Assembly (NCBI GenBank): GCA_016234935.1
Contig: JACRNL010000005.1
Location: 62,001 to 126,000, forward strand
Direction: 5' to 3'
Source: Deltaproteobacteria bacterium
GTDB taxonomy: Bacteria > Desulfobacterota > GWC2-55-46
DNA: 64,000 nt
A program made the translations under genes and the position numbers. How positions within the stretch are numbered: the first letter of the stretch is position 1; each line of letters opens with the position of its first letter. Under the pieces are notes generated by a model. That model was not told where the DNA came from and made no database searches. It saw only the letters and a list, made by a program, of their open reading frames with translations. This document shows, one piece after another, positions 1-64,000 of the stretch.

Positions 1-565
1 GGCCAAAGGTATGGCCTGCGCTCTTTACATGGCCGAATTCAACGTCAACGGACTCGTCACCAAAAAGCGCGACTATCCAATGAACAGGCCGGGCGAATGA
101 AACGTCAAACGACGCCCAGCGCATGGACTTGGGGAAGACGTTCTCCGTGATTACGGCCTTCAGCATCTCCGGCAGGAGCGTTATTGTTTTTACGCCTTTA
201 ATCCGCTTTGTCGCCAAGACGTATTCTCCCTTTTCGGTCTTGACTGTTTTTATCTCTTCAACAGGCACGCCCTGCGCCTTTGCAAATCCCTCAAGCGTCT
301 TGGTTGGTTTTCCCGCTTCGTCAAAGGCCGCCTTTTTCTGCGGGCCTTTTACCTCGACCACGCAGTCCTCCTGCACGTCAGGTATGCCTTCGGCTATAAG
401 CACAAGGCGCCTGGGCGTGCCAACGGCCCTTATCCCGGCGCAGCCGAGGCGCGCCGCGTCAAGCCGTTTTCTTAAAATGGCCTCAAGCGACGAAAGCGCC
501 CTCGGCACAAAGGCCGCCGGTATCTCTTCAGCGCCTATTTCGAATAAAAGGCCGTGTAATTTCAT
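1..565 (-). CDS. glyS: Glycine--tRNA ligase beta subunit (N-terminal part, truncated by window edge)
   Basis: Minus-strand frame open from the ATG at 565 to the left edge (188 codons visible). It starts MKLHGLLFEIGAEEIP, the signature N-terminus of the GlyS beta chain of the alpha2beta2 glycyl-tRNA synthetase, and later shows FPKSMRW and FARPVHWIVALFG, which are typical of this family. GlyS works with GlyQ to charge tRNA-Gly in the cytoplasm; GlyQ would be expected upstream but is not here, because rplM is divergent. A Shine-Dalgarno-like AAGGAAG lies just upstream of the ATG. The catalytic and HD-like C-terminal parts lie beyond the window. The plus-strand reading of the same stretch is a shadow. 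Confidence 0.93.
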   Translation of the reverse strand, partial: MKLHGLLFEIGAEEIPAAFVPRALSSLEAILRKRLDAARLGCAGIRAVGTPRRLVLIAEGIPDVQEDCVVEVKGPQKKAAFDEAGKPTKTLEGFAKAQGVPVEEIKTVKTEKGEYVLATKRIKGVKTITLLPEMLKAVITENVFPKSMRWASFDVSFARPVHWIVALFGDESVDVEFGHVKSAGHTFG

Positions 566-651
566 CGGTATCTTCCTTGCTTAATTAGAACTCTTAATCT
601 ACCAAAATCCCAGAGAATTTCAACACCTTTTACCGTCATGGAATAATAATC

Positions 652-680
652 TTGACAAAAAGCTTAAAATGCTCTAAATT
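652..680 (+). promoter_or_regulatory. sigma70-type promoter of rplM
   Basis: TTGACA at 652-657, a 17-bp spacer, then TAAATT at 675-680. The predicted start is near 687, giving a leader of about 25 nt before the rplM ATG. The same hexamer pair and spacer recur before clpB and hsp20. Confidence 0.6.
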
Positions 681-711
681 TTATAATTCAAATAGACGCT
701 GGAGTATAATA

Positions 712-1143
712 ATGAAGACATACCTTCCGCAAATAGACATGCAGACAAAGAAGTGGTTTTTAGTGGACGCCGAAGGCAAGACCCTCGGCAGACTGGCGAC
801 GCAGGTGGCCTCGGTCTTAAGGGGCAAACACAGGCCGGACTTCACGCCGCACCTCGACGCGGGCGACTTCGTTATAATCGTCAACGCCGAAAAGATACAG
901 TTCACCGGCAAGAAGCTGACCGACAAGGTCTACTATCACCACACGATGTATCCAAACGGTCTTAAAGAAGAATCCGTCGGCAAGATACTCGCTGAAAAGC
1001 CGGAAGAGGCCATTAAAAAGGCCGTCTGGGGCATGCTCCCGAAGGACAGACTCGGCAGAGATCTCTTCAAGAAGCTGAAGGTATACACCGGCAACGGGCA
1101 TCCGCATCAGGCGCAGATGCCCGTTGCCATGCCCGCAATATAG
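712..1143 (+). CDS. rplM: 50S ribosomal protein L13
   Basis: 143-aa protein, the normal length for L13, beginning [15 protein letters not shown], with the family block [17 protein letters not shown] and the C-terminal [12 protein letters not shown]13 is an early-assembly 23S rRNA-binding protein of the large subunit. The ATG at 712 is chosen over an in-frame start 60 nt upstream because GGAG at 701-704 is correctly placed and family alignment begins at MKTY. It pairs with rpsI downstream, the usual bacterial L13-S9 operon, but the intergenic space is enlarged by an inverted-repeat element (1170-1314). Confidence 0.97.
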
Positions 1144-1169
1144 AAGATTACTGAGAACACCCGTTTCAC

Positions 1170-1314
1170 TTCAGGCTGCTCAAAAAGCCCCCGACCCATG
1201 CTCCGCATGGGTGCCCCGAAGGCGTCGAGGAGCGAGGAAGGCGTGCTTTTGGGCACGCCGCAGTGACGAGTGACGAAGACAACGCAGTAGATGGGGCTTT
1301 TTGAGCAGCCTGAA
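1170..1314. repeat. 145-bp element with 22-bp terminal inverted repeats (MITE-like or structured)
   Basis: The arms at 1170-1191 and 1293-1314 are perfect 22-bp inverted repeats (one arm begins TTCAGGCTGCTCAAAAAG). The interior holds two further hairpins: CCCATG/CATGGG at 1195-1212 and GGCGTGC/GCACGCC at 1239-1260. It has no open reading frame of note. It lies between rplM and rpsI, so it would be transcribed as one large hairpin within the ribosomal-protein mRNA. No clear target duplication is visible. Confidence 0.7.
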
Positions 1315-1355
1315 TATAAGCCGCACACCAACACTTTAAAAAACAGGAGCCGCAA

Positions 1356-1754
1356 ATGTCAGAGGCAGCAGAAGTTATAAGCACGGTAGGCAGAAGAAAA
1401 ACGTCCATAGCAAGGGTCAGGATGTCAAGCGGCACGGGCGAGATAACCATCAACGACATGAAGTCGGATGATTACGTCAGCCGCGAGATACTCAAAACCA
1501 TCATCAGACAGCCCTTTGAGCTGACGAACAACAACGGGAAGTTCAACGTTGACGCGAACGTATCCGGCGGCGGCATCAGCGGCCAGGCCGGCGCCATCCG
1601 CCACGGCATTGCCCGCGCCCTGATAATATCAGACGCCGCCCTCAGGCCGGTGCTCAAAAAGGCAGGCCTCCTCACCAGAGACCCAAGGATGAAAGAGAGA
1701 AAGAAGTACGGACAAAAAGGCGCCAGAAAGAGGTTCCAGTTCTCCAAGAGGTAA
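1356..1754 (+). CDS. rpsI: 30S ribosomal protein S9
   Basis: 132 aa, the normal size, with the S9 hallmarks [12 protein letters not shown] near the N-terminus, [19 protein letters not shown] in the middle and the basic tail [17 protein letters not shown] whose last residues reach the P-site tRNA. AGGAG lies 6-7 nt before the ATG. It is the second gene of the rplM-rpsI operon and is followed at once by a strong Rho-independent terminator. Confidence 0.98.
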
Positions 1755-1781
1755 TCCAAAGGGAACGTCATTATTCAATAC

Positions 1782-1817
1782 AAAAGGGAAGGCCGCTCGG
1801 CCTTCCCTTTTTTTATT
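1782..1817 (+). terminator. Rho-independent terminator of rplM-rpsI
   Basis: Stem AAAAGGGAAGGCCG / CGGCCTTCCCTTTT with a 2-nt loop, followed by a run of T. It ends the ribosomal-protein transcript before the DUF262 island. Confidence 0.92.
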
Positions 1818-1860
1818 TGGCTTTTACGGGGAGAGGTGGTAAAAAGGGGAGAGGCGGCAG

Positions 1861-1896
1861 GTTATCGTTACCACACTCCAGCGTGGGAACGATAAC
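1861..1896. repeat. Palindromic intergenic repeat
   Basis: Inverted repeat GTTATCGTT / AACGATAAC (1861-1869, 1888-1896) enclosing CCAC/GTGG. Similar CGTTCCCACGC-type palindromes occur between genes in many bacteria (general knowledge). It marks the left border of the foreign gene that follows. Confidence 0.5.
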
Positions 1897-3404
1897 GATA
1901 CAAAACAAAACAACTTTTTGGAGGTTAGTTTTATGATAAATCCGAATCCATCAAGCATAGGAGACATTCTCAACTCAACATCCCAGTTCGCGGTACCAAA
2001 TTACCAACGTGAATATACTTGGGGTAAAAATGAAGCAATAGAATTTTTTGAAGATTTGAAAAGTTATGCCGACTCAGGAACCGGCAACCTTTTTTTGGGA
2101 ACATTGATTTTTGATGTTTCTGAAAAAAACAAAAATAGCATCAAAGTAGTTGATGGACAGCAGCGAATAACTACTATACTTTTATTTCTTATCGCGTGTC
2201 GTAATGTTGCAAAGCAGATTAATGCCAATAATCTTGCCACGTTGATTCAAAACAAAATCACATTTACCGACCCAACAACTGCAGAGTCGCGTGGGTGTCG
2301 TTTGATTGCTTCAGTAAAAATAAAAGACGTTTTTGAAGATATTGCATCGGATTTCAACTGGGATGGTACATTTTCGCCAAAACCTGGAAAGAAGCCTTTT
2401 AAGTGGCAGGTGAATCTTATCAAACCCATATATGATTATTTCTATGATGAAATAAAAAGCTTCAACCAGACTGACTTAAGTAAGTTTTTAAAGGCGATAT
2501 ACGAAGCATATGTCGTGCGAATTGATATAGAAGATGAATTAGAGGCTTTTAGCATTTTCGAGAGGACTAACGCTCGTGGCGTGGATCTTGAAGCCTCGGA
2601 TCTCCTTAAAAACTATCTTTTTCAGCAAGGCGTCGATGGGTTAGAAGAAATCTGGCCACAAGTTGTCGAAAGTTCGGATAGGACTTTGCTGAGGATGCTT
2701 AAGTATTTTTATGTTGCAAGAAAAGGTTATGTAACAAAGTCAGATTTATACAAAAAGCTTAGAATATACGGTACCAATATAGGTCCGTTTAATCTTGTCA
2801 AGGAAATAGATGATTTTTCAAAGTTTTATAGTGCAATACGGACTGCTGGCAGAGCAGAAATAAAAGATTATTTCGATTCAATCGGTTGTAGTGCTATAGC
2901 TTGCGATCAAGACAAGTATGAGGAAATTTATTTGGCTCTTGAGGGGTTGCGTTTATTCAAGATAGCACAGATTTATCCGCTTCTTTATGCAGCGATAAGT
3001 TGCTTTATAAGAGACGGAGGCGGAGATAACCAGAGTCTCTCGAAGAAATTGATACAGATGTTCGATATGATGGAGAAGTACCACTTCATCAACACTGCAA
3101 TTTGCGAAAGGATGGGGAATGAAGTAGAAAAACTTTATGCGACATACTGCGAAAAATATGCTGACAAAGACAGTAAATTTGAAAAAACAACGAAAGAACT
3201 GATGCACAGTTTAAAAGGCAAACTTGCTACAGAAAACGAATTTGCCGCTCGCTTTGTGGAGCTTTCCTACTCAGCAGAATCAATTCCTCTTATTTCCTAT
3301 ATTTTCGATCGCATCAATAATGTTGACCGCAAGCCCGGGCAGAGGCTTATTATATGCCCTAGTCGAGAAAAGCGTTTACAGTTGAAGGCTCTTTAAGTAG
3401 AAAG

Positions 3405-3473
3405 AGTCATGGTCTTCCGGTTAAGATATTGTTCCCCAACAAGTCTTAACTAAAAGGAGGAAGGACCATGACT
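3405..3473 (+). promoter_or_regulatory. Inverted repeat able to sequester the transposase ribosome-binding site
   Basis: AGTCATGGTCTTCC (3405-3418) pairs with GGAAGGACCATGACT (3459-3473), which contains the transposase ATG and part of its AAGGAGGAAGG site. In read-through RNA starting outside the IS the start would be hidden. A smaller TTAAG/CTTAA pair lies in the loop. Comparable devices are known in IS10 and IS50; the function here is inferred. Confidence 0.5.
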
Positions 3474-4529
3474 CGGCAGCAGTATATCATATCCCGGAAG
3501 ACCAATATACTAGAGCTTGGGCGAACGCTCGGCAATATCTCGGACGCCTGCCGCAAGCTCGGCGTCAGCCGCACCCACTACTACGACATCAGGAAGACCA
3601 TAGAGGAAGAAGGGCTGCAGGGGCTTCTGGAGAAGTCCCGGAGGGCTCCCCGCGTCGGCAACAGGGTTGCACCGGAGATCGAGCAGAAGGTGCTTGATTA
3701 CTCTCTGGAGTATCCGACCCAGGGCCAGGTCAGGGCTTCCAATGAGTTTAAGAAGTTGGGCGCTTGCGTCAGCGCCGGTGGTATAAGAAGCATCTGGCTC
3801 CGGCACAAGATCGAGACGAAGGGCTTAAGGCTCAAACGCCTTGAGAAGTGGGCCGCCGATAACCTCGGTATCCTTACCGAGTCCCAGATACAGGCCCTTG
3901 AGTCCGCAAAGGAAGAAGCCGAGGTGCACGGAGAGATAGAAAGCCCCCATCCCGGCTTCCTTGTTGCGCAGGACACCTGCTATATCGGTTACATAAAGGG
4001 CATAGGGCGGCTCTATCAGCAGACTGGCATAGACACCCATGCGAACGTCGGCTTCGCCAAGGTCTATACGGACAGGACCTCCCTTACCGCAGCCGACTTT
4101 TTAAATGACAAGGTCCTGCCCTTCTACGACGAGCACGGGATAAGCGTCCTACGCATCCTGACCGACCGCGGCCCAGAGTACTGCGGGCGTGCGGATACGC
4201 ACTCCTATGAGCTGTTCCTGCACCTGAACGGGGTCGAGCACACGAAGACGAAGCCCCGGCATCCGCAGACCAACGGATGCGTCGAGAAGCTCAACCAGAC
4301 CGTGCAGGAGGAGTTCTACAAGGTGGCCTTCCGCAAGAAGCTCTACAAGTCCCTTGAGGAGATACAGGCCGACCTTGACGCCTTCATGGCCTGGTATAAC
4401 GCTGAGCGCACAAACCAGGGCAGGTACTGCCATGGGCGCACCCCGCTGCAGACCTTTTTAGACGGGCAGGAACTCTATCAGCGGTATGTCTATGAAAATC
4501 CTGTGGAGGAAAAGGAGGTGATGGTGTAA
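3468..4529 (+). CDS. IS481-family DDE transposase
   Basis: 353 aa. An N-terminal helix-turn-helix (SDACRKLGVSRTHYY, about residues 26-40) is followed by an rve-type integrase core. The likely catalytic triad is D169 (AQDTCY), D233 (LTDRGPEYCG) and E273 (NGCVEKLNQT). The start is supported by AAGGAGG a few bases upstream. It is full length for the family with no internal stop, so it may be active. It cuts and joins the 3355/4585 ends. Its composition is close to the chromosome and unlike the interrupted AT-rich gene. Confidence 0.95.
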   Translation: MTRQQYIISRKTNILELGRTLGNISDACRKLGVSRTHYYDIRKTIEEEGLQGLLEKSRRAPRVGNRVAPEIEQKVLDYSLEYPTQGQVRASNEFKKLGACVSAGGIRSIWLRHKIETKGLRLKRLEKWAADNLGILTESQIQALESAKEEAEVHGEIESPHPGFLVAQDTCYIGYIKGIGRLYQQTGIDTHANVGFAKVYTDRTSLTAADFLNDKVLPFYDEHGISVLRILTDRGPEYCGRADTHSYELFLHLNGVEHTKTKPRHPQTNGCVEKLNQTVQEEFYKVAFRKKLYKSLEEIQADLDAFMAWYNAERTNQGRYCHGRTPLQTFLDGQELYQRYVYENPVEEKEVMV

Positions 4530-5071
4530 ACTCAGAAGTGCCTTAACCGGGAGACCGACTGTAAACGCAAATATCGTTCAGAGCATATTATATTCAATCC
4601 AGATCAAAAAATTAAGCGCAGGAACCACAATATTGAACACTTTTATCCTAAAAAGCCAGAAAAACCAGAGGATGAAATGGAGAAAGAAGTCGTAGATAAC
4701 ATCGGCAATTTACTGGTGATTAGCTTCCGAACAAATTCAAAATTAGGCAGCTTAAGCCCCAAGAAAAAGCTGGAAAAATTGGAAGGTGATTGCGCTAAAG
4801 ATATTGAAAATATGTTATATGTTCAGGAATTTATTAATAAATATAAGAAATCAATTCCTTCTTGGGGTAACACAAACATCGAAAGCCGCGCAAAAGAACT
4901 TGCGAAATTGTCATATCGTAAGGTGTGGAAAATTAGTTGACCATGCTGTTAGATTTCTTTTATCGATTCTACGCTCTCGCATAGGAATGATGACAACGTA
5001 GAAACGGAATTAATTTTTTCATCACATTCACCACAGCCGCAATCAACAAACATTCCACCGCACCCCCTTTT

Positions 5072-5117
5072 CCCCTCTCCCCCGCATCGCGGCGGGGGAG
5101 AGGGTAGGGTGAGGGGG
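5072..5117. repeat. GC palindrome of the CCCTACCCTCTCCC class
   Basis: CCCTCTCCCCCGC and GCGGGGGAGAGGG form a strong hairpin, followed by TAGGGTGAGGGGG. Related sequence occurs at 10560-10597 and in the two family-F copies. The rest of the 4941-5137 gap shows nothing recognisable. Confidence 0.55.
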
Positions 5118-5137
5118 CACATTAAAAAGAGGTCACC

Positions 5138-6175
5138 ATGCTGATCGTTGCGATTGTTGGCGGGAGCGGATACACGGGGCTTGAGCTTTTACGCATACTG
5201 GCCGCGCACCCCGGCGTAAAGGTCGTAGAGATAACGTCGCGCCAGTATAAGGAAAAGGCCGTTGCCTCGGTTTTTCCTCACCTGAAGGGGTTTTACGACG
5301 GGCTTATTTTCAGCGGCCCTGAGAAGTTCAAAAATCTCAAGGCCGGCCTCGTCTTTTGCGCACTGCCGCACGGCGCGTCGCAGGAGGTCGTGCCCGTTCT
5401 TTTAGAATCCGGCAAAAAGGTCATTGACCTCAGCGCTGACTTCCGCATTAAGGACGCTGACATTTACGAAGAATGGTATGAGGAGCATACGGCAAAAAAT
5501 CTCCTTAAAAAGGCCGTCTACGGTCTGCCGGAACTCAGCCGCGTTGCCATTAAAAAGGCCAAGCTCGTCGCAAACCCGGGCTGTTACCCGACAGGGGCGA
5601 TACTCGCGCTCTATCCGCTCGTAAAGGCGGGCCTCGTCAAGCCGGACTCCATCGTGATTGACTCAAAGAGCGGGACATCCGGCGCAGGCAGACAGGCAAG
5701 CGTTGAGACGTCGTTTGTCGAGGTCGCGGGCGCTTTCAAGGCCTACAAGATAGGCTCGCACCGCCACACGCCGGAGATAGAGCAAATGCTAACCATCGCC
5801 GCCAAAGAGAAGATGAGCGTAGCCTTCACCCCGCACCTTTTGCCTGTATCACGCGGCATACTCACGACTGCATACGCCTCTCTTACAAAGGCCATGTCAG
5901 CACATGACGTCCACGCGCTCTACGCGAAATTCTACAAGGGCGAATTTTTCGTGCGCATCATGGACGAGGGCAGGTTCCCGGACATCGCCGGGGTGCGCGG
6001 GTCAAACTTCTGCGACATCGGCGTCTACGCCGACCCGAAGACGAAGCGCGTAATCATCATCTCGGCCATAGACAATCTCGTCAAAGGCGCATCAGGCCAG
6101 GCGGTGCAGAACATGAACATCATGGCGGGGTTTGAGGAGACAACGGGGCTGAAGAACGTGCCAATGGCGTATTGA
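5138..6175 (+). CDS. argC: N-acetyl-gamma-glutamyl-phosphate reductase
   Basis: 345 aa, full length. The N-terminal NADP-binding motif is VGGSGYTGLELLRIL. The active-site NPGCYPTG has the catalytic Cys at about residue 148, and SGTSGAGR and HRHTPEIEQ are family blocks. It reduces N-acetylglutamyl phosphate to the semialdehyde in arginine biosynthesis. AGAGG precedes the ATG. argC commonly follows rplM-rpsI in some lineages. Here the DUF262/IS island separates them, so argC probably needs its own promoter, which I cannot assign. Confidence 0.96.
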   Translation: MLIVAIVGGSGYTGLELLRILAAHPGVKVVEITSRQYKEKAVASVFPHLKGFYDGLIFSGPEKFKNLKAGLVFCALPHGASQEVVPVLLESGKKVIDLSADFRIKDADIYEEWYEEHTAKNLLKKAVYGLPELSRVAIKKAKLVANPGCYPTGAILALYPLVKAGLVKPDSIVIDSKSGTSGAGRQASVETSFVEVAGAFKAYKIGSHRHTPEIEQMLTIAAKEKMSVAFTPHLLPVSRGILTTAYASLTKAMSAHDVHALYAKFYKGEFFVRIMDEGRFPDIAGVRGSNFCDIGVYADPKTKRVIIISAIDNLVKGASGQAVQNMNIMAGFEETTGLKNVPMAY

Positions 6176-6257
6176 AGACTGCAAAGGTAACGTCAGGCCG
6201 GTCAAGGCTCGTGTTTCGATGCTAAAAGATACCGAAACATCCCAAATCCTCCCTGCC

Positions 6258-6332
6258 CTCCCCAGCACCACTTTCCAGCGCCAGCATTTCTATTAGATAC
6301 ATATACCGGTAACGGAAAGTGGTGCTGGGGAG
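6258..6332. repeat. Element with 19-bp perfect inverted repeats
   Basis: CTCCCCAGCACCACTTTCC at 6258-6276 is repeated inverted at 6314-6332, with 37 bp between. It lies between the convergent argC and rho. No gene is inside and no T-run follows, so it is a repeat rather than an ordinary terminator. Confidence 0.6.
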
Positions 6333-6335
6333 GAG

Positions 6336-6369
6336 AAAAAAAAGGGGTTTGCCTTAATCGGCAAACCCC
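6336..6369 (-). terminator. Rho-independent terminator downstream of rho
   Basis: On the minus strand GGGGTTTGCC / GGCAAACCCC with a 6-nt loop is followed by eight T. Its base overlaps a family-B palindrome at 6366-6387. Confidence 0.85.
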
Positions 6370-6387
6370 CTGAGGGGGCTCAGCCCC
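6366..6387. repeat. Family B palindrome (intergenic)
   Basis: CCCCCTGAGGGGG followed by CTCAGCCCC, just downstream of rho. Confidence 0.7.
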
Positions 6388-6434
6388 TCATTACAATCAA
6401 TAATCAGATTCCCGCGGCGCTCCACGCCCTCACC

Positions 6435-7715
6435 CTACTTGCCCATTGACTCCAGAAAGTCCTTGTTTGTCGGCGTGTGCTGTATCTTGTCAAGCAGGAA
6501 CTCCATGCTCTCGATGGGATTAAGCGGCTGCAGTACCTTCCTCAAAATCCAGATCCTGTTAAGCTCCTCTTTGGTAAGAAGCAGCTCTTCTTTCCTCGTG
6601 CCGGACTTGTTGAGGTCTATGGCCGGGAAGACCCTTCTTTCGGAGAGCTTCCTGTCAAGGACGATTTCCATGTTGCCGGTGCCTTTGAACTCCTCGAAGA
6701 TGACCTCGTCCATCCTGCTTCCGGTCTCGATAAGCGCGGTCGCTATGATGGTCAGGCTCCCGCCTTCCTCTATGTTCCTCGCGGCCCCGAAAAACCTCTT
6801 GGGCTTGTGAAGCGCGTTTGAATCGACGCCGCCGGAGAGCACCTTTCCGCTCGGCGGGACAACGGTGTTGTACGCGCGGGCGAGCCTCGTGATGGAGTCA
6901 AGGAGAATGACGACGTCCTTCTGATGCTCAACGAGCCTCTTTGCCTTTTCGATTATCATCTCGGAGACCTGCACGTGCCTCTGCGCGGGTTCGTCGAAGG
7001 TGGAGCTTATGACCTCGCCCTTTACCGACCTCTGCATGTCCGTGACCTCTTCGGGACGCTCGTCAATAAGGAGAACGAGAAGGACAACTTCAGGGTGGTT
7101 CGTGGTGATGGCGTTGGCTATCTTCTGAAGGAGCATGGTCTTGCCGGCGCGGGGGGGAGAGACTATAAGTCCCCTCTGGCCTTTGCCGATAGGCGTGAAA
7201 AGGTCCATAACCCTCATGGAAGTGTCGGCAGAGGGGCTTTTTTCTTTTACCTTTGTTTCAGGCGCCCTTGCTTCAAGCTGCAGCTTTTCCTGCGGATAAA
7301 GCGGGGTCAGGTTGTCAAAAAGTATCTTGTCGCGGGCTACTTCAGGGTCTTCGTAGTTTATCTTTTCAACTTTAAGGAGTGCGAAGTATCTCTCCCCTTC
7401 CTTGGGCGGCCTTATCTGGCCGGATACGATGTCGCCCGTTCGAAGGTTAAACCGCCTTATCTGCGAAGGCGATACGTATATGTCGTCAGGGCCGGGAAGG
7501 TAGTTGTAATCCGGCGCCCTTAGAAAGCCGAAACCGTCCGGGAGGGTCTCAAGAACGCCCTCGCCGTAGATGAGACCGTTCTGTTCGCTCTGCGATTGAA
7601 GGAGCGCGAAGATGAGGTCCTGCTTTCTCATGCCCGCCGCGCTTTCTATGTTGTATTTTTTCGCGAGGTTTGTAAGCTCGTTAATCTTTTTTTCTTTTAA
7701 TTCCTTCAGATTCAT
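6435..7715 (-). CDS. rho: Transcription termination factor Rho
   Basis: 426 aa, typical length. Residues 1-45 are the Rho N-terminal helix-turn domain. Residues ~48-125 are the RNA-binding cold-shock-like domain ([13 protein letters not shown]). The ATPase core has Walker [18 protein letters not shown] at 177-193, Walker [17 protein letters not shown], the Q-loop region [20 protein letters not shown] and [23 protein letters not shown]. It is a hexameric helicase ending untranslated transcripts. AGGAGT precedes the ATG. Its leader is about 220 nt long and contains a family-B palindrome; autogenous control is known for rho elsewhere but is not shown here. Confidence 0.98.
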
Positions 7716-7745
7716 ACAATACTCCTGTGTGGGGTGGATAAGACA

Positions 7746-7768
7746 GGGGGCTCGGCCCCCTCAGGGGG
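7746..7768. repeat. Family B palindrome in the rho leader
   Basis: GGGGGCTCGGCCCCC overlapping CCCCCTCAGGGGG; two alternative stems can form within about 40 nt of the rho start. Confidence 0.7.
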
Positions 7769-7939
7769 TTAGGCGGAATAACTGGACTTATCCCGGTAAC
7801 GACGGTTATTTTGGATTGTTGCAAATGGGGTCAATTCAGGCTTTTATACGATTAATTTCCTCTGGGCTTAAACCGTTAGGATTACAGCTTGAGAGGCAGA
7901 TTGAATAATATACATATAGAAACTTTGAAAGGTAATTAA

Positions 7940-7968
7940 AAGTTAGCACGGTTTTAAAGGGCTGTCAA
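7940..7968 (-). promoter_or_regulatory. Probable rho promoter
   Basis: On the minus strand TTGACA (7968-7963), 17-bp spacer, TAACTT (7945-7940). It predicts a leader of about 220 nt before the rho ATG at 7715. Confidence 0.5.
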
Positions 7969-8076
7969 GAGGAATTGACGGCGATACCGGCCGGATATCC
8001 GTTAAACGGCATTCCCGCCCCAACAGACCGTAAAAAGGGCTGTCAATGAGAATTTGACAGACCGGCAACATTCGCA

Positions 8077-8673
8077 CTACTTTTTACAAAGCTTTTTATA
8101 CAACTCACCTGCCTGCTTTATGGCCGCGTCCCGGTCGCCGCTATTGTCTATTATATAATCGGTTTTTTTTACCTTTTCCTTAACGGGCATCTGCGCGGCG
8201 ATTATCCTTCGCGCTTCGTCCTCGCTGAGGTCCCGCGCTTTGAGCCTTTCAACCTGCCTTTCCTCATCCGCGTAAACTACGATGACAGAGTCCATCTCCT
8301 TATCAAGCCCCGCCTCAAAGAGCAGAGGCGCGTCAACCACGACAAGCCCCATGCCTGAAAAGCTCTCTTTAAACGCTTCAACCTCCTGCCTTATCCGCGC
8401 GCGTATGCCGGGGTGGGTTATTTCATTGAGGCGTTTTCTCTTTTTATCGTCGGCGAAGATAAGCCTTCCGAGGGCCTTTCTGTCAAGCGAGCCGTCTTTA
8501 AGAAGGACGCCCGCGCCGAACTCTCTGCATATCTCATCATACGCGGGGGCGCCTTTTTGCGTTATCTCCCGCGCAATGACGTCGGCGTCGACAATGGCCG
8601 CTCCGAGCCTTTTAAACTCCGCCGTGACGAGGCTTTTGCCGGTGGCAGGCCCGCCTGTAAGCCCTATGACCAT
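8077..8673 (-). CDS. coaE: Dephospho-CoA kinase
   Basis: 198 aa, full length. P-loop IGLTGGPATGKS at residues 3-14, DADVIAREI (substrate Asp), and the lid region VVVDAPLLFEAGLD followed by a basic stretch. It phosphorylates the ribose 3'-OH of dephospho-CoA, the last step of CoA synthesis. It starts one base after the pgeF stop, so it is translated from the rluD-pgeF-coaE operon. Confidence 0.95.
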   Translation of the reverse strand: MVIGLTGGPATGKSLVTAEFKRLGAAIVDADVIAREITQKGAPAYDEICREFGAGVLLKDGSLDRKALGRLIFADDKKRKRLNEITHPGIRARIRQEVEAFKESFSGMGLVVVDAPLLFEAGLDKEMDSVIVVYADEERQVERLKARDLSEDEARRIIAAQMPVKEKVKKTDYIIDNSGDRDAAIKQAGELYKKLCKK

Positions 8674-8674
8674 A

Positions 8675-9547
8675 TCAGTTGAACCCCCTCAGGGGGCCGC
8701 GCGCCTCCCTTAGCATTATGACGCTGATCTGCCGCCCTGTCCTTCCGTTTTCCTTTCTGTATGAAAAAAAGAGGCCGCTGTTGCAGGCCGTACACGGGCC
8801 GTTGGCCGCGATATTTTCCTCCCGAAGCCCGGCATCAAGGAGCGTTTTTACGTTCGCCTTGCCGATATCAAGGCGTAGCCCGTCTTGCCCGCTGAAAAAA
8901 AGGCCGGCATCGCTTCCGAACGCCTCTTTGAACTTCGCGCGAACGTCGTCTTTCACGGCGTAGCAGCACGGCCCGATGAACGGCCCGAGCGCGGCGCGGA
9001 TGTCTCCGGGGTCTGAGCCGAACCTCTCGCGCATGACGGCTACCGTCAACGCGCCTATCTTCTGATAAGCGCCCTTCCACCCTGCATGGGCCGCGCCGAC
9101 GGCCTTTTTCACCGGGTCATAGAGAAGCACCGGCAGACAGTCGGCTGTCAGAATGCCGATGGGCGTGCCAATAACGTCCGTTATCACCGCGTCGGCGTCT
9201 TTCTGAGGGGGCTTGACCCCCTGAGGGGGTTCAACCCCTATTTCAAAATCATACCCTGCGTCTACCGTAATTATCCTGACGCCGTGCACCTGATTCAGGA
9301 TAACGAGCCTTTTCATCTGAGCGCCGGAAAGCCCCATGGCATCGGCAAAAATAGAACGGTTGCGCGCTATATTTTCAGGCGTGTCCGCGTCTCTATCCTT
9401 GGCCCTGGCGTCGAAATTAAGCGAGGCAAACGGAGGACTGCTGACGCCGCCCTTCCTCGTTAGAAAGGCATGAATCGCGCCGCCTGCATCGTCAATCTCA
9501 TCCGAGACAAAATACCTTACGCCGTTTTTTTCCCGCTCTCTGAGCAT
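8675..9547 (-). CDS. pgeF: Laccase-domain (YfiH/LACC1-type) protein with two repeat-encoded segments
   Basis: 290 aa. The YfiH metal-site motifs are present: NQVHG (H88), TADCLPV (C137) and AAHAGWKG (H154), plus GPCCYAV. The family comprises purine nucleoside phosphorylase/adenosine deaminase-like enzymes, long called polyphenol oxidase or PgeF; the exact substrate is not shown. Residues ~105-115 (VEPPQGVKPPQ), lying between D-F-E-I-G and the conserved K-D-A-D-A-V, and the last seven residues (GPLRGFN) are translations of family-B palindromes. Both keep the frame. It overlaps rluD by 31 bp and abuts coaE. Confidence 0.92.
   Translation of the reverse strand: MLREREKNGVRYFVSDEIDDAGGAIHAFLTRKGGVSSPPFASLNFDARAKDRDADTPENIARNRSIFADAMGLSGAQMKRLVILNQVHGVRIITVDAGYDFEIGVEPPQGVKPPQKDADAVITDVIGTPIGILTADCLPVLLYDPVKKAVGAAHAGWKGAYQKIGALTVAVMRERFGSDPGDIRAALGPFIGPCCYAVKDDVRAKFKEAFGSDAGLFFSGQDGLRLDIGKANVKTLLDAGLREENIAANGPCTACNSGLFFSYRKENGRTGRQISVIMLREARGPLRGFN
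8678..8698. repeat. Family B palindrome forming the pgeF 3' end
   Basis: GAACCCCCTCAGGGGGCC. On the minus strand it encodes the last residues of the laccase-domain protein (GPLRGFN) up to its stop. Confidence 0.75.
9203..9239. repeat. Family B palindrome inside pgeF
   Basis: CTGAGGGGG, CTTGA, CCCCCTGAGGGGG, TTCAACCCC. On the coding strand it adds VEPPQGVKPPQ without stop or frame change. Confidence 0.8.
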
Positions 9548-10551
9548 TCCTCGTCCAATAACTTTATTATCCCGCCCATATCCGCCGGAAGCGGGGATGA
9601 AAACTCCATGTAGACGCCGGTGGCAGGGTGCTTTATGCCGAGCGTTCCGGCATGAAGGAGCTGCCTCTTTACGCCCTTCAGTTTGTCAACGATACGCCCG
9701 GGCAGGTTGGATGAAAACCCCCTGAGGGGGTTCAAGCCCTTGCCCCCATAGACCTGATCCCCGACCACCGGACGGTTTATAGCGGACAGGTGCACCCTTA
9801 GTTGATGCGTCCTGCCCGTTTCAGGCATAAGCTCGACAAGGGTAAGTCCCGGATAGCGCCTGAGCGCCTTCCAGCGCGTCACGGCCTTGCGGCTTTTCCT
9901 TGCCCTTGTGGACATCTTCTTTCTTTGCAGGGCGGCGCGGCCTATGGGCAGGTCTATTATGCCTTCGTCCTCACGGAGCGTGCCGCGGACGAGGGCCTGA
10001 TACCTTCTTGTCGTGGTGTGCTCCTTGAACTGTCTTGCGAGGCTTTCATGTGACGCGTTGTTCTTTGCGACTACAAGGACGCCGGTCGTGTCCATGTCAA
10101 GGCGGTGGACTATGCCGGGCCTTTGCGGGTCGATGTTTGAAAGGTTTTTAGTGTGGTTTAAAAGCGCGTTCACGAGCGTACCGGACGCCCTGCCCGCGCC
10201 GGGGTGCACGCTGAGGCCGGCCTGCTTGTCAATGACGATTATATCGTCGTCCTCGTAGATGATGCCGAGCGCGATGGCCTCCGGCTGGGTTCCAGGCGGT
10301 TTTTCTCCGGGCAGCTCCACGGACACGCTGTCGCCGGTCTTGAGCGCATAGCCGGCCTTGACCTGCCTGTTGTTTACAAGGACCTTCCCCCTGTCAATGA
10401 GGTTTTTGACGGCTGAGCGCGTAAACCCCCTGAGGGGGCTGAGCCCCTGAATGACAGACGCAAGATACAGGTCGAGCCTCTTTGAGGAGTCATCTTCGGA
10501 AACAGTGAATATTCGGGCAATGTCCATTGGGAAAGGGTGGGTGATGACCAC
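9517..10551 (-). CDS. rluD: RluA/RluD-family 23S rRNA pseudouridine synthase with two repeat-encoded inserts
   Basis: 344 aa. S4-like RNA-binding domain at ~20-75 (RLDLYLA...RSAVKNLIDRGKVLVN). The catalytic block HRLDMDTTGVLVVAK has the nucleophilic Asp at about 152, followed by GRTHQLRVHL and VVGDQVYGG. It isomerises uridines in 23S rRNA. Residues ~36-43 and ~272-279 (GLSPLRGF and GLNPLRGF) are family-B repeats inserted in frame, one in the S4 domain and one in a catalytic-domain loop. The GTG start at 10551 has GGAGGAG 8 nt upstream; an ATG at 10527 is an alternative. Confidence 0.93.
   Translation of the reverse strand: MVITHPFPMDIARIFTVSEDDSSKRLDLYLASVIQGLSPLRGFTRSAVKNLIDRGKVLVNNRQVKAGYALKTGDSVSVELPGEKPPGTQPEAIALGIIYEDDDIIVIDKQAGLSVHPGAGRASGTLVNALLNHTKNLSNIDPQRPGIVHRLDMDTTGVLVVAKNNASHESLARQFKEHTTTRRYQALVRGTLREDEGIIDLPIGRAALQRKKMSTRARKSRKAVTRWKALRRYPGLTLVELMPETGRTHQLRVHLSAINRPVVGDQVYGGKGLNPLRGFSSNLPGRIVDKLKGVKRQLLHAGTLGIKHPATGVYMEFSSPLPADMGGIIKLLDEECSESGKKTA
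9718..9740. repeat. Family B palindrome inside rluD (C-terminal copy)
   Basis: CCCCCTGAGGGGG followed by TTCAAGCCC; read as GLNPLRGF. Confidence 0.8.
10426..10449. repeat. Family B palindrome inside rluD (N-terminal copy)
   Basis: CCCCCTGAGGGGG followed by CTGAGCCCC; read as GLSPLRGF within the S4-like domain. Confidence 0.8.
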
Positions 10552-10559
10552 TTCCTTAT

Positions 10560-10647
10560 CTCCTCCCCCTTGATGGGGGAGGGTAGGGTGGGGGGTGAAA
10601 GTCGCCCCTTGAAGGGGCTGAGTCCCCTCAGGGGACTCAGCCCCCCC
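10560..10647. repeat. Compound palindromic repeats upstream of rluD
   Basis: A CTCCCCC/GGGGGAG hairpin of the CCCTACCCTCTCCC class (10560-10597) is followed by a family-B array at 10605-10647 (CCCCTTGAAGGGG, CTGAGTCCCCTCAGGGGACTCAG). Confidence 0.65.
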
Positions 10648-10726
10648 TCACCCTACCCTCTCCCGCGAGGGGAGAGGAGAAAAAAGGATTTAAAAATTAC
10701 GTAATATGGCATAGTCTAACATACAA
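10641..10726. repeat. Family F dispersed repeat, copy 1 (86 bp)
   Basis: Begins CCCCCCCTCACCCTACCC, contains CTCCCGCGAGGGGAG, and ends with an AT-rich part including GATTTAAAAATTACG and CATAGTCTAACATACAA. It matches 36192-36277 with only a few differences. In both places family B abuts its GC end. Confidence 0.75.
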
Positions 10727-10749
10727 AGGCAGGGTGGGGGTGCGCCGGC

Positions 10750-11019
10750 CTACCAGATATCAGACTTTATAGTGCCGTATCTCTTGATGAGGATGTCTAC
10801 CAGGGCCTTGTTGAAAAAATTGTTAGTCTTGTCTACCGCAGGGTCTACCTTGCTCCTGTAAAGGTCCAGGCCTTCTTTTATTTCCTTCTCAAGGAGGTCG
10901 AAGATATTGTCGTTCTTGATGCCGCTTGATATCTTGTCCTTGTTGTAAAGGGCTATATCGGCGACAATGGTCCTTGCCAGCCTTGCGGCGGCGGTAAGGT
11001 CGCTAATGAGTGGCGGCAT
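10750..11019 (-). CDS. Small conserved-looking helical protein of unknown function
   Basis: 89 aa, predicted all-helical, no signal peptide or membrane segment. The middle reads RLARTIVADIALYNKDKI and the end is rich in charged residues (LVDILIKRYGTIKSDIW). I recall similar modules at the C-termini of zinc-ribbon or regulatory proteins of delta-proteobacteria, but cannot name a function. Its ATG lies within the last 17 bp of the upstream GntR gene, implying co-translation. It could be a partner of that regulator or a housekeeping factor. Confidence 0.7.
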   Translation of the reverse strand: MPPLISDLTAAARLARTIVADIALYNKDKISSGIKNDNIFDLLEKEIKEGLDLYRSKVDPAVDKTNNFFNKALVDILIKRYGTIKSDIW

Positions 11020-11704
11020 GTTTCACTCTTTCCTTTGAAATCTCTTCTACAAGGACGTCCCTGCCCCTCTCGGCGTTGGCCTTGACAAGGGCCTCCACAA
11101 GGACGGCGTCCCCGCGCTTAAAGGCGCCGACAATCTCTTCGTGCTGCTTGACCGAATCCTGCATCCTGCCGGGCAGGGACATTGCCGTTATCCTGAAACG
11201 CTCGAACTGCTGGACAAGCTGGTGTATAAGGATGAACAGCTTTTCGTTGCCGCAGGCCTTTAAAAAAGCGTCGTGGAACTGAGCGTCTACCTTGAAAAAA
11301 CCCTTGACGTCATTCTTTTCGGCGCATCTGGCCATAGAAGCGTTCAGGGACTCGAGCTTTTTCAAATCCTTTTCCGTCAGCTTCGCGCAGGCCGTCCGCG
11401 CGGCAAAGCCCTCCAAGAGGCTCTTGATGGAGTAGAACTCGCTTACGTCTTTGTCGGTTATGGGGCTTACGACCGCGCCCTTTCTGGGGGTGACGGTGAT
11501 GAAACCCTCGGACTCGAGTTGCCTGAAGGCCTCCCTTATCGGCGTCCTGCTGATGCCGAAGTTCCCGGCTATCTCCTGCTCAGGCACGCGCTCCCCCGGC
11601 TTCAGGCGTCCGCTTACGACAGAGTCTTTTATGAAATCAACAATGCGCTCACGTAGCGTAAGGTGCTTGTCAACCGGATAATCTAAGACCCGGACTTTTT
11701 GCAT
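11003..11704 (-). CDS. GntR/FadR-family transcriptional regulator (FCD domain)
   Basis: About 233 aa from the ATG at 11704. The winged helix is at residues ~18-80 (PGERVPEQEIAGNFGISRTP). An all-helical FCD ligand domain follows, with the metal-site pattern D-A-Q-F-H-D and a later His in K-Q-H-E-E. FCD regulators usually bind small organic acids; the ligand here is unknown. A TTG farther upstream would also be open but lies inside the promoter. The promoter puts transcription start only a few bases before this ATG, so the mRNA is probably leaderless. The neighbouring GTATAC-rich inverted repeat suggests autorepression. Confidence 0.9.
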   Translation of the reverse strand: MQKVRVLDYPVDKHLTLRERIVDFIKDSVVSGRLKPGERVPEQEIAGNFGISRTPIREAFRQLESEGFITVTPRKGAVVSPITDKDVSEFYSIKSLLEGFAARTACAKLTEKDLKKLESLNASMARCAEKNDVKGFFKVDAQFHDAFLKACGNEKLFILIHQLVQQFERFRITAMSLPGRMQDSVKQHEEIVGAFKRGDAVLVEALVKANAERGRDVLVEEISKERVKHAATH

Positions 11705-11712
11705 ACTAACAT

Positions 11713-11741
11713 TGTATACTGTGTATATACCCAAAAGTCAA
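11713..11741 (-). promoter_or_regulatory. gntR promoter with overlapping operator-like repeat
   Basis: Minus strand: TTGACT (11741-11736), 17 bp, TATACA (11718-11713). The spacer and -10 contain GTATATACACAGTATAC, an imperfect palindrome with the GT...AC spacing of FadR-subgroup operators. Binding here would block RNA polymerase. Confidence 0.6.
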
Positions 11742-12105
11742 GGGTTTTATGCCGGTTTTCCCGATAAACGGGCGCAAACGCAAGATGAAATTCTTATTTC
11801 ACAAAAGCTGGCAATGTTTTATTGCCCGCGGCATTGACCCGTTGCCGCAACCGGTTCCTTTGTTGGCCCTTTTTCCAATTGCGCCTTGCGCAAGAGCTAT
11901 GGACTATGCTATATTAAAAACTGATAATTTTTTAACCGTCAAGGCACTCATGCAGCGGTTGTCACTTCAAACTGTTCTAATATTGTTTGACATGTCTGCA
12001 GATTTCTTGCAATAATCCAACACATCCGCTCATAATTCCAGAGATTCCTGTCTGGAATTCGGTTTTTTCGATTACGCCGTAAATGACGAAAATAAAAGGA
12101 TAGAT
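11742..12105. other. Intergenic region upstream of the exopolysaccharide locus
   Basis: No convincing gene. It contains the candidate promoter at 11886-11915 and an AT-rich leader of about 180 nt. A hairpin-forming CCAGAGATTCCTGTCTGG lies near 12037. Short plus- and minus-strand frames here look like chance. Confidence 0.45.
11886..11915 (+). promoter_or_regulatory. Candidate promoter of the exopolysaccharide locus
   Basis: TTGCGC (11886-11891), 18 bp, TATATT (11910-11915). Its surroundings (CCTTGC ... CTATG ... TGCTATA) closely match the candidate promoter at 14687-14710. Confidence 0.35.
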
Positions 12106-13395
12106 ATGCCCGCTATGAATCGAAAAATATCCGTTGTAGGACTTGGTTATGTCGGGCTGCCTGTTGCCGTCGCCTTTGGCATGTCGGCTAAAACCATCGG
12201 CTTTGATATTAACAGCGCGCGCATCCGTGAACTGAAAGATGGACACGACCGCACAGGCGAAGTGGAAACCGGACGTCTCCGCGAAGCCGATATTGTATTT
12301 ACCGACGATATTGAGCTGCTTAAAAAGGCCGATTTTCATATCATCGCCGTTCCAACCCCGGTGGACGACGCGAAGCAGCCGGATCTGACATTACTGCTGA
12401 AGGCGTCGGAAACAGCAGGTAAAGCGCTTAAGAAAGGGGACATCGTGGTATACGAATCCACGGTCTATCCGGGCGCCACTGAAGAAGAATGCGTGCCTGT
12501 CCTTGAACGGGCTTCAGGACTTAAATGCGGCAGGGATTTTACGGTCGGGTACAGCCCGGAGAGGATTAATCCCGGCGACAAGGAACACACCTTCACTAAA
12601 ATAAAAAAAGTTGTCTCAGGCCAGGACGCCGAGACATTGGAGATAGTCGCTTCCGTATACGAATCCGTCGTAGCCGCCGGCGTGTGCCGCGCATCAAGCA
12701 TCAAGGTCGCCGAGGCGGCCAAGGTAATAGAGAACACCCAGCGCGACATAAACATAGCCCTCATGAATGAACTGGCGGTCATCTTCGATCTTATGGGTAT
12801 CGACACCAACGAAGTGCTGGAAGCTGCCGGCACAAAATGGAACTTCCTCAAGTTCAGGCCGGGCCTTGTCGGCGGCCATTGCATCGGGGTTGACCCTTAC
12901 TATCTGACCCATAAGGCGGAAAAGCTGGGCCATATCCCGCAGGTTATCCTGGCCGGACGCCGCATAAACGACGGCATGGGGAAGTTCATCGCCCAGCGCA
13001 CCGTTAAGGAGATGCTGCGCGCCGGCAACAGCATACTCGGTTCAACGGTGACCGTGCTCGGCCTTACCTTCAAGGAAGATTGTCCTGATCTGCGTAATTC
13101 AAAGGTCGTGGACATAATCAGAGAACTTCAGGACTACGGGATAAAGGTGCAGGTGACAGACCCGCACGCAGACTCCCATGAGGCAGAGGATGAATACGGG
13201 ATATCCATAACCGCCATGAAAGAGCTCAGGCCGGCCGCGGCGGTAGTGGCGGCCGTGGCGCATAAGGAATACCGCTCTCTTACGCCAGCGCAGCTGAAAG
13301 GCATGATGGGTGAAAACCCTCTCCTTATAGACGTAAAAGGCATCTACGACCCCAACGCCGTAAAGGGCGCGGGGCTTCGTTTGTGGCGGCTGTAA
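12106..13395 (+). CDS. tviB: Nucleotide-sugar 6-dehydrogenase, TviB/WbpA-like
   Basis: 429 aa. N-terminal NAD-binding VVGLGYVGLPVAVAFG, central dimer domain with NTQRDINIALMNELA, catalytic-Cys motif GGHCIGVDPYY (Cys about 259) and a C-terminal UDP-binding domain (LGLTFKEDCPDLRNSKV). The sequence resembles TviB/WbpA enzymes that oxidise UDP-GlcNAc or UDP-GalNAc to the uronic acid, more than UDP-glucose dehydrogenases. First gene of the polysaccharide locus; it supplies an acidic amino sugar. An AAAGGATAG site precedes the ATG region. Confidence 0.9.
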   Translation: MPAMNRKISVVGLGYVGLPVAVAFGMSAKTIGFDINSARIRELKDGHDRTGEVETGRLREADIVFTDDIELLKKADFHIIAVPTPVDDAKQPDLTLLLKASETAGKALKKGDIVVYESTVYPGATEEECVPVLERASGLKCGRDFTVGYSPERINPGDKEHTFTKIKKVVSGQDAETLEIVASVYESVVAAGVCRASSIKVAEAAKVIENTQRDINIALMNELAVIFDLMGIDTNEVLEAAGTKWNFLKFRPGLVGGHCIGVDPYYLTHKAEKLGHIPQVILAGRRINDGMGKFIAQRTVKEMLRAGNSILGSTVTVLGLTFKEDCPDLRNSKVVDIIRELQDYGIKVQVTDPHADSHEAEDEYGISITAMKELRPAAAVVAAVAHKEYRSLTPAQLKGMMGENPLLIDVKGIYDPNAVKGAGLRLWRL

Positions 13396-13435
13396 AGGCC
13401 GGAAAAACATTATAAAACCCTGCTTGAGATCCTGA

Positions 13436-13462
13436 CCCCCGCTTCAAGCACGCGAGGGCAAG
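13436..13462 (-). repeat. Family A 27-bp hairpin (intergenic)
   Basis: Inverse orientation: CCCCCGC, TTCAAGCAC, GCGAGGGCAAG. Lies between the dehydrogenase and epimerase genes. Confidence 0.75.
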
Positions 13463-13481
13463 AAAAAAATAGGTTCAATGC

Positions 13482-14489
13482 ATGAAAAAGATACTTGTAA
13501 CCGGCGCGGCCGGATTTATCGGATCTCACCTCTCTAAAAAACTGCTTGAGCGCGGGGATGCCGTCATAGGCGTCGACAATCTAAACGACTACTACGATGT
13601 GAACCTGAAGCTCGCAAGACTTAAAGGCGTAGAGGGGATAAAGGGCTTCAAATTCGTAAAAATGGATATATCGGACAGAGAAGGCGTTAAAGGGCTTTTC
13701 GCCGCTGAAAAGTTCGATTGCGTCGTAAACCTCGCGGCGCAGGCAGGCGTCAGGCACTCGCTTGTCAACCCCTACGCCTACATAGACAGCAACATAAGCG
13801 GCTTTCTCAATATCCTTGAAGGTTGCAGGCACAACAACGTCAAGCACCTTGTCTTTGCCTCGTCAAGCTCTGTTTACGGCGCCAATACAAAGATGCCCTT
13901 TTCAGTGCACCATAACGTAGACCACCCTGTCTCGCTCTACGCCGCAACCAAGAAAGCCAATGAGCTTATGGCCCACACATACTCAAGCCTCTACAGGATA
14001 CCGTGCACGGGGCTCCGCTTCTTTACCGTATACGGCCCGTGGGGAAGGCCCGATATGGCGCTTTTCCTTTTTACAAAGGCGATACTCGAAGGAACGCCAA
14101 TAGACGTATTCAACTACGGCAAGATGCGCCGGGACTTTACTTATATAGACGACATCATAGAGAGCGTCGTGCGTGTGACTGATAATGCCGCGGCGCCAAA
14201 CCCTAAATGGGACGGGGCCTTGCCTGATTCGGCTACAAGCTACGCGCCGTATAAGATTTACAATATCGGCAACAACAACCCTGTCGAGCTTATGAAGTTT
14301 ATCGAAGTCCTTGAGGACTGCCTCGGGAAAAAGGCGGAGAAGAACCTCCTGCCCATACAGCCCGGCGACGTGCCGGCGACTTACGCTGACGTGGATGACC
14401 TTACAAGGGACGTAGGCTTCAAACCTTCAACGCCGATAGAAGAGGGCATAAAGAAGTTTGTTGAGTGGTACATGAACTTTTATAGATAA
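13482..14489 (+). CDS. UDP-glucuronate 4-epimerase-like SDR protein
   Basis: 335 aa extended SDR. Glycine-rich [15 protein letters not shown] at the N-terminus, [16 protein letters not shown] (the signature of CapI/LpsL UDP-glucuronate 4-epimerases), [16 protein letters not shown] and the catalytic Y-x3-K in [11 protein letters not shown], then [17 protein letters not shown]. It interconverts UDP-GlcA and UDP-GalA, giving galacturonic acid for the polymer. It might act on the uronic acid made by the preceding dehydrogenase. It is followed directly by an IS remnant. Confidence 0.9.
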
Positions 14490-14490
14490 A

Positions 14491-14626
14491 AGGCAGCCCC
14501 CCGAACACCACCGGAGACTTTTTTAAACGGCATGGATCTCTATATTGAGAAAAAGTAAGTAATGATGTGAACTCCAAAGCGCCTTAACCGAAAGACCGGC
14601 TGTAAACGCAAATATCGTTCAGGGCA
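14491..14626 (+). mobile_element. Remnant of an IS481-family element (right end)
   Basis: Translating 14492 onward gives PRTPPETFLNGMDLYIEKK then stop, matching the C-terminal GRTPLQTFLDGQELY of the transposase at 3468. After it comes the near-identical end (CGCCTTAACCG, TGTAAACGCAAATATCGTTC) finishing GGGCA at 14626. The left part is gone. It comes from a related but diverged copy. Confidence 0.85.
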
Positions 14627-14686
14627 GCTTAACTCTTCAAAAAAAACAGACCCTTAGGTGGTTTTTTTCGCAATTATCCCTTGCAA

Positions 14687-14710
14687 CCGCACTATGTCCT
14701 GTGCTATAAA
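14687..14710 (+). promoter_or_regulatory. Candidate promoter, nearly leaderless
   Basis: CCTTGCAA with TTGCAA as -35, 18 bp, TATAAA at 14705-14710. The ATG of the next gene is at 14718, so the transcript would begin at or next to the start codon. It strongly resembles 11884-11915. Confidence 0.4.
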
Positions 14711-14717
14711 TTAAAGC

Positions 14718-15782
14718 ATGAAACAGTTCTACGCGGGTAAAAAACTGCTTCTAACGGGAGCCGCAGGCACCGTTGGGAGAGAGATGATCAAACAACTTGT
14801 CTCCTGCGGCCCCGCTGAACTCCGCCTCATGGACAATAACGAAACAGAGATGTTCTTCGTTATGGAGGAATACAAAAAACACGGGAACATCTTTTGTTTT
14901 TTAGGCGACGTGCGCGACAAGTACAAGGTGGAAAAGTTATCGGATGACATAGATATTATCATCCACTGCGCCGCCTTCAAGCATGTGATCCTCTCCGAAT
15001 ACAACCCCTTTGACGTGGTGCAGACAAACATAATCGGCGTTGAGAACATCATCCAGGCCGCGTCCTCGCAAAAGGCCACGCACGTGCTTTTCACAAGCAG
15101 CGACAAGGCCGTAAACCCGACGAACGTGATGGGCACGTCAAAGCTCATGGGCGAGAGGCTTATCACCGCCGCCAATGCCGTAAAAAGGGACGGCGCCACG
15201 ATATTCACCAGCTCCCGCTTCGGCAACGTTATCGGCTCCAGAGGCTCGGTCGTCCCCCTTTTCATGAAACAGATAAGAAACGGCGGGCCGGTCACCGTTA
15301 CCGACAAGCGCATGACCCGCTTTATAATGAGCATAGAGGAGGCCGCAAGCCTGTCGCTTAAATCCCTGATTATCGCCAGGGGCGGAGAGATATTCGTCAC
15401 CAAGATGCCGGTGGTGCGGATAATAGACCTCGCCGAGGCCATGATAGACGTCCTTGCCCCGCGTTTCGGCTATTCGCCTTCGCAGATAGAGGTCGTCGAG
15501 ATAGGCGCCAAACCCGGCGAAAAGATGTACGAAGAGCTCATGAGCGAGGAAGAGACCCAGCGCTCCCTGGAACTAAAGGACTCCTATGTCGTCACGCCCG
15601 CGTTCAAATCAATATACCAGTCCATAAAATATGAATACCCGGACATCGTTTCCGAAAAAATAAACAGGTCATACGTATCGGCAGGCGAAAAAGCGATGAG
15701 CGTGGACGAGATCAAGGGCTACCTCGTTAAAAACGTCCTTCCAGCCCTTGACGCGGAAAATCCTTCAGGGGTTGTCAGGTGA
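14718..15782 (+). CDS. Polysacc_synt_2-type nucleotide-sugar dehydratase/epimerase (short CapD/PseB-like)
   Basis: 354 aa, soluble, no transmembrane part. GAAGTVGREMIKQL is the NAD(P) site. SSDKAVNPTNVMGTSKLMGE carries the M-x3-K active-site variant of the CapD/FlaA1/PseB group, and SSRFGNVIGSRGSVVPLF and GAKPGEKMYEELM are family blocks. Relatives are UDP-GlcNAc 4,6-dehydratases (inverting or retaining); which reaction is made here is not clear. It ends in a 4-base GTGA overlap with the next gene, so the two are translationally coupled. Confidence 0.87.
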   Translation: MKQFYAGKKLLLTGAAGTVGREMIKQLVSCGPAELRLMDNNETEMFFVMEEYKKHGNIFCFLGDVRDKYKVEKLSDDIDIIIHCAAFKHVILSEYNPFDVVQTNIIGVENIIQAASSQKATHVLFTSSDKAVNPTNVMGTSKLMGERLITAANAVKRDGATIFTSSRFGNVIGSRGSVVPLFMKQIRNGGPVTVTDKRMTRFIMSIEEAASLSLKSLIIARGGEIFVTKMPVVRIIDLAEAMIDVLAPRFGYSPSQIEVVEIGAKPGEKMYEELMSEEETQRSLELKDSYVVTPAFKSIYQSIKYEYPDIVSEKINRSYVSAGEKAMSVDEIKGYLVKNVLPALDAENPSGVVR

Positions 15783-16927
15783 AAGTTCTTATACTTGGCG
15801 CCGACGGCTATCTCGGCTGGCCCACATGCATGTATTTCTCAAACAGGGGGCACGAGGTAACGGCTGTTGACAACTACTTCAGGCGCTCCGCCGCCACGTC
15901 CCTCGACTCGGAGCCGCTTATCCCGACGCCCAACCTCCTGCAGCGGGCAAAGGTGTGGGAGGATATTTCCGGTAAAAAGATAAACGTACGCATCGGCGAC
16001 ATAACCGACTACGCCTTCCTTTTGCCGGTATTCAAGGAAACGCGGCCGGACACCGTCATTCACTACGCCGAACAGCCCTCTGCCCCGTACTCCATGATAA
16101 GCAGGGACAAGGCCGCCTTTACAATCCAGAATAACCTTACGGGCACGCTCAACATAGCTTACGCCGTTAAGGAAACGAACCCTGACTGCCACATAATAAA
16201 GCTCGGCACAATGGGCGAATACGGCACACCTGAAATAGACATAGAAGAAGGCTGGCTTGAAATAGAGCATAAAGGCAGGAAAGACAAGTTTCTCTTTCCC
16301 CGCCAGGCAGGCTCCGTATACCACACCAGCAAGATACAGGACACCGACCTTCTATGGTTTTACGTAAGGACATGGGGCATCAGGGTAACCGACCTCATGC
16401 AGGGGCCTGTCTACGGCCTTTCCACCGGCGAGACGGACAAAGACGAGAGGCTTCTGCCAAACTTGCATTACGACGAGATATTCGGCACTCTGATAAACCG
16501 CTTTATCGTTCAGGCCGTTGCCGGATACCCGCTGACCGTCTACGGCAAGGGCGGCCAGACAAGGGGATACCTGAACATCAGGGACACCATGCAGTGCGTT
16601 TATCTTTCCGGCGAGCAGCCGGCTAAAAAAGGCGAGCTGCGAATATTCAATCAGGTCACGGAGACCTTCTCGGTGAACCAGATTGCCGAAAAGGTCAAGC
16701 GCATCGGGGATAAATTAGGCTGCAACGTTAACGTGCAGACAATCGAAAATCCAAGGGTTGAAAAGGAAGAGCACTACTACAACCCTAAGTATACCGGGCT
16801 CATGGAACTGGGATTAAAGCCGCACCACCTTACAGACGAGGCGCTCGAAGGCATGTTCAAGGTCGCGGCTAAATACAAAGAAAACATAAACAGAGACGCC
16901 ATATTCAGAGGGGTGAAGTGGCGCTGA
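15779..16927 (+). CDS. UDP-sulfoquinovose synthase (SQD1)-like SDR protein
   Basis: 382 aa, GTG start in the GTGA overlap. The SQD1 series of motifs is seen in order: LILGADGYLGWPTCMYFSNR, EQPSAPYSMISRD, KLGTMGEYGTPEIDIEEG, S-V-Y-H-T-S-K (catalytic Tyr/Lys), GIRVTDLMQGPVYG, YGKGGQTRGYLNIRD and FNQVTETFSV. SQD1 converts UDP-glucose plus sulfite to UDP-sulfoquinovose. Within an exopolysaccharide locus the product would be a sulfonated glycan sugar instead of the usual sulfolipid, as reported for archaeal S-layer glycans. No lipid-side sulfoquinovosyl transferase is nearby. A related epimerisation on another sugar is the main alternative. Confidence 0.82.
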   Translation: MKVLILGADGYLGWPTCMYFSNRGHEVTAVDNYFRRSAATSLDSEPLIPTPNLLQRAKVWEDISGKKINVRIGDITDYAFLLPVFKETRPDTVIHYAEQPSAPYSMISRDKAAFTIQNNLTGTLNIAYAVKETNPDCHIIKLGTMGEYGTPEIDIEEGWLEIEHKGRKDKFLFPRQAGSVYHTSKIQDTDLLWFYVRTWGIRVTDLMQGPVYGLSTGETDKDERLLPNLHYDEIFGTLINRFIVQAVAGYPLTVYGKGGQTRGYLNIRDTMQCVYLSGEQPAKKGELRIFNQVTETFSVNQIAEKVKRIGDKLGCNVNVQTIENPRVEKEEHYYNPKYTGLMELGLKPHHLTDEALEGMFKVAAKYKENINRDAIFRGVKWR

Positions 16928-17109
16928 GGCTTTATCCATAAGAGAAATCCGCGAAACTTCCGTTGCTGATAAATCCAGGCCGCCTTATCTCCCATTATAA
17001 AACCCCTGCTGAAAGCGTTACGAGGCACATCGGATGATTTTGGCGCAGCCGCAAAACAACGCCGCAATTTTCGCGGACTTATTTCAACCATGAACAGGCG
17101 GTCAACGAG

Positions 17110-18144
17110 ATGGCAACGGAACAAAGGTCTGAAAATATCACCGGTACGGCAGGCGCGACATGGCTTATCACGGGCGGTTGCGGGTTTATCGGCACAAGCC
17201 TCATCTCGCGCCTCCTGAAAGAAGACCCTGACGTTAAGATCCGCGTGCTGGACAACCTCTCGGCAAGCACGAGGGACGACCTCGCGGAGGTATGCTCTTT
17301 CAGGGAAGCCGCCGCTGACGCAGCCGGCGCGCCCGATAGCGGCGTGGAGCTGCTCGTCGGGGACATACGGAGCCCCGACGACTGCCGGAGCGCGTGCCGG
17401 GGGATACAGATAATCGTACATCTCGCGGCGCAGGTGAGCGTGCCGAATTCGGTTGCAGACCCTGTCCACGATATGGATCTGAACGTCAGGGGCGTTCTCA
17501 CCATGCTCGAAGCCGCAAGGAACGCGGGCGCGCAGAAGTTCATCTTCGCTTCCTCCGCCGCGCCGCTGGGTGAAGTGCCCCAGCCGGTGCATGAAGAAAG
17601 GGCGCCGCGGCCGGCCTCCCCGTACGGGGCCAGCAAGCTCGCCGGGGAAGGATACTGCTCCGCTTACTTCAAGACCTTCGGTTTAAAGACGATCGCCCTC
17701 AGGTTCGGCAATGTCTACGGGCCGAGGACCAAGAGAAAAACGAGCGTCGTGGCCAAATTTTTCAAACAGGCCCTCGACGGCCAGACCCTTGAGATATACG
17801 GCGACGGAAGCCAGACAAGGGACTTCATCTACATCGCTGACCTTATCCGCGCAATAACGCTCGCAGCCGCAAAGGACATAGGCGGCGAGATATTCCAGAT
17901 AGCCACTAACAGGGAAACCACGGTTAACGAAATAGCCGTCATGATAAAGTATCTGGTGGAGGCCGGCACCGGCAAACAGGTGCCGTTAGTCCACGGCGGC
18001 GAACGCCTTGGCGACATAAAGAGGAACTTCTCCGACATATCAAAGGCGAAAAGGATGCTCGGCTACAATCCTGAGTTTGACGTTGAAAGGGGCCTTAAAG
18101 AGACCCTCGAATATTTCAGGCGCATCGGCAGGGAGGGAGTATGA
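17110..18144 (+). CDS. NAD-dependent UDP-sugar 4-epimerase-like protein
   Basis: 344 aa extended SDR. GGCGFIGTSLISRLL near residue 22 (the N-terminus carries about 15 extra polar residues), LDNLSAST, HLAAQVSVPNSV, FASSAAPLGEV and the catalytic Y-G-A-S-K, then RFGNVYGPR and YGDGSQTRDFIYIADL. It resembles WbpP/GalE-type epimerases and dTDP-sugar dehydratases; epimerase is most likely. The 182-bp gap before it shows nothing definite. Its stop overlaps the next start by 4 bases. Confidence 0.82.
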   Translation: MATEQRSENITGTAGATWLITGGCGFIGTSLISRLLKEDPDVKIRVLDNLSASTRDDLAEVCSFREAAADAAGAPDSGVELLVGDIRSPDDCRSACRGIQIIVHLAAQVSVPNSVADPVHDMDLNVRGVLTMLEAARNAGAQKFIFASSAAPLGEVPQPVHEERAPRPASPYGASKLAGEGYCSAYFKTFGLKTIALRFGNVYGPRTKRKTSVVAKFFKQALDGQTLEIYGDGSQTRDFIYIADLIRAITLAAAKDIGGEIFQIATNRETTVNEIAVMIKYLVEAGTGKQVPLVHGGERLGDIKRNFSDISKAKRMLGYNPEFDVERGLKETLEYFRRIGREGV

Positions 18145-19226
18145 GGCTTTTTTCCCTCGCGCTGCCGTATCTTCTCATCGTGACCTTCTATTCCGGCGAA
18201 TTCAATAATTTTACCGCCCGGAAGGTTCAGACGATAAACGAATCCCCTTACGCGGGGTCTGCCGTTGCCCTCATTAGTGCCTACGATACGGACAAACATA
18301 CTGAGAAGGAATTTGAAGGGGCCGTAAATCTAATAAAGAAAATTTCCAAAAAACATATCTGGCCGTGGGTCTTCTTCAACAGGTTAGTCGGCTTCAAGGA
18401 AGGCAAAGACGGGCAATCGCTTGGCAAGATTTCAGACAAACCTTATTTCAAGCGCATAAAAGGCATTGATATTTACAATGAAGCCGGGGCGCTTGAGGAT
18501 TTTTATAATATATGGAGGATCTCTCTGAAGAGCGCCAAGCGGCTCGGCTCACCTGGTATAATCATCGACCCTGAGCCGTATAACAACTATAAAGATTATC
18601 AGCTCTCATATCTTGCAAAAGAGCTTGGAAGGCCGGAAGAAGAGGTCAAACAGAGGCTCAAGGCCGTCGGGGCCGAGCTTGCGGACATAGCCGAAAAGGA
18701 ATACCCGGACGCTACGCTTTGGTTTTTATTGACGGGTTTTGCCAACCCCACACGAAAGCTTAACCCCTTTGCGTCAGAGGAATACACGACGGTCACATAT
18801 ATTATTGAGGGCATGCTGATAAGGGCAAAAGAAAAGGGTTTGCTTATAAAGATAATAAGCGGCGGAGAGTCGTCTTTGGGATATTGCCATGAGAATTATG
18901 AAGCCTTTCAGAAGAGGATTTCCGGCAGGAATGAAAAATACGGGCCTCTACTATCGGCATATCCGAACCTGCGTCTCGGCGGCGTTATCGCGCCGTGGGC
19001 TGACCCGGCAAAAAGGTTTGACTGGATGCTTAAATGGCGGTGCGGAGAATCGGAGTTTAAAGACATCAATGACTTCAAAAAGCCGATAGAACTCCTGCTC
19101 AGAAGTTATGACTATGTCTGGCTTTACGGGGCCGGCGTGGCCCCCTTTGACCCGTATGACGCCGGTGTTGCCGTGCCTTACAATAAGGCAATAAAAGACG
19201 TTATGAAGAGCATCCCGCGAAGATAA
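18141..19226 (+). CDS. Unknown exported protein, TIM-barrel/glycoside-hydrolase-like
   Basis: 361 aa with a short hydrophobic N-terminus (LALPYLLIVTF), a possible signal anchor. No family recognised with certainty. Alternating strands and helices, GIIIDPEPYNNY near residue 140 (an acidic D-P-E after a hydrophobic strand, as in barrel active sites), WFLLTGFANPTRK, IISGGESSLGY and the tryptophan-rich GVIAPWADPAKRFDWML suggest a barrel that binds sugar. Its place between sugar-nucleotide genes and Wzx, overlapping the former by 4 bases, points to polymer cleavage or modification in the envelope. Function not established. Confidence 0.6.
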   Translation: MRLFSLALPYLLIVTFYSGEFNNFTARKVQTINESPYAGSAVALISAYDTDKHTEKEFEGAVNLIKKISKKHIWPWVFFNRLVGFKEGKDGQSLGKISDKPYFKRIKGIDIYNEAGALEDFYNIWRISLKSAKRLGSPGIIIDPEPYNNYKDYQLSYLAKELGRPEEEVKQRLKAVGAELADIAEKEYPDATLWFLLTGFANPTRKLNPFASEEYTTVTYIIEGMLIRAKEKGLLIKIISGGESSLGYCHENYEAFQKRISGRNEKYGPLLSAYPNLRLGGVIAPWADPAKRFDWMLKWRCGESEFKDINDFKKPIELLLRSYDYVWLYGAGVAPFDPYDAGVAVPYNKAIKDVMKSIPRR

Positions 19227-19230
19227 AAAC

Positions 19231-20535
19231 ATGGACTTTAAATTAAACAGGGGAAAAATAGCGCGCCTGATAATCGAGACCTATGCCACAAGGGTCTTTA
19301 ATCTGGCGGTGCTTTTCGTCTCGGATATCCTCATATCAAGGATGATCGGGACTGAAGGACGCGGGTATGTCGGCGCCGCGAAGCTCTGGGCCATGCTTGC
19401 GTGCATGGTATTCACCTTTGGGCTGGATTCAACCGCGATCTACTATACAGGCGCGTCACACGGCCGGTTCCACAGGCTCGCCAGGCAATATCTCGGATAC
19501 GCAGCCGTCGCTTTTTTCTTCGGCGCGGTGATGCTCTGGGGCGTTGACCATTTAAAGAACCTCTTCGGCAACGTCAGCGGATTATATCTTCTGACGGTCG
19601 GACTTTTTGCCGCCGCCCTGCTTACCGCTCTTTTCAACGCCCTTTTCATAGGGATAGGGCGGCTGTCATTTACCAATAAGCTTTTAACCGTCGGTTCCGG
19701 CTTGCTCCTTGCCTCGCTCATTTTTATATATTTCAGCGGTTACGGCAGGATTACGACCGTGCTTCAGGTGATACTCCTATCGCAGGCCGTAAACGTAATT
19801 TTACTGGTTACATGGGCCTTCAGGATAAAAGGGCTCGACGAACCAAAGGAGATTAACAGAAAGGAATTCGCAAGGTACAGCGTCACGCAGTATGTGTCGA
19901 ATATCGGCGGTTTCTTTTATATGCGCGGCAGCGCCATCATCCTAACGCTCGTCGCATCCATGTCCGAGGTCGGACTTTATTCAATCGCACAGGTCATGAC
20001 TGACATGCTCCTCATACTGCCTAATATCCTCATCAACATAGTCTTTCCGGCGACTGCGGGAATGGAACGCCCGGATGCCATAAGGCGCATCTCCGAGACC
20101 GCGCGTTTTTGCTCCACCATAAGCCTCATAGGGCTGCTGGCCCTGAGCCTTGCGGCTTTTTTCATAGTGCCTCTTTTATTCGGCCCTGCCTTCAAGCCTG
20201 CCGTGGGCATGATATGGGTCCTGGCCGCCGGAGCGTGGATGGCCGCGGTTTCGATGGTACTTTCCATATATTTTAATGTGACCAACCAGCCGCGTATCCC
20301 TGCCTTTGCCGTGTGGATAGGTTTTGCCACATCCGCCGCATTGACTGTTCTCCTTGCCCCGCACTGGGGAGGATACGGCGCGGCAATAGCCCTCGTCTTA
20401 TCCAGATTTGCCGTGCTATGTTATATGTTGACGCTTTATGTAAGAGAGTCGGAAGAAAATGTCTTTGACCTCCTGTTCCTAAGCCATGAAGACTGGCGGC
20501 GCGGAGGGCTTCTTTTAAAGGGGATGCTTGGCTGA
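19231..20535 (+). CDS. wzx: Polysaccharide flippase, Wzx/MOP superfamily
   Basis: 434 aa, about 12 hydrophobic segments. Begins RLIIETYATRVFNLAVLFVSDILISRMIGTEGRG (partial), the usual Polysacc_synt start with a conserved arginine and M-I-G-x-x-G-R-G. It flips undecaprenyl-pyrophosphate-linked repeat units across the inner membrane. It lies 4 bp after the unknown gene, and its stop shares bases with the next start. Confidence 0.88.
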   Translation: MDFKLNRGKIARLIIETYATRVFNLAVLFVSDILISRMIGTEGRGYVGAAKLWAMLACMVFTFGLDSTAIYYTGASHGRFHRLARQYLGYAAVAFFFGAVMLWGVDHLKNLFGNVSGLYLLTVGLFAAALLTALFNALFIGIGRLSFTNKLLTVGSGLLLASLIFIYFSGYGRITTVLQVILLSQAVNVILLVTWAFRIKGLDEPKEINRKEFARYSVTQYVSNIGGFFYMRGSAIILTLVASMSEVGLYSIAQVMTDMLLILPNILINIVFPATAGMERPDAIRRISETARFCSTISLIGLLALSLAAFFIVPLLFGPAFKPAVGMIWVLAAGAWMAAVSMVLSIYFNVTNQPRIPAFAVWIGFATSAALTVLLAPHWGGYGAAIALVLSRFAVLCYMLTLYVRESEENVFDLLFLSHEDWRRGGLLLKGMLG

Positions 20536-21896
20536 TGATGCAAGGGATTTCATCTAAAAATATCTGGAGTTACGGGGCGTTGACAGCCTTAGGCTCTTTG
20601 CTTGGCATCCTTGTCGTTTATGATATGAAGTTTGCCTTTTTTGCGCTGGCGGGACTGTTATGGACAGGCATCTGCTTCATGGCCCCTGCATGGGCGCTTC
20701 TTATCCTCGGTTTTGGGGCTTCGTTACTGACATTATTGATTACCCATGAAGAGTTATATGTAAATACAATTGGGGTATATTACTCCCTGATGCTTGTTTT
20801 TGTCATAGCCAACCTGCGTCACAAGGTGGACATCCGGAATTACGATTACAAGCTTACCGCTGTGGTTTTGCTCTTCGGGTCGTTTCTTTTCATATACGAT
20901 GCCGTCCTTTCCGTCAATGAAGGCCAGAAATTTTTCAGTTTTCTTGTTTCAAAAGGATCGTTTCTTGTGCCGTATGCGTGGTTTTTCTTTGCGGCGCCGG
21001 TCATCGCCCGGCTTAAGACCGGCGAAAAACTTTTATTAAGCATCGCGGCCGGAACTTTACTCGTAATAACATGGCACATCCTGAGGTTTGATTTTTTGCA
21101 TCTGGGCATGGAAAGCTCTGACGAGATATGGGCAAAAAACAGAGAAGACGTGGGAGCCCTGAAGAACGCTGTTGCGCTTATTGCCGTTATAGCCCTTTTT
21201 ATACTGCTTTGCTGGAACGAGAAGCGCGTTGTCCTGGGCAGGTATTTAAAGGCCGTAGGGATTACACTTGCCGCACTCGGGCTGCTTCTTCTATTCAGCA
21301 GGTCTTCGTATCTTACCGCAATTATATGCGGCTTATACTACTACCGCAGAAGGATAAGCCGGCGCACCGTAATAGTCCTGGTTGTGCTTGCAATTGGAGT
21401 CTACTTCATACCCGACGCTGTCTGGGACAGGATAAGCTATACATGGACTTCCGGGGGCCACGGCAGGGGACTTGATGAATCGTCAGAGACGCGCGTTTAT
21501 CTGTGGCTTGCCGCTATCTCGGCCTTTGCCGAGCACCCGTTTTTCGGCATCGGGTTGCGAAGCCTGCCAGACTACCTGCCGTTCTTCAGCAATTATTTCC
21601 AGTTGGGAAATACTTTTCACCTGATGTACGCGCACAACTTCATTCTCACCATGTTCGGTTTAACGGGAATCGCGGGCGGCATCCTCGCGATAAATCTGTT
21701 CTGGCAGGGCTTTAAGGCGGGGGGCCGGGCCGTAATGCGCGGTGAAAAGACCGGGGAGGTCGTACAACTCCTCGTGCTGGCATTCCTTGTAAGTTCTCAA
21801 TTCGGAGAGCCTCTCATTGAGCGAAGCTCTCTAATCGTTTTTTTAATCGTACTTTCAACAGTTGCATACCGTGCAGAGGAGTCGGCGCGCAGATGA
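20535..21896 (+). CDS. Wzy-like polymerase / O-antigen ligase-family membrane protein
   Basis: 453 aa with about 11-12 hydrophobic helices. The Wzy_C-type block LLLLFSRSSYLTAIICGLYY precedes a large periplasmic loop with HPFFGIGLRSLPDYLPFF and MYAHNFILTMFGLTG. Such proteins polymerise repeat units or ligate glycans to an acceptor in the periplasm. As it follows wzx directly, polymerase is the likely role. A second, TPR-containing Wzy_C protein lies at 33605. Confidence 0.83.
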   Translation: MMQGISSKNIWSYGALTALGSLLGILVVYDMKFAFFALAGLLWTGICFMAPAWALLILGFGASLLTLLITHEELYVNTIGVYYSLMLVFVIANLRHKVDIRNYDYKLTAVVLLFGSFLFIYDAVLSVNEGQKFFSFLVSKGSFLVPYAWFFFAAPVIARLKTGEKLLLSIAAGTLLVITWHILRFDFLHLGMESSDEIWAKNREDVGALKNAVALIAVIALFILLCWNEKRVVLGRYLKAVGITLAALGLLLLFSRSSYLTAIICGLYYYRRRISRRTVIVLVVLAIGVYFIPDAVWDRISYTWTSGGHGRGLDESSETRVYLWLAAISAFAEHPFFGIGLRSLPDYLPFFSNYFQLGNTFHLMYAHNFILTMFGLTGIAGGILAINLFWQGFKAGGRAVMRGEKTGEVVQLLVLAFLVSSQFGEPLIERSSLIVFLIVLSTVAYRAEESARR

Positions 21897-23083
21897 CGAA
21901 AAAGCGCCTGCGCATAGTGTATCTTATCGGAAGCGGCTACGCGGCAAGCTATTGGACAGTTGACCCGCTTGTAAAGCTCAGAGAACTCGGCCATGACGTC
22001 ATAGCAGTATGTCCGGAGACCGGAACGCTTGCGCAGAGGTTTCAAGAAAAAGGCATTGAAACATATGCCGTAAGCTTTCCCGGAAGGCTCATAAATTTAA
22101 TAAAATGCCTTTATACCATTAATGAACTGCGTAAACTCTTCATCGCGTTGAAGCCCGATATCGTCCATTATCAGATTACGCACGCTATCTTTTTAGGCCG
22201 CGTTGCCGCATGGCTCGCCAGAGTGCCTGTGCGGATTACCCAGTGGCCGGGGCCTGCGCCTCTTAAAAGGAAGTCTTATCATCTCGCGGACCTGCTTACC
22301 GCCTGGATTGACGGCGCCATCATAGCTACCAGCACGGAAATGGCCGGAATATACGCGAAATATCCGCTTGCGTCCATAAGGAAAAAGGCGCGGTTAATCT
22401 ACTACGGATATTCGTCCGAGCGGTTTCGACCGGGCGTAAACGGCTTGTCTCTCAGGAAAAAATATGGGGCGTCAGATAAGGACTTCGTTGTCGCAATGGT
22501 GGCCTATTTTTATCCTCCGACAAAAGATTTATACAACGGTTTTGGCCTCAAGGGCCATGAGATATTATTTAAAGCCGCAAGCGAGACAGTCAAGCAGGAT
22601 ACGCATATCAAATTCTGGATAGTCGGCGATAACGTTACAGAAAACGCCAAGTGGTACAAGGATTATCTGAAAGAATACGCGCATAAGTTAAACCTTGACG
22701 ATAATGTAGTCTTTACCGGATTAATTCAAGACACACCGTCCGTCTATGCCGCCTGTGACGCTCTTGTCATGCCTTCCTTTACCGAAGGCATCGGGGGCAG
22801 CGCCATTGAGGCCCTGCTTATGGAAAGGCCGGTCGTGGCGAGCACGGTGGGCGAGATGGCACACGCGGTGAGAGACAACGAATCAGGCTTTCTGGTGCCG
22901 CCCGGCGAGCCGCATGCGCTCGCGGAGGCAATACTGAAGTTATCCAGGCTTTCGCCGGAAAGACGCCGCGAAATGGGCAGGGCCGGCAGAAGGATCGCCA
23001 TGGAGATCTTTGACATGGATAAAGTGGCAAGGCAAACCGGGGAACTTTATATGGAACTGCTGAGCCAGCATGAAGCCGGGTGA
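21893..23083 (+). CDS. Glycosyltransferase family 4
   Basis: 396 aa, GT-B fold. N-terminal RIVYLIGSGYAASYWTVDPL, WIVGDN, and the nucleotide-sugar donor motif P-S-F-T-E-G-I-G-G-S-A-I-E-A near residue 300, followed by ASTVGEMAHAV and ESGFLVPPGEP. It adds one sugar to the lipid-linked repeat on the cytoplasmic side; donor unknown. It overlaps wzy (4 bp) and the next GT (14 bp). Confidence 0.9.
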   Translation: MTKKRLRIVYLIGSGYAASYWTVDPLVKLRELGHDVIAVCPETGTLAQRFQEKGIETYAVSFPGRLINLIKCLYTINELRKLFIALKPDIVHYQITHAIFLGRVAAWLARVPVRITQWPGPAPLKRKSYHLADLLTAWIDGAIIATSTEMAGIYAKYPLASIRKKARLIYYGYSSERFRPGVNGLSLRKKYGASDKDFVVAMVAYFYPPTKDLYNGFGLKGHEILFKAASETVKQDTHIKFWIVGDNVTENAKWYKDYLKEYAHKLNLDDNVVFTGLIQDTPSVYAACDALVMPSFTEGIGGSAIEALLMERPVVASTVGEMAHAVRDNESGFLVPPGEPHALAEAILKLSRLSPERRREMGRAGRRIAMEIFDMDKVARQTGELYMELLSQHEAG

Positions 23084-24257
23084 AAGATTGAAGATAATCT
23101 TTGTAACACCGAGATTGGCAAAGGACTGGGTCAATGCCGCTAAGATGCTCAAAGAAAAGGGGCATGTTGTAAAGGCCGTCTGCCCTGCCAATGAAAACCC
23201 TTCCCTGCAAACGGTGCAGGCCGGGGGAATTGAAGCCATTCTTCTGTCCATGCCGCGGGGCGGCGGTATTTTTTCCATTCCGAGCCTCTTTTTTAAAGTA
23301 CCCGCCGTGATTTTAAGATTTTACTTCATATTCAGGAAAGAGCGGCCCGACGTCGTATATTATTTCACATTTCCCTCAAGCCTATGGGCAAGGGTCGCGT
23401 CATGGCTTGCGCGCGTTCCGGTAAGGGCGAGCAAGATTAACGGCCCTGCGATCTTTGGCGTGCCGGCATTCTCCTTCGCTGAACTTTCGACCGCCTTCAT
23501 GGACACGGTGATCCTGGCCTCCTGTAAAATGATAGAGCGGACTTACAAACGCTCAAGGCATTTAAGAAATAAGGTTCATCTCAATTATTTCGGTTTTGCT
23601 CAGGACAATTTCTTAAGGGAACCGAATGGCTCAAATATCAGGAAAGAGTTCTCTATACCGGAAGGCGCACCGCTTGTGGTTATGGTCGCGCTCATGTACT
23701 GTCCGAGGCGCTGGCTCTTTAAAGGGGCGAATATCAAGGGGCACGACATCTTTATCCGCGCGGCAAGAATAATTAAAGAATCCAACCCTGACGTCCGGTT
23801 TATGATAGTTGGCGACGATGCCCTGCCCGGACTCGGCGTGCGCGCGGGGCTTGAGCGGATGGCCGGAGATCTTGGGCTGAAAGACACGATCATCTTCACA
23901 GGTTTCAGAAAGGACATACCGGAGATACTTGCGGCCTCGGACATTGCCGTGGTGCCTTCGCTCACTGAAAACTGCGGAGGGGCGGTCGAGCCGCTTCTCA
24001 TGAAAAAGCCCGTGGTCGCAAGCAACGTCGGCGGGCTGCCTGACGTGGTAATTGACGGCATTACCGGCATACTGGTTCGGCCGGGAGAGCCTGACGCCCT
24101 TGCAAATGGCATAATGAAGCTCCTGTCGCTGCCCGCCGAGACCCGCCTCAGAATGGGCGAAGAGGGACGCGAGCTTGTAAAAAAACTCTTCGACCTGCGA
24201 AAGGTCACGGATGAGATGGAAAGGATATTCCACCGGGAAATGGATAAGCGCTTATGA
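23070..24257 (+). CDS. Glycosyltransferase family 4
   Basis: 395 aa, GT-B, closely similar in plan to the previous gene and probably a duplicate. FVTPRLAKDWVNAAKML, MIVGDDALPG, PSLTENCGGAVEPLLMKKPV and SNVGGLPDVVIDG, then TGILVRPGEPDALA. It contains the E-x7-E type donor element (ENCGGAVEP). Overlaps both neighbours. Confidence 0.9.
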   Translation: MKPGERLKIIFVTPRLAKDWVNAAKMLKEKGHVVKAVCPANENPSLQTVQAGGIEAILLSMPRGGGIFSIPSLFFKVPAVILRFYFIFRKERPDVVYYFTFPSSLWARVASWLARVPVRASKINGPAIFGVPAFSFAELSTAFMDTVILASCKMIERTYKRSRHLRNKVHLNYFGFAQDNFLREPNGSNIRKEFSIPEGAPLVVMVALMYCPRRWLFKGANIKGHDIFIRAARIIKESNPDVRFMIVGDDALPGLGVRAGLERMAGDLGLKDTIIFTGFRKDIPEILAASDIAVVPSLTENCGGAVEPLLMKKPVVASNVGGLPDVVIDGITGILVRPGEPDALANGIMKLLSLPAETRLRMGEEGRELVKKLFDLRKVTDEMERIFHREMDKRL

Positions 24258-25417
24258 CGAAGACCATACATGTCACCCCGGCGGCCATAAGCCTTAACGT
24301 GCTGTTAAAAGACAGGCTGATGATAATGGCCGGACAAGGATTTGAGGTGGCGGGCTTCAGCACGCCCGACAATCACAGCGCGGAGTTTGAAAAGTCCGGC
24401 TTCAGATTCATAGCCAGCAGACACCTTACCCGTGAATTCAGCGTTATCAAGGATTTTTTATTTTTCATGGAGTGCTATCGGGTCTTTAGAAGGGAAAGGC
24501 CGGAGATAGTCAACACATACGGCCCCAAACCCGGCCTCTACGCGAGGATTGCCGCGCGGCTGGCCGGCGTGCCGGTGGTTGTTCATACCTCATGGGGGCT
24601 CTTTTTTTCGGAGAACTCCAATTGGCTGAGGAAATGGACGGTCATTCTGATGGAAAGGTTCGCGGCCCTGTTTTGCGATTACATCTTTTCCGTGAATAAA
24701 GACGACCTCGCTCTGATGCGCGCTCACCGCTTTAAAGACGAAAGCCGCATCGGGTATCTTGGCAACGGCACAGACATAAAAATAAAATTCAACCCCGCGA
24801 ATTACAGTAGTCAAAGACCGGACAATGCAAAAAGGTGCGTAATAGGCAGCGTAGGCCGCCTGACAAGGGCCAAAGGGTTTGCCGAGTTTTTTGACGCGGC
24901 AAGGGAGATTAAGAAAAAACACCCGCACGTCGTCTTTTCAATCGTCGGCATTGCCGACAAAAGCCGCGGCAACGGCATACCGGCGGCGTTAATCGCCGAG
25001 CTTACGGGGGCCGGGATAATCGACTTGAAAAGCCCTAAGCCGCACGAGGAGATGCCTCTTTTTTACAACTCCATTGACATCATGGTCCTCCCTTCCCACA
25101 GAGAGGGCTTTCCGAGAAGCCTTGTCGAGGCAGCGGCAATGGGAAGGCCTGTAATAACCACCGACACGAGGGGCTGCAGGGAGGTGGTCGAGGACGGATA
25201 TAACGGTTTTCTCGTACCTGTGGGCGACTCAAATGCGCTTGCCGCGGCCATGGAAAAACTCGTTACAGATGAAAAACTGAGAAAAGAAATGGGAATAGAC
25301 AGCAGGAAAAAGGCCGAAAGGGAATTCGATGAAAATGTCCTTGTGGAAAGGGTTACAGTTGTTTATAATAATCTTCTCGGAAATCAGCGCGGAAGAGCAT
25401 GCAGGATAGGCGTTTGA
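24254..25417 (+). CDS. Glycosyltransferase family 4 (second sugar type)
   Basis: 387 aa. KTIHVTPAAISLNVLL at the start, VNTYGPKPGLYARIAARLAGVP, GSVGRLTRAKGFAEF, LPSHREGFPRSLVEAAAMGRP (donor motif E-x7-E) and YNGFLVPVGD. It resembles WbuB/PglA-type GT4 enzymes that act second, on a sugar already placed by a PglC-type enzyme; the PglC-like gene follows it directly. Overlaps the previous gene by 4 bp and the next by 19 bp. Confidence 0.9.
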   Translation: MTKTIHVTPAAISLNVLLKDRLMIMAGQGFEVAGFSTPDNHSAEFEKSGFRFIASRHLTREFSVIKDFLFFMECYRVFRRERPEIVNTYGPKPGLYARIAARLAGVPVVVHTSWGLFFSENSNWLRKWTVILMERFAALFCDYIFSVNKDDLALMRAHRFKDESRIGYLGNGTDIKIKFNPANYSSQRPDNAKRCVIGSVGRLTRAKGFAEFFDAAREIKKKHPHVVFSIVGIADKSRGNGIPAALIAELTGAGIIDLKSPKPHEEMPLFYNSIDIMVLPSHREGFPRSLVEAAAMGRPVITTDTRGCREVVEDGYNGFLVPVGDSNALAAAMEKLVTDEKLRKEMGIDSRKKAEREFDENVLVERVTVVYNNLLGNQRGRACRIGV

Positions 25418-26046
25418 CAGAGGTTTTTTACATAAGACACGGCAAGAGGCTCCTCGATCTGGTTCTTGTGATACCGGCAGTGATCGTACTCCTGCCGGTA
25501 TTTTCATTGGTTGCGCTCGCAGCCTGTCTTTCCTTCGGACGCCCGGTCTTTTTCCTTCAGCAGCGCCCCGGATACAGAGAAAAATCCTTTGTCCTATATA
25601 AACTGCGCACCCTGAAGGAAGAGCACGACTCCGAAGGCGCTTTTTTGCCGGATGATAAGAGGCTTACGCCCTTTGGAAAGATGCTCAGAAGCCTGAGCCT
25701 GGACGAGCTGCCCCAGCTCTGGAACGTGCTGAAAGGGGATATAAGCCTTGTGGGGCCAAGGCCGCTGCTGATGGAATACCTGCCGTTATACAGCATAGAC
25801 CAGCACCGGCGGCATGACGTCAGGCCGGGCATCACAGGCTGGGCGCAGGTCAACGGGCGCAACGCCTTAAGCTGGGAAGAAAAATTCAAGCTCGATGTTT
25901 GGTACGCCGGCAATGTATCGTTCTGGCTGGACGTTAAAATCCTTTTCATAACGGTCATAAAGGTGCTGAAGAGGCAGGACATCAGCATGCAGGGGCGCGC
26001 TACGATGGAAAAATTCAAGGGAAACGGGATAACGCATGGACGGTAG
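25399..26046 (+). CDS. Undecaprenyl-phosphate sugar-1-phosphate transferase, PglC-type
   Basis: 215 aa. One hydrophobic N-terminal segment (LVLVIPAVIVLLPVFSLVAL), then the bacterial_transf block FFLQQRPGYREKSFVLYKLRT, the catalytic D-E-L-P-Q-L-W-N-V-L-K-G, SLVGPRPLLMEY and PGITGWAQVNGRN. This is the short monotopic class (PglC, WcaJ C-terminal domain) that starts assembly on undecaprenyl phosphate. Size and the neighbouring aminotransferase and PglF-like genes suggest a bacillosamine-type first sugar (inference). Confidence 0.92.
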   Translation: MQDRRLTEVFYIRHGKRLLDLVLVIPAVIVLLPVFSLVALAACLSFGRPVFFLQQRPGYREKSFVLYKLRTLKEEHDSEGAFLPDDKRLTPFGKMLRSLSLDELPQLWNVLKGDISLVGPRPLLMEYLPLYSIDQHRRHDVRPGITGWAQVNGRNALSWEEKFKLDVWYAGNVSFWLDVKILFITVIKVLKRQDISMQGRATMEKFKGNGITHGR

Positions 26047-27643
26047 ATTTAAAAACTGGGAGTATCCCGATATCGAAGAAGAAAAACTGACTAAATATAA
26101 TTGGGTCGTTAAGCATAAGGACAGGCTGCGGCTCGGTTATAAGACGGATATCGGCGCGTTTACATATATCAACGCCAAAAACGGTGTGACCATCGAAGAC
26201 CTCGTCCAGATAGGGTCGCACTGCTCGATATACTCCGTCTCTACCATTGATAAAAAAGAGGCGCGGGTCATTTTTAAGAAAAACTGCAAGGTTGGCAGCC
26301 ACAGCGTCATAATGCCCGGAGTCACAATCGGAGAAAATGCCGTTGTAGGCGCCTGCAGTTTCGTAAACACGGATATACCCGCAAACTCAACGGCGTTCGG
26401 GGTTCCGGCAAAGGTAGTGAAGACTCTAACGGGAAAAGCTGCGCGAGAGGAGTTCATCGGCATGAATGATAAAAAAGACGCGTTGCCACACTGGCCTTAT
26501 TTTGCCGACGATGAAGTCGAGGCCGTTGCCGCCGTTCTCCGTTCAGGAAAGGTCAACTACTGGACGGGCGATGAAGGGCGGCAGTTTGAAAAGGAGTTTG
26601 CGGATTACGCGAACTGCAAATATGCCATAGCGCTGGCCAACGGCACTGTGGCCCTGGAGCTGGCGCTACATGCGCTTGGGATAGGCCCAGGGGACGAGGT
26701 CATAGTGCCCTCAAGGACGTTTATCGCCTCGGCAAGCTGTGTTGTTATGCGCGGGGCCACACCGGTGATGGCGGACATAGACCCTGTAAGCCAGAACTTA
26801 ACCGCCGAAACCATAAGGCCGGTCCTCAGCAAAAAGACAAAGGCCGTCATTGCCGTGCACCTTAGCGGCTGGCCATGCGACATGGCCCCTATCATGAGCC
26901 TTGCGCGTAAACACGGCTTAAAGGTCATAGAAGACTGCGCCCAGGCGCACGGCGCCGAATACAAGGGGCGTCCTGTCGGCTCTCTCGGCGACATTGCGGC
27001 CTTTTCCTTCTGCCAGGACAAGATAATGACTACCGGCGGCGAAGGCGGCATGCTTACCCTTAACAATAAAGCGCTGTGGAAAAAAGCATGGTCGTTCAAA
27101 GACCACGGTAAGGCATTTGACGCGGTTTATAAGAAGAAACACCCTAATCACTTTCGCTGGATCCATGAATCCTTCGGGACTAACTGGCGTATGACCGAGA
27201 TGCAGTCCGCCATCGGCAGGATACAGCTTAAAAAGCTGCCTCTGTGGGTGGAAGCGCGGCGAAAAAACGCCGCGACATTGTCGAAATATTTTTCGCGGAT
27301 ACCGGCGCTGCGCGTAACTGTCCCGCCTCCGGACATCGGCCACTCGTATTACAAGTATTATGCCTTTGTCCGCCCTGAGATGCTGAAAAAGGGCTGGACA
27401 AGAGACCGCATAATCGAGGCTGTAAACGCGCGCGGCGTTGCCTGCTTCTACGGCAGCTGCAGTGAGATATATCTGGAAAAGGCATTTGACAGGGACGGCC
27501 TGCGGCCCAAGACCCGCATGAACGCCGCAAAGGAATTGGGAGAGACAAGCCTCATGTTCCTCGCACATCCGACTTTAAGCATGGAAGACATGGAAAATAC
27601 ATGTTCCGTTGTCGAGAAGGTCATGCAGACCGCGTCACGCTGA
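26036..27643 (+). CDS. Fusion: hexapeptide-repeat acyltransferase + DegT/DnrJ/EryC1 aminotransferase
   Basis: 535 aa. Residues ~30-130 form a left-handed beta-helix of hexapeptide repeats (IGSHCSIYS, VGSHSVIMPGVTIGENAVVG, then GVPAKVV). Residues ~150-535 are a sugar aminotransferase, with the PLP lysine in FCQDKIMTTGGEGGM and the typical WHxxYG-region variants. One polypeptide thus could aminate and then N-acylate a keto-sugar; in the PglE/PglD and WbpE/WbpD pairs these are separate proteins. The substrate would come from the 4,6-dehydratase downstream. Continuous frame, no sign of frameshift. It overlaps the PglC-like gene by 11 bp. Confidence 0.88.
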   Translation: MDGRFKNWEYPDIEEEKLTKYNWVVKHKDRLRLGYKTDIGAFTYINAKNGVTIEDLVQIGSHCSIYSVSTIDKKEARVIFKKNCKVGSHSVIMPGVTIGENAVVGACSFVNTDIPANSTAFGVPAKVVKTLTGKAAREEFIGMNDKKDALPHWPYFADDEVEAVAAVLRSGKVNYWTGDEGRQFEKEFADYANCKYAIALANGTVALELALHALGIGPGDEVIVPSRTFIASASCVVMRGATPVMADIDPVSQNLTAETIRPVLSKKTKAVIAVHLSGWPCDMAPIMSLARKHGLKVIEDCAQAHGAEYKGRPVGSLGDIAAFSFCQDKIMTTGGEGGMLTLNNKALWKKAWSFKDHGKAFDAVYKKKHPNHFRWIHESFGTNWRMTEMQSAIGRIQLKKLPLWVEARRKNAATLSKYFSRIPALRVTVPPPDIGHSYYKYYAFVRPEMLKKGWTRDRIIEAVNARGVACFYGSCSEIYLEKAFDRDGLRPKTRMNAAKELGETSLMFLAHPTLSMEDMENTCSVVEKVMQTASR

Positions 27644-27667
27644 CCGGCGAAACGGCGCCAATTAAAA

Positions 27668-29518
27668 ATGCATAAAACATTAACTTATATAAAAAGCCTG
27701 GCAAATAAGCAGCGGTGGTTGGTCCTCACGCTGACACAAATTGTCAAAGCCGCGCTCGCCAATTATCTGGCGTTCATGCTGAGGTTTGACTTCTCTTTGC
27801 AGCCTGCGCACGCCAAAGAGTTCATCACGTATCTGCCGCTCATCCTGATAATCCGGCTCGGTTTTTATATTAAGTTCGGAATCTACAAAGACCTGTGGCG
27901 CTATTCGAGCATTCGTGACCTGCTGAAGATATTCATTGCCGCCACCCTCGGCTCCATCTCCTTTTTTCTGATAGTAAAGTTTTTGGCCGCCGACATTCCT
28001 TATCCGCGATCCATATTCATATTGGATTGGCTCCTTTTCATAATGATTTCCGGAGGAGGAAGACTTTGCATAAGGGCCTTCAGGGAATACATGCAGCCTG
28101 CGTCCGCCGGTAAAAGAACGCTGCTTATAGGCGCCGGAGACGCCGGAGAGATGATCGTTCGGGATATGAAAAACCATCCCAGACATGCCTACGAACCTGT
28201 GGGCTTCATTGACGATTCTCCCTATAAAAAAGGGCTCTCCATACACAGCCTGCCCATATTCGGCTCCAGGGAAGTAATCGGCGAGGTCATAAAGAAATGC
28301 AACATCGAGGAAATCCTCATAACCATGCCGTCGGCAGGCAGCGCAGCCGCAAAGGAAATTTACAAGATATGCCGGCCCTACAATATCCCGATAAAAACCC
28401 TGCCCGGCCTCTCGGAAATCCTTAACGGCTCAAATATCTCAGTTGCGCAGATTAAACCGCTTTCTCTCGAAAACCTGCTTTCCAGGGAACCTATTCGCTC
28501 GGACATCAGGGAAATAAGCGCCTTTATTGAGGGCAGGCGCGTCCTTGTGACCGGCGCCGGCGGCTCCATAGGCTCGGAGCTTTGCAGACAGATAATAAAA
28601 AACAGCCCCTCAATGCTCATTCTGCTTGACAGGTACGAGAACGGCCTGTTCGCGATTGACCATGAACTGAGGCCAAAACACAAAGATAAAATAACCACCC
28701 TCATAGGCGATGTCTGCGACGCCGACGCCATGGACAGGCTTTTTAGCGCGCACAAACCGGAAATCGTCTTTCATGCCGCGGCGCATAAGCACGTGCCGCT
28801 CATGGAGGCAAACCCGCTTGAGGCCATTAAAAATAATATCTTCGGCACGAAAAATGTCGCCCAGACCGCGATACGGCACGCCGCAGCGAGCTTCGTCATG
28901 ATATCCAGCGACAAGGCCGTCAACCCCGCTAACGTCATGGGGGCGACAAAGCGCGTTGCTGAGTTTCTGACCATGAACTTGAATTCTCAGTCCCCGACAA
29001 AATTCACCACCGTCAGGTTCGGAAATGTCCTGGGCAGCAACGGCAGCGTCGTCCATATATTCAAGGAGCAGTTAAGCAGGGGCGGCCCGCTGACCATAAC
29101 GCATCCGGAGATAAAGAGGTTTTTCATGCTCATCCCCGAAGCTGTGCAGCTTGTGCTGATTGCCTCCGCCGGCTCCGGCGGAGAGATCTTCGTCCTTGAC
29201 ATGGGCGAACAGATTAAGATAGTCGACCTTGCGGAAAACCTCATACGTCTTTCCGGATTCATCCCGCATGAGGAGATAAAAATAGAATTCACCGAACTCC
29301 GGCCCGGTGAAAAACTTTTCGAAGAACTGTTCGACGAGACGGAAAAGACTATGCCCTCATTTCATAAAAAGCTGCAAGTCGCCGTTCCTTGCAGTGTCCC
29401 AACAAAAGACGAACTCAGCCGCCACCTTTCGGCGCTCTCGCTCATTATACAAAACAATGCCATAGATGAAATCATACCGGAAATTAGAAAAATAGTTCCA
29501 AACTTTAAAAAAATATAA
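27668..29518 (+). CDS. Membrane-bound UDP-sugar 4,6-dehydratase, PglF/WbpM/CapD family
   Basis: 616 aa. Four N-terminal transmembrane segments (1-~110), a CoA-binding-like Rossmann domain (LLIGAGDAGEMIVRDM), then the SDR domain with GAGGSIGSELCRQI, AAHKHVPLMEANPLEA, SSDKAVNPANVMGATKR and RFGNVLGSNGSV. These enzymes convert UDP-GlcNAc to the 4-keto-6-deoxy sugar, the first step of bacillosamine, QuiNAc or FucNAc. It completes the set with the aminotransferase-acyltransferase fusion and the PglC-like enzyme. Confidence 0.93.
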   Translation: MHKTLTYIKSLANKQRWLVLTLTQIVKAALANYLAFMLRFDFSLQPAHAKEFITYLPLILIIRLGFYIKFGIYKDLWRYSSIRDLLKIFIAATLGSISFFLIVKFLAADIPYPRSIFILDWLLFIMISGGGRLCIRAFREYMQPASAGKRTLLIGAGDAGEMIVRDMKNHPRHAYEPVGFIDDSPYKKGLSIHSLPIFGSREVIGEVIKKCNIEEILITMPSAGSAAAKEIYKICRPYNIPIKTLPGLSEILNGSNISVAQIKPLSLENLLSREPIRSDIREISAFIEGRRVLVTGAGGSIGSELCRQIIKNSPSMLILLDRYENGLFAIDHELRPKHKDKITTLIGDVCDADAMDRLFSAHKPEIVFHAAAHKHVPLMEANPLEAIKNNIFGTKNVAQTAIRHAAASFVMISSDKAVNPANVMGATKRVAEFLTMNLNSQSPTKFTTVRFGNVLGSNGSVVHIFKEQLSRGGPLTITHPEIKRFFMLIPEAVQLVLIASAGSGGEIFVLDMGEQIKIVDLAENLIRLSGFIPHEEIKIEFTELRPGEKLFEELFDETEKTMPSFHKKLQVAVPCSVPTKDELSRHLSALSLIIQNNAIDEIIPEIRKIVPNFKKI

Positions 29519-29557
29519 ATGATCAGATTCATCCGGAAGACATTAGATATTCATAAC

Positions 29558-29586
29558 TTGCACTAACTTGCCTGATGCATTATAAT
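29558..29586 (+). promoter_or_regulatory. Promoter of the export/kinase operon
   Basis: TTGCAC (29558-29563), 17 bp, perfect TATAAT (29581-29586). A leader of ~145 nt follows with an AAGAATT/GAATTCTT stem-loop (about 29597-29635) before wza. Confidence 0.6.
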
Positions 29587-29737
29587 TATAAGTTGCAAGA
29601 ATTTTTTATCCGGCTAAGCCAGGCTTGAATTCTTAAATCGAGCTGACGCAGCATAGACTATGAATAACAACAAACAGGACCGCAGCAAACACTGCATTCC
29701 CGCAACCTGATTATGTTGTAAAAACTTCGAAACCGGA

Positions 29738-30583
29738 ATGGACACACACCCCATGAAAAACGTGCGATTTTTATTTGTCATTCCCATTTTTCTGCTTCTG
29801 TTTTTTGCTTCGTCAAATACCGTGCTTTCCGGCGAATATGTCGTCGGCGAAGGCGACAGGTTCCGCATCACGGTATACGACCACCTCGACCTGACAAGCG
29901 AGGTCAGGGTAGGCGGCGACGGGATGATCTCCATGCCGCTTATCGGCGAAGTCAATGTAGGCGGCCTTACGGTCACTGAAGTCGAAAAAAAGATCGCTGC
30001 CCTCCTTGCCGACGGGTACATAATAAAACCGCACGTCACCGTATATATGCTTGATTACAAGAACAAAAAAGTAACCGTGCTTGGAGAGTTCGTAAAACCC
30101 GGCCTTATAGAACTTCTAAGATACTCCAGCCTCCTTGAAGTCATATCCAATGCCGGCGGTCTTACGGAAAAGGCCGGCGACATGCTTTATATCAAGAGAA
30201 AAGTTGTCACGGCTGAGGCAAAGCCAACCATCAAGGAAAAGGAAGAAGACACATCCACCATTACGGTCGAACTTAAAAAACTCCTTGAAGAAGGCAATCC
30301 TGAGGCAAACCTGACCGTATACGACGGCGACAGCATATACGTCCCAAGGGCCGCATTTATATACGTTAACGGCGAGGTAAGGACTCCTGGGGCATATAAG
30401 ATCACCAAGGGGCTTACCGTATTGAAGGCGATAACCCTTGCCGGCGGTTTCACTCAAAAAGCGGCGGAAAGCAGCGCTAAAATCATCAGAAAGGTCGGCG
30501 CAAGCGAGATCACCAAGAGCGCCAGCCTTGACGAGCTCGTGCAGCCGGATGACATCATATTAGTGCCTGAAAGCATCTTTTAA
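29738..30583 (+). CDS. Polysaccharide export protein, Wza/EpsE-like (SLBB)
   Basis: 281 aa. Signal sequence (LFVIPIFLLLFFASSNTVLSG), a Poly_export domain starting YVVGEGDRFRITVYDHLDL, and two SLBB domains (VTVLGEFVKPGLIELL; FIYVNGEVRTPGAYKIT). It forms the periplasmic/outer-membrane export conduit with the Wzc-like kinase downstream. The usual lipobox is not obvious. The ATG at 29753 (MKNVRF) is an alternative start; neither has a strong ribosome site. It is expressed from the promoter at 29558. Confidence 0.9.
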   Translation: MDTHPMKNVRFLFVIPIFLLLFFASSNTVLSGEYVVGEGDRFRITVYDHLDLTSEVRVGGDGMISMPLIGEVNVGGLTVTEVEKKIAALLADGYIIKPHVTVYMLDYKNKKVTVLGEFVKPGLIELLRYSSLLEVISNAGGLTEKAGDMLYIKRKVVTAEAKPTIKEKEEDTSTITVELKKLLEEGNPEANLTVYDGDSIYVPRAAFIYVNGEVRTPGAYKITKGLTVLKAITLAGGFTQKAAESSAKIIRKVGASEITKSASLDELVQPDDIILVPESIF

Positions 30584-30612
30584 TCCCGCATTTTACGGAG
30601 GTCATATCTTAA

Positions 30613-32829
30613 ATGCTGCCATCTGAAAAAGAAATCCATCTTCGGGATTACTGGAACATAACGCTAAAGCACGGCCGCCTTGCCGTCATCTTTTTTATAA
30701 TCGTAGTAGGCGTTGCCTCGGTCTATAGCTTCACCGCAAAGCCCATATACCAGGGCAGCGCGCAGATACTGATAGACCTTGAAACCAATCCAACGGTCTC
30801 TTTTGCCGAAGGCGGCGCCGCAGTGCTGCAGCAAAAGAACATCGGCGACTATTTCAACACGCAGAAGGAAATACTTTTCAGCAGGACATTCGCCGACAGG
30901 GTGGTAAGAAGGCTCCAGCTTGACAAAAACGGCTACTTTCTCGAAAAGAAGGCGGCAAGCAGAAGCTCTCTGACGGCAGACATCCTGAAGTCTATCAAGG
31001 ACATCGTGAAGGACAATTTTCCGGGCAAACAGGGCGATGCCGATCAGATAACAGACGCAGGTCTGTTAAAGGAGCTCGACCCTGAGCTTACCGACATCGT
31101 CCTTCGCGAGATGCAGGTGGCCCTTGGCGGCAAGGCCAGCATAATCAAAATTAATTATGTCTCGGATAATCCATACATAGCCGCGGGCATGGCCAACGGC
31201 ATCGCCAACACATATATAGAGCACAACCTCGACCTCCGGGTAAAGCCTTTTAAGGACGCGGTTGAATGGCTGTCGGCGCGCATGGTTGATCTGAGGAGCA
31301 AGGTCGAGGAATCCGAGAAGGCCCTGCAGAAATACAAGGAAGGCACCGGCGTCGTCTCCTTCGAAACCAAGGAGAGCGTGATAGTGAAGTCTCTGCAGGA
31401 GAACGCGAGCCAGCTCGTGCAGGCCACGATCAAACGGCAGGAGGCCGAGACGCGGTACAGGCAGATAAGAAGCGTGGTGGACAACCCGGAACTTCTGGCC
31501 AGCTCGCCTGATATCATGAACAACCTCGTGATACAGAACCTGCGGATATCCGAACTCAACCTGAAAAACCAGATGTCCGATCTCTCGGAAAAATTCGGCC
31601 CCAGACACCCGCAGATGGTAAGGACGAGAACCGAACTTGAGACTATCCAGAAGAACCTTATCGCGGAAGCGAGAAAGATGCTCAACGCGGCCAAGACGAA
31701 CTATGAAATAGCGCTTAGCAATGAGACGTCTATAAAAACTGCTTTAGACGAACAGAAACAACAGGTGCTCGACCTGAGCCGCAAGGCGATTGACTTCAAC
31801 GTGGTGGCGGGAGAATCCGAGAGCAACAAGCAGTTCTACGAACTGCTCCTGAAAAAGCTCCAGGAGGCGTCCCTTTCAAGCGGCGTGAGCGTCTCCAACG
31901 TACAGGTCGTGGATCACGCAACGCTTCCGGTGGCGCCCATAAGACCGAAGAAGGCGCTTTATATTCTGACATCCGTGATAATTGGCGTCTTCGGCGGGTT
32001 ATTTATCGTCTTTTTCACGGAATACATGGATGACACCATAAAAACGTCTGATGAAGTCCAGCAGGCGCTTAATCTCCCGTTCCTTGCGTTATTGCCGTCC
32101 ACAAAGGAACCGGGGCCGATCTATGTAACGGCCGACACAAGGTCCATGATTAACGAGGCGTACAAGACGCTCCGGACAAACATCATGTTCTCCTCACCGG
32201 AACGTCCGCCCAAACTGCTGCTTATCACAAGCGCCACCCCTGAGGAGGGCAAGACCACTGTGTCATCAAACCTTGCGGTGGCAATGGCGATGATGGGGGA
32301 GAAGGTGCTCCTTATAGACGCCGACATGAGAAGGCACAACATGCACAAGGTATTCTCTCTCGACAATACCCTTGGGCTTACCAACGCGATGCTTGATCCG
32401 GTAAATGTCTCAAACTGCATCAAACAGATACCGGGCGTCCCCAATCTCAGCGTAATCACCGGCGGCACGCTGTCGCCGAACCCTCTTGAGATGCTGAGTT
32501 CCCAGCGCACGAAGAATATGCTCGCCGAGCTCGGCAAAAACTATGACCGCGTTATCATGGATTCCCCTCCGTTATTAGCCGTAGCCGACGCGGTGATACT
32601 CTCGCGCCTTGCGGACGCCGTGATCCTCGTGACATGGGGAGGCAAAACGAGCGTCGGCCTGATTAGAAGGGCCTTGCTGACCATTTCAAACGTAAAGGAC
32701 TTAAGGATACTCGGGGTGGCTCTCAATAAAATAGACGTTACCAGGAGGGGCTATTACCAGTATTATCCGTATTATGACTACTACACAAAGGACGGGGAAG
32801 ACGCGAAGAAGAGGAAAAAGAAGGCATGA
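30613..32829 (+). CDS. Wzc-type polysaccharide co-polymerase and tyrosine autokinase (BY-kinase)
   Basis: 738 aa. N-terminal Wzz domain with one transmembrane helix (LAVIFFIIVVGVASVYSF), long periplasmic coiled coil (~210-420), second helix (~450-470) and a cytoplasmic BY-kinase with Walker A SATPEEGKTTVSSNLA (~538-553), Walker A' VLLIDADMRR (~566-575) and Walker B VIMDSPPLLAVADA (~647). The C-terminal Tyr cluster (YYQYYPYYDYY) is the autophosphorylation tail. Controls chain length and export with Wza; the phosphatase gene overlaps its stop by 4 bp. Confidence 0.94.
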   Translation: MLPSEKEIHLRDYWNITLKHGRLAVIFFIIVVGVASVYSFTAKPIYQGSAQILIDLETNPTVSFAEGGAAVLQQKNIGDYFNTQKEILFSRTFADRVVRRLQLDKNGYFLEKKAASRSSLTADILKSIKDIVKDNFPGKQGDADQITDAGLLKELDPELTDIVLREMQVALGGKASIIKINYVSDNPYIAAGMANGIANTYIEHNLDLRVKPFKDAVEWLSARMVDLRSKVEESEKALQKYKEGTGVVSFETKESVIVKSLQENASQLVQATIKRQEAETRYRQIRSVVDNPELLASSPDIMNNLVIQNLRISELNLKNQMSDLSEKFGPRHPQMVRTRTELETIQKNLIAEARKMLNAAKTNYEIALSNETSIKTALDEQKQQVLDLSRKAIDFNVVAGESESNKQFYELLLKKLQEASLSSGVSVSNVQVVDHATLPVAPIRPKKALYILTSVIIGVFGGLFIVFFTEYMDDTIKTSDEVQQALNLPFLALLPSTKEPGPIYVTADTRSMINEAYKTLRTNIMFSSPERPPKLLLITSATPEEGKTTVSSNLAVAMAMMGEKVLLIDADMRRHNMHKVFSLDNTLGLTNAMLDPVNVSNCIKQIPGVPNLSVITGGTLSPNPLEMLSSQRTKNMLAELGKNYDRVIMDSPPLLAVADAVILSRLADAVILVTWGGKTSVGLIRRALLTISNVKDLRILGVALNKIDVTRRGYYQYYPYYDYYTKDGEDAKKRKKKA

Positions 32830-33629
32830 CAGAAGGCATGATTGACATACACTGCCACATACTCCCCGGCATTGACGACGGCCCGTCCACGATGGAAGAG
32901 TCCGTCGGGATGTGCCGCATCGCGGCCGCCGACGGCATCAAGACAATAGTCGCCACGCCTCACTTTAACCACTCTCTGCGCCTTGTTCATGCCACCGGCA
33001 TATGCCGCCTCGTCCGCGAACTGAACCGTCATTTAACCGACGCGGCCATCCCCCTGACGGTATTGCCGGGCGCCGAGGCGCCGGTTGTCCCTGAGCTGCC
33101 GGAATACCTGGCAAAGGGAGAGGTGCTGACGATAAACGAGTCCAAAAGGTATCTACTCGTCGAATTTCACCCTCAGACCATGCCGCTGAACTGGGATAAG
33201 TTTTTCCTTTCGCTTATGGAAAAAGCCGTCGTTCCCGTTATCGCGCACCCTGAAAGGAACGAATGGTTCAGCCGCAATATTGCCGCCCTTTACGACGCGG
33301 TGAAAAGCGGCGTGCTGGTGCAGATAACCGCCATGAGCATTACCGGACAGTTCGGCGAGGAGGTCAGGGCATTTTCCTCCCGTCTGCTCGAACATAACCT
33401 GGTTCACACAATCGCGACCGACGCTCATTCCGCGTCGCACAGGCCGCCCATCCTGTCCGCCGCCGTCAAAGCCGCATCGGAGATCATCGGCCGGGAGCGC
33501 GCCAGGGAGCTTGTCGGCAAAATACCACACGCCATCACCGAAGGAGCGCCGCTATCCATTCCTGAGCCGGTTAAAGCGCAGATGGAAACAGCCGCGGAAA
33601 AGAAATGGGCGCGCCGGCTCTTCCACTAA
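32826..33629 (+). CDS. CpsB/YwqE-type PHP-domain tyrosine-protein phosphatase
   Basis: 267 aa. Metal-binding PHP motifs: DIHCHILPGIDDG, ATPHFNH, PVIAHPERNEW and ATDAHS. This manganese-dependent family dephosphorylates the BY-kinase tail in capsule systems. It is commonest in Gram-positives but also occurs in exopolysaccharide loci of other phyla. It overlaps the kinase by 4 bp (ATGA), fitting a kinase-phosphatase pair. A start 12 nt downstream (MIDIHCH) is possible. Confidence 0.93.
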   Translation: MTEGMIDIHCHILPGIDDGPSTMEESVGMCRIAAADGIKTIVATPHFNHSLRLVHATGICRLVRELNRHLTDAAIPLTVLPGAEAPVVPELPEYLAKGEVLTINESKRYLLVEFHPQTMPLNWDKFFLSLMEKAVVPVIAHPERNEWFSRNIAALYDAVKSGVLVQITAMSITGQFGEEVRAFSSRLLEHNLVHTIATDAHSASHRPPILSAAVKAASEIIGRERARELVGKIPHAITEGAPLSIPEPVKAQMETAAEKKWARRLFH

Positions 33630-35956
33630 AAGAGAATTTTCCCTGCCCGGGCGCGCGCCTTGAGCTCATAATAGAAAGAGGGCTGCAGGCCCTTTTAATC
33701 CTGACGCCGCTTGCCTTCGGGACGGTTCATAGATGGTCGCAATCGCTGATGGAAGCCGCCGCCTTTACCCTCCTTGGCGCAATGCTTCTAAAAAGGTCCC
33801 TGTGCGGCGGTTCATTAAGACTGCCCAAAAAACTCCTGTTCATCCCTCTTGCGCTTTTTGCGCTACTTGCGGTCATTCAGATACTGCCGCTGCCTGAAAG
33901 CCTCCTCGCATACATATCCCCCGAAACGGCGCAATTTCACCGGACATTTGCCGGCGCAAACTTATCCGGCCCGATGACCATCAGCGTAAATCCCGGGGCC
34001 ACGATTGAAGAACTCCTGAAGTTTCTCGCCTACGCGGCCGTTTTTTTTGTAACGATAGATTACTGCGAGACAACAGAGCACATAAACAGGCTTCTGCGCA
34101 CCGTGGTCTGCATGGGCGCCGGGCTTGTCGTCCTTGCCGTGGCGCAGAAGATGACGTGGAACGGAAGGCTCTACTGGTTTTATCCGCTCGGCAAAAACGT
34201 GCCGCCAAACCATAATATTTGGGGCCCTTACATAAACCGCAACCACTTCGCGGGCTACATGGAGCTGGCCGTTCCCATCGCGCTCGGCTGCGCGATATAC
34301 ATGCTTTCCACGATCAACGCCCTTAGCGGAAGTTCATTCCGGAAGAATATCGCAAGGGTGCTCAGCTCAAGAAGGTTTTTTCAGGCGGGAATATTTTTCC
34401 TGGCGGCGCTGATTATGGAAGCCGCTCTTTTTATGACCCTGTCAAGGGGCGGGTTTATCGGCTCCGCGGTTTCCATTGCAATCTTTGGCGCGCTTGCCTA
34501 TGCGAGAAGATCGCTCAGAAAGGCCCTGTGGATAATCGCGGCGCCTGCCGCCGTGATTATCATGATAATCTTCATCGGACTTTTAGCGGACACCGAGCGC
34601 CGTTTCATGACTGCGGCCCCGGATCAGTTCGCAAGGCTCGACATCTGGATAGACTCGCTGAATATCATAAAGGACTATCCTTTTTTCGGGATGGGGCTTG
34701 GCGCCTTTAAAAACGCCTTTATGAGCTATCAGACCAAGTGGTCCCTCATATACTTCGAACACGCCGAGAGCGACTACGTGGAGCTGGTCACGGAGACAGG
34801 CTTGGTGGGCCTGCTGATTGCGGCCTTGATGACGGCCGCGTTCTTTTATCCGGTCTTGTCCGCATGGAGACGGCAATCCGGCTGGTACGCCAAGTGCATC
34901 GGGGCAGGCGGTCTTTCGGCCCTGTCCGCCCTGTTCGTGCACGGCTTTACCGATTTTAACCTGCGCATCCCCGCCAACGCGCTTACCTTCACGGTAATCG
35001 CGGCGGCCACATATGCCGCCGTCCTGACCCTCGCTTCAGGCACGCGAGGGCAGGCGGCTGCGCGGCACAAAGTCCCGGCCGCGACGCCCGCTCCGGCCGG
35101 AATGCCCGCCAAGAAGCCCATTGGCCGGCGGCGCGCGGCGCTGACGGCGTTGACAGTGATATGCACCCTGGGGCTTGTCTACCTGCCTGTTAAGGGACTC
35201 CTTGCCGAACATTACCACGCAAAGGCTTACAACATACTCGACGACAAGACGACCGGACAAATGGACATAAAGGGCGTCTCAAAGGAGACTTTGCCGGATT
35301 ATGCCGCCGCGATACGCAGCCTTGAAACCGCGATAGCGCTGTCGCCGTCAAGGGCAGACTATTATAAAGACCTCTCAAGCCTTCAAGCCATGCTCGCCGC
35401 CCAAGCGGACGCGATGGAATCCGCAGGCGCGCGGATTGACGGCGCCGGCCTGTCGCGGCCGGACTCTTATAAGAAGGCCATCGCTTACATGAAAGAGGCC
35501 ATACGCATGGAGCCTTCTAACCCGGACTATCACTTTTCACTTGGCAAGCTCTACGCCGAAACCGGGTCATCCGCAGACCTTTCAGACGGGGAATTCAAGG
35601 CGGCCCTTGCCGCGTATCCCGTAAACGCCCCTCTGAGGTTTGCCGCGGCCATGCATTATCTTCTCGGCAACAGGCCCGAAGACGCCATAAAAGAAGCGCG
35701 GATATTGGCTGAAATAGACGACAGTTACGTTATAGGCGATCCCGAGAAAAGGGCCTTTGAGATGGAGACAAACGCGCTCGGATACCGCGCAAGGCTTTCC
35801 CAAAGCTTTCTCGCGATGGCCTTTGAAATCGTCTGGAGGGCTTCAAATAAGGATTTAACCGTTGTCAAGGCTATTATCCCCGCCCCTGACACGCACCCTC
35901 AGGCTGACGACGTCTTTCAGATTTTTCTGGAGGCAAAGGGTCTGGACGATAGATAA
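33605..35956 (+). CDS. Wzy_C (O-antigen ligase-family) membrane protein with C-terminal TPR domain
   Basis: 783 aa. About 12 hydrophobic segments in residues 15-540, the periplasmic-loop motifs N-R-N-H-F-A-G-Y and L-S-R-G-G-F, and FFGMGLGAFKNAF. A TPR-like C-terminal domain (~560-780) includes KEAIRMEPSNPDYHFSLGKL. Such ligases attach glycans to lipids or proteins, or polymerise. It is the second Wzy-like protein in the locus. Residues ~475-483 (LASGTRGQ), in the linker between membrane and TPR domains, come from an in-frame family-A hairpin. Start overlaps the phosphatase. Confidence 0.85.
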   Translation: MGAPALPLKENFPCPGARLELIIERGLQALLILTPLAFGTVHRWSQSLMEAAAFTLLGAMLLKRSLCGGSLRLPKKLLFIPLALFALLAVIQILPLPESLLAYISPETAQFHRTFAGANLSGPMTISVNPGATIEELLKFLAYAAVFFVTIDYCETTEHINRLLRTVVCMGAGLVVLAVAQKMTWNGRLYWFYPLGKNVPPNHNIWGPYINRNHFAGYMELAVPIALGCAIYMLSTINALSGSSFRKNIARVLSSRRFFQAGIFFLAALIMEAALFMTLSRGGFIGSAVSIAIFGALAYARRSLRKALWIIAAPAAVIIMIIFIGLLADTERRFMTAAPDQFARLDIWIDSLNIIKDYPFFGMGLGAFKNAFMSYQTKWSLIYFEHAESDYVELVTETGLVGLLIAALMTAAFFYPVLSAWRRQSGWYAKCIGAGGLSALSALFVHGFTDFNLRIPANALTFTVIAAATYAAVLTLASGTRGQAAARHKVPAATPAPAGMPAKKPIGRRRAALTALTVICTLGLVYLPVKGLLAEHYHAKAYNILDDKTTGQMDIKGVSKETLPDYAAAIRSLETAIALSPSRADYYKDLSSLQAMLAAQADAMESAGARIDGAGLSRPDSYKKAIAYMKEAIRMEPSNPDYHFSLGKLYAETGSSADLSDGEFKAALAAYPVNAPLRFAAAMHYLLGNRPEDAIKEARILAEIDDSYVIGDPEKRAFEMETNALGYRARLSQSFLAMAFEIVWRASNKDLTVVKAIIPAPDTHPQADDVFQIFLEAKGLDDR
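35028..35054 (-). repeat. Family A hairpin inside the Wzy-TPR gene
   Basis: CCCTCGC, TTCAGGCAC, GCGAGGGCAGG on the plus strand. Read in the gene as LASGTRGQA. 27 bp, frame kept. Confidence 0.85.
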
Positions 35957-35987
35957 GGCAAACTGTGCTTTTTTCTCCTCCCCCTTG

Positions 35988-36014
35988 CCTGCCCTCGCGT
36001 ATTTAAAGCGGGGG
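35988..36014 (+). repeat. Family A hairpin (intergenic)
   Basis: CCTGCCCTCGC, GTATTTAAA, GCGGGGG. Confidence 0.8.
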
Positions 36015-36051
36015 ACGGGGGAGCAACTGTGTTGTCAAGAGGCATATATCG

Positions 36052-36156
36052 TAGTGCGAGGCTTCAGCCTCGCTGTTTTTGCCGCATCCTTGCTTGATTG
36101 CAACAAGCGAGACTAAAGGCCTGCCCTCGCATGTCTAAAGCGGGGGTCTCGCACTA
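36052..36156. repeat. Family E element, occupied copy
   Basis: Ends TAGTGCGAG / CTCGCACTA. Homologous to 37885-37960 but longer by 28 bp because of a family-A unit at 36119-36146. Confidence 0.85.
36120..36146 (+). repeat. Family A hairpin nested in family E
   Basis: Splits GAGACTAAAG from TCTCGCACTA; the unsplit sequence is at 37941-37960. Arms CCTGCCCTCGC and GCGGGGG. Confidence 0.92.
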
Positions 36157-36172
36157 CGATTTCTTTCTCTCC

Positions 36173-36197
36173 TCCCCCCTCAGGGGGCTGCCCCCCC
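36173..36197. repeat. Family B palindrome (intergenic)
   Basis: CCCCCCTCAGGGGG followed by CTGCCCCCC, abutting family F. Confidence 0.65.
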
Positions 36198-36277
36198 CTC
36201 ACCCTACCCTCTCCCGCGAGGGGAGAGGGGAAAAAAAGATTTAAAAATTACGCAATATGGCACAGTCTAACATACAA
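36192..36277. repeat. Family F dispersed repeat, copy 2 (86 bp)
   Basis: Near-identical to 10641-10726, same orientation, also abutted by family B. Confidence 0.75.
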
Positions 36278-36316
36278 GGGTTTTAAATGTTCACACACCT
36301 TGCCGCCTGCGGCGCT

Positions 36317-36970
36317 TTAACGGACGATAGTCTCCCTGATAAGCGCCCTGCGCTCCTTCAATGTCAGATAAGCAGGCTTTTCAGGCGGCTTTTTTTCTCT
36401 TACAACGGTCTTTTGGTTCGGATACAGGTCTACCGTGCCTACCACGGTGTTTAAAATATTCTTAATTGACAAGCCGCCTGCCAATGCCGCGACCCGTGTC
36501 TCCCCGGGAAGGGCCGTAACGACAAAATCAGCCGCGCCTCCTGAGACTGCCGCGGTATCGGTCTCAACATGTATCCGGCAACTCACGCCGGGACCGCTAT
36601 TTGTGATAAAACGCGCCCTGCCCTTCAGCACCCTTGCAATAATCAGCGCCCTTTTCCTCTCCGGCACGTTTTTGTCGGATTCGTAGACATACTGGTTGAC
36701 CCTGAGCGTCGTCTGCGCCGTAATATTCACAAACGAATTATCCTTGAAGAACAGCCTTGCCATGGCTGCGTCCCCGGCCGTTATGGTGTCGCCGATGAAT
36801 ATGTCCGAGCCTGTCAACGCCTCAAATGGTTTCAGCACGCCGGACCTTTCGACAATCAGAGAGCCGTGCGCGATGTCAATTCGCGCAATGCCGGAGGCCG
36901 CCGCTGCGTTTGCCGGCGGCAAAGCCGCCGCTGCCGCAATGACAAAAAGGCAGACAAGCGCCGTAAGCAT
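36317..36970 (-). CDS. FecR-domain secreted protein
   Basis: 217 aa from the ATG at 36970, which follows GGAAGAAA; an upstream TTG frame (37045) would add 25 residues encoded partly by a family-B repeat. Signal peptide LTALVCLFVIAAAAALPPANA. The FecR domain has GSLIVERSGVLKPFEALTG, IFIGDTITAGDAAMARLFFK and TTLRVNQY. Outside iron signalling, FecR domains occur in secreted surface proteins with polysaccharide-like ligands. It lies beside a small secreted protein and a beta-barrel in the same direction. Confidence 0.85.
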   Translation of the reverse strand: MLTALVCLFVIAAAAALPPANAAAASGIARIDIAHGSLIVERSGVLKPFEALTGSDIFIGDTITAGDAAMARLFFKDNSFVNITAQTTLRVNQYVYESDKNVPERKRALIIARVLKGRARFITNSGPGVSCRIHVETDTAAVSGGAADFVVTALPGETRVAALAGGLSIKNILNTVVGTVDLYPNQKTVVREKKPPEKPAYLTLKERRALIRETIVR

Positions 36971-36988
36971 TTTCTTCCGTTTTACAAA

Positions 36989-37008
36989 AGGGGCGCGGCC
37001 CCCTTCAA
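36989..37008. repeat. Family B-like palindrome upstream of the FecR gene
   Basis: GGGGCGCGGCCCC with CTTCAAC. A divergent copy, upstream of the chosen start. Confidence 0.45.
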
Positions 37009-37147
37009 CTGTATCAAGCGATTTCCCTGCCAAGGCAGCCTCCAAAAAAATTTGCCTGGAGGCAAAAGCCGCCAGGCAACTGTATTAAGAGTAATAAGCC
37101 GGCCCCTTGCCTGATGCCGGATTGTGAAAAATTTTGCAGATACCGTC

Positions 37148-37258
37148 TTGTCTGTCATCCCCGAGTGTCCCTATCGGGGATATGGTCTTGATTTTCAAAT
37201 TAGATGCTTTGATGCCCCTACTGGATTCCCGATAAAAGTCCTCGGGAATGACAGACAA
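37148..37258. repeat. Family D element, empty copy (111 bp)
   Basis: Outer inverted repeats TTGTCTGTCAT / ATGACAGACAA; inner CCCCGA...TATCGGGGA and CCCGATAAAAGTCCTCGGG. The uninterrupted relative of 42272-42386. Confidence 0.8.
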
Positions 37259-37272
37259 TGTATTATGTATTA

Positions 37273-37297
37273 TTGTGGTGGGCTCCGCCCACCACAA
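37273..37297 (-). terminator. Hairpin downstream of the small secreted-protein gene
   Basis: TTGTGGTGGGC / GCCCACCACAA, 3-nt loop, 12 nt past the stop. No T-run, so either a weak terminator or a 3'-end stabiliser. Confidence 0.45.
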
Positions 37298-37308
37298 ACA
37301 GGGATATT

Positions 37309-37866
37309 TTATATCGGCGAAGCCGTTTTCGTTGACGCCGTATTGCCGCCGGTAGTTATTACCGTGTAGGTGAAAACAGAGCTGTTATAGTTATTAGTAA
37401 CGGAAGCGCTTGTAGTATCAGCCGGAGGCGAATACGACAGCGTAGCGTCATTATAAATCGAAGCCGCCTTGTCACTGTTTACGTTCGCCAATTGCGCCCC
37501 AAATTTTATATCCTCAAGGGAGGCCCCTGCGCTTTTTGCAGACAACGCTACGTCCCCAAGTTTAGCGCCGAGGCTGAGGGCCGCCGCTACAATACCCGCA
37601 ACTTTTTCTTTATTATCCCGCACGGCGAGATACACAACATCGGCGGGCTTTACGCCGGCCTTTATTGCCTCTTCAACGAACTGCTCTATTTTTAAGCCGT
37701 GTTCCTTGGCCTTGGCCATTGCCTGCTCAAGCGACATGCCGGATTTCAAGTCTGCCTGAAGCCATCCCGACGGAAGCGTGCCTTGCGCATGCGCAAGCCC
37801 GACCCCCGCAACCATCATAAAAACAACCGCAAGCATTACTGCAAGCATCTTTTTTCCCGTCTTCAT
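37309..37866 (-). CDS. Secreted protein of unknown function
   Basis: 185 aa with a clear signal peptide (MLAVMLAVVFMMVAGVGLAHA). The mature part has a helical repeat-like region (SGMSLEQAMAKAKEHGLKIE; AGVKPADVVYLAVRDN; LGAKLGDVALSAKSAGASLE) in which G/A-x-x-L/P turns recur about every 20 residues, then a Ser/Thr/Asn-rich tail. No family recognised. AGGAG precedes the ATG. It sits between FecR and beta-barrel genes next to the exopolysaccharide locus. Confidence 0.75.
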   Translation of the reverse strand: MKTGKKMLAVMLAVVFMMVAGVGLAHAQGTLPSGWLQADLKSGMSLEQAMAKAKEHGLKIEQFVEEAIKAGVKPADVVYLAVRDNKEKVAGIVAAALSLGAKLGDVALSAKSAGASLEDIKFGAQLANVNSDKAASIYNDATLSYSPPADTTSASVTNNYNSSVFTYTVITTGGNTASTKTASPI

Positions 37867-37884
37867 GGCTTATTCTCCTGAATA

Positions 37885-37960
37885 TAGTGCGAGGCTTCAG
37901 CCTCACAGTCTTGCAGCGCCCTTGCCTGATTGCATCAAGCGAGACTAAAGTCTCGCACTA
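37885..37960. repeat. Family E element, empty copy
   Basis: TAGTGCGAG...CTCGCACTA, 76 bp, containing GAGACTAAAGTCTC, the uninterrupted site for the family-A insertion seen at 36119. Confidence 0.85.
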
Positions 37961-37990
37961 CGAAATGCCGACCAATACGTGGTGATTATA

Positions 37991-39187
37991 CTACATGGCC
38001 GCGTTAATCTGCAACATGTACTCATTCGCGTCATAATCGTTTACATTTATGTTGGAGTTCCTCGTCCTGTGCGTGTAGCCGACGGAAAAGTCCAGCCAAT
38101 CGCGCATCATATACTTGACCGCGGCGCCGCCGGCAACGTTTACGTCCCTTCTAACGAGAGGGCTTATCGAGATAACGGCGTTCGAGAACTTATCAACTTC
38201 GTATGCGCCGTTCACGGACGCTGCAAACCTGTCATATATGCGCTGGAAAAATTCCACTCGCCCGCCGGTCGTCTGGAGGTAGCTGGTTCCATTAAGGCTG
38301 GCCTCGTTGATGGTCCGCTGTCCATTGAGCTTAACCGACGTCTTTGAAGAAAATTCGTGGCTTAAGTCCACTGAATATGTCCATGAGCCGTGATCCTTCA
38401 GAGATTTATCGTTGAAGTTCTTTTTAAGGTAGCCTGTCTTGACCGTGCCCTTTGAACGCTCCGAGATTTCCCAGGTAAGGCCTATCTGTCCGCCGTCCGT
38501 TCTGCTGGCAAGGTCGGGAGACCTTAATTCATACGCGGTCCTCTTATGGTCATACTCGCCGAAGACGGAGGTCTTGCTGAGAATGCGGTGGTAGACGTAG
38601 ACATTATAATCCCAGTCATGCCTGTTCCTGAATCTGCTGGTCGTAAAATTCCATTTGTCATAGGCCGTGTCAAAGCGCACCTTCGACAGGTCCGTCAGCG
38701 AGTATTGCAGCGTGGCGCCGGCGCTGTTGGTCCAGAACTTTTCTATAAAGCCGGTCGACGACGCGCCGCGCGCCTCGTGGCTCTTCCTGTAATCGTCCGA
38801 GAGCTTGATCTTGAAAACGCTTGCAAGGTTCATCTCGCCGCTTACGCCGGCATTGTGGTCGGAGGTGTTCTCTCCCGTGTACTTGCCGTATCTTTCAAGA
38901 ACGGCATTATAATTTGCCTCAAGGCTGTGCTTTCTGACGGGAAGCTCCAGCTTCAAGCCGGGCACGGCCGTTGTTATGTAATCATGATTGCGGTCGGTCG
39001 CGGTTGAATAGACGTTGTCGCTCTGCATTTCCCTTAAAAGGATGTATGGATGGAACCGCAAGTTGCCGGCATGAAGGTTAGGTTCGGCGTCTGCCGTCGG
39101 CGTGAAACAAAAAAGGCTGACCATTATTAATAAAGAGAAAATGGATAATGCAAATTTACAAAAATCAAGATGCGGATGCCTTTTCAC
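37991..39187 (-). CDS. Outer-membrane beta-barrel protein
   Basis: 398 aa from a GTG at 39187 with GGGAGG 6 nt upstream (an in-frame GTG at 39208 overlaps that site and is less likely). Signal peptide (ALSIFSLLIMVSLFCF...ADA). The rest is alternating amphipathic strands with aromatic girdles (YILLREMQSDNVYST, HDWDYNVYVYHRILS), about 16-18 strands. Similar barrels (BBP2/OMP_b-brl) accompany exopolysaccharide export systems and may form the outer-membrane secretin of the polymer. It ends in Met, not the usual aromatic. Confidence 0.8.
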   Translation of the reverse strand: MKRHPHLDFCKFALSIFSLLIMVSLFCFTPTADAEPNLHAGNLRFHPYILLREMQSDNVYSTATDRNHDYITTAVPGLKLELPVRKHSLEANYNAVLERYGKYTGENTSDHNAGVSGEMNLASVFKIKLSDDYRKSHEARGASSTGFIEKFWTNSAGATLQYSLTDLSKVRFDTAYDKWNFTTSRFRNRHDWDYNVYVYHRILSKTSVFGEYDHKRTAYELRSPDLASRTDGGQIGLTWEISERSKGTVKTGYLKKNFNDKSLKDHGSWTYSVDLSHEFSSKTSVKLNGQRTINEASLNGTSYLQTTGGRVEFFQRIYDRFAASVNGAYEVDKFSNAVISISPLVRRDVNVAGGAAVKYMMRDWLDFSVGYTHRTRNSNINVNDYDANEYMLQINAAM

Positions 39188-39344
39188 GGAAGTCCTCCCT
39201 CTATTCACTTTTTTAGCGGATATTATTCAGTTATTTATAGCTTAGCGCATACTATTGCATATGCTATCACCTGTCAAGTATTTTTTTAATTACTTTGACT
39301 ATCTGAATTTGTTCGTCATTTCTCTTATTGCAGGCGGCGTCTGA

Positions 39345-39989
39345 TTACTCCTGCCACAGGTTCCTGTCCACAAACTGCGCGAGTATCTCCTGCATCCTTG
39401 CCGGAGGAGGCGTAACGAAGTAGAAACAGATGACCGCATGCGCGAATTCGTGCGCTAAAACGCCCTCTGTGACGTTCCCGGCTGAAACGAATATGGCCTT
39501 CTGCCTGGACGAGTAGAACGCAACCGGGGCCTCGCTGTAAAGGCCCATGCCCCGGTAGACCTCTTCCAACTCCTTTTGCGTCGGGTATACATAGACCGCC
39601 ACGCGCAAATCGGCAGGGTGCATGTCGAGTATCGTCTCCACTCGGTCTACGACCGCGTCAACTCTTTCCTTTGTCTTGGCCGCCGCATTTTCAAGCGACC
39701 TGCCGAAAATGCCGAGGCTTCCGATATTTCGCGAAAAACCGTAAAAATCCTTGTCTGAGCGGTAGTAGACGGTGGCGTATTTCGTTTCATACTGCCGGAA
39801 ACCATCCGCGGCGCGCGAATAAGGCGGGAATACGGCAATGACTGCCAAGGCCGCGGCAAACGCAATGACCCGGTTGAAGGGGCTGAGCCCCCTCAGGGGG
39901 CCGAGCCCCTTGCCGGCAGCCGTTATGCGCGGCGGGCGGGCAGGGCAAATTTTCTCTGCCGGATCCTCTTTCAAACATGGATATGACAT
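39345..39989 (-). CDS. Putative zinc metallopeptidase (gluzincin, peptidase-MA-like)
   Basis: 214 aa. Hydrophobic export signal at ~40-58 (VIAFAAALAVIAVFPPYSRA), then a domain with the zinc motif H-E-F-A-H in VLAHEFAHAVICFYF near residue 182. The expected third ligand would be the Glu of the final helix (QEILAQFVDRN). Short for the family; no active-site loss is obvious. Residues ~27-37 ([11 protein letters not shown]) derive from a family-B palindrome inserted before the signal sequence. No good ribosome site is visible; a later start would drop the repeat but no suitable codon exists. Confidence 0.75.
   Translation of the reverse strand: MSYPCLKEDPAEKICPARPPRITAAGKGLGPLRGLSPFNRVIAFAAALAVIAVFPPYSRAADGFRQYETKYATVYYRSDKDFYGFSRNIGSLGIFGRSLENAAAKTKERVDAVVDRVETILDMHPADLRVAVYVYPTQKELEEVYRGMGLYSEAPVAFYSSRQKAIFVSAGNVTEGVLAHEFAHAVICFYFVTPPPARMQEILAQFVDRNLWQE
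39874..39911. repeat. Family B palindrome inside the peptidase gene
   Basis: TTGAAGGGGCTGAG, CCCCCTCAGGGGG, CCGAGCCCCTT. Read as [12 protein letters not shown]. Confidence 0.8.
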
Positions 39990-39996
39990 CTCAATG

Positions 39997-40127
39997 TAGG
40001 GGCAGGTTCCAAGCCTGCCCTAAGGGTTATGCCGGCCTTTTGCATGGAGGTTTGCTCAAGTTGAATGGTTTGACGGAAGGGCAGGTTTGGAACCTGCCCC
40101 TGCAGGGGGTGACCCCCTTCAAGGGGT
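39997..40127. repeat. Pair of GGGCAGGTT palindromes with a family B unit
   Basis: TAGGGGCAGGTTCC..GCCTGCCC (39997-40022) and GGGCAGGTTTGGAACCTGCCC (40079-40099) flank about 55 bp, followed by a family-B unit at 40097-40127. Between the peptidase and HAMP genes. Confidence 0.6.
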
Positions 40128-40145
40128 AATCTTCCAGATGTCCGG

Positions 40146-40793
40146 CTACTTGCTTCTGAACGTCTTATAAAACGCCGCGGTCTTTTCAAGCGCGTCGAGT
40201 TTCTTAAGGGCTTCGGCCAGACCTGCCTCAAGCTCCGGCCCGTTATCATGGCCGCTTCGAACCGATGAGTGTATATGCCGGACACTGCCGTCAAGGTCGT
40301 CAAGGCCCTGCTGAATGCCTGCAACTGACCTTTCCATCGCGGCGGTGAAATCGTTGAGGCGCCCGGAGAGGTCTTTAAGCTCGTCTGACTTTCTCAGGGT
40401 GAACCTGTATGTGAGGTCCCCGAAGGAAATGTGCTCAAGGCTCTTTTCAAAGCGGTGCAGCGGCCCGGCAAGCCTGTGCGATACGAGGATCATCATCACC
40501 GCGCCCGCCGCGGCCGTTATGCCGACGAGAACGATGTTTGAAAGGAGCAGGGCGGGAAGGAAGTAGTCTCCGGTACCGGACAGCACCAATTCGGAGCCGG
40601 AATAACCCACCGTAACGGTGCTTTTAGAGAGGTAAAGAAAAAGCCCCAGCGCAAGGACGGCCTCCACGGCGATGAGGATAAGGAATTTTATCGCGAAGTT
40701 CGCCTGAAAGCCCCGTTTTATGTAGACGGTCTTTCTCTTGTAGGGTTTCTTCTTGTCCTCGCGTGTTTTAAGCGGGGATTCGCTATTTTTCAT
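40146..40793 (-). CDS. HAMP-domain membrane protein
   Basis: 215 aa from the ATG at 40793 (AGGA at a suitable distance, inside the foldase 3' end). Two transmembrane helices (KFLILIAVEAVLALGLFLYL; LSNIVLVGITAAAGAVMMILV) around a small periplasmic part, then HAMP (SHRLAGPLHRFEKSLEHISFGDLTYRFTLRKSDELKDL) in part and a C-terminal coiled coil. No kinase or methyl-accepting hairpin follows, so it is a stand-alone HAMP signal relay or scaffold. The cytoplasmic N-terminus (ESPLKTREDKK) includes an in-frame family-A hairpin. Confidence 0.8.
   Translation of the reverse strand: MKNSESPLKTREDKKKPYKRKTVYIKRGFQANFAIKFLILIAVEAVLALGLFLYLSKSTVTVGYSGSELVLSGTGDYFLPALLLSNIVLVGITAAAGAVMMILVSHRLAGPLHRFEKSLEHISFGDLTYRFTLRKSDELKDLSGRLNDFTAAMERSVAGIQQGLDDLDGSVRHIHSSVRSGHDNGPELEAGLAEALKKLDALEKTAAFYKTFRSK
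40752..40778 (+). repeat. Family A hairpin inside the HAMP gene
   Basis: CTTGTCCTCGC, GTGTTTTAA, GCGGGGA. The gene reads the opposite strand as SPLKTREDK. The loop differs from the usual TCTAAA so that the TAG expected in this frame becomes AAA. Confidence 0.8.
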
Positions 40794-41634
40794 CGTCAAT
40801 CCTGTTAAGCGCTCCGAGGTCTATCTTTATCCGGGCCGCTCTTCTCATGCCCCGCAGCCACTCCTGCAGCGCCTCGTCCTTTTTCCGCTCGAATACGGCC
40901 TTTTTTATCCTGCCGGCAACCTTTTCATACGGCGGCCGGGCGGTCTTTTCCTTCTTTATCACCTGCACCACCGAGTAGCCGTCTTCATCCTTGAAATACC
41001 TTATCTCTCCGGGGGACAGGTCAAAGACGATGTTGACAATCCCTTGAAGGGGCTCGGCCCCCTCAGGGGGCTGAGCCCCTTCAAGGGGTCCGGCGGACGG
41101 CATATCTTCAAAAAGCACCGGGCCTATGACCTCATACCTGCCGTTACCCGTTCCCGCTGCCATGAACCTTGCGGCCTCGCCCGCCCTTTCAAGGCTGGGC
41201 GCCTTTGCCAGCTTGAAGGTAAGCCTGTAGTTCATGCGGCCGTAATAAGCCATTGCCTCCGCGTCGGAAACAGCGAGTCTGCCCGACCATTCTTTTGTTT
41301 TTGCGTCTATCAGCTGGCGTATGAGGGTCTGCTCCCAGAAGACCTTTATGGTCTCTATGAAGTTCTCATCCTGGGTCATGCCCCTTTCCACCGCCTCCTG
41401 TATCATGAGCCTTCTGTCAATAATCCTGCCGAGCTGATCTTCAAGGGCCTTGGGGTTGCCCCTGAACGTGGGGTCTCGCCGGGAAATCAGCGCTATCTCC
41501 TTTTTAAAGTCCTTCATCAGAATAGGCCTGTCGTTGACCGAACCAACGGACTTTTCCTTCGAGGAAGGCCCGCACGAAGACAGGCTAATCGTAAAAAAGA
41601 GAAGCGCAGTGGCTATAAAGGGGTTTTTAAGCAT
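40783..41634 (-). CDS. SurA/PpiC-type peptidyl-prolyl isomerase lipoprotein
   Basis: 283 aa. Lipoprotein signal FFTISLSSCGP (lipobox L-S-S-C). SurA_N-like helical part (INDRP-type start VGSVNDRPILMKDFKKEIAL, RIIDRRLMIQEAVERGMTQDE), then a rotamase-type domain broken at residues ~183-199 by GPLEGAQPPEGAEPLQG, which is a 49-bp family-B array read in frame. C-terminal helical end with VAGRIKKAVFE. A periplasmic folding factor. The start codon lies in the first of three 40-bp tandem repeats. It overlaps the HAMP gene by 11 bp. Confidence 0.85.
   Translation of the reverse strand: MLKNPFIATALLFFTISLSSCGPSSKEKSVGSVNDRPILMKDFKKEIALISRRDPTFRGNPKALEDQLGRIIDRRLMIQEAVERGMTQDENFIETIKVFWEQTLIRQLIDAKTKEWSGRLAVSDAEAMAYYGRMNYRLTFKLAKAPSLERAGEAARFMAAGTGNGRYEVIGPVLFEDMPSAGPLEGAQPPEGAEPLQGIVNIVFDLSPGEIRYFKDEDGYSVVQVIKKEKTARPPYEKVAGRIKKAVFERKKDEALQEWLRGMRRAARIKIDLGALNRIDDEK
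41041..41089. repeat. Family B array inside the foldase gene
   Basis: CCCTTGAAGGGG, CTCGG, CCCCCTCAGGGGG, CTGAG, CCCCTTCAAGGGG: a nested palindrome encoding about 16 residues. Confidence 0.85.
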
Positions 41635-41726
41635 GACTGTTCAGGTGCGGCTGTAAAAAGGGTTTTTTAAGCATGACTGTCAAGGTGCGGCTGTAAAAAG
41701 GGTTTTTTAAGCATGACTGTTCAGGT
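41626..41726. repeat. 40-bp tandem repeat covering the foldase start codon
   Basis: GCATGACTGT recurs at 41631, 41671 and 41711, i.e. a 40-bp period. Each unit holds, on the minus strand, ATGCTTAAAAA and its upstream sequence, so the start region of the lipoprotein gene exists three times. Confidence 0.85.
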
Positions 41727-41836
41727 AAGAAAAGTATAACGCAGTATTTTCAAGGCGCAAGCCCGGCTTTGCCGGCAGGGCGGATATAGGGCTGGGACGG
41801 AAATGTTTTCATGATGACCAACGGGGGGCTGAAAAA

Positions 41837-42205
41837 CTATTCGCAGTACTCGGATGACGAAGTGTCAGACTCCCACACCTTTACTCTCGACACCTTGAGC
41901 CTTCCGTCATTAACGGCCCTGGAGAGCCTTTTGAAGAGGAACTCCGCGATATTCTCGGCGGTGGCGTTCTTTTTATCGAACGGCGGGCATTCGTTCAGGT
42001 ATTTATGGTCAAGGCCGTCTACAAGCTTTCTTGTGCAGGCCTTGAGCTCTTTAAAGTCCACTACCATGCCTATCTTATCGAGCCTTTTCGCGCGCACGCT
42101 TACCTGCACGCGCCAGTTGTGCCCATGCAGCTTCTCGCACGCGCCGTCGTAACCCCTTATGTTGTGCGCCGAGGAAAATTGAGTTTCAATGGTCACTTCA
42201 TGCAT
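41837..42205 (-). CDS. queD: 6-carboxy-5,6,7,8-tetrahydropterin synthase
   Basis: 122 aa, standard QueD length. Zinc ligands in FSSAHNIRGY and KLHGHNWRVQV, VVDFKELK, LDHKYLN, and the catalytic C-E-K and E-x-x-x-S-x-E-Y-C end (WESDTSSSEYCE). Makes the queuosine precursor from dihydroneopterin triphosphate. No other queuosine gene is in the window. Confidence 0.93.
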   Translation of the reverse strand: MHEVTIETQFSSAHNIRGYDGACEKLHGHNWRVQVSVRAKRLDKIGMVVDFKELKACTRKLVDGLDHKYLNECPPFDKKNATAENIAEFLFKRLSRAVNDGRLKVSRVKVWESDTSSSEYCE

Positions 42206-42271
42206 AGGCAGAGTTTACCACAACTGAAAGACTGGCCGCCTGCGGCGCTAAATTTAAATGAAATTTTTTCC

Positions 42272-42386
42272 GTCATCCCCGAATACTTCTATCGGGGATC
42301 TATTCTTTAGATGCTTTGATGCCCCTACCGGATTTTCGATAAAAGTCCTCCCCCGCTTAAAACGCGCGAGGGGGGGCGGGAATGAC
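42272..42386. repeat. Family D element, occupied copy
   Basis: GTCATCCCCGA...GGGAATGAC with TTTAGATGCTTTGATGCCCC inside, as in 37148-37258, but with 27 extra bp (42351-42377) after AAAAGTCCTC. Confidence 0.85.
42351..42377 (-). repeat. Family A hairpin nested in family D
   Basis: CCCCGC, TTAAAACGC, GCGAGGGGGGGC, placed exactly between GTCCTC and GGGAATGAC, which are adjacent at 37238-37252. Confidence 0.88.
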
Positions 42387-42447
42387 AATATTTCAGGCTT
42401 CAGCCGTGCGCAGCGCCTTTTTTTTCAAAAAAGTTTCTCTCAAGTCT

Positions 42448-44925
42448 TCAGGCGCATTCGGTATAGCCGCAGCCTCTGCACACCACGCACCCGTCGGAAT
42501 GCTCCACCGAGCCGCCGCAGTCAGGGCACGCGCCCCTTGTGAAGACCTCCGGGGCAAAGGCGAACTCAAGGGCGCCTGCACTGCCGCTTGCGCCGAAGAT
42601 CGCGCCGCCTTTGCAGTCTGTCTTTACCGCGCCTTCCTTCATGGCGGCAACGTCGGCAAGCCCGGCGCTCCGCTTATAAAGAAGATACCACTCCATTGCC
42701 TTTGCCATCGCGTCGGAGCATGACGTGACCTTGCCGCTGCCGAAGCCCACGGGCAGGTGGCAGCTTATGCCGCGCGTCTGCTTGATGACCTCCTGGGCGT
42801 CTATGCCGCTCCTTAATGCAAGAGAGGCCATCCTTCCCAATGCCTCGCACTGGGAGGCCACGCATCCGCCGGCCTTGCCTATCTGCGTGAATATCTCAAA
42901 CGGTCTGCCCTCTTCGTCTTCGTTGATGGTAACGTAGAGGCTTCCGCAGCCGGTCTTTATCTTTCTCGTGGCGCCGAAGGCGACCTCTCCCCTGCCCTTG
43001 GGTTTGACGGGAGCGGCAGAGTGCCTGTCCTCCGGCGGCGCGCCCTCGGCCGCGGTCTTCGGCTTCTCGGGCTTCTCGCTCCCTTTTGTAAGCACCTGGA
43101 CGTCCCTTGAGCCGTCGCGGTAAACCGTCACGCCCTTGCAGCCGAGCCTGTAGGCGGACAGATAGACCTCGGCCACGTCCTCAATAGTCGCGTCATTGGG
43201 GAAGTTGACCGTCTTGCTCACGGCGTTGTCGGTATACTTCTGAAACGCGGCCTGCATCCTTATGTGCCACTCCGGCGATATATCGTGGGATGTGACAAAG
43301 ACCTTTTTTACGTCGTCCGGTATGCCCTTGATGTCGTGCAGAGTCCCGGCGGCGGCGACCTTTTTCATTATCTCGCGGCTGTCAAAGCCCCGCTCGCCCG
43401 CTATCTCTTCAAACAGGGGGTTTACCTCCAAAAGCTCCGTGCCCTCCATGACGTTCCTCGTGAACGCAAGGGCGAAAAGCGGCTCGATGCCTGAAGAGCA
43501 TCCGGCGATTATGGAAATCGTTCCGGTGGGGGCTATGGTCGTGACCGTGGCGTTCCTGACCGGCAGGCCGGCCTTTTCGTAGACGGAACCTTTATAGTTC
43601 AGGAAGGCCCCCCTCTCCTTTGCGAGCGAGGCAGACGCCTTTCTGCCGTTTTCCTGTATAAAGCGCATGATCCTGCCGGCCGTCTCAAGGGCATCTTCAG
43701 AGTCATACGGCACGCCGAGCCTTATGAGCATGTCGGCAAAGCCCATGACGCCGAGGCCGATCTTCCTGTTGCCCTTTGTCATCTCCGATATCTGCTTGAT
43801 GGGGTAGTGGTTCATGTCAATGACGTTGTCCAGGAAATGCACGGCCCTGCTTACCGTGGCCTCAAGCCTCTGCCAGTCTATCTCATAGCTCCGCCCGTTG
43901 CCGTTGGTCCTCGGCCTCAGCATCTTGGCGAGGTTTATCGAGCCGAGGTTGCAGGATTCATATGGCAGCAGGGGCTGCTCGCCGCACGGGTTGGTGGATT
44001 CTATCCGCCCGACGTGCGGCGTCGGGTTGTCGGCGTTCATCCTGTCGATGAATATCACGCCGGGATCGCCGTTTTTCCAGGCCATGCTGACGATCTTGTC
44101 AAAGACGTCCCTTGCGCGCTTTGAGCCGACCTTCTCGTTGTTACGCGGGTTTATTATCGCGTATTCTCCGTCATTTTCAACGGCCTTCATGAACTCCTCG
44201 GTGAGGCTCACGGAGATGTTGAAGTTATTAAGCTTGGCGCTGTCTTCCTTGCAGGTGATGAAGTGGTCGATGTCCGGATGGTCAACGCGCAGCATGCCCA
44301 TGTTCGCGCCCCTTCTTGTGCCGCCCTGCTTGATGGCCTCCGTGGCGCTGTCAAAGACGGTCATAAAGGATATCGGGCCGGAGGAGATGCCGGACGTCGA
44401 GCCGACCGTGTCGCCGGACGGCCTCAAACGCGAGAACGAAAAGCCAGTGCCGCCGCCGGATTTGTGGATAAGGGCCGTGTGTTTGACCGCCTCGAAGATG
44501 CTCTCCATTGAGTCCTCTACCGGCAGGACAAAACAGGCGGATAGCTGCTGAAGCTCCCTGCCCGCGTTCATAAGCGTGGGGGAATTCGGCATGAATTCAA
44601 GAGAGACCATCATTTTATAGAACTCAACGGCCGCCTGGCGGGTGTCCGCCTTCGGGTCGTAGTGCGTATCCGATTCGGCGATGTTCGTGGCCACACGCCA
44701 GAACATGTCCTCAATGGTCTCGACGGGCTTGCCGTTAAGGTCTTTTTTCAGGTAGCGCTTCTCCAGAACCCGCACGCCGTTCTCGTTAATCACCGCGCGC
44801 ATAGCCGGCATGTTCGGCGCCGTCTCCTGCTTTGTTTTTTTCACCTGTCCATTTTTTTCTTGGGTTTTTTCTTGGGCTGTTTCAGGGGCTTCCTTTAAAA
44901 AACGGCTGTAAATATCCTGCTCCAT
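42448..44925 (-). CDS. nrdJ: Adenosylcobalamin-dependent (class II) ribonucleotide reductase
   Basis: 825 aa. Ribonuc_red_lgC core with LMNAGRELQQLSACFVLPV, SGGGTGFSFSRLRPSGD, NPCGEQPLLPYESCNLGSIN (catalytic Cys/Asn region) and the P-T-G-T-I-S motif. The C-terminal part has a TSCPD-type domain (GGCVASQCEALGRMASLAL) and a Cys-rich zinc/electron-transfer end (CPDCGGSVEHSDGCVVCRGC). It makes deoxyribonucleotides independently of oxygen using B12. GGGAGG precedes the ATG. No cobalamin riboswitch is visible upstream. Confidence 0.96.
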   Translation of the reverse strand: MEQDIYSRFLKEAPETAQEKTQEKNGQVKKTKQETAPNMPAMRAVINENGVRVLEKRYLKKDLNGKPVETIEDMFWRVATNIAESDTHYDPKADTRQAAVEFYKMMVSLEFMPNSPTLMNAGRELQQLSACFVLPVEDSMESIFEAVKHTALIHKSGGGTGFSFSRLRPSGDTVGSTSGISSGPISFMTVFDSATEAIKQGGTRRGANMGMLRVDHPDIDHFITCKEDSAKLNNFNISVSLTEEFMKAVENDGEYAIINPRNNEKVGSKRARDVFDKIVSMAWKNGDPGVIFIDRMNADNPTPHVGRIESTNPCGEQPLLPYESCNLGSINLAKMLRPRTNGNGRSYEIDWQRLEATVSRAVHFLDNVIDMNHYPIKQISEMTKGNRKIGLGVMGFADMLIRLGVPYDSEDALETAGRIMRFIQENGRKASASLAKERGAFLNYKGSVYEKAGLPVRNATVTTIAPTGTISIIAGCSSGIEPLFALAFTRNVMEGTELLEVNPLFEEIAGERGFDSREIMKKVAAAGTLHDIKGIPDDVKKVFVTSHDISPEWHIRMQAAFQKYTDNAVSKTVNFPNDATIEDVAEVYLSAYRLGCKGVTVYRDGSRDVQVLTKGSEKPEKPKTAAEGAPPEDRHSAAPVKPKGRGEVAFGATRKIKTGCGSLYVTINEDEEGRPFEIFTQIGKAGGCVASQCEALGRMASLALRSGIDAQEVIKQTRGISCHLPVGFGSGKVTSCSDAMAKAMEWYLLYKRSAGLADVAAMKEGAVKTDCKGGAIFGASGSAGALEFAFAPEVFTRGACPDCGGSVEHSDGCVVCRGCGYTECA

Positions 44926-45158
44926 AATTGAATACCTCCCTCATTTTAAATAATCAATTCGTTTCCATATGCCAAGATTTTATCGCAAAGGCCAACGTAC
45001 GGCCCGGATCATGCGCAATCGGCGAGTTTTATAATTGACCGGAGACAAAGTTGTTTGCGAAAAAGATGGGCGAATCAAGCAACTTGCTGATTTATATAGA
45101 AAACAACCTATATTGTATGATGAAGGATTATAGCCACAACATATGGTATCTGTCAAGT

Positions 45159-45201
45159 AGAAAAAGGACAATGTGCGTTATCCGCACATTGTCCTTTTTC
45201 T
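45159..45201. terminator. Perfect 19-bp hairpin, bidirectional terminator shape
   Basis: AGAAAAAGGACAATGTGCG / CGCACATTGTCCTTTTTCT with a 5-nt loop, T- or A-rich on both sides. It ends the minus-strand cupin transcript and insulates nrdJ. Confidence 0.85.
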
Positions 45202-45210
45202 ATGCTGTAA

Positions 45211-45546
45211 TCAGCGTTTTTCCATGCCTGCGGGCTGGCATGTGGCCTGAGAGACGATAAGGCTCGTCTTTGCGACTACCTTGTGCCATACGCCTTTTGG
45301 CGCAAGGAACACCACCCCGGGCTTTAAAGCGATTGACTCTTCCTTGCCGTCGTCAACGAAGCAGGCGCCTTCGCCTTCCTGGACAAAAAATATCTGGTCG
45401 CCGTTTGGATGCCTGTGGTAATCGAGCACCTGTCCTGGTTTGAAGTAATAGGTGTCCTGCGCGATCGCGTCGGTCTTCAGGTATGTCACTTTATTCACGT
45501 TGCCTTCGGTAAACTCTTTCTTCGCTAAAACATCCGCCTGCTGCAT
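45211..45546 (-). CDS. Small cupin-domain protein
   Basis: 111 aa. Cupin motif 1 P-G-Q-V-L-D-Y-H-R-H-P-N-G-D-Q-I-F-F-V with metal-ligand His/His and motif 2 PGVVFLAPKGVWHKVVA. Small single-domain cupins range from sugar isomerases to binding proteins; the substrate cannot be told. GGGAGG stands 8-9 nt upstream of the ATG. Monocistronic by the flanking terminators. Confidence 0.85.
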   Translation of the reverse strand: MQQADVLAKKEFTEGNVNKVTYLKTDAIAQDTYYFKPGQVLDYHRHPNGDQIFFVQEGEGACFVDDGKEESIALKPGVVFLAPKGVWHKVVAKTSLIVSQATCQPAGMEKR

Positions 45547-45598
45547 TGTAATGCCTCCCTGTTGCTGTTTTTTTTACGAATATCGCCGCGTCTTTTAT

Positions 45599-45628
45599 AA
45601 AAAAGCGTCCTACGCTGAAGCAGGACGC
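45599..45628 (-). terminator. Rho-independent terminator of the PEBP gene
   Basis: Minus strand GCGTCCT / AGGACGC with a 10-nt loop, followed by six T. Confidence 0.75.
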
Positions 45629-45675
45629 CGCCATTTGCGCAATCAAAGTTCTTTGGCCGCCTGCGGCAAGGCAGA

Positions 45676-46212
45676 CTATTTCCGCTTATACGTTCCCATT
45701 GTTTTCGTCTCTCCGAGGATGTGCCCTTTCATCGCCTTTTCCACGTCCGCTTTGGATGCGCCGGCTGCAAGGCCAAGGGTCGGAACGTCAAGCGCGCGCA
45801 GGATGAAATAATACCTGTGCGTGCCGTGGCCCCTTGGCGGGCAGGGGCCGCCGTATCCTGAACGTCCGAAGTCCGTCATTCCGGTCTTTATGCCGGTCTT
45901 CAGCCGCGCCCCCTGTTCCAGCTTTACGGTATCAGCAGGGATATCATAGAGCACCCAATGGGTGAATGTCCCCATGGGCGCGTCCGGGTCTTCGACGATA
46001 AGCGAAAGGCTCTTCGTGCCTTTTGGAACGTCCCCCCAGTCAAGCTCCGGCGTTAAATCTCGTCCCTCGCAGGTGAATTTTTCAGGTATCACGCCGCCTT
46101 CGCTGAATGCCGGGCTGGTAATGGAAAAGGCCATGGCATCTCCCCCTTTAGCGCAATCGGCCGATAAAAACGCGCCCACCATAAAAATACCGGCTATAAA
46201 GACCTTGTTCAT
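45676..46212 (-). CDS. YbhB/YbcL-family PEBP (Raf kinase inhibitor-like) lipoprotein
   Basis: 178 aa. N-terminal signal with L-S-A-D-C as a candidate lipobox (residues ~16-20). The PEBP domain has SPAFSEGGVIPEKFTCEGRD, PDAPMGTFTHWVLYDIP and GRSGYGGPCPPRGHGTHRY, the conserved anion pocket. The physiological role of bacterial PEBP is mostly unknown. A terminator follows. Confidence 0.92.
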   Translation of the reverse strand: MNKVFIAGIFMVGAFLSADCAKGGDAMAFSITSPAFSEGGVIPEKFTCEGRDLTPELDWGDVPKGTKSLSLIVEDPDAPMGTFTHWVLYDIPADTVKLEQGARLKTGIKTGMTDFGRSGYGGPCPPRGHGTHRYYFILRALDVPTLGLAAGASKADVEKAMKGHILGETKTMGTYKRK

Positions 46213-46330
46213 GAGTCAGATATGCCTCTTTTTCTTGAAGTATAGCCGGATTTTTTGAAAACGCAACACCTGCGAAGGGCGGAGTCTGCATAAGGTTGCA
46301 TTCTGACTTTAGGCGTGCGCGATAACGTCA

Positions 46331-46391
46331 AGCATTTTGTGTCAAAAGACATTGAAGTTCTTTGGCTTACCTTTCTTTCAAGAAAGGTAAG
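46331..46391. repeat. Family C repeat, copy 1
   Basis: Ends in the perfect hairpin CTTACCTTTCTT / AAGAAAGGTAAG (46366-46391), preceded by GTGTCAAAAGACATTGAAG and TTCTTTGG. Shared with 54534-54603. Confidence 0.75.
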
Positions 46392-46473
46392 GATAAAAGA
46401 CCTTGAAAAAACCAGCAAAATCAGATAGCTTTTAAAAGGTATAAAAGTTTATCCAACGGAGAATGAGAATTAT

Positions 46474-47358
46474 TTGAAGGCGCTGTTTATCATAAACCCG
46501 GTTGCAGGGGGCGCGAGCAGCGTTAAGCGGATACGCGAGGCCGTAGTTGAGGCCTTTAAATCCGAGGACGGCATCTTTGAGATAAAGGTAGCCGGGGCAA
46601 AGGGCGATACCTTTAAACTCTCCTCCGGCGCGGTCAAACGCGGCTACGAAGCCGTCATCGCGTGCGGAGGGGACGGCACGGTGCATGAAGCGGCCGCGCC
46701 CCTTGTCAACACCGATACCATGCTCGGCGTCATCCCCTGCGGCTCAGGGAACGGTTTTGCTAAGTCCCTGGGCATCCCCTTTGACATAGCCGCCGGCATG
46801 GAGCTTATAAAAAAATGGAAGCCGCGCCCCATAGACGCCGGCGTAATAGGCGACAGATACTTCTTCTCCACGGCCGGCATGGGCTTTGACGCGCACCTTT
46901 CCAAAAAATACAACGACGGCTTTTTAAGCAAACGCCTGCGCGGCCTTCTGCCCTATTTTCCGCTGGCGGTGTGGGAATTTTACAGATTCAAGCCCCGGCC
47001 TCTGCGCATGAAGATGGACAATAACCTCCTCAGCGAGACCCCGTTCATACTGACCTTCGCCAACATCGAACGCTACGGCGGCCAGGCCGTCATCGCCCCC
47101 GGGGCCGTCCCGGACGACGGCTTTCTCGACGTATGCACCGTGCCTGAGATAGGCCTTCTGGACGCCCTGGACCTCGTAAAAAAACTTTTCAACGGCCGCA
47201 TAACCGCTTTTAAGGGCTACCGGTGCATGCGCTCAAGCAATATTGACATAGCGGGGGAGGGCATAAGCGCTGTCCATGCCGACGGAGAGCCTTTCCAGTG
47301 GCAGGGCAACATCTCCGTAAAGGTGCTGCCGAAGGGCCTGCGCGTGCTGACAGGATAG
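46474..47358 (+). CDS. Diacylglycerol kinase-family lipid kinase (YegS/BmrU-like)
   Basis: 294 aa. TTG start at 46474 (GGAG 12 nt upstream; an ATG in another frame meets a stop at once). IINPVAGGASSVKRI, catalytic-loop CGGDGTVHEAAAPL and PCGSGNGFAKSLGIP, C-terminal VHADGEPFQW. It phosphorylates a lipid such as diacylglycerol or a sphingoid-like substrate at the inner membrane. First of three plus-strand genes with the GH15-like and CDF genes. Confidence 0.92.
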   Translation: MKALFIINPVAGGASSVKRIREAVVEAFKSEDGIFEIKVAGAKGDTFKLSSGAVKRGYEAVIACGGDGTVHEAAAPLVNTDTMLGVIPCGSGNGFAKSLGIPFDIAAGMELIKKWKPRPIDAGVIGDRYFFSTAGMGFDAHLSKKYNDGFLSKRLRGLLPYFPLAVWEFYRFKPRPLRMKMDNNLLSETPFILTFANIERYGGQAVIAPGAVPDDGFLDVCTVPEIGLLDALDLVKKLFNGRITAFKGYRCMRSSNIDIAGEGISAVHADGEPFQWQGNISVKVLPKGLRVLTG

Positions 47359-47417
47359 ACGCGTGTTGAGCAATTGAATATTCCTTTTTCCTGATATATG
47401 ATTGGATTGACTATCTT

Positions 47418-48686
47418 ATGGACAAAGCGGCGATTAAAACATTTACGGGCGCAGACGTCCCTCAAGGGCTTTTGAAAGTGGGCAAACCCATAGGGGGCAA
47501 ACCCTTTCAGAAGCTCCCCCCAAGGGAAAAGCTCCTTATCGCCTACCGGCACCTTGAAAACCTGCGCCAGCTCGGCGGCGGGTACGTGGCCTCGGACTAT
47601 AACGGCGAAAAGGGCGGAGACAAGTACGACGTCCTGTGGCTGCGCGACATCATGTACGCCACCTATGCCAACGAGTACGTCGGCGCCCACGACAGGATGA
47701 TCGAAAGCTACCGCCTCATCATCCGCATCTTCCAGAAGTACCGCCACAAGATAACCGGCGGCGCGCGCAAGCGCCACTACCTCGGAAGCTGCGCCAGCGA
47801 GGTCATCCACGCAAGGGTCCACCCCGTAACCCTTGAAGAGATAACCGACGAATGGGGCCACCACCAGCTTGACATCTTCGGCCTGTTTCTTTACAAGACC
47901 GGCGACCTCATAAAAAAAGGGCACAACGTCCTGGCCTCGGGAGAGGCTGAAGACCAGATACTGCTTCGCGACATCGTCCTCTACCTCACGACCGTCCGGT
48001 GGCACTCAGACCCGGACTTCGGCGTGTGGGAAGAAGGGCCGGAGGCGCATTCATCCTCCATCGGCGCCGTGCTCGCGGGCTTCACCATGTGGCACGACGA
48101 CGGCCATTACCACCATAAATACAAAAACCAGGTCCAGCTCTGCCAGCACCTCCCCGTGCCGCAGGAGTTCTTAGAGATAGGCCGCGCCGCGCTTGACAGG
48201 CTCCTTCCGGCTGAATCCGAATCCAGGCCGTATGACCTTGCTCAGCTAAGCCTCATCTGGCCTTATTCAATCATCAGCGAGCATCAGTCAAAGGAGATTC
48301 TCGGCAATGTTGAAAAATACCTCGTCCGCAAAAACGGCGTCATACGCTACCCCGGCGACCTTTACTTCAACTCCAACCCGTCCGGCCCGCCCGGCAGCGA
48401 AGCCGAGTGGCCGCTGGGGTTTGCGTGGCTCTCCATAGTCTATTCAAAGATGGCCTTAAAGGCATTAAAGACCGGCACCATCTTCGGCCCGCCAACGGAG
48501 CTTATCGAAAAGGCCCACTGGTATCTTGAGCAGCTCGAATCGGTAATGACAACGGACGGCCGGGTGCCGGAGCTATATACCGGCGGGGCCACCAACTGGA
48601 GCGTGCCGCTTGCCTGGGCGCAGAGCTTTTACATCGTGGCCCGCCAGAGCCTTGCGCGGGTGCATGAGGTCATGGATAAAGACTAA
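47418..48686 (+). CDS. GH15-like (alpha/alpha6-barrel) protein
   Basis: 422 aa. GGGYVASDYNGEKGGDKYDVLWLRD, then TDEWGHHQLDIFGLFLY in the pattern of glucoamylase GH15 and phosphorylase-kinase alpha chains; DPDFGVWEEGPEAHSSSIG carries the E-E-G acidic motif of the active site. GATNWSVPLAWAQSFYIVARQ closes the barrel. No signal peptide, so probably cytoplasmic glycan degradation or sensing. Its stop touches the start of the next gene. Substrate not determined. Confidence 0.85.
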   Translation: MDKAAIKTFTGADVPQGLLKVGKPIGGKPFQKLPPREKLLIAYRHLENLRQLGGGYVASDYNGEKGGDKYDVLWLRDIMYATYANEYVGAHDRMIESYRLIIRIFQKYRHKITGGARKRHYLGSCASEVIHARVHPVTLEEITDEWGHHQLDIFGLFLYKTGDLIKKGHNVLASGEAEDQILLRDIVLYLTTVRWHSDPDFGVWEEGPEAHSSSIGAVLAGFTMWHDDGHYHHKYKNQVQLCQHLPVPQEFLEIGRAALDRLLPAESESRPYDLAQLSLIWPYSIISEHQSKEILGNVEKYLVRKNGVIRYPGDLYFNSNPSGPPGSEAEWPLGFAWLSIVYSKMALKALKTGTIFGPPTELIEKAHWYLEQLESVMTTDGRVPELYTGGATNWSVPLAWAQSFYIVARQSLARVHEVMDKD

Positions 48687-49538
48687 ATGAACCCCGTAGC
48701 CTTTCGCGCCACCCTTTTAAACATCCTTGGCAATTCCGGCCTCTTCGCGCTGAAATTAACCGCCGGAATACTCTCAGGGTCCATCGCCCTCATTTCCGAG
48801 GCGCTTAATTCCCTCAGCGACATAGCCGCGTCCATCGCCACCTTCATATGCGTTAAGATTTCCGACAAGCGCGCTGACGAAGGCCACCCCTTCGGCCACT
48901 CGCGCGCCGAGCCTATCGCCGGACTTATCATCGCCGTTCTGGCGGGCATACTCGGCTTTGAGGTCATAAGGGCCTCGGTCGAACGGCTCCTCAGCGACAG
49001 GGCGCCGGAGATAGGCCTTTTCGCCATCGCCGTGCCGCTCATCACCATGGCCGCCAAGGGCCTTATGGGCCTTCACTTCAAAAAGGCCGGCAAGCTAATC
49101 AACAGCCCGGCCCTGCGCGCCACGGCAACGGACTCCTTTATGGACGTATTCATCGCCGTCGCCGCGCTCACCGGCATACTTGGCGCAAGGGCGGGATACC
49201 CCTTCCTCGACCCGGCGGCGGGCCTTGTAATCAGCGTCTGGATAATATACACCGGCTACAGCATAGGCGTTGAGAACATAGACTACCTGATGGGCAAGTC
49301 CCCTGAGCCGGAATTGCTCATGGAGATAAAAAAGGCGGCCATGCAATGCGCAGGAGTCATCTCCATAAACACCGTGCGCGCGCACTATGTCGGCAGCTTC
49401 ATACATGTGGAGATACACGTGGAGGTGGACAAAGCCCTCTCAACATACGATTCCCACGAAATAGGCAAGCAGGTCGAAAGAAACGTCGAGGCCATCAAAT
49501 CAATAGAAAAAAGCTTCGTGCATATCGACCCGGTGTGA
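48687..49538 (+). CDS. Cation diffusion facilitator (CDF) metal transporter
   Basis: 283 aa. Six transmembrane helices with the metal-site residues in SEALNSLSDIAASIAT (helix 2) and ATATDSFMDVFIAV (helix 5), the loop H-P-F-G-H, and a C-terminal cytoplasmic ferredoxin-like domain (SFIHVEIHVEVDKALS). Exports Zn2+, Fe2+ or Mn2+ in exchange for protons; metal not predictable. ATG directly follows the preceding TAA. Confidence 0.93.
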   Translation: MNPVAFRATLLNILGNSGLFALKLTAGILSGSIALISEALNSLSDIAASIATFICVKISDKRADEGHPFGHSRAEPIAGLIIAVLAGILGFEVIRASVERLLSDRAPEIGLFAIAVPLITMAAKGLMGLHFKKAGKLINSPALRATATDSFMDVFIAVAALTGILGARAGYPFLDPAAGLVISVWIIYTGYSIGVENIDYLMGKSPEPELLMEIKKAAMQCAGVISINTVRAHYVGSFIHVEIHVEVDKALSTYDSHEIGKQVERNVEAIKSIEKSFVHIDPV

Positions 49539-49547
49539 ATCAGAAAC

Positions 49548-49584
49548 TTGGGGGAACTTTCTGTAGAAAGTTCGCCCAAGCCCG
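49548..49584. repeat. Hairpin after the CDF gene
   Basis: AACTTGGGGGAACTTTCT / AGAAAGTTCGCCCAAG, an imperfect long stem; lies between convergent genes and may end both transcripts. Confidence 0.5.
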
Positions 49585-49609
49585 CTCAAAAATTTCTCTC
49601 ATGTCTTTG

Positions 49610-51310
49610 TCACAGGGTATATCTGTCCACAAGCCTTTGCCCAAGCTCTATTAACGCCGGGTCGGCGAGCCTTTGTTTGAATGCCGTGTCGGCTATGAGG
49701 ATGGTCTGCAGGTGTTTGATGCGCGTTGCGGCCGCAAGGAGCTTAAGGCACGCGTCCGTCAACTGCTCCGCGTTGTCTATGATAAGGAGCGTCTGTCCGC
49801 CGTGTATGTGATTTTGCGAGGCCTTCAGCTCAAGGCTGAGCAGTTCCTCCTTGACCGTGGAAAACCGTCTCGGCGTTCCAAGCTCCGCGTTTATTGCCTT
49901 TATGAAGTTAAGCTCTTTTTGCGCCGGACCGAGAACCGCCGCCGCGAGTATGCGCTTATCCGTAAGCGCCTTTAAAAGCTCAAGCATGACGGCCGTCCTG
50001 CCGGGGCCTTTTTCGCCCTCAAGGAGCGCCCCTGGTTTTTTCTCCACAACGCATCTTGCGAGAAAGGTAACGGCCTCTTTCTGCTTTTTGTTCATGGCGG
50101 GATATTTTGAACTCTTGCCGGTCTTTTCAATCTCTATGCGCTTCAATTCGGCAAGGGCCTTCAGCATCCACGGGTTTTTGGCAAGGGCGAAGTAAAAGGC
50201 CTTTTCCGCCTCTTCAAGGTTGCCGCTGTCAAGGGAGAGCATGCCGAGGAAGTACCACGCGTCTTCAAGCTCGTTGTTCAGGTCTATGGCGTCCTTTACG
50301 AGCCTCTCTGCGCGCTTGACCTCTTTTTCGCTGCCGCCGCTCCTTTTAAACACGGTCCATCCCAAACAGGCCCAGTATTCTCCCTCGAACGGGTTAAGCT
50401 CGGTTATTTCAGATAAGATATTCTCGGCAGTCTCAAAGTTTCCTTCATCCATGGCCCTTCTGGCCTTCATGAAAAGTATTTCCGCGTTTATCTTCACTTG
50501 GGCGGCCACCTCCGGCGCGGCGGCAGGCTGGCCGTATGCCTTTCTGTCGGAGACGGCGTTGTCAAATGCCGTTTCTATCTCATCCTTTACGTCCGCCCTT
50601 TTTACAAGCCCGGTGATGATGAACGTCAGCGCCAGGGCCGATGCCCTGTGGCTCAGAAGGTCGGTAGCCTTCAGGACTGCGGCGAGCGGCTTTTTGCCGT
50701 CAAAGGATTCAAGGAACCTTTTTACCTGTATAGTAAGGCCGAAGTCCTCCAGCCTGTAGGGTTTGACGTCCTTTGAGACCTTCAGGGGTTTGTCAAGGAA
50801 GTCCTTCAGGTCTTTTTGAAGCCTTGCGGCAGGATAAAAACCATGGTCTACGCCGTCAAGGATAAGCTGCGCGGGATGCATGGGAAAGTGCGTTATGCCG
50901 TAAGGGAGCGTATCTGCCTTTGAATAATGCCACTGGCCGTCGTTCCATCCGAAGGCCTTCCATATCCTGCGTTTGAGCTGCAGGACTAAGAAGTTTTCAA
51001 GCTCCGCCTCCGTGATGAGGCCCATTGAGATGAGCACCTCGCCGTGCTTTTTCTTTTGGGCGAGCACCGTCTCAAGGGAACTCTCGTAGTCCTTCTCCGT
51101 TATTACGCCCTCCTGCATGAGCAGACGCCCCAGGACATCGCCAAGGACGTTTGAGGAAGACGACACCGGCGCGCCGCTTGAAAAAAAGAAGCGTCTTTTT
51201 ACCTTTTCGCGCGATATCTCAAGCACGCCCGCCGCGTCGCCCTCCCTGTAAATGAGGTCAAGGAGTTTGGGCATCCCCGTCTGATTCAGATTTCCCTGAG
51301 TTTCTTTCAA
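49610..51310 (-). CDS. DUF4388 + TPR + degenerate AAA-type ATPase protein
   Basis: 566 aa. Residues 1-~60 are DUF4388-like (GNLNQTGMPKLLDLIYREG...GVLEISREKVKRRFFFSSG). ~60-250 is a GspE-N/DUF4388-associated helical region, ~290-400 has TPRs (AWYFLGMLSLDSGNLEEAEKAF). ~415-566 looks like an ExeA-type ATPase, but Walker A reads GEKGPGRTA with Arg in place of the Lys, and Walker B TLLIIDNAEQL lacks the usual second acid (E to N). ATP hydrolysis is therefore doubtful. DUF4388 proteins belong to gliding, polarity and social-signalling systems (known). Three bases after glnE. Confidence 0.8.
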   Translation of the reverse strand: MKETQGNLNQTGMPKLLDLIYREGDAAGVLEISREKVKRRFFFSSGAPVSSSSNVLGDVLGRLLMQEGVITEKDYESSLETVLAQKKKHGEVLISMGLITEAELENFLVLQLKRRIWKAFGWNDGQWHYSKADTLPYGITHFPMHPAQLILDGVDHGFYPAARLQKDLKDFLDKPLKVSKDVKPYRLEDFGLTIQVKRFLESFDGKKPLAAVLKATDLLSHRASALALTFIITGLVKRADVKDEIETAFDNAVSDRKAYGQPAAAPEVAAQVKINAEILFMKARRAMDEGNFETAENILSEITELNPFEGEYWACLGWTVFKRSGGSEKEVKRAERLVKDAIDLNNELEDAWYFLGMLSLDSGNLEEAEKAFYFALAKNPWMLKALAELKRIEIEKTGKSSKYPAMNKKQKEAVTFLARCVVEKKPGALLEGEKGPGRTAVMLELLKALTDKRILAAAVLGPAQKELNFIKAINAELGTPRRFSTVKEELLSLELKASQNHIHGGQTLLIIDNAEQLTDACLKLLAAATRIKHLQTILIADTAFKQRLADPALIELGQRLVDRYTL

Positions 51311-51313
51311 TGT

Positions 51314-54300
51314 CTACTCCGCATCAGCCTCGGCCTGCTCAAGCGTCCTGATGTAAATGTCCCTTACCTTATCGGAAAAATTTTTATAATCTTCAAGAAG
51401 CCTTCCGGCGGCGTCTTCGCCGGCGTATCCGGCCCTCTTCGCAAGGGACGATATCCCGGCCGGATCCGTGTACAGATAGCCTTCCGGCCTATCATGCACT
51501 ATCCTGAGCCTTGTTTCCAGAAGTCTGTAAAAAACGTACGCGTCCTTCAAGACCGCGTAGTCTCCGGGGCTTATTATCCCCTCCCCGCGCAGCCTTGCGA
51601 GGGCCTTTGACGTATATTGCGTGCGCAGGCCCGCGCGGCGCCCGTGCAAAAGCTGAAGGGCCTGCGTAAGGAACTCGATATCAACGGCGGCGCCCCTGCC
51701 TGTTTTTACATTATATCTGGTCCTGTCCTCTTTGGCAATTTCAGTCTCCATCCTTGAACGGATGCGGAGCATCTCCCTGACATCGTCTTTTCTCAGAGGA
51801 CGCGCATAGAGCGCTTCCCCAAGCTCCTTCAAGACCTCCTCCCCGAAGGCGGCGTCCCCGGCTACGCTTCGCGCCTTTATAAGGGCCTGCCTTTCCCAGA
51901 TTGACGTGCCGCCCATGTGGTATTTAATCAAGGCCGGACGCGCAGCCACGAGCGGCCCGGATGAACCTGAAGGCCGGAGGCGCGTGTCCACGCTGAACAA
52001 AGAGCCCTCCTTCGTGCGGAGCGTCAGGACGCTTATTATCCTCTGGCCGAGCTTGACGAAGAATTCGTGGCTTGAAATGGGCCTGGCACCGTCCGTCCTG
52101 CTGTCAGCGTCCCCGCCGGAATACACGAAGATAACGTCAAGGTCTGATCCATAAATCAGCTCCCTGCCGCCGAGCTTGCCCATGCCTATGACGGCAAACC
52201 TCGCGTCCGCCGGAGGCGGCAGGCCGTAGGTCTTTTTAAGCTCGCCGAGGGCAAGCTCATAGGCGGCCTCCAGCGCGGCCTCGGCCAGAAAGGTCATCTG
52301 CATGGAGACCTGATGGGCCGTAAGGGAGCCGAATACGTCGTTAACGCCTATCCTCAAGACCTCCTGATTCCTGAGCTCGCGCATGGAGCCGAGTTTTTCC
52401 TCATAGTCCTTTGCAGCGCTGTTTGCCTCGTCAAGGAACTCGCGGAAGAACGCCGCCTTTGTCTTATACGGCACGCTAAGCTCCTTTGAAAGGAGCATAT
52501 CGAGGCTTTCCGGACGCTCGATAATGCCCCTTGAAAGAAACGCGCTTGAGCCGAAAAGCGTTATGAGCTTATCGAGCGCCGCAGGGTTCTCGCCAAGCAG
52601 GGAGTAAAACAAAGACCGCGGCCCAACGGCGGAGATGAACCTCTCTATGTGCGCAAGCGCCATGTCCGGGTCGGGAGACGCCGCGGCGCGGGCAATGAAT
52701 GCCGGCAGGAGCCTTTCAAGCCGCATCTGCCCCTTTGAGCCGATGCGCATACGGGCCGGCGCGTCTTTAAGCAGGCAGAGGTTCTTATAGGCCGCGGACG
52801 CGTCCTTGAACCCAAGCGCCTGAAGGCGGGCATTTGCGTCATCTTCCGTAATGCCTGCCCCCGCGTGTCTAAAGCGGGGGTCGGAAAAAAGTATCCGTAT
52901 CTCATCTGGAACTTCAGGCGGCCCTTCTTCGGATTTGTAAAACAGCGACCTGTAGACCTCGTGCACGGCGCCGGTCATGCCGTCGTACTCCTCTTGAAAG
53001 GCGTCCACTGCCGATTTGCCGGGCGCGTCCTTAAACCCCATCATGCGCGCAAGGCGGCGAAGCTCCGCGGCGTGCTTTGGCACTGCCTGCGACTGAGCGC
53101 CCTCGACTATCTGTATCCTGTGCTCAAGGCGTCTTAAAAAGACGTAACCGTCGCGGAAGGTGGCGGCAGACAAATGATTAAGCAGCCCCTTTTCCCTTAA
53201 CTTCTCTATGGCTTGCAGGGTGTTTTTATCCCTCACCCCCGCGTCTTTGCCGCCGTGTATGAGCTGAAGGGCCTGGCAGAAGAACTCTATCTCCCGTATG
53301 CCGCCCCTGCCGAGCTTCACGTCAACGGCATCCGTGCTTCTCCTTAAAAGGCCGACGTCTATCTTCTCCTTCATGGCTTTTATCTCTTCGATAGCCGTAA
53401 AGTCCAGATGCCGCCTGAAGACAAAGGGGCGTATCATCTCAAGGAAATCCGCGCCCGTTTTTTTATCGCCGGCGACGGGCCTTGCCTTTATCATGGCCGC
53501 CCTCTCCCAGGGCTGGCCCCAGGACTCGTAGTAAAGCTCCGCGCTGTAAATGGAGCTTGCCATCTCCCCGCCCCTGCCCTCCGGACGCAGGTCAAGGTCA
53601 CACCTAAAGACAAAGCCGTCTTCGGTGACCGCCGAGATGAGCTTGGTTATCAAGACCGACGCCCTGACAAAAAATGCGTGGTTGCTTATGCGGGAAGAAT
53701 CCTTGCCGTCAACGCCGGCTGTCTCGCCGTTTGAAGATGAATAGACAAAGATGACGTCGATATCCGATGAAAAGTTCAGTTCCCTTCCGCCGAGCTTGCC
53801 CATGCCGATGACGGCCAGTCCCGCCTCCTGGCCGGTCCCGGCGTCCACGGGCGCGCCGCAGCTCTTCTTAAGGTGTTCAATGGAAAAGGCGAGCGCGGCG
53901 TCAAGCGCGGCGGATGCCAGATCAGAGAGCTCCGCCGTCACCTCCTCCACGGGGGAAAGGTTTAGAAGGTCCCTGCTCCCGATGCGCAGGAACTCCCTTT
54001 GCTTGAAGAGCCGCAGCGCCCTTGCCATGCCGTCGAAGGTTTCGACGCCTGTTCTGTTTTTTTCAAGCTCGGATAAAAAGAGCGCGGCGTCTTTGGTCTC
54101 AAAAAGGCCGCGCCCCATGAAAAGCCATTCGAAGTTGGCAGGGTCTTTTGCAAGGATGTTTGAGAGAAATGGCGACGAACCGGCAATGGTTATCAGCCGC
54201 TGAAGGTTTTCCGGCGCTTCCAGAAAATGCCCGAGCGTCTCTTCGGGCAGATCTTTTACGATGTTCTCAAGGTTATTGAGCGCGCCGTCCGGCGAAGGGG

Positions 54301-54475
54301 CGAGCGAGGCAAGGCCTGCGACCGAGCCGATATGCGGCGCAAAGGGTTTTATCCCGGAGATGATCCCGATGTTTTTAAGCGCGGCCTTAGTGTCTGAAAA
54401 ACCGAGGGAGCGCAGCATTTCCTCGGATGCAGCCGCATCTGCCGGAGGCCCGGCCCCATTTGGCGGATTATCCAT
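51314..54475 (-). CDS. glnE: Bifunctional glutamine synthetase adenylyltransferase/deadenylase
   Basis: 1053 aa, full length. Two nucleotidyltransferase domains, each with the sequence IGMGKLGGREL and an active-site acid pair (FSSDIDVIFVYSS near 240; YGSDLDVIFVYSG near 775). The N-terminal domain removes AMP, the C-terminal adds AMP to glutamine synthetase in response to PII. Residues ~532-541 (DPRFRHAGAG) between the two halves derive from an in-frame family-A hairpin at 52854-52880. Co-directional with the DUF4388 gene 3 bp downstream. Confidence 0.96.
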   Translation of the reverse strand: MDNPPNGAGPPADAAASEEMLRSLGFSDTKAALKNIGIISGIKPFAPHIGSVAGLASLAPSPDGALNNLENIVKDLPEETLGHFLEAPENLQRLITIAGSSPFLSNILAKDPANFEWLFMGRGLFETKDAALFLSELEKNRTGVETFDGMARALRLFKQREFLRIGSRDLLNLSPVEEVTAELSDLASAALDAALAFSIEHLKKSCGAPVDAGTGQEAGLAVIGMGKLGGRELNFSSDIDVIFVYSSSNGETAGVDGKDSSRISNHAFFVRASVLITKLISAVTEDGFVFRCDLDLRPEGRGGEMASSIYSAELYYESWGQPWERAAMIKARPVAGDKKTGADFLEMIRPFVFRRHLDFTAIEEIKAMKEKIDVGLLRRSTDAVDVKLGRGGIREIEFFCQALQLIHGGKDAGVRDKNTLQAIEKLREKGLLNHLSAATFRDGYVFLRRLEHRIQIVEGAQSQAVPKHAAELRRLARMMGFKDAPGKSAVDAFQEEYDGMTGAVHEVYRSLFYKSEEGPPEVPDEIRILFSDPRFRHAGAGITEDDANARLQALGFKDASAAYKNLCLLKDAPARMRIGSKGQMRLERLLPAFIARAAASPDPDMALAHIERFISAVGPRSLFYSLLGENPAALDKLITLFGSSAFLSRGIIERPESLDMLLSKELSVPYKTKAAFFREFLDEANSAAKDYEEKLGSMRELRNQEVLRIGVNDVFGSLTAHQVSMQMTFLAEAALEAAYELALGELKKTYGLPPPADARFAVIGMGKLGGRELIYGSDLDVIFVYSGGDADSRTDGARPISSHEFFVKLGQRIISVLTLRTKEGSLFSVDTRLRPSGSSGPLVAARPALIKYHMGGTSIWERQALIKARSVAGDAAFGEEVLKELGEALYARPLRKDDVREMLRIRSRMETEIAKEDRTRYNVKTGRGAAVDIEFLTQALQLLHGRRAGLRTQYTSKALARLRGEGIISPGDYAVLKDAYVFYRLLETRLRIVHDRPEGYLYTDPAGISSLAKRAGYAGEDAAGRLLEDYKNFSDKVRDIYIRTLEQAEADAE
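52854..52880 (+). repeat. Family A hairpin inside glnE
   Basis: CCTGCCCCCGC, GTGTCTAAA, GCGGGGG. The gene reads the opposite strand as PRFRHAGAG. Confidence 0.88.
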
Positions 54476-54533
54476 ACTGAATTTATATATAATTTAAGGG
54501 GAAAACGCAACAGGAGGTAAAAAGGCGGCATCT

Positions 54534-54603
54534 AATATTTCGTGTCAAAATATTTAAAGACATTAAAGTTCTTTGGACTTACCTTTCTTTCAAGAAAGGT
54601 AAG
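54534..54603. repeat. Family C repeat, copy 2
   Basis: ATTTCGTGTCAAAATATTTAA, then ACATTAAAGTTCTTTGG and the hairpin CTTACCTTTCTT/AAGAAAGGTAAG (54578-54603). Ends 4 bp before the clpB -35 box. Confidence 0.75.
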
Positions 54604-54607
54604 CGGC

Positions 54608-54636
54608 TTGACAAACGCTCTGAGCGCGCCTAAATT
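54608..54636 (+). promoter_or_regulatory. clpB promoter
   Basis: CTTGACAAAC with TTGACA 54608-54613, 17 bp, TAAATT 54631-54636. Nearly the same flanks as the hsp20 promoter. No CIRCE repeat. Confidence 0.6.
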
Positions 54637-54660
54637 AAAGATATGGCATAGGGGGGCGAT

Positions 54661-57240
54661 ATGAGGCTCGACAGGTTCACGATAAAATCCCAGGAGGCCG
54701 TCTCCGGCGCGCAGGCAAAGGCCGAGGCCGGCAAACGGCAGGAGATAGCCCCGGCGCACCTCCTCTTTGCGCTCCTTGACGACAAAGAGGGGACAGTCCC
54801 CGCGATATTGCAGCGCATCGGGATAAACCTGCCTCTTTTAAGAGGTCAGATTGACGAACTGCTTGAAAAAGCGCCAAAGGTATACGGCGGCGGCGAGACC
54901 TACCTTTCGCCCCGGCTTAAGGCGGTATTTGACGCTGCTCTGAAGATTGCCGCCGACATGAAGGACGATTTTGTCTCCACCGAGCACCTGCTCATAGCCA
55001 TATGCTCGGAAAAGGACGGCGACGCGGCAAGGCTCCTTGGCTCTCAGGGCATTACAAGGGAAGCCGTATTAAAGGCGCTCCTTTCCATACGCGGCACGCA
55101 GAGGATAACCGACCAGTCGCCTGAAGAAAAATATCAGGCAGCGGCCAAATACACCAGAGACCTCGTGGCAGAGGCGGGAGCGGGCAGACTCGACCCTGTA
55201 ATCGGCAGGGACGACGAAATACGCCGCGTCATTCAGGTGCTGTCGCGCAGGACGAAGAACAACCCGGTCCTCATCGGCTCGGCAGGAGTGGGCAAGACGG
55301 CCATTGTCGAAGGACTGGCGCAGAGAATAGTCGCCGGCGACGTGCCTGAGAGCCTTAAAAACAAAAGGCTTTTGGCCCTTGACCTCGGCGCGCTTATAGC
55401 CGGAACAAAGTACCGCGGAGAGTTTGAAGACAGGCTGAAGGCGCTCCTTCGTGAAATAACCGAATCTCAGGGCGAGATAGTCCTTTTCATTGACGAGCTT
55501 CACACGCTCGTCGGCGCGGGCGCGGCTGAGGGCGCGATGGACGCCTCCAATATGCTCAAGCCCGCCCTTGCGCGCGGCGCGCTCCGCTGCGTGGGCGCCA
55601 CGACCCTTGATGAATACAGAAAGCGGATAGAAAAAGACCCGGCCCTTGAAAGGCGTTTCCAGCCCGTCTTTGTCTCCGAGCCGTCGGTGGAGGACACCGT
55701 CGCCATACTGCGCGGCCTCAAGGAACGTTACGAGCTTCACCACGGCATACGCATATCAGACCCGGCAGTCACGGCCGCGGCCGCTCTTTCAAGCAGATAC
55801 ATCACCGACAGATTCCTGCCGGACAAGGCAATAGACCTCATTGACGAGGCCGCCTCGCGCCTTCGTATCGAAATTGACAGCATGCCGACGGAGATAGACG
55901 AGATAGAGCGCCGTATAATCCAGCTTGAGATAGAAAAGCAGGCCCTGCAAAAAGAGACCGACAAGGCGTCCATCGAGCGGCTTGAAAAAATAAAAAAGGA
56001 GTTAGCGGAGCTTAAAGAGCAGGCTACGCGGCTCAAGGCCCACTGGCAGAGCGAAAAGGAGTTAATCGCCCGCATCAGGCAAAGCAAAAAAGAGCTTGAA
56101 GAGGCCAGGTCAAAGGCCGTAGAGGCCGAGCGGCGCGGAGAGCTTGCTCTGGCGGCCGAGCTGAAGTACGGAAGGCTGCCTGAGCTTCAAAAAACATTTG
56201 AATCCAATCAGAAAAAGCTCGGCGAGCTTCAAGGCTCAAAACAGATGCTCAAGGAAGAGGTTTCCGCCGACGACATAGCCGGGATAGTCTCCCGCTGGAC
56301 CGGCATACCGGTTTCCCGCATGATGGAAGGAGAAAGGGAAAAGCTCCTGCGCATGGAAGAGGGGCTTAAAAAGCGCGTAGTCGGACAGGACAGCGCGTTA
56401 AAGGCGGTCTCAAGCGCGGTCAGGAGGGCGCGGGCAGGCCTTTCCGACGTGAACCGGCCAATCGGGTCGTTCATATTCCTCGGCCCAACCGGCGTTGGAA
56501 AGACAGAGACCGCAAGGGCGCTGGCCGAGTTCCTCTTTGACGACGAAAAGGCCATGGTAAGAATAGACATGAGCGAGTTCATGGAAAAACATTCCGTGGC
56601 GCGTCTTATCGGCGCGCCTCCGGGCTACGTCGGCTATGAAGAGGGCGGCTATCTGACGGAGGCGGTCAGAAGGCGGCCATACGCCGTCATACTCTTTGAC
56701 GAAATAGAAAAGGCGCACCCCGATGTCTTTAACATCCTTCTCCAGATACTCGACGACGGGAGGCTCACGGACGGACAGGCGAGGACGGTTGACTTCAAGA
56801 ACAGCGTCATCATAATGACCTCGAACATCGGAAGCCGGGACATAACCGAGCTTGGCGAGACTGATTACGAAGAAATAAGAAGGCGCGTCCTCGCGCTCCT
56901 TCGCGAGAAGTTCAAGCCGGAGTTTTTAAACCGCCTTGACGATACGATCATCTTTCACCCGCTTACAAGGGACAGCATGAAAGGCGTCGTCGAGATACAG
57001 CTTGGCCGCCTTAAGAAATTAATGCAGGCCAGAAGTATCGGCATCTCCCTGACGGACGCGGCAAAGGGGCATCTAGCGGAGGCGGGTTTTGACCCGGTCT
57101 ACGGCGCAAGGACGCTTAAAAGGCTTATCCAGAACGAAGTGGCCGACCCGCTGGCGGTAAAACTCCTTGAAGGAGAGTTCAGGGAGGATGACAGGATAAC
57201 GGTTGATTACAAAAACGGCGCGGTCACATTCAAAAAGTGA
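54661..57240 (+). CDS. clpB: Disaggregase ClpB
   Basis: 859 aa, full length. N domain ([20 protein letters not shown]), NBD1 with [13 protein letters not shown], a complete middle coiled-coil domain (~410-525), which separates ClpB from ClpA/C, NBD2 with [13 protein letters not shown] and [22 protein letters not shown]. It pulls polypeptides from aggregates together with DnaK. Promoter as above. A strong hairpin at 57216-57248 includes the stop codon. Confidence 0.97.
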
Positions 57241-57248
57241 CCGCGCCG
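57216..57248 (+). terminator. Hairpin spanning the clpB stop codon
   Basis: CGGCGCGGTCAC / GTGACCGCGCCG with a 9-nt loop; TGA lies in the right arm. No T-run follows, so a stabilising 3' end is as likely as termination. Confidence 0.45.
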
Positions 57249-57400
57249 CTAAAGAAAAAATTATGGACTTGATAAAAACCCGCAGGTAGAGGCCGCTTCC
57301 CGCGCTGACTGGAGCAAAACCCCGTTTATGCCTCAACGCCTCCGCCTCATTCCTGCGGGCTGTTCTTCTTACTGCCGCCGAAGATGTAATCCCGCGCCTG

Positions 57401-57700
57401 TTACCTTCCCCAAACAGCCTGTCCGCCGCATCTTATTTCCTTTGCCCAGCTCTTTTCCATTACGCTGTAAACCTTCTCCGGGATCGGAACATATTCAAGC
57501 GACCGTGCCATCTCGGCGCCGCTTTTGTAAGCCCAGTCAAAGAAGTCAAGCACCGCCTTTGCATTCGCGCAATTTGTCTGCTTCTTATAGACAATGATAA
57601 AGGTCGCGCCGGCGCCGTTTATAATGGTCTCGGCAAATACGTTTCCCGCAAGTCCAAGGCACATAATGAACGCGGCCATAATATAAACTGTTTTTTTCAC
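57401..57700 (-). pseudogene. pstS: Internally deleted phosphate-binding protein PstS
   Basis: 99 aa. Signal peptide and first PstS strand (MKKTVYIMAAFIMCLGLAGN...ETIINGAGATF), then directly the C-terminal PstS part (IIVYKKQTNCANAKAVLDFF; WAYKSGAEMARSLEYVPIPE). About 200 or more residues of the usual ~270-340 aa binding protein are missing, including most phosphate ligands, while the frame is unbroken. It cannot bind phosphate as PstS does. In the same frame after the stop there is a further 17-codon stretch (RDYIFGGSKKNSPQE). It lies just downstream of a phosphate-type porin on the same strand. Confidence 0.82.
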
Positions 57701-57785
57701 CCTTTTTCTCCATACCTGCTTTTGGTTAAAAAGCGTGTTAATCTTCTTTTTAATTTGGCAGGGCGGAAGCCGTCACTTCCGTCCT

Positions 57786-57809
57786 GCCCCCTGAGGGGGT
57801 TCAACCCCT
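57786..57809. repeat. Family B palindrome (intergenic)
   Basis: CCCCCTGAGGGGG followed by TTCAACCCC, between the pstS remnant and the porin. Confidence 0.75.
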
Positions 57810-57824
57810 GCTGTGAGGATGAAA

Positions 57825-57850
57825 AGCCCTGTCCTATATTTTGGACAGGT
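57825..57850 (-). terminator. Possible terminator of the porin gene
   Basis: Minus strand CCTGTCC / GGACAGG with a short AT loop, followed by GCTTTTCATCC. Weak T-run. Confidence 0.4.
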
Positions 57851-57899
57851 TTACAGGGAGTATCGGCTCTCCCGGTAAACTTGATTTAAAAGCGCCACG

Positions 57900-57925
57900 C
57901 CTGCCCCGCATATCTAAAGCAAGGG
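57900..57925 (+). repeat. Family A hairpin, degenerate, abutting the porin stop
   Basis: CCTGCCCCGC, ATATCTAAA, GCAAGGG, ending at the base before the porin TGA (57926-57928). Confidence 0.6.
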
Positions 57926-59158
57926 TCAGAAGGACACCTGCAGCACCACCTGCGCCTTCTTGTCCTCCTTAGGCAGAGTCTTATCGTGCGTCCTTTCATA
58001 CGCGGCCACGACGTAATTCGCGCCGGCTATCCTGTAGCTCAGCCCGGCGATGGCCGTCTTGATGTTATCCGTTTTTACGTCCTTGTTGGGGTCAAGATTC
58101 TCGTATCTGCCGAAAATGGCGGCCTTTTCGTACATGGGCAGAATGAACTTGGCGAAGTACGAATAGCCCTGTTTCCTTTTTGCGTATATGGCGTCGCCGC
58201 CGCTGCTGCCCCTGCCTGTGAAAAACTCGGCTGTGGCCGTGGCGTATTTGTGCTGATAGCTCGCAAGGGCCGTGTTGTTCATCCAGCCCTGGGGCTTGCC
58301 AGTGCTGTTGGTGACGGCATTGCCCTTGCCGGTTATCCCGAAGTAGGTAAGCTGCAGGCCGGGGAACATATCCGCAAGGGGCCTTATTGTCAGTCTGCCC
58401 TGAAGCGCCTTATTCGTGTTGGTTTCACCGGTAGTGGAGCTGTAGCCGCCGCCGTTATACAGGCCGATATGGTAAGAGCCGAACCTGCCTGCGTAACTGC
58501 CGCTGCCGACGCCGGCTGTCTTTTCCTTGTCGAGCTTGCCGCCAAGATTGCCGAGGACGCCCACGCCGAGGTCGGACGACGTCACAAGGCCCCTCTTGTC
58601 CTGGAACAGCGCGCTCTGCATCCTGTAGCCCTGCATAGCCTCTTCAAAATCAAGCCACGGGGTCTGCGCAAGGCCGACTCTTACTTCGGTGTTCGTAAGA
58701 AGCCCGGCGTCGGATGCAAGGAAGTTGGCGTAGGCATACTTCATCCTCATTACATAGTTGCCGGTTGCCGTCGAGCTTGTCGTAATGTCAGGGGTTATCC
58801 TGAACTTCATCCAGGGGGTGATCTCCTTGTTTATGTTTATGTATGCCCTCTGGAGCGTAAATCTGTTGTAATCCGTGCTCGTGCCGTTAGCATTAGCCGT
58901 CTTGCCGGTTGAGTAGTCGAGAAAGACAACTCCGCCTATGGAAAGCCCCTTGAACGCCTCATGCAGTTCCGCTGCCCGGGACGCAGCCCCCTTTTTGGAC
59001 TGTATCTCGCCGGCCTCCTGCTCGCTCAGCGTTCCTTTTTCAATTAGCTTTTGCAGCAGCGGGTCGCTAACCTCCGCCAGAGGTGCAACCTCCGCGCCGG
59101 CTAGGGCAGGCACGGTCAAGCATAAGCCGATCATCAACGCCATTACTTTTCTCTTCAT
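57926..59158 (-). CDS. Porin of the phosphate-selective OprO/OprP family
   Basis: 410 aa. Signal peptide (MALMIGLCLTVPALAGA), a short coiled-coil/periplasmic start (LQKLIEKGTLSEQEAGEIQS), then the O/P porin barrel: DYNRFTLQRAYININKEITP, KYAYANFL, RVGLAQTPWLDFEE, and a C-terminal Phe (VVLQVSF) recognised by the BAM machinery. It passes anions, probably phosphate, across the outer membrane. The neighbouring pstS remnant supports a phosphate-uptake context. No clear Pho box was found. Confidence 0.88.
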   Translation of the reverse strand: MKRKVMALMIGLCLTVPALAGAEVAPLAEVSDPLLQKLIEKGTLSEQEAGEIQSKKGAASRAAELHEAFKGLSIGGVVFLDYSTGKTANANGTSTDYNRFTLQRAYININKEITPWMKFRITPDITTSSTATGNYVMRMKYAYANFLASDAGLLTNTEVRVGLAQTPWLDFEEAMQGYRMQSALFQDKRGLVTSSDLGVGVLGNLGGKLDKEKTAGVGSGSYAGRFGSYHIGLYNGGGYSSTTGETNTNKALQGRLTIRPLADMFPGLQLTYFGITGKGNAVTNSTGKPQGWMNNTALASYQHKYATATAEFFTGRGSSGGDAIYAKRKQGYSYFAKFILPMYEKAAIFGRYENLDPNKDVKTDNIKTAIAGLSYRIAGANYVVAAYERTHDKTLPKEDKKAQVVLQVSF

Positions 59159-59221
59159 CGGTAGTCCGTTCTCCTTTTTTTATTTGCTTTCCTTTTTCAG
59201 ACAGCCGCGTGTAAACTCTTT

Positions 59222-59407
59222 TTACCGCTGCCAGGGGTGCAACCCCCCTCTTAAAATATGACCGAGCAGCGTCGGGCACCGGTAATGTTCTTCCGTCGCG
59301 CAGTATCCGTCCGCGTCATCCATGCTCGATGCATTATGCTTGGGCAGCGACGTTGCCGCGCTGCAAAGCCTGCCGTTTCCACCTGTCTCCAGATATGGAC
59401 AATCCAT
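59222..59407 (-). CDS. Small cysteine-rich protein
   Basis: 61 aa from the ATG at 59407. MDCPYLETGG..., C-S-A, then DGYCATEEHYRCP: four cysteines in C-x11-C-x20-C-x7-C spacing, suggesting a metal or Fe-S site. Comparable short C-P-Y-L proteins exist in delta-proteobacteria and Nitrospirae, function unknown to me. AGGAGG lies about 13 nt upstream, immediately beside a family-A hairpin (59423-59449). A longer frame to 59467 would translate the repeat. The last residues (GGLHPWQR) overlap a family-B-like GGGGTGCAACCCC. Confidence 0.65.
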   Translation of the reverse strand: MDCPYLETGGNGRLCSAATSLPKHNASSMDDADGYCATEEHYRCPTLLGHILRGGLHPWQR

Positions 59408-59422
59408 ATTCTCTAATCTCCT

Positions 59423-59449
59423 CCTGCCCTCGCGTGTCTGAAGCGGGGG
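59423..59449 (+). repeat. Family A hairpin upstream of the Cys-rich gene
   Basis: CCTGCCCTCGC, GTGTCTGAA, GCGGGGG. Confidence 0.85.
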
Positions 59450-59571
59450 TTCGTTCGTTTTAAGCATGATACAAGACTATTGTTAAGGGATTATGACAGC
59501 CGTGTTATATCTGTGTGACGGCCTGAATCCTTTTTTCAAGGATGACTTCCAGTGTCAGGCCGCAACATTGC

Positions 59572-59600
59572 TTGACAAACAGCCCAATATCAAATAAATT
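59572..59600 (+). promoter_or_regulatory. hsp20 promoter
   Basis: TTGACA 59572-59577, 17 bp, TAAATT 59595-59600; flanks CTTGACAAAC and TAAATTAA as at clpB. Confidence 0.6.
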
Positions 59601-59645
59601 AATAGTAATGCGCCCTTAGAAGCGCCATTGCAGGGAGTTTAAACC

Positions 59646-60092
59646 ATGGGCCTTAAGAAATGGGATCCTTTTAAAGACCTTGTTTTTCTTCAAGAGCGGA
59701 TGAGCCGCATCTTTGACGAGGCATTTTCCCACTACAGGGGAGGCGCCGGTCTGCCCGGCGGCGCGTGGTTCCCGTCGGTTGACATCTACGAGACGGACGA
59801 TGAAATAATACTGAAAGCGGAACTGCCCGGCATCGACATAAAAAGCGTCTCCGTCGAGGTGGAGGGAAACTGCATTACGCTGAAGGGCGAGCGCAGGTTC
59901 GAGAAAAACCTCAGCGAGGAGAACTACCACAGGATGGAGCGCTTCTACGGCGCGTTCCAGAGGAACTTCAACCTCCCGAACAACGTTGACAAAGGCGGCG
60001 TGCACGCCAACTTCAAGGACGGCGTGCTTGAGATAACCGCTCCCAAGACGGGCGAGACAAGGAAAGACAGCGTCACGATAAAGGTCGAATGA
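59646..60092 (+). CDS. Small heat-shock protein Hsp20/alpha-crystallin
   Basis: 148 aa. WDPFKDLVFLQERMSRIFDE at the N-terminus, alpha-crystallin domain ~50-140 (PSVDIYETDDEIILKAELPG; NCITLKGERRFE; RMERFYGAFQRNFNLP) with the A-x-x-x-x-G-V-L-E-I motif in HANFKDGVLEITAPK. ATP-independent holdase. GGGAG lies upstream of the ATG. Confidence 0.95.
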   Translation: MGLKKWDPFKDLVFLQERMSRIFDEAFSHYRGGAGLPGGAWFPSVDIYETDDEIILKAELPGIDIKSVSVEVEGNCITLKGERRFEKNLSEENYHRMERFYGAFQRNFNLPNNVDKGGVHANFKDGVLEITAPKTGETRKDSVTIKVE

Positions 60093-60463
60093 CCCGTAGC
60101 AGGGCGTCACGCCCCGGCTCATCCGAAAACTTTCCATCACAACCACCTATGCCAAAAAACGAAACAAATAACGAAACCAAGGAAAACGTAAAAAAGGCCG
60201 CGGCAGCCTCCGGGGAGCCGCCTCAATTAGACTTTACCTCCTTCATACTCTCCCTTTCCACCTCCGTGCTTATGAACCTCGGCGTCATCGAAAACCCGGT
60301 GACAAAAATGAAGGAGCGGGAACCGCTCGTGGCAAGACAGACCATTGACCTCATAACGCTTTTAAAGGAAAAGACAAAAGGCAACCTCACCGAAGAAGAG
60401 GCGCGGCTCGTTGACGACGTGCTTCATGAACTGCATCTCTGGTATGTCAAGGAGGCACAGTAA
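60089..60463 (+). CDS. DUF1844-domain protein
   Basis: 124 aa if started in the ATGA overlap with hsp20; 104 aa from the ATG at 60149 (MPKNETNNETKEN), where family similarity probably begins. Core: LDFTSFILSLSTSVLMNLGV, PLVARQTIDLITLLKEKTKGNLTEEE and a final helix. Small cytoplasmic family of unknown function, common near housekeeping genes in Desulfobacterota and Nitrospirota. The extra N-terminal segment is Ser/Pro/Arg-rich and may be untranslated. Confidence 0.82.
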   Translation: MTRSRASRPGSSENFPSQPPMPKNETNNETKENVKKAAAASGEPPQLDFTSFILSLSTSVLMNLGVIENPVTKMKEREPLVARQTIDLITLLKEKTKGNLTEEEARLVDDVLHELHLWYVKEAQ

Positions 60464-60467
60464 CCGA

Positions 60468-62024
60468 ATGGAACCCAAAAAAACCGGCTCCTGCCCTCGC
60501 GTGTCTAAAGCGGGGGTTGGCGTAAAAACAGTCATAATAATCGCCGTCATTTCCGTCCTGGCGGGGATATTATTAACCGCGAAGCTCGACATGACAAACC
60601 CCGGCGCGGCGCAGAGTTTCTGGAAGGAATCAGGGGAAGGCGTCCCGCCCCAGGCAAGCATCAGGCCGGACAGCTTCGTTGATATCGCGAAAAGGCTTTC
60701 CCCCTCGGTCGTGAACATCTCCACGACCCAGACAATAAAAGAGCGTCCCATATTCCCGTTCCCTGAATTCAGAGGCCCGTTCGGCGGGCAGGATGACTTC
60801 TTCGGGGACGACTTCAATAAATTTTTCAATAACGACCAGCAACCGCTGCCGCCCAGAGAGATGAAGCGGCAGTCCCTCGGCTCCGGCTTCATCATCAACA
60901 AGGACGGCTACATCCTCACGAACTTCCACGTCATAGAGAACGCCACCGAGATAATGGTCACGCTCTCCGAGCATAAAAAGGACTACAGGGCAAAGGTCGT
61001 CGGCCAGGACCCGAAGCTCGACATCGCGCTTATAAAGATAAACGCGGACGCCGACCTGCCGGCCGTTACCATCGGCAACTCCGATGATCTTCTGATAGGC
61101 GAGTGGGTCGTCGCCATAGGCAACCCATTCGGCCTCGGCGGCACCGTGACGGCCGGCATAGTCAGCCAGAAGGGGCGCGTCATAGGCGCGGGGCCGTACG
61201 ACAACTTCATACAGACGGACGCGTCCATAAACCCCGGCAACTCCGGCGGCCCGCTCTTTAACATGCGCGGACAGGTCGTGGGGATAAACACCGCGATAGT
61301 AGCCGGCGGCCAGGGCATCGGCTTTGCCACGCCGATAAACATGGTCAAAGACGTCCTCGTCCAGCTCAAGGAAAAGGGCAGGATAACGCGCGGCTGGATA
61401 GGCGTGGGCATACAGGAACTTACGCCGGAGCTTGCAAAATCGTTCGGCCTCAAGGATGCGGAAGGAGCCCTGATATCATCCGTCAATCCGGGAGACCCTG
61501 CGGACGCGGCCGGCCTCAAGCAGGGCGACATAATCATATCCTTTGACAACAAAAAGATAACCGAGATGAACGACCTGCCCCGCATAGTGGCCTCCACGGC
61601 GCCGGGCAAGGGCGTGCCGGTGGTTATCCTGCGCGACGGGCAGGAAAAGACCATCACCGTGAAGGTCGGCGCCAAAAGCGATGAAGAGGCCTTTGCCGAG
61701 GCGGATACGCAATCTGAAAAAGAGCCCAAGCCGGATAAAAGGCTTGGCATATCCGTTCAGTCCATAACGCAGGAAATGGCCAAGAAGTTGGGCCTGCCGG
61801 ACACCGAAGGGGTCGTCATTATGAGCGTCAAGCCGGACAGCCCTGCCGGCCTTGCCACCCTGCGGCGCGGGGACGTCATAAAAGAGGTAAACAGAAGGCC
61901 CGTCAGGAACCTGTCCGAATACAAAAAGGCCATGGCCGCGTTGAATAAAAAAGAGAGCGTCCTGCTGCTCATAAAAAGAGGCAACAGCACCATATATGTG
62001 ATACTGACGGTCAAAGAAAAGTAA
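60468..62024 (+). CDS. degP: Do/DegP-family periplasmic serine protease
   Basis: 518 aa from the ATG at 60468, downstream of AAGGAGG (an upstream in-frame ATG at 60411 lies inside DUF1844). Membrane anchor ~20-37 (TVIIIAVISVLAGILLTA). Trypsin-like domain with triad H154 (TNFHVIE), D185 (KLDIALIKI) and S259 (NPGNSGGPLF), and two PDZ domains (~300-390, ~425-515). It degrades or refolds misfolded envelope proteins. Residues ~8-16 (SCPRVSKAG), before the anchor, are encoded by a family-A hairpin. Confidence 0.95.
   Translation: MEPKKTGSCPRVSKAGVGVKTVIIIAVISVLAGILLTAKLDMTNPGAAQSFWKESGEGVPPQASIRPDSFVDIAKRLSPSVVNISTTQTIKERPIFPFPEFRGPFGGQDDFFGDDFNKFFNNDQQPLPPREMKRQSLGSGFIINKDGYILTNFHVIENATEIMVTLSEHKKDYRAKVVGQDPKLDIALIKINADADLPAVTIGNSDDLLIGEWVVAIGNPFGLGGTVTAGIVSQKGRVIGAGPYDNFIQTDASINPGNSGGPLFNMRGQVVGINTAIVAGGQGIGFATPINMVKDVLVQLKEKGRITRGWIGVGIQELTPELAKSFGLKDAEGALISSVNPGDPADAAGLKQGDIIISFDNKKITEMNDLPRIVASTAPGKGVPVVILRDGQEKTITVKVGAKSDEEAFAEADTQSEKEPKPDKRLGISVQSITQEMAKKLGLPDTEGVVIMSVKPDSPAGLATLRRGDVIKEVNRRPVRNLSEYKKAMAALNKKESVLLLIKRGNSTIYVILTVKEK
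60490..60516 (+). repeat. Family A hairpin inside degP
   Basis: CCTGCCCTCGC, GTGTCTAAA, GCGGGGG, the consensus form. Read as CPRVSKAG. Confidence 0.9.
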
Positions 62025-62043
62025 AATAGCAACGGATGGAATT

Positions 62044-62712
62044 TTGGCAACTTACATTACGGCCCTGACCGGAGCCAGCGGGGCGGTCTACGGCATAAGG
62101 CTCATAAGAGAACTCCTGGCAAGGGGAGATGACGTTGAACTGCTCATCTCCCCTTCCGGTTTTCTGCTCCTTGAGGAGGAACTCGGCCTTTACCTTGAAA
62201 AGCCTGCCCCCGCACGTCTGAAGCGGGGGGGCGATCCTCGGCCTCGGCCTGAGATTGAAAAGGCAGTGCGCGCTTATCTGGAGCGCGCATACGGCGCAGA
62301 GACCAGGCTCAAAGGCTCTTTGCGCTTCACCCCGTCTGACGACATGACGTCAAGGCTTGCAAGCGGCGGCTGTCTCCCGGAGGTCAGGGCTATGATCGTT
62401 TGCCCCTGCTCAATGGGGACTCTGGCGCGCATAAGCGCAGGCATATCGGCAAGCCTCATCGAAAGGGCCGCGGATTGCATGCTCAAGGAGCGCTCCGCGC
62501 TTGTGCTCGTCCCGCGCGAAACGCCGCTCAGCTCGATTCACCTTGAAAATATGCTCAGGCTCTCGCGGGCGGGCGCGGTCATCCTGCCGGCCATGCCGGC
62601 CTTCTACACGCACCCGAAAACAACCGGCGACATGGCCGCATTCATCGCCGGAAAGATACTGGACAGCCTGAAGATAGAAAACAATCTCTATAACAGGTGG
62701 AAAAAGCGGTAA
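62044..62712 (+). CDS. ubiX: Flavin prenyltransferase UbiX
   Basis: 222 aa, TTG start with GGATGGA upstream. ITALTGASGAVYGIRLIREL (FMN site), CPCSMGTLARISAGIS, ERAADCMLKERSALVLVPRETPL and PAMPAFYTHP, the UbiX series. It makes the prenylated FMN used by UbiD decarboxylases. Typical UbiX is ~190-205 aa. The extra length sits at residues ~54-75 between L-Y-L-E-K and the next helix; nine of these residues (PAPARLKRG) are a family-A hairpin. No UbiD is in the window. Confidence 0.92.
   Translation: MATYITALTGASGAVYGIRLIRELLARGDDVELLISPSGFLLLEEELGLYLEKPAPARLKRGGDPRPRPEIEKAVRAYLERAYGAETRLKGSLRFTPSDDMTSRLASGGCLPEVRAMIVCPCSMGTLARISAGISASLIERAADCMLKERSALVLVPRETPLSSIHLENMLRLSRAGAVILPAMPAFYTHPKTTGDMAAFIAGKILDSLKIENNLYNRWKKR
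62203..62229 (+). repeat. Family A hairpin inside ubiX
   Basis: CCTGCCCCCGC, ACGTCTGAA, GCGGGGG. Read as PAPARLKRG. Confidence 0.9.
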
Positions 62713-62768
62713 ATTTATCTTATATTGCAGCGCGCGTTTTAAATCGTAAGGATGCGTGAAAGGGTAAT

Positions 62769-64000
62769 ATGCTCGACACTAAGATGCTGAGAGAAAATAT
62801 AGCCCAGGCCCAGTGGCGCCTGCGCACGCGCGGGGACGCCGCCGACCTGTCCGCCTTCAAGGAACTTGACGAAAAAAGAAGAGAGCTCCTCAAAGAGGCG
62901 GAAACCCTCAAGGAAAAGAGGAACAGCGCCTCCGTAGAGATAGGCCGCATGAAGAAAGACGGCACGGATGCCTCCGTCGAGATGGCCGAGATGCAGAAGG
63001 TATCCGCGCGCATAAAGGCGCTTGACGAGCTTTGCGCCGACAGAGAACGCGAGCTTAACGCACTCCTCCTCATGATCCCGAATCTCCCGCACACGACCGT
63101 TCCCGTGGGAAAGGACGCCAACGACAACGTCACCGTCCGCCAGTGGGGAACGCCCGCCCAGTTCAAGTTCGCCCCCCTTGAGCACACGGATATCGGGGAA
63201 TCGCTGGGCATTATAGACGCCGGGCGCGCGGGCAAGCTTTCGGGCGCGCGCTTTACCCTTTTAAAAGGCGCGGGCGCGCTCCTTGAAAGGGCGCTCATCA
63301 GCTTCATGCTCGACCTTCACACGAAAAGACACGGCTATACGGAAGTGCTGCCTCCGTTTATCGTAAAGGGCGAGATGCTCGTCGGAACGGGCCAGCTCCC
63401 CAAGTTCGAAGCCGACCTTTTCAAAATAGACGGCTGGGACTCATACCTCATCCCCACCGCCGAGGTGCCGCTTACAAACATTCACAGGGACGAAATACTC
63501 GAAGATGAAGCGCTGCCCGTCTGCTACGCGGCATACACGCCCTGCTTCAGGAAAGAGGCCGGCTCGTACGGAAAGGACGTAAAGGGCCTCATACGCCAGC
63601 ACCAGTTCGACAAGGTCGAGCTCGTGAGGTTCACGAGGCCGGAAAGCTCCTACGAGGAGCTTGAACTGCTGACCGGCAACGCGGAGGAGGTTTTAAGGCA
63701 ATTAAACATCCCCTACCGCGTCGTCGCGCTTTGCACCGGGGACCTCGGTTTTTCAGCGGCCAAAACCTACGACATAGAGGTCTGGCTCCCCGGTCAGGGC
63801 AGGTACCGCGAGATATCATCCTGCTCCAACTTCGAGGATTTTCAGGCGCGGCGGGCAGGCATCAGGTACAGGCCGAAAGGCGGAAAACCCCGCTTCATCC
63901 ATACCCTGAACGGCTCCGGCCTCGCAGTTGGAAGAACGCTCGTGGCCGTGCTCGAAAACTTCCAGCAGGAAGACGGCAGCGTCGTCATCCCGGAGGCCTT
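62769..64000 (+). CDS. serS: Serine--tRNA ligase (C-terminus beyond window)
   Basis: 410 codons visible to the right edge, starting [21 protein letters not shown]-terminal long coiled-coil arm (~25-100) that binds the variable arm of tRNA-Ser, then the class II core: motif 1 region ([20 protein letters not shown]), motif 2 ([30 protein letters not shown]) and the start of motif 3 ([19 protein letters not shown]). It charges tRNA-Ser. The last 10-15 residues are outside. Confidence 0.96.

Follow-up and report, generated by a model that had tools for sequence, protein, structure and literature searches.

A repeat that occurs twice at a spacing of 1.8 kb, once whole and once split by a short hairpin, raises the question of whether the hairpin was inserted as a unit, and by what means. 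The window (the whole stretch of 64,000 nucleotides, C9:62001-126000) belongs to a genome of 2.15 Mb in 15 contigs that is 100% complete. In it, a block of 28 bp at 36119-36146 interrupts one copy of a host repeat, referred to as family E, while the copy at 37885-37960 is uninterrupted. The features concerned are the following.

36119 to 36146, plus strand: the family A element in question; the unit is 36120-36146 (CCTG tag, 7-bp stem, 9-nt loop, stem), with a G before it.
36052 to 36156, plus strand: host repeat E, filled; two inverted GTAG-tagged REP hairpins (36051-36073; 36107-36118/36147-36157), the second of which is split by A.
37885 to 37960, plus strand: host repeat E, empty copy, from sequence comparison.

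The filled junction consists of GCGAGACTAAAG, GCCTGCCCTCGCATGTCTAAAGCGGGGG and TCTCGCACTA in succession (36107-36156), and its empty counterpart is GCGAGACTAAAGTCTCGCACTA (37939-37960). Put differently, GCGAGACTAAAGTCTCGC at 37939-37956 recurs at 36107-36152, split by GCCTGCCCTCGCATGTCTAAAGCGGGGG. The two copies in the window differ by a further 1-bp indel and about 10 substitutions. The coordinates and sequences that an earlier, sequence-only reading had assigned to the block and to both E copies were confirmed. When the window was searched with the 28-mer block, six matches were obtained at three mismatches or fewer, and none in 100 dinucleotide-preserving shuffles.

Collecting the family A copies across the genome and its relatives, as that reading had proposed, gave about 150 copies here and a near absence from relatives. 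A pattern search of the genome returned 124-147 copies, and the reversed pattern returned none. In the 380 kb that were read (the genome stretches around A copies plus the window), 147 non-overlapping copies were counted at two mismatches or fewer and 158 at three or fewer; the reversed control gave 0 and 2, respectively. The 147 copies fall in 124 distinct flanking contexts, many of which come from shared host repeats, so that the independent insertions number 124 at most. Nine copies were found in the window with a slightly looser consensus (two mismatches or fewer). Among the copies in the window are those below (^ marks the junction).

35987 to 36014, plus strand: second A copy, 3' of the G in a CTCCCCCTTG^ACGGGGGAG-type palindrome that also occurs unfilled elsewhere in the genome.
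42350 to 42377, minus strand: diverged A copy within a GTCATTCCC-type palindromic repeat.
59422 to 59449, plus strand: A copy with host base T, by consensus match.
60489 to 60516, plus strand: A copy with host base T, not G, 41 codons into a 552-codon open frame.
13436 to 13463, minus strand: diverged A copy (TCTTG...), by consensus match.

In a tally of 395 genomes of the phylum at two mismatches or fewer, this genome had 127 copies and the others seven at most; copies were recorded in just four of the 395. By pattern, 0-11 copies occur in the family's other genera. The nearest named relatives by GlnE are uncultured MAGs, mostly filed as Deltaproteobacteria, with an identity of 61% or less. 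From this disparity in copy number we infer that family A was amplified recently and in this lineage alone. An Rfam search gave a single sub-threshold chance match, away from the element. Viral contigs contained no exact match to the A pattern, and in a plasmid search the best matches covered neighbouring sequence only, A not being included.

The 147 copies delimit the element. In a DNA fold, positions 6-12 pair with positions 22-28, and the stem co-varies: the pair 6-28 is CG in 141 copies and TA in 4; 9-25 is TG in 105, CG in 37 and TA in 3; 12-22 is CG in 124, AT in 10 and TG in 8. Since position 28 co-varies with position 6, the last base is part of the element. The base before the tag, position 1, is G in 133 copies (90%), T in 10, C in 3 and A in 1; being unpaired and variable, it is most plausibly the host base adjoining the insertion. 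Nearly all copies have the CCTG tag, and the loop RTGTYTRAA fits most of them. The family A unit is best read as 27 bp, comprising the CCTG tag, a 7-bp stem, a 9-nt loop and a 7-bp stem with a flush 3' end. A discrete hairpin unit of 27-28 bp had been described before; the unit stands, but 27 bp preceded by a host G is the better definition.

Filled and empty hosts were counted in the 380 kb of stretches read. The host GCGAGACTAAAG^TCTCGC was filled in 4 cases and empty in 10; the sibling hairpin host CCCCGCAGG^CTTTAAGCGGGG (CCCCGC.G^CTTTAAGCGGGG) was filled in 9 and empty in 20. The corresponding numbers were 3 and 10 for CTCTCCCGCG^AGGGGAGAG, 1 and 7 for CTCCCCCTTG^ACGGGGGAGG (CTCCCCCTTG^A.GGGGGAGG), and 3 and 2 for TGCCAACG^TTTGTATTA, whose three filled copies carry different A alleles. 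A's own loop, on the reverse strand, served as host in 7 filled cases. In the five hosts compared, the filled form equals the empty form plus 27 bp after a G, except in E, in which an extra G brings the net gain to 28 bp; at CCCCGAATA^G hosts, an extra A stands at the junction. The five host repeats agree on the borders of A, no clear target duplication was seen, and insertion occurs in either orientation. Judged from these hosts, the comparison shows repeated, precise insertion of a 27-bp unit 3' of one host base with no clear duplication, which supports the earlier view of the short hairpin as a unit with sharp borders.

It may be noted that the sibling hairpin family, CATGTCCCCGCAGGCTTTAAGCGGGGA, has a CATG tag, T-A as its outermost stem pair and the loop AGGCTTTAA (it occurs, for instance, in the genome stretches L156, L011 and L021). 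Beside the filled E repeat, at 36186-36236, lies a GC-rich palindrome, CCCTACCCTCTCCCGCGAGGGGAGAGGGG, which is a dispersed family and also an A target; the segment neighbouring it matches many Rhizobium and Azospirillum plasmids. At 37148-37258, an inverted TGTCATCCCCGA / GGAATGACAGACAA hairpin pair resembles a CGTC-type REP dimer, and its loop resembles that of family A (GTGTCCCTA).

An ordinary conserved motif, such as a terminator or a protein-binding site, with the filled and empty pair arising by deletion, would agree with the hairpin form of A and with the many copies outside long open frames. The data refute it and leave it next to no probability: exact empty sites exist in at least five unrelated hosts, which also disposes of a deletion origin of the empty site, A copies are nested, insertions of 9 or 18 residues are seen relative to orthologues, and relatives nearly lack the family. 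Formation of the 76-bp E copy by deletion, which the sequence-only reading had named as fatal to its own claim, was examined and fails, the empty palindrome being present 10 times in the stretches read and the same block occurring in about 120 other contexts.

About 30 A copies, in both orientations, were found at a G within the loop of either a sibling hairpin or another A; this count, the loop alleles, the G.T asymmetry and the identity chance given below come from a set of 132 copies. The folds of reconstructed empty sites are more stable than those of random G sites (mean -10.3 versus -8.3 kcal/mol, p 3e-5), partly owing to the repeated palindromic hosts. Both the folding of the targets and the nested copies support the earlier suggestion that palindromes, loops included, are favoured insertion sites. 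A repeated palindrome is not required as a target, since A copies also occur at coding targets. An orientation bias relative to local GC skew, seen in a first, incomplete set (p 0.013), was not significant in the complete set (p 0.064) and was dropped. At C12:116833 (L104), several tandem left halves of A are followed by two right halves, an array that suggests that A nested in itself several times and that right halves were lost afterwards.

Template switching at palindromes could yield such sites with no dedicated enzyme, if a fork stalled at one hairpin copied a short stretch of another and switched back. The palindrome enrichment of A targets is in keeping with this mechanism, as are the tandemly repeated 5' halves of some copies (C12:116833) and the absence from the genome of the three mobility-enzyme families searched. 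However, the same 27-bp borders recur in more than 100 contexts, coding sites included, and donor flanks are not carried along; such exact borders favour an enzyme that recognizes the ends. Moreover, machinery common to all relatives would hardly explain a burst in a single genome. We regard template switching as unlikely.

Open frames of 220 codons or more contain 42 A copies at a depth of 30 codons or more, 17 of them on the same strand and 25 on the opposite strand. The 27 bp correspond to nine codons, and common A alleles have no stops in five of the six frames. By NCBIfam names, the genes that carry A include those for GlnE, RecG (two copies), CarB, DnaX, NadE, RimO, CbiD and a UbiX-family enzyme, among others. 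The relevant features in the window are as follows.

33575 to 35953, plus strand: open frame that includes an IctB-like region and holds the A copy 35028-35055.
35028 to 35055, minus strand: A copy in-frame in a 793-codon open frame, from the sequence.
51314 to 54493, minus strand: glnE open frame carrying the A copy 52853-52880, by alignment with relatives.
52853 to 52880, plus strand: A copy in-frame in glnE (gene on the minus strand).
62008 to 62709, plus strand: UbiX-family open frame, which holds the A copy 62202-62229.
62202 to 62229, plus strand: A copy in-frame in the ubiX gene, in a length-variable region.

CbiD, in which A is nested in A, has exactly 18 residues more than 14 of 19 relatives. 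At RecG site 2, a single, exact 9-residue gap was found in 7 of 19 relatives (L178, L180, L183, L186-L189), the rest differing by other lengths; site 1 is a variable loop, where the gap length varies among relatives. In GlnE, 8 residues are missing exactly at the A copy in the seven nearest relatives, one short of 9. The A segments of UbiX and CarB are absent from relatives or solved structures, in regions that vary in length or have further extra residues. CarB (L120, carB, C8:37704) exceeds the E. coli enzyme by about 20 residues, more than one A copy, and likely has a second small insertion besides A. A second short palindromic repeat, GGGGTTGAACCCCTTCAAGGGG-like, is apparently in-frame in several proteins, sometimes in tandem (L060, L075, L097; it encodes PLQGAEPLQG, KPLEGVQPPEGV).

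The gene copies bear on RNA-mediated copying, in which a hairpin RNA would be integrated and then reverse-transcribed. The copy number of A rises as in copy-and-paste, and wobble is frequent at the A pair 9-25. Copying of this kind is said to have been proposed for cyanobacterial SDRs. It was also suspected by the yeast authors for mitochondrial GC42 (PMC4478555). On the other hand, the copies in genes are not biased to the sense strand, and no RVT_1 reverse transcriptase was found in the genome. We consider this route quite improbable. The strand asymmetry of G.T versus A.C mispairs in the A stem is due to the pair T9-G25 alone; when the pair is left out, the counts are 9 and 11.

What, then, does the locus at 36052-36156 record? 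The A insert is identical in all four filled E repeats, at four loci, and the probability that four random A copies are identical is about 5e-5. Separate insertion at each of the four was therefore judged unlikely; E would have been hit once and then spread in the filled form. One loop allele is common to 9 of the 10 inserts in the CCCCGCAG host, and this, together with the identical E inserts, argues that filled composites spread after one insertion. The E pair had been taken to show insertion of the hairpin; the insertion is real, but the repeat at this locus most likely descends from one that was filled beforehand and is not the record of a separate insertion here.

Besides precise insertion, the stretches compared show enrichment at palindromes, in-frame copies in conserved genes and identical filled composites at several loci. 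On balance, and by a small measure, we think it probable that the 27-bp hairpins of family A are REP-like, non-autonomous mobile elements, moved in trans by a recombinase that reads single-stranded hairpins. This recombinase would recognize A when it is folded as a single strand and would paste it much as in HUH/Y1 (IS200/IS605, RAYT) transposition, and the G residues exposed in folded host palindromes would serve as targets. One hit on the E repeat would have been followed by copying, in filled form, to four loci. The lack of a clear duplication, the tagged hairpin and the folded targets fit single-strand, HUH/Y1-like transposition. Y1 transposase (PF01797), RVT_1 reverse transcriptase (PF00078) and PF02371 transposase genes were absent from this 100%-complete genome, and all three were rejected as resident mobilizers; the mobilizing enzyme may have been lost from the genome or may lie outside the families searched. 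Besides the missing mobilizer genes and the non-significant orientation bias relative to GC skew, three observations count against this explanation: A is a lone hairpin without the two ends of IS200/IS605 and REPIN units, its junctions are not always identical (the extra G in E and the extra A at CCCCGAATA^G), and the argument for single-strand polarity comes down to the one pair T9-G25.

As a special case of the trans-acting recombinase, A may be a REP whose cognate Y1 transposase was lost, the copies being fossils. Y1 enzymes recognize single-strand hairpins and make no target duplication, a behaviour that matches A. The architecture of A is REP-like, GTAG-tagged REPs (family E) occur in the same genome, and the genome now has no Y1 gene. 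Yet A has a CCTG tag in place of GTAG or CGTC, it occurs in single units instead of inverted pairs, its many identical copies imply recent activity, and no link between A and a Y1 gene emerged from related genomes. This origin is possible but doubtful. Equally tentative is the suggestion of a third, CCTG-tagged REP-like class, a lone 27-nt hairpin moved by an enzyme that is neither Y1 nor a reverse transcriptase; it would write 9-codon protein modules and nest in its own loop, and perhaps sibling tags and stems share the loop R-N-G-Y-Y-T-N-N-A.

A recent burst with exact empty sites bears on how transposase-less REPs, SDRs and Rickettsia palindromic elements (RPE) move. This genome gives direct access to the borders, the target rule and the protein sites that tolerate A; nested A insertions put events in temporal order, and conserved enzymes carry in-frame copies. 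A candidate mobilizer could be sought by means of genomes with and without the burst.

No published description of family A was found in a limited collection of open-access papers. The small size of the unit, which the sequence-only reading took as unprecedented, is not so, mobile palindromic units of 20-40 bp being already known (REPs, PMC3733652; SDRs). REPs are tagged hairpins of 20-40 bp, the tag being GTAG or CGTC in most of them (Di Nocera et al. 2013, PMC3733652). Like GTAG-tagged REPs, A is a tagged stem-loop within this range and has many copies (27 bp, about 150, with stem co-variation), but it lacks an unpaired GTAG, its tag being CCTG, and the associated RAYT (Y1) gene is missing here (PF01797 absent). 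CGTC REPs have a CGTC (or TGTC, CCTC) tag, AT first stem pairs, a 4-5 nt loop and a CCA tail, and are without a known transposase; some REPs are intragenic, DNA repair genes included, and some families lie within palindromes (PMC3733652). A likewise has no dedicated transposase among the three families searched, and has intragenic copies; it differs by its CCTG tag, CG first stem pairs, conserved 9-nt loop and lack of a 3' unpaired tail. From both kinds of REP it differs by its mostly single units, self-nesting and precise 27-bp empty sites. REPINs consist of two REPs in inverted orientation, occur in genomes that have a RAYT gene, and are thought to be moved by a single-strand transposase (PMC3116915). 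Family E of this genome is of the REPIN/RAYT type; A, too, is a short hairpin, but single and without a Y1 gene in the genome. IS200/IS605-derived miniature elements depend on a Y1 transposase in trans and have two subterminal hairpin ends and a fixed short target; A is not of this kind, being a single hairpin with no PF01797 gene in the genome and only a G as target. Nor is it a MITE of the DDE type, which has terminal inverted repeats and a target duplication, since the 5' CCTG tag of A is unpaired and a clear target duplication is lacking.

The SDRs of Nostoc and relatives, reportedly described by Elhai et al. in 2008, are 21-27 nt long, form hairpins and lie inside mini-transposons and their own copies. 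Passages of PMC3116915 and PMC4390886 cite SDRs as small dispersed repeats, and one in the latter has SDR5 precisely inserted inside HIP1. Compared by description only, A shares with SDRs the 21-27 nt size, the hairpin and the precise insertion into other repeats and itself. The SDR hosts, however, are of a different phylum, and in A the target is a single G, in-frame insertion in genes was shown against orthologues, and no RVT_1 gene is found in the genome. RPE are 105-146 bp long and lie in-frame in genes for conserved proteins (PMC2229807). A shares palindromic in-frame insertion in conserved genes (RecG, GlnE, CbiD), with 27 bp as against 105-146 bp. We know of no self-nesting or host-repeat targeting by RPE. 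Yeast mitochondrial GC clusters are tiny mobile hairpins, of which GC42 has a duplicated AG target (PMC4478555); a passage of PMC7218506 cites ultra-short elements from fungal mitochondria. A is also a tiny, mobile hairpin of many copies, and merging and shuffling are shared, but the GC clusters are organellar and the AG duplication of GC42 has no evident counterpart in A. Our best reading places family A with the REP/SDR kind, as a new variant distinguished by its CCTG tag.

Follow-up and report, generated by a model that had tools for sequence, protein, structure and literature searches.

An apparently mobile 27-bp REP-like hairpin and its insertion into other hairpin repeats in a Deltaproteobacteria genome

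The small dispersed repeats of cyanobacteria treated by Elhai in 2008 are reportedly mobile, about 20–27 bp long and accompanied by empty sites. The palindromic elements of Rickettsia, longer than the unit described below, are palindromic repeats lying in frame within functional genes, and the dRS3/NIME mosaics of Neisseria consist of inverted palindromes around a unique core. For REPINs, PMC3116915 presents the doublet as the mobile unit and regards singlets as immobile remnants. The CGTC-tagged REPs (Di Nocera 2013, PMC3733652) were described as having no dedicated transposase, with their means of movement posed as a question; the Rickettsia elements are mentioned there as well. The spread of REP-like repeats without an associated transposase is a question already stated in print (PMC3733652).

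The locus considered here lies in a stretch of 64,000 nucleotides (the window) of contig JACRNL010000005.1 from a Deltaproteobacteria bacterium, in which a host repeat, family D, was found once empty and once occupied by a unit of family A (Table 1). In the empty copy, AAAAGTCCTC (37234–37243) abuts GGGAATGACA (37244–37253), whereas in the occupied copy these blocks (42341–42350 and 42378–42387) stand apart, with the insert CCCCGCTTAAAACGCGCGAGGGGGGGC (42351–42377) between them, a spacing of exactly 27 bp. Direct reading of both loci thus confirmed the 27 bp that the sequence-only reading had claimed between the two D blocks; its position for the occupied block was right, and its start for the empty block, 37231, was about 3 bases off. 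Because the last base of the insert and the base before the insert are both C, 42350–42376 is an equivalent placement, and it is the version in which the insert hairpin pairs; this copy carries a mutated tag, GGGG in place of CAGG. The host repeat common to both loci spans 79 query bases at 76% identity, with a 44-nt core at 93%. The insertion point was found at the 3' loop/stem border of the right-hand hairpin of the host, so that of the earlier statement that the site lies in the arm of a GC palindrome, the palindrome stood and a position deep in the arm did not; elsewhere the site falls in the loop. Family D was also observed partly in tandem, with copies of about 21–24 bp, at C8:25160–25266, and a separate 40-bp tandem repeat (2.8 copies) lies at 41614–41733 of the window, over the start of ORF 40783–41634.

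Table 1. Coordinates in the window of the host repeats, the inserted unit and further family A copies.
Feature	Position	Strand	Remarks
Inserted family A unit, 27 bp	42350..42376 (equivalent 42351-42377)	+	arms CCCCCGC/GCGAGGG
Host family D repeat, occupied	42272..42386	+	without insert = 42272-42349 + 42377-42386
Host family D repeat, empty	37154..37252	+	inverted palindromes 37154-37181 and 37224-37252 around TTAGATGCTTTGATGCCCCTAC
Right-hand hairpin of empty D copy, insertion target	37224..37252	+	ATTCCCGA-TAAAAGTCC-TCGGGAAT + GAC, z -3.6
Family A copy	13436..13462	+	outside ORFs >=100 aa
Family A copy	35028..35054	+	in 783-aa O-antigen-ligase-like ORF 33605-35956; +9 codons, TLASGTRGQ
Family A copy	35988..36014	-	flanks rejoin to palindrome TGCTCCCCC-GTCAA-GGGGGAGGA
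Family A copy	36120..36146	-	flanks rejoin to palindrome GCGAGAC-CTTTA-GTCTCGC
Family A copy	40752..40778	-	start of ORF 40146-40799
Family A copy	52854..52880	-	in glnE-like ORF 51314-54475
Family A copy	59423..59449	-	
Family A copy	60490..60516	-	near start of ORF 60411-62024
Family A copy	62203..62229	-	in UbiX-like ORF 62044-62712

The family A unit of 27 bp was found to consist of a 23-nt hairpin and a 4-nt tag, YCCCCGC-9nt-GCGRGGR-CAGG/CATG, with a stem of 7 bp, a loop of 9 nt and an unpaired tag (CAGG, CATG or CAAG) at one end. The base before CCCC was counted into the unit on account of its pairing with base 22, as C:G in 57 of 58 A1 units and as T:A in 21 of 26 A2 units. The A1 tags (n = 58) were mostly CAGG (44), followed by CAAG (5) and CATG (2), and CATG was carried by 17 of the 26 A2 units. 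With up to 2 mismatches, the 22-nt core CCCCGCTTNARRCNYGCGRGGG matched 225 times in the genome of 2,152,354 bp (119 on the plus and 106 on the minus strand), against 0 matches for the backward-read control, which shows that the likeness is not one of chance. In a set of 99 distinct units, drawn from this genome and six others, Watson–Crick pairs filled 628 of the 693 pairing cells and G:T pairs 10; in 500 partner shuffles the Watson–Crick count averaged 543 and never exceeded 564. Copy-by-copy reading with flanks covered 101 copies at up to 3 mismatches in 815 kb (contigs C5 and C7 and the window), and 83 of them had no neighbouring copy within 200 bp. The orientation of A1 units relative to GC skew (26 plus, 32 minus) showed no strand bias and hence no support for lagging-strand insertion. 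Units combining the stem and loop of the P type with a tag of the A type (CCCCGATAGAAACATTCGAGGGCARGC) were observed at C15:29445, C15:35393, C5:45620, C5:237029 and C5:308472, such A/P hybrids being mostly nested in A loops.

The length of the unit was evaluated by a removal test on 140 copies, of family A or of the A/P hybrid type, from 879,586 bases of sequence. These bases amount to about 41% of the genome and comprise C5, C7, the window and seven extra pieces that had been chosen for D-like matches and not at random. From the first C of CCCC, L bases were removed (L = 20 to 59), and the joined flanks were scored against five hairpin consensus sequences in both orientations with up to 3 mismatches. 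A known host hairpin was restored in 22 of the 140 cases at L = 27, in 6 at L = 28 and in 2 or fewer at any other L, counts that include repeated composites. The restored hosts were A loops in both orientations (TTYARRC^AYGCG, GTGTC^TAAAGC), the A2 loop (AAAGC^CTGC) and the P and P2 hairpins; family A lies near the loop in five or more families of hairpins, its own included. The unrelated palindrome GTTCCCACGCTCCRGCGTGGGAAYG was found in 12 empty copies and in 4 occupied by 27, 27, 27 and 45 bp, the 45-bp insert being the 27-bp unit itself holding an 18-bp unit. The same insert length in unrelated repeats, as proposed earlier, was recovered in A, A2, P, P2 and GTTCCCACGCTCCRGCGTGGGAAYG hosts and in genes. 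No duplication was seen at the target beyond one ambiguous base. A C followed the unit in 46 of 58 A1 cases, and a weak preference for C was seen four bases upstream (35/58 A1, 19/26 A2). After removal of 27 bp, the junction fell in a palindrome loop (stem ≥ 7) or within 2 nt of one in 28 of 140 cases, compared with 9 of 140 for either control removal (37 or 47 bp) and with 164 of 3000 sites drawn at random; L = 22–30 scored alike (22–28/140), so that this test shows place and not length. Among 35 copies read in other genomes of the class, 3 (L176, L185, L203) were judged by eye to lie in loops of ...GAATGAC/GTATGAC-type palindromes. The unit is inserted whole, usually directly before C in the case of A1, in coding and intergenic DNA alike, with an excess at palindrome loops. 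Judged by these sequence comparisons, family A is almost certainly a mobile, REP-like hairpin of 27 bp; of the two forms proposed before, a mobile or a templated unit, the first is supported and the second is unnecessary for this family.

The direction of the change was considered next to the opposite possibility that family D originally carried the 27 bp and lost them in the empty copies, since one empty/occupied pair alone gives no direction. The copies of D are mostly empty: the empty host sequence AAAGTCCTCGGGAATGAC was found genome-wide in 5 exact copies and 2 with one mismatch, few copies being occupied, which is the reverse of the picture that the sequence-only reading had set against itself, with every D copy occupied save one bearing a deletion scar. 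For the D/P2-type hairpin, the 880 kb contained 6 copies interrupted at one common point by exactly 27 bp and 4 exact copies with no insert. The orthologous genes of other organisms also lack the unit. In NAD synthetase (C5:39267–41015), the unit adds PRFKHAGAC between ...DRKDAI and FNAAAL (DNA ...GCCAT|27 bp|CTTCAAC), and the 9 extra residues are absent, without a scar, from all 17 orthologues aligned out of 28 loci found, the named relatives being Deltaproteobacteria MAGs with identities of up to 61%; alignments of this protein with PDB entries were ambiguous, the best homologue having loop residues of its own at the site. In GlnD, a stretch of 45 bp, made up of the 27-bp and the 18-bp unit together, is missing from 13 of 13 relatives. 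In GlnE of the window, all 13 of the 13 relatives fall 8 residues short at the insert, a net difference of 8 and not 9 in a linker that varies. Weaker cases were the UbiX-like ORF, for which 18 of 18 relatives are shorter at an insert in a loop of variable length, and GH57, for which 10 of 11 are shorter and L135 has equal length with unrelated residues. Chorismate synthase (copy C7:308595) was discarded as proof, there being no clean 9-residue gap against solved structures and about 18 query residues unmatched. Because gene orthologues are without the unit and most D copies are empty, the change is an insertion, and an origin by deletion, which would further have to account for the unit in at least five unrelated hosts, was rejected as extremely improbable.

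The 27 bases amount to nine codons, and by reading of the consensus about 4 of the 6 frames are open, so that the unit can survive in genes. Inside ORFs, defined mechanically and uncurated, it is nevertheless under-represented: such ORFs take up 88% of the sequence but hold 39 of the 101 copies. This depletion and the conserved hairpin would suit a unit kept for a function, such as that of a transcription terminator or RNA-stability hairpin, with mobility only incidental. Loss of open frames suffices, however, to explain the depletion, the copies occur in both orientations and inside conserved enzymes, and Rfam gave 0 matches in the window, so that retention for function was considered quite unlikely.

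Nesting of the unit in its own kind was found in the A1-in-A2 composite (54 bp), which occurs at five loci with differing outer flanks and takes up 5 of the 6 copies of the exact A1 variant. Most simply, nesting happened once and the 54-bp whole moved afterwards; such movement would imply recognition of the ends and the tag and not of the loop; it is also possible that the composite was spread by gene conversion. The presence of these composites at several places with different flanks suggests that the end of the hairpin and the tag would be recognised, the loop being free to grow. Some nested cases may be copies of a single event. A further reading, by which the composites in general are mosaic duplicates, with one occupied D copy duplicated and at most one event in D itself, is favoured by the 90% identity over 77 bases of the occupied D copies at C9:104272 and C12:17776 and by the A2(A1) composite, which has clearly spread as a unit. 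The two D 27-mers nevertheless differ at 5 positions by reading, further occupied P2 hairpins hold still other A variants, and the remaining hosts would stay unexplained even if the proposal were right for D; it was judged rather unlikely.

A second unit, of 18 bp (NNNN-TTGAA-nnnn-TTCAA-NNNN), was observed in 162 copies at up to 2 mismatches in 880 kb (control 0); it is present in C5, in C7 (for example at C7:70542 inside GlnD) and in the window, and it also inserts exactly between the stem and the tag of family A. The four bases at its centre reverse-complement the four that precede it on the left: among single units, CCCT was found in 17 and CCCC in 0 cases after AGGG, and CCCC in 71 of 73 after GGGG (Fisher p 2e-16). 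From this correspondence the 18-bp unit gives the impression of being templated by its target or of having paired with it. It may tentatively be proposed that these are self-nesting mobile hairpins, in which single 27-nt hairpins enter the loops of other hairpins to give a larger mobile hairpin with unchanged ends, moved in trans by an enzyme that has repeats of another family as its own, or by no transposase, alongside an 18-bp unit whose core is complementary to its target. If true, repeat growth would have a new mode here, and the mobile unit would be close to the smallest size possible.

As to the mechanism, family A would move as a single-stranded hairpin and join single-stranded loop DNA, a loop-targeted route considered somewhat more likely than not. 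Cutting and joining would most likely be performed in trans by a Y1/HUH-type tyrosine transposase, either the RAYT of this genome or an enzyme since lost; a trans-acting Y1 enzyme is the best mechanistic guess, made by analogy with REPs. A profile search with PF01797 gave no match in the genome, and the more sensitive NF047646 gave one RAYT (C9:227954–228403; 96 bits against a cut-off of 80), for which reason the idea that the genome has no Y1 enzyme was dropped. PF01797 was also observed to miss, or barely score, many RAYTs above the NF047646 cut-off in genomes G003–G017 and others. The RAYT, the only one over the cut-off in the genome, lies in an ORF of 212 aa (C9:227822–228460, equal to L171:3823–4461) flanked by GTTCCCACGCTCCAGCGTGGGAATG and GACGCTCCAGCGTC/GACGCTGGAGCGTC, a repeat that differs from family A and is the palindrome invaded by it. 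The locus, with its inverted GACGCT..AGCGTC palindromes (GTTCCCACGCTCCAGC hairpin), has the look of an ordinary REPtron whose repeat family is itself one target of family A. The nearest family A copies lie about 1.2 kb upstream, past another gene; G006 has 37 family A-like copies by a loose pattern and no RAYT match, and no family A copy stands beside the RAYT locus of G003. That this RAYT is the enzyme moving family A appears doubtful.

A spread by copying during replication or recombination, through template switching, hairpin-primed synthesis or palindrome conversion and with no dedicated transposase, would agree with the many sites that are palindromes, where polymerases stall, with the occurrence of hybrids of families A and P (CCCCGATAGAAACATTCGAGGGCAGGC) and with the result that no transposase gene flanked by family A was found in the PF01797 and NF047646 searches or at the RAYT locus. 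The exact 27 bp recur, however, at sites without sequence shared with A (NAD synthetase, the GTTCCCACGC repeat), and 27 bp in unlike sites are not what would be expected of template switching from one homologous palindrome to another, which leaves copying an unlikely explanation. Taken as a whole, a non-autonomous 27-bp hairpin with a tag, inserted as a unit and moved in trans, is the best explanation and is considered likely. With many exact before-and-after sites, a unit of defined length (27 bp), a favoured target structure and one candidate enzyme, the genome makes the movement testable.

The 27-mer pattern (up to 2 mismatches) occurred in 19 of the 63 genomes of this class. Its distribution was sporadic and clade-linked: 208 matches in this genome, 0–2 in most others of its family, 13 in G003, 21 in G006 and 5–34 in two other families. 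Spread by viruses was rejected on 0 exact pattern matches in viral contigs, a narrow test. A full paper describing family A was not found in the open-access literature.

The small dispersed repeats of cyanobacteria are probably the closest kind to family A; they are set apart by another host phylum and another sequence. The Rickettsia elements are like family A in lying within genes and differ in being longer and of other sequence, and the plan of family D is that of the Neisseria dRS3/NIME mosaics. In its anatomy family A is REP-like, with a tag and a hairpin, high copy number and some copies in genes: it is a palindrome within the 20–40 bp of REPs in high copy (27 bp, 225 copies, pairing conserved), and it has an unpaired tag at one end. 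The GTAG or close tag of GTAG REPs was not found, the tag being CAGG/CATG (CCTG/CATG on the other strand), nor does family A flank a RAYT as a RAYT-cognate REP does. The features of CGTC REPs (CGTC/TGTC/CCTC tag, AT at the stem base, loop of 4–5 nt, stem of 8–9 bp) are absent from family A, and families P and P2 come closer to them, but with loops of about 9 nt. The inverted doublet that defines REPINs as mobile units was not seen, the inserts being single 27-bp units, and the ends shared with an autonomous element that mark IS200/IS605-type MITEs are lacking, with no PF01797 match and different RAYT ends. Elements of that type insert 3' of a fixed short motif and duplicate no target bases, beside which may be set, for family A, the single ambiguous base at the target, the C after most A1 units and the weak C upstream.

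Compared with the CGTC REPs (PMC3733652), family A likewise has a hairpin with an unpaired 4-nt tag, hundreds of copies, some copies inside genes and no flanked transposase gene; it differs in its tag (CCTG/CATG/CTTG), its 9-nt loop (4–5 nt in theirs), the lack of a stem-base AT, and the precise empty/occupied sites and insertion into hairpins reported here. Hairpins of family P in this genome (TGTC-AT-CCCCGA...TCGGGGAT) resemble those REPs. REPINs and GTAG REPs (PMC3116915, PMC2817692) are similarly small non-autonomous palindromes thought to be moved via a Y1 tyrosine transposase; family A differs from REPINs in that single units insert, there is no GTAG tag and the RAYT is flanked by another repeat. 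This single-unit insertion is at odds with the idea that doublets alone can move. The mitochondrial repetitive hairpin elements or GC clusters (PMC2800124) are comparable as tiny proliferating hairpins with side-by-side doubles and copies in genes, and differ in being mitochondrial. For IS elements such as IS1397 and ISPsy8 (PMC1525189), the target is likewise a bacterial REP palindrome with a fixed cut point, but there the guest is a whole IS and here it is the 27-bp palindrome itself. The nesting shows a possible origin of NIME/BIME-type mosaic repeats, and few mobile DNA units for which before-and-after sites are clear are as small as family A; if truly undescribed, it would be a clean model. 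Very small mobile palindromes are already known, and what appears new against them is family A and its targeting of loops.
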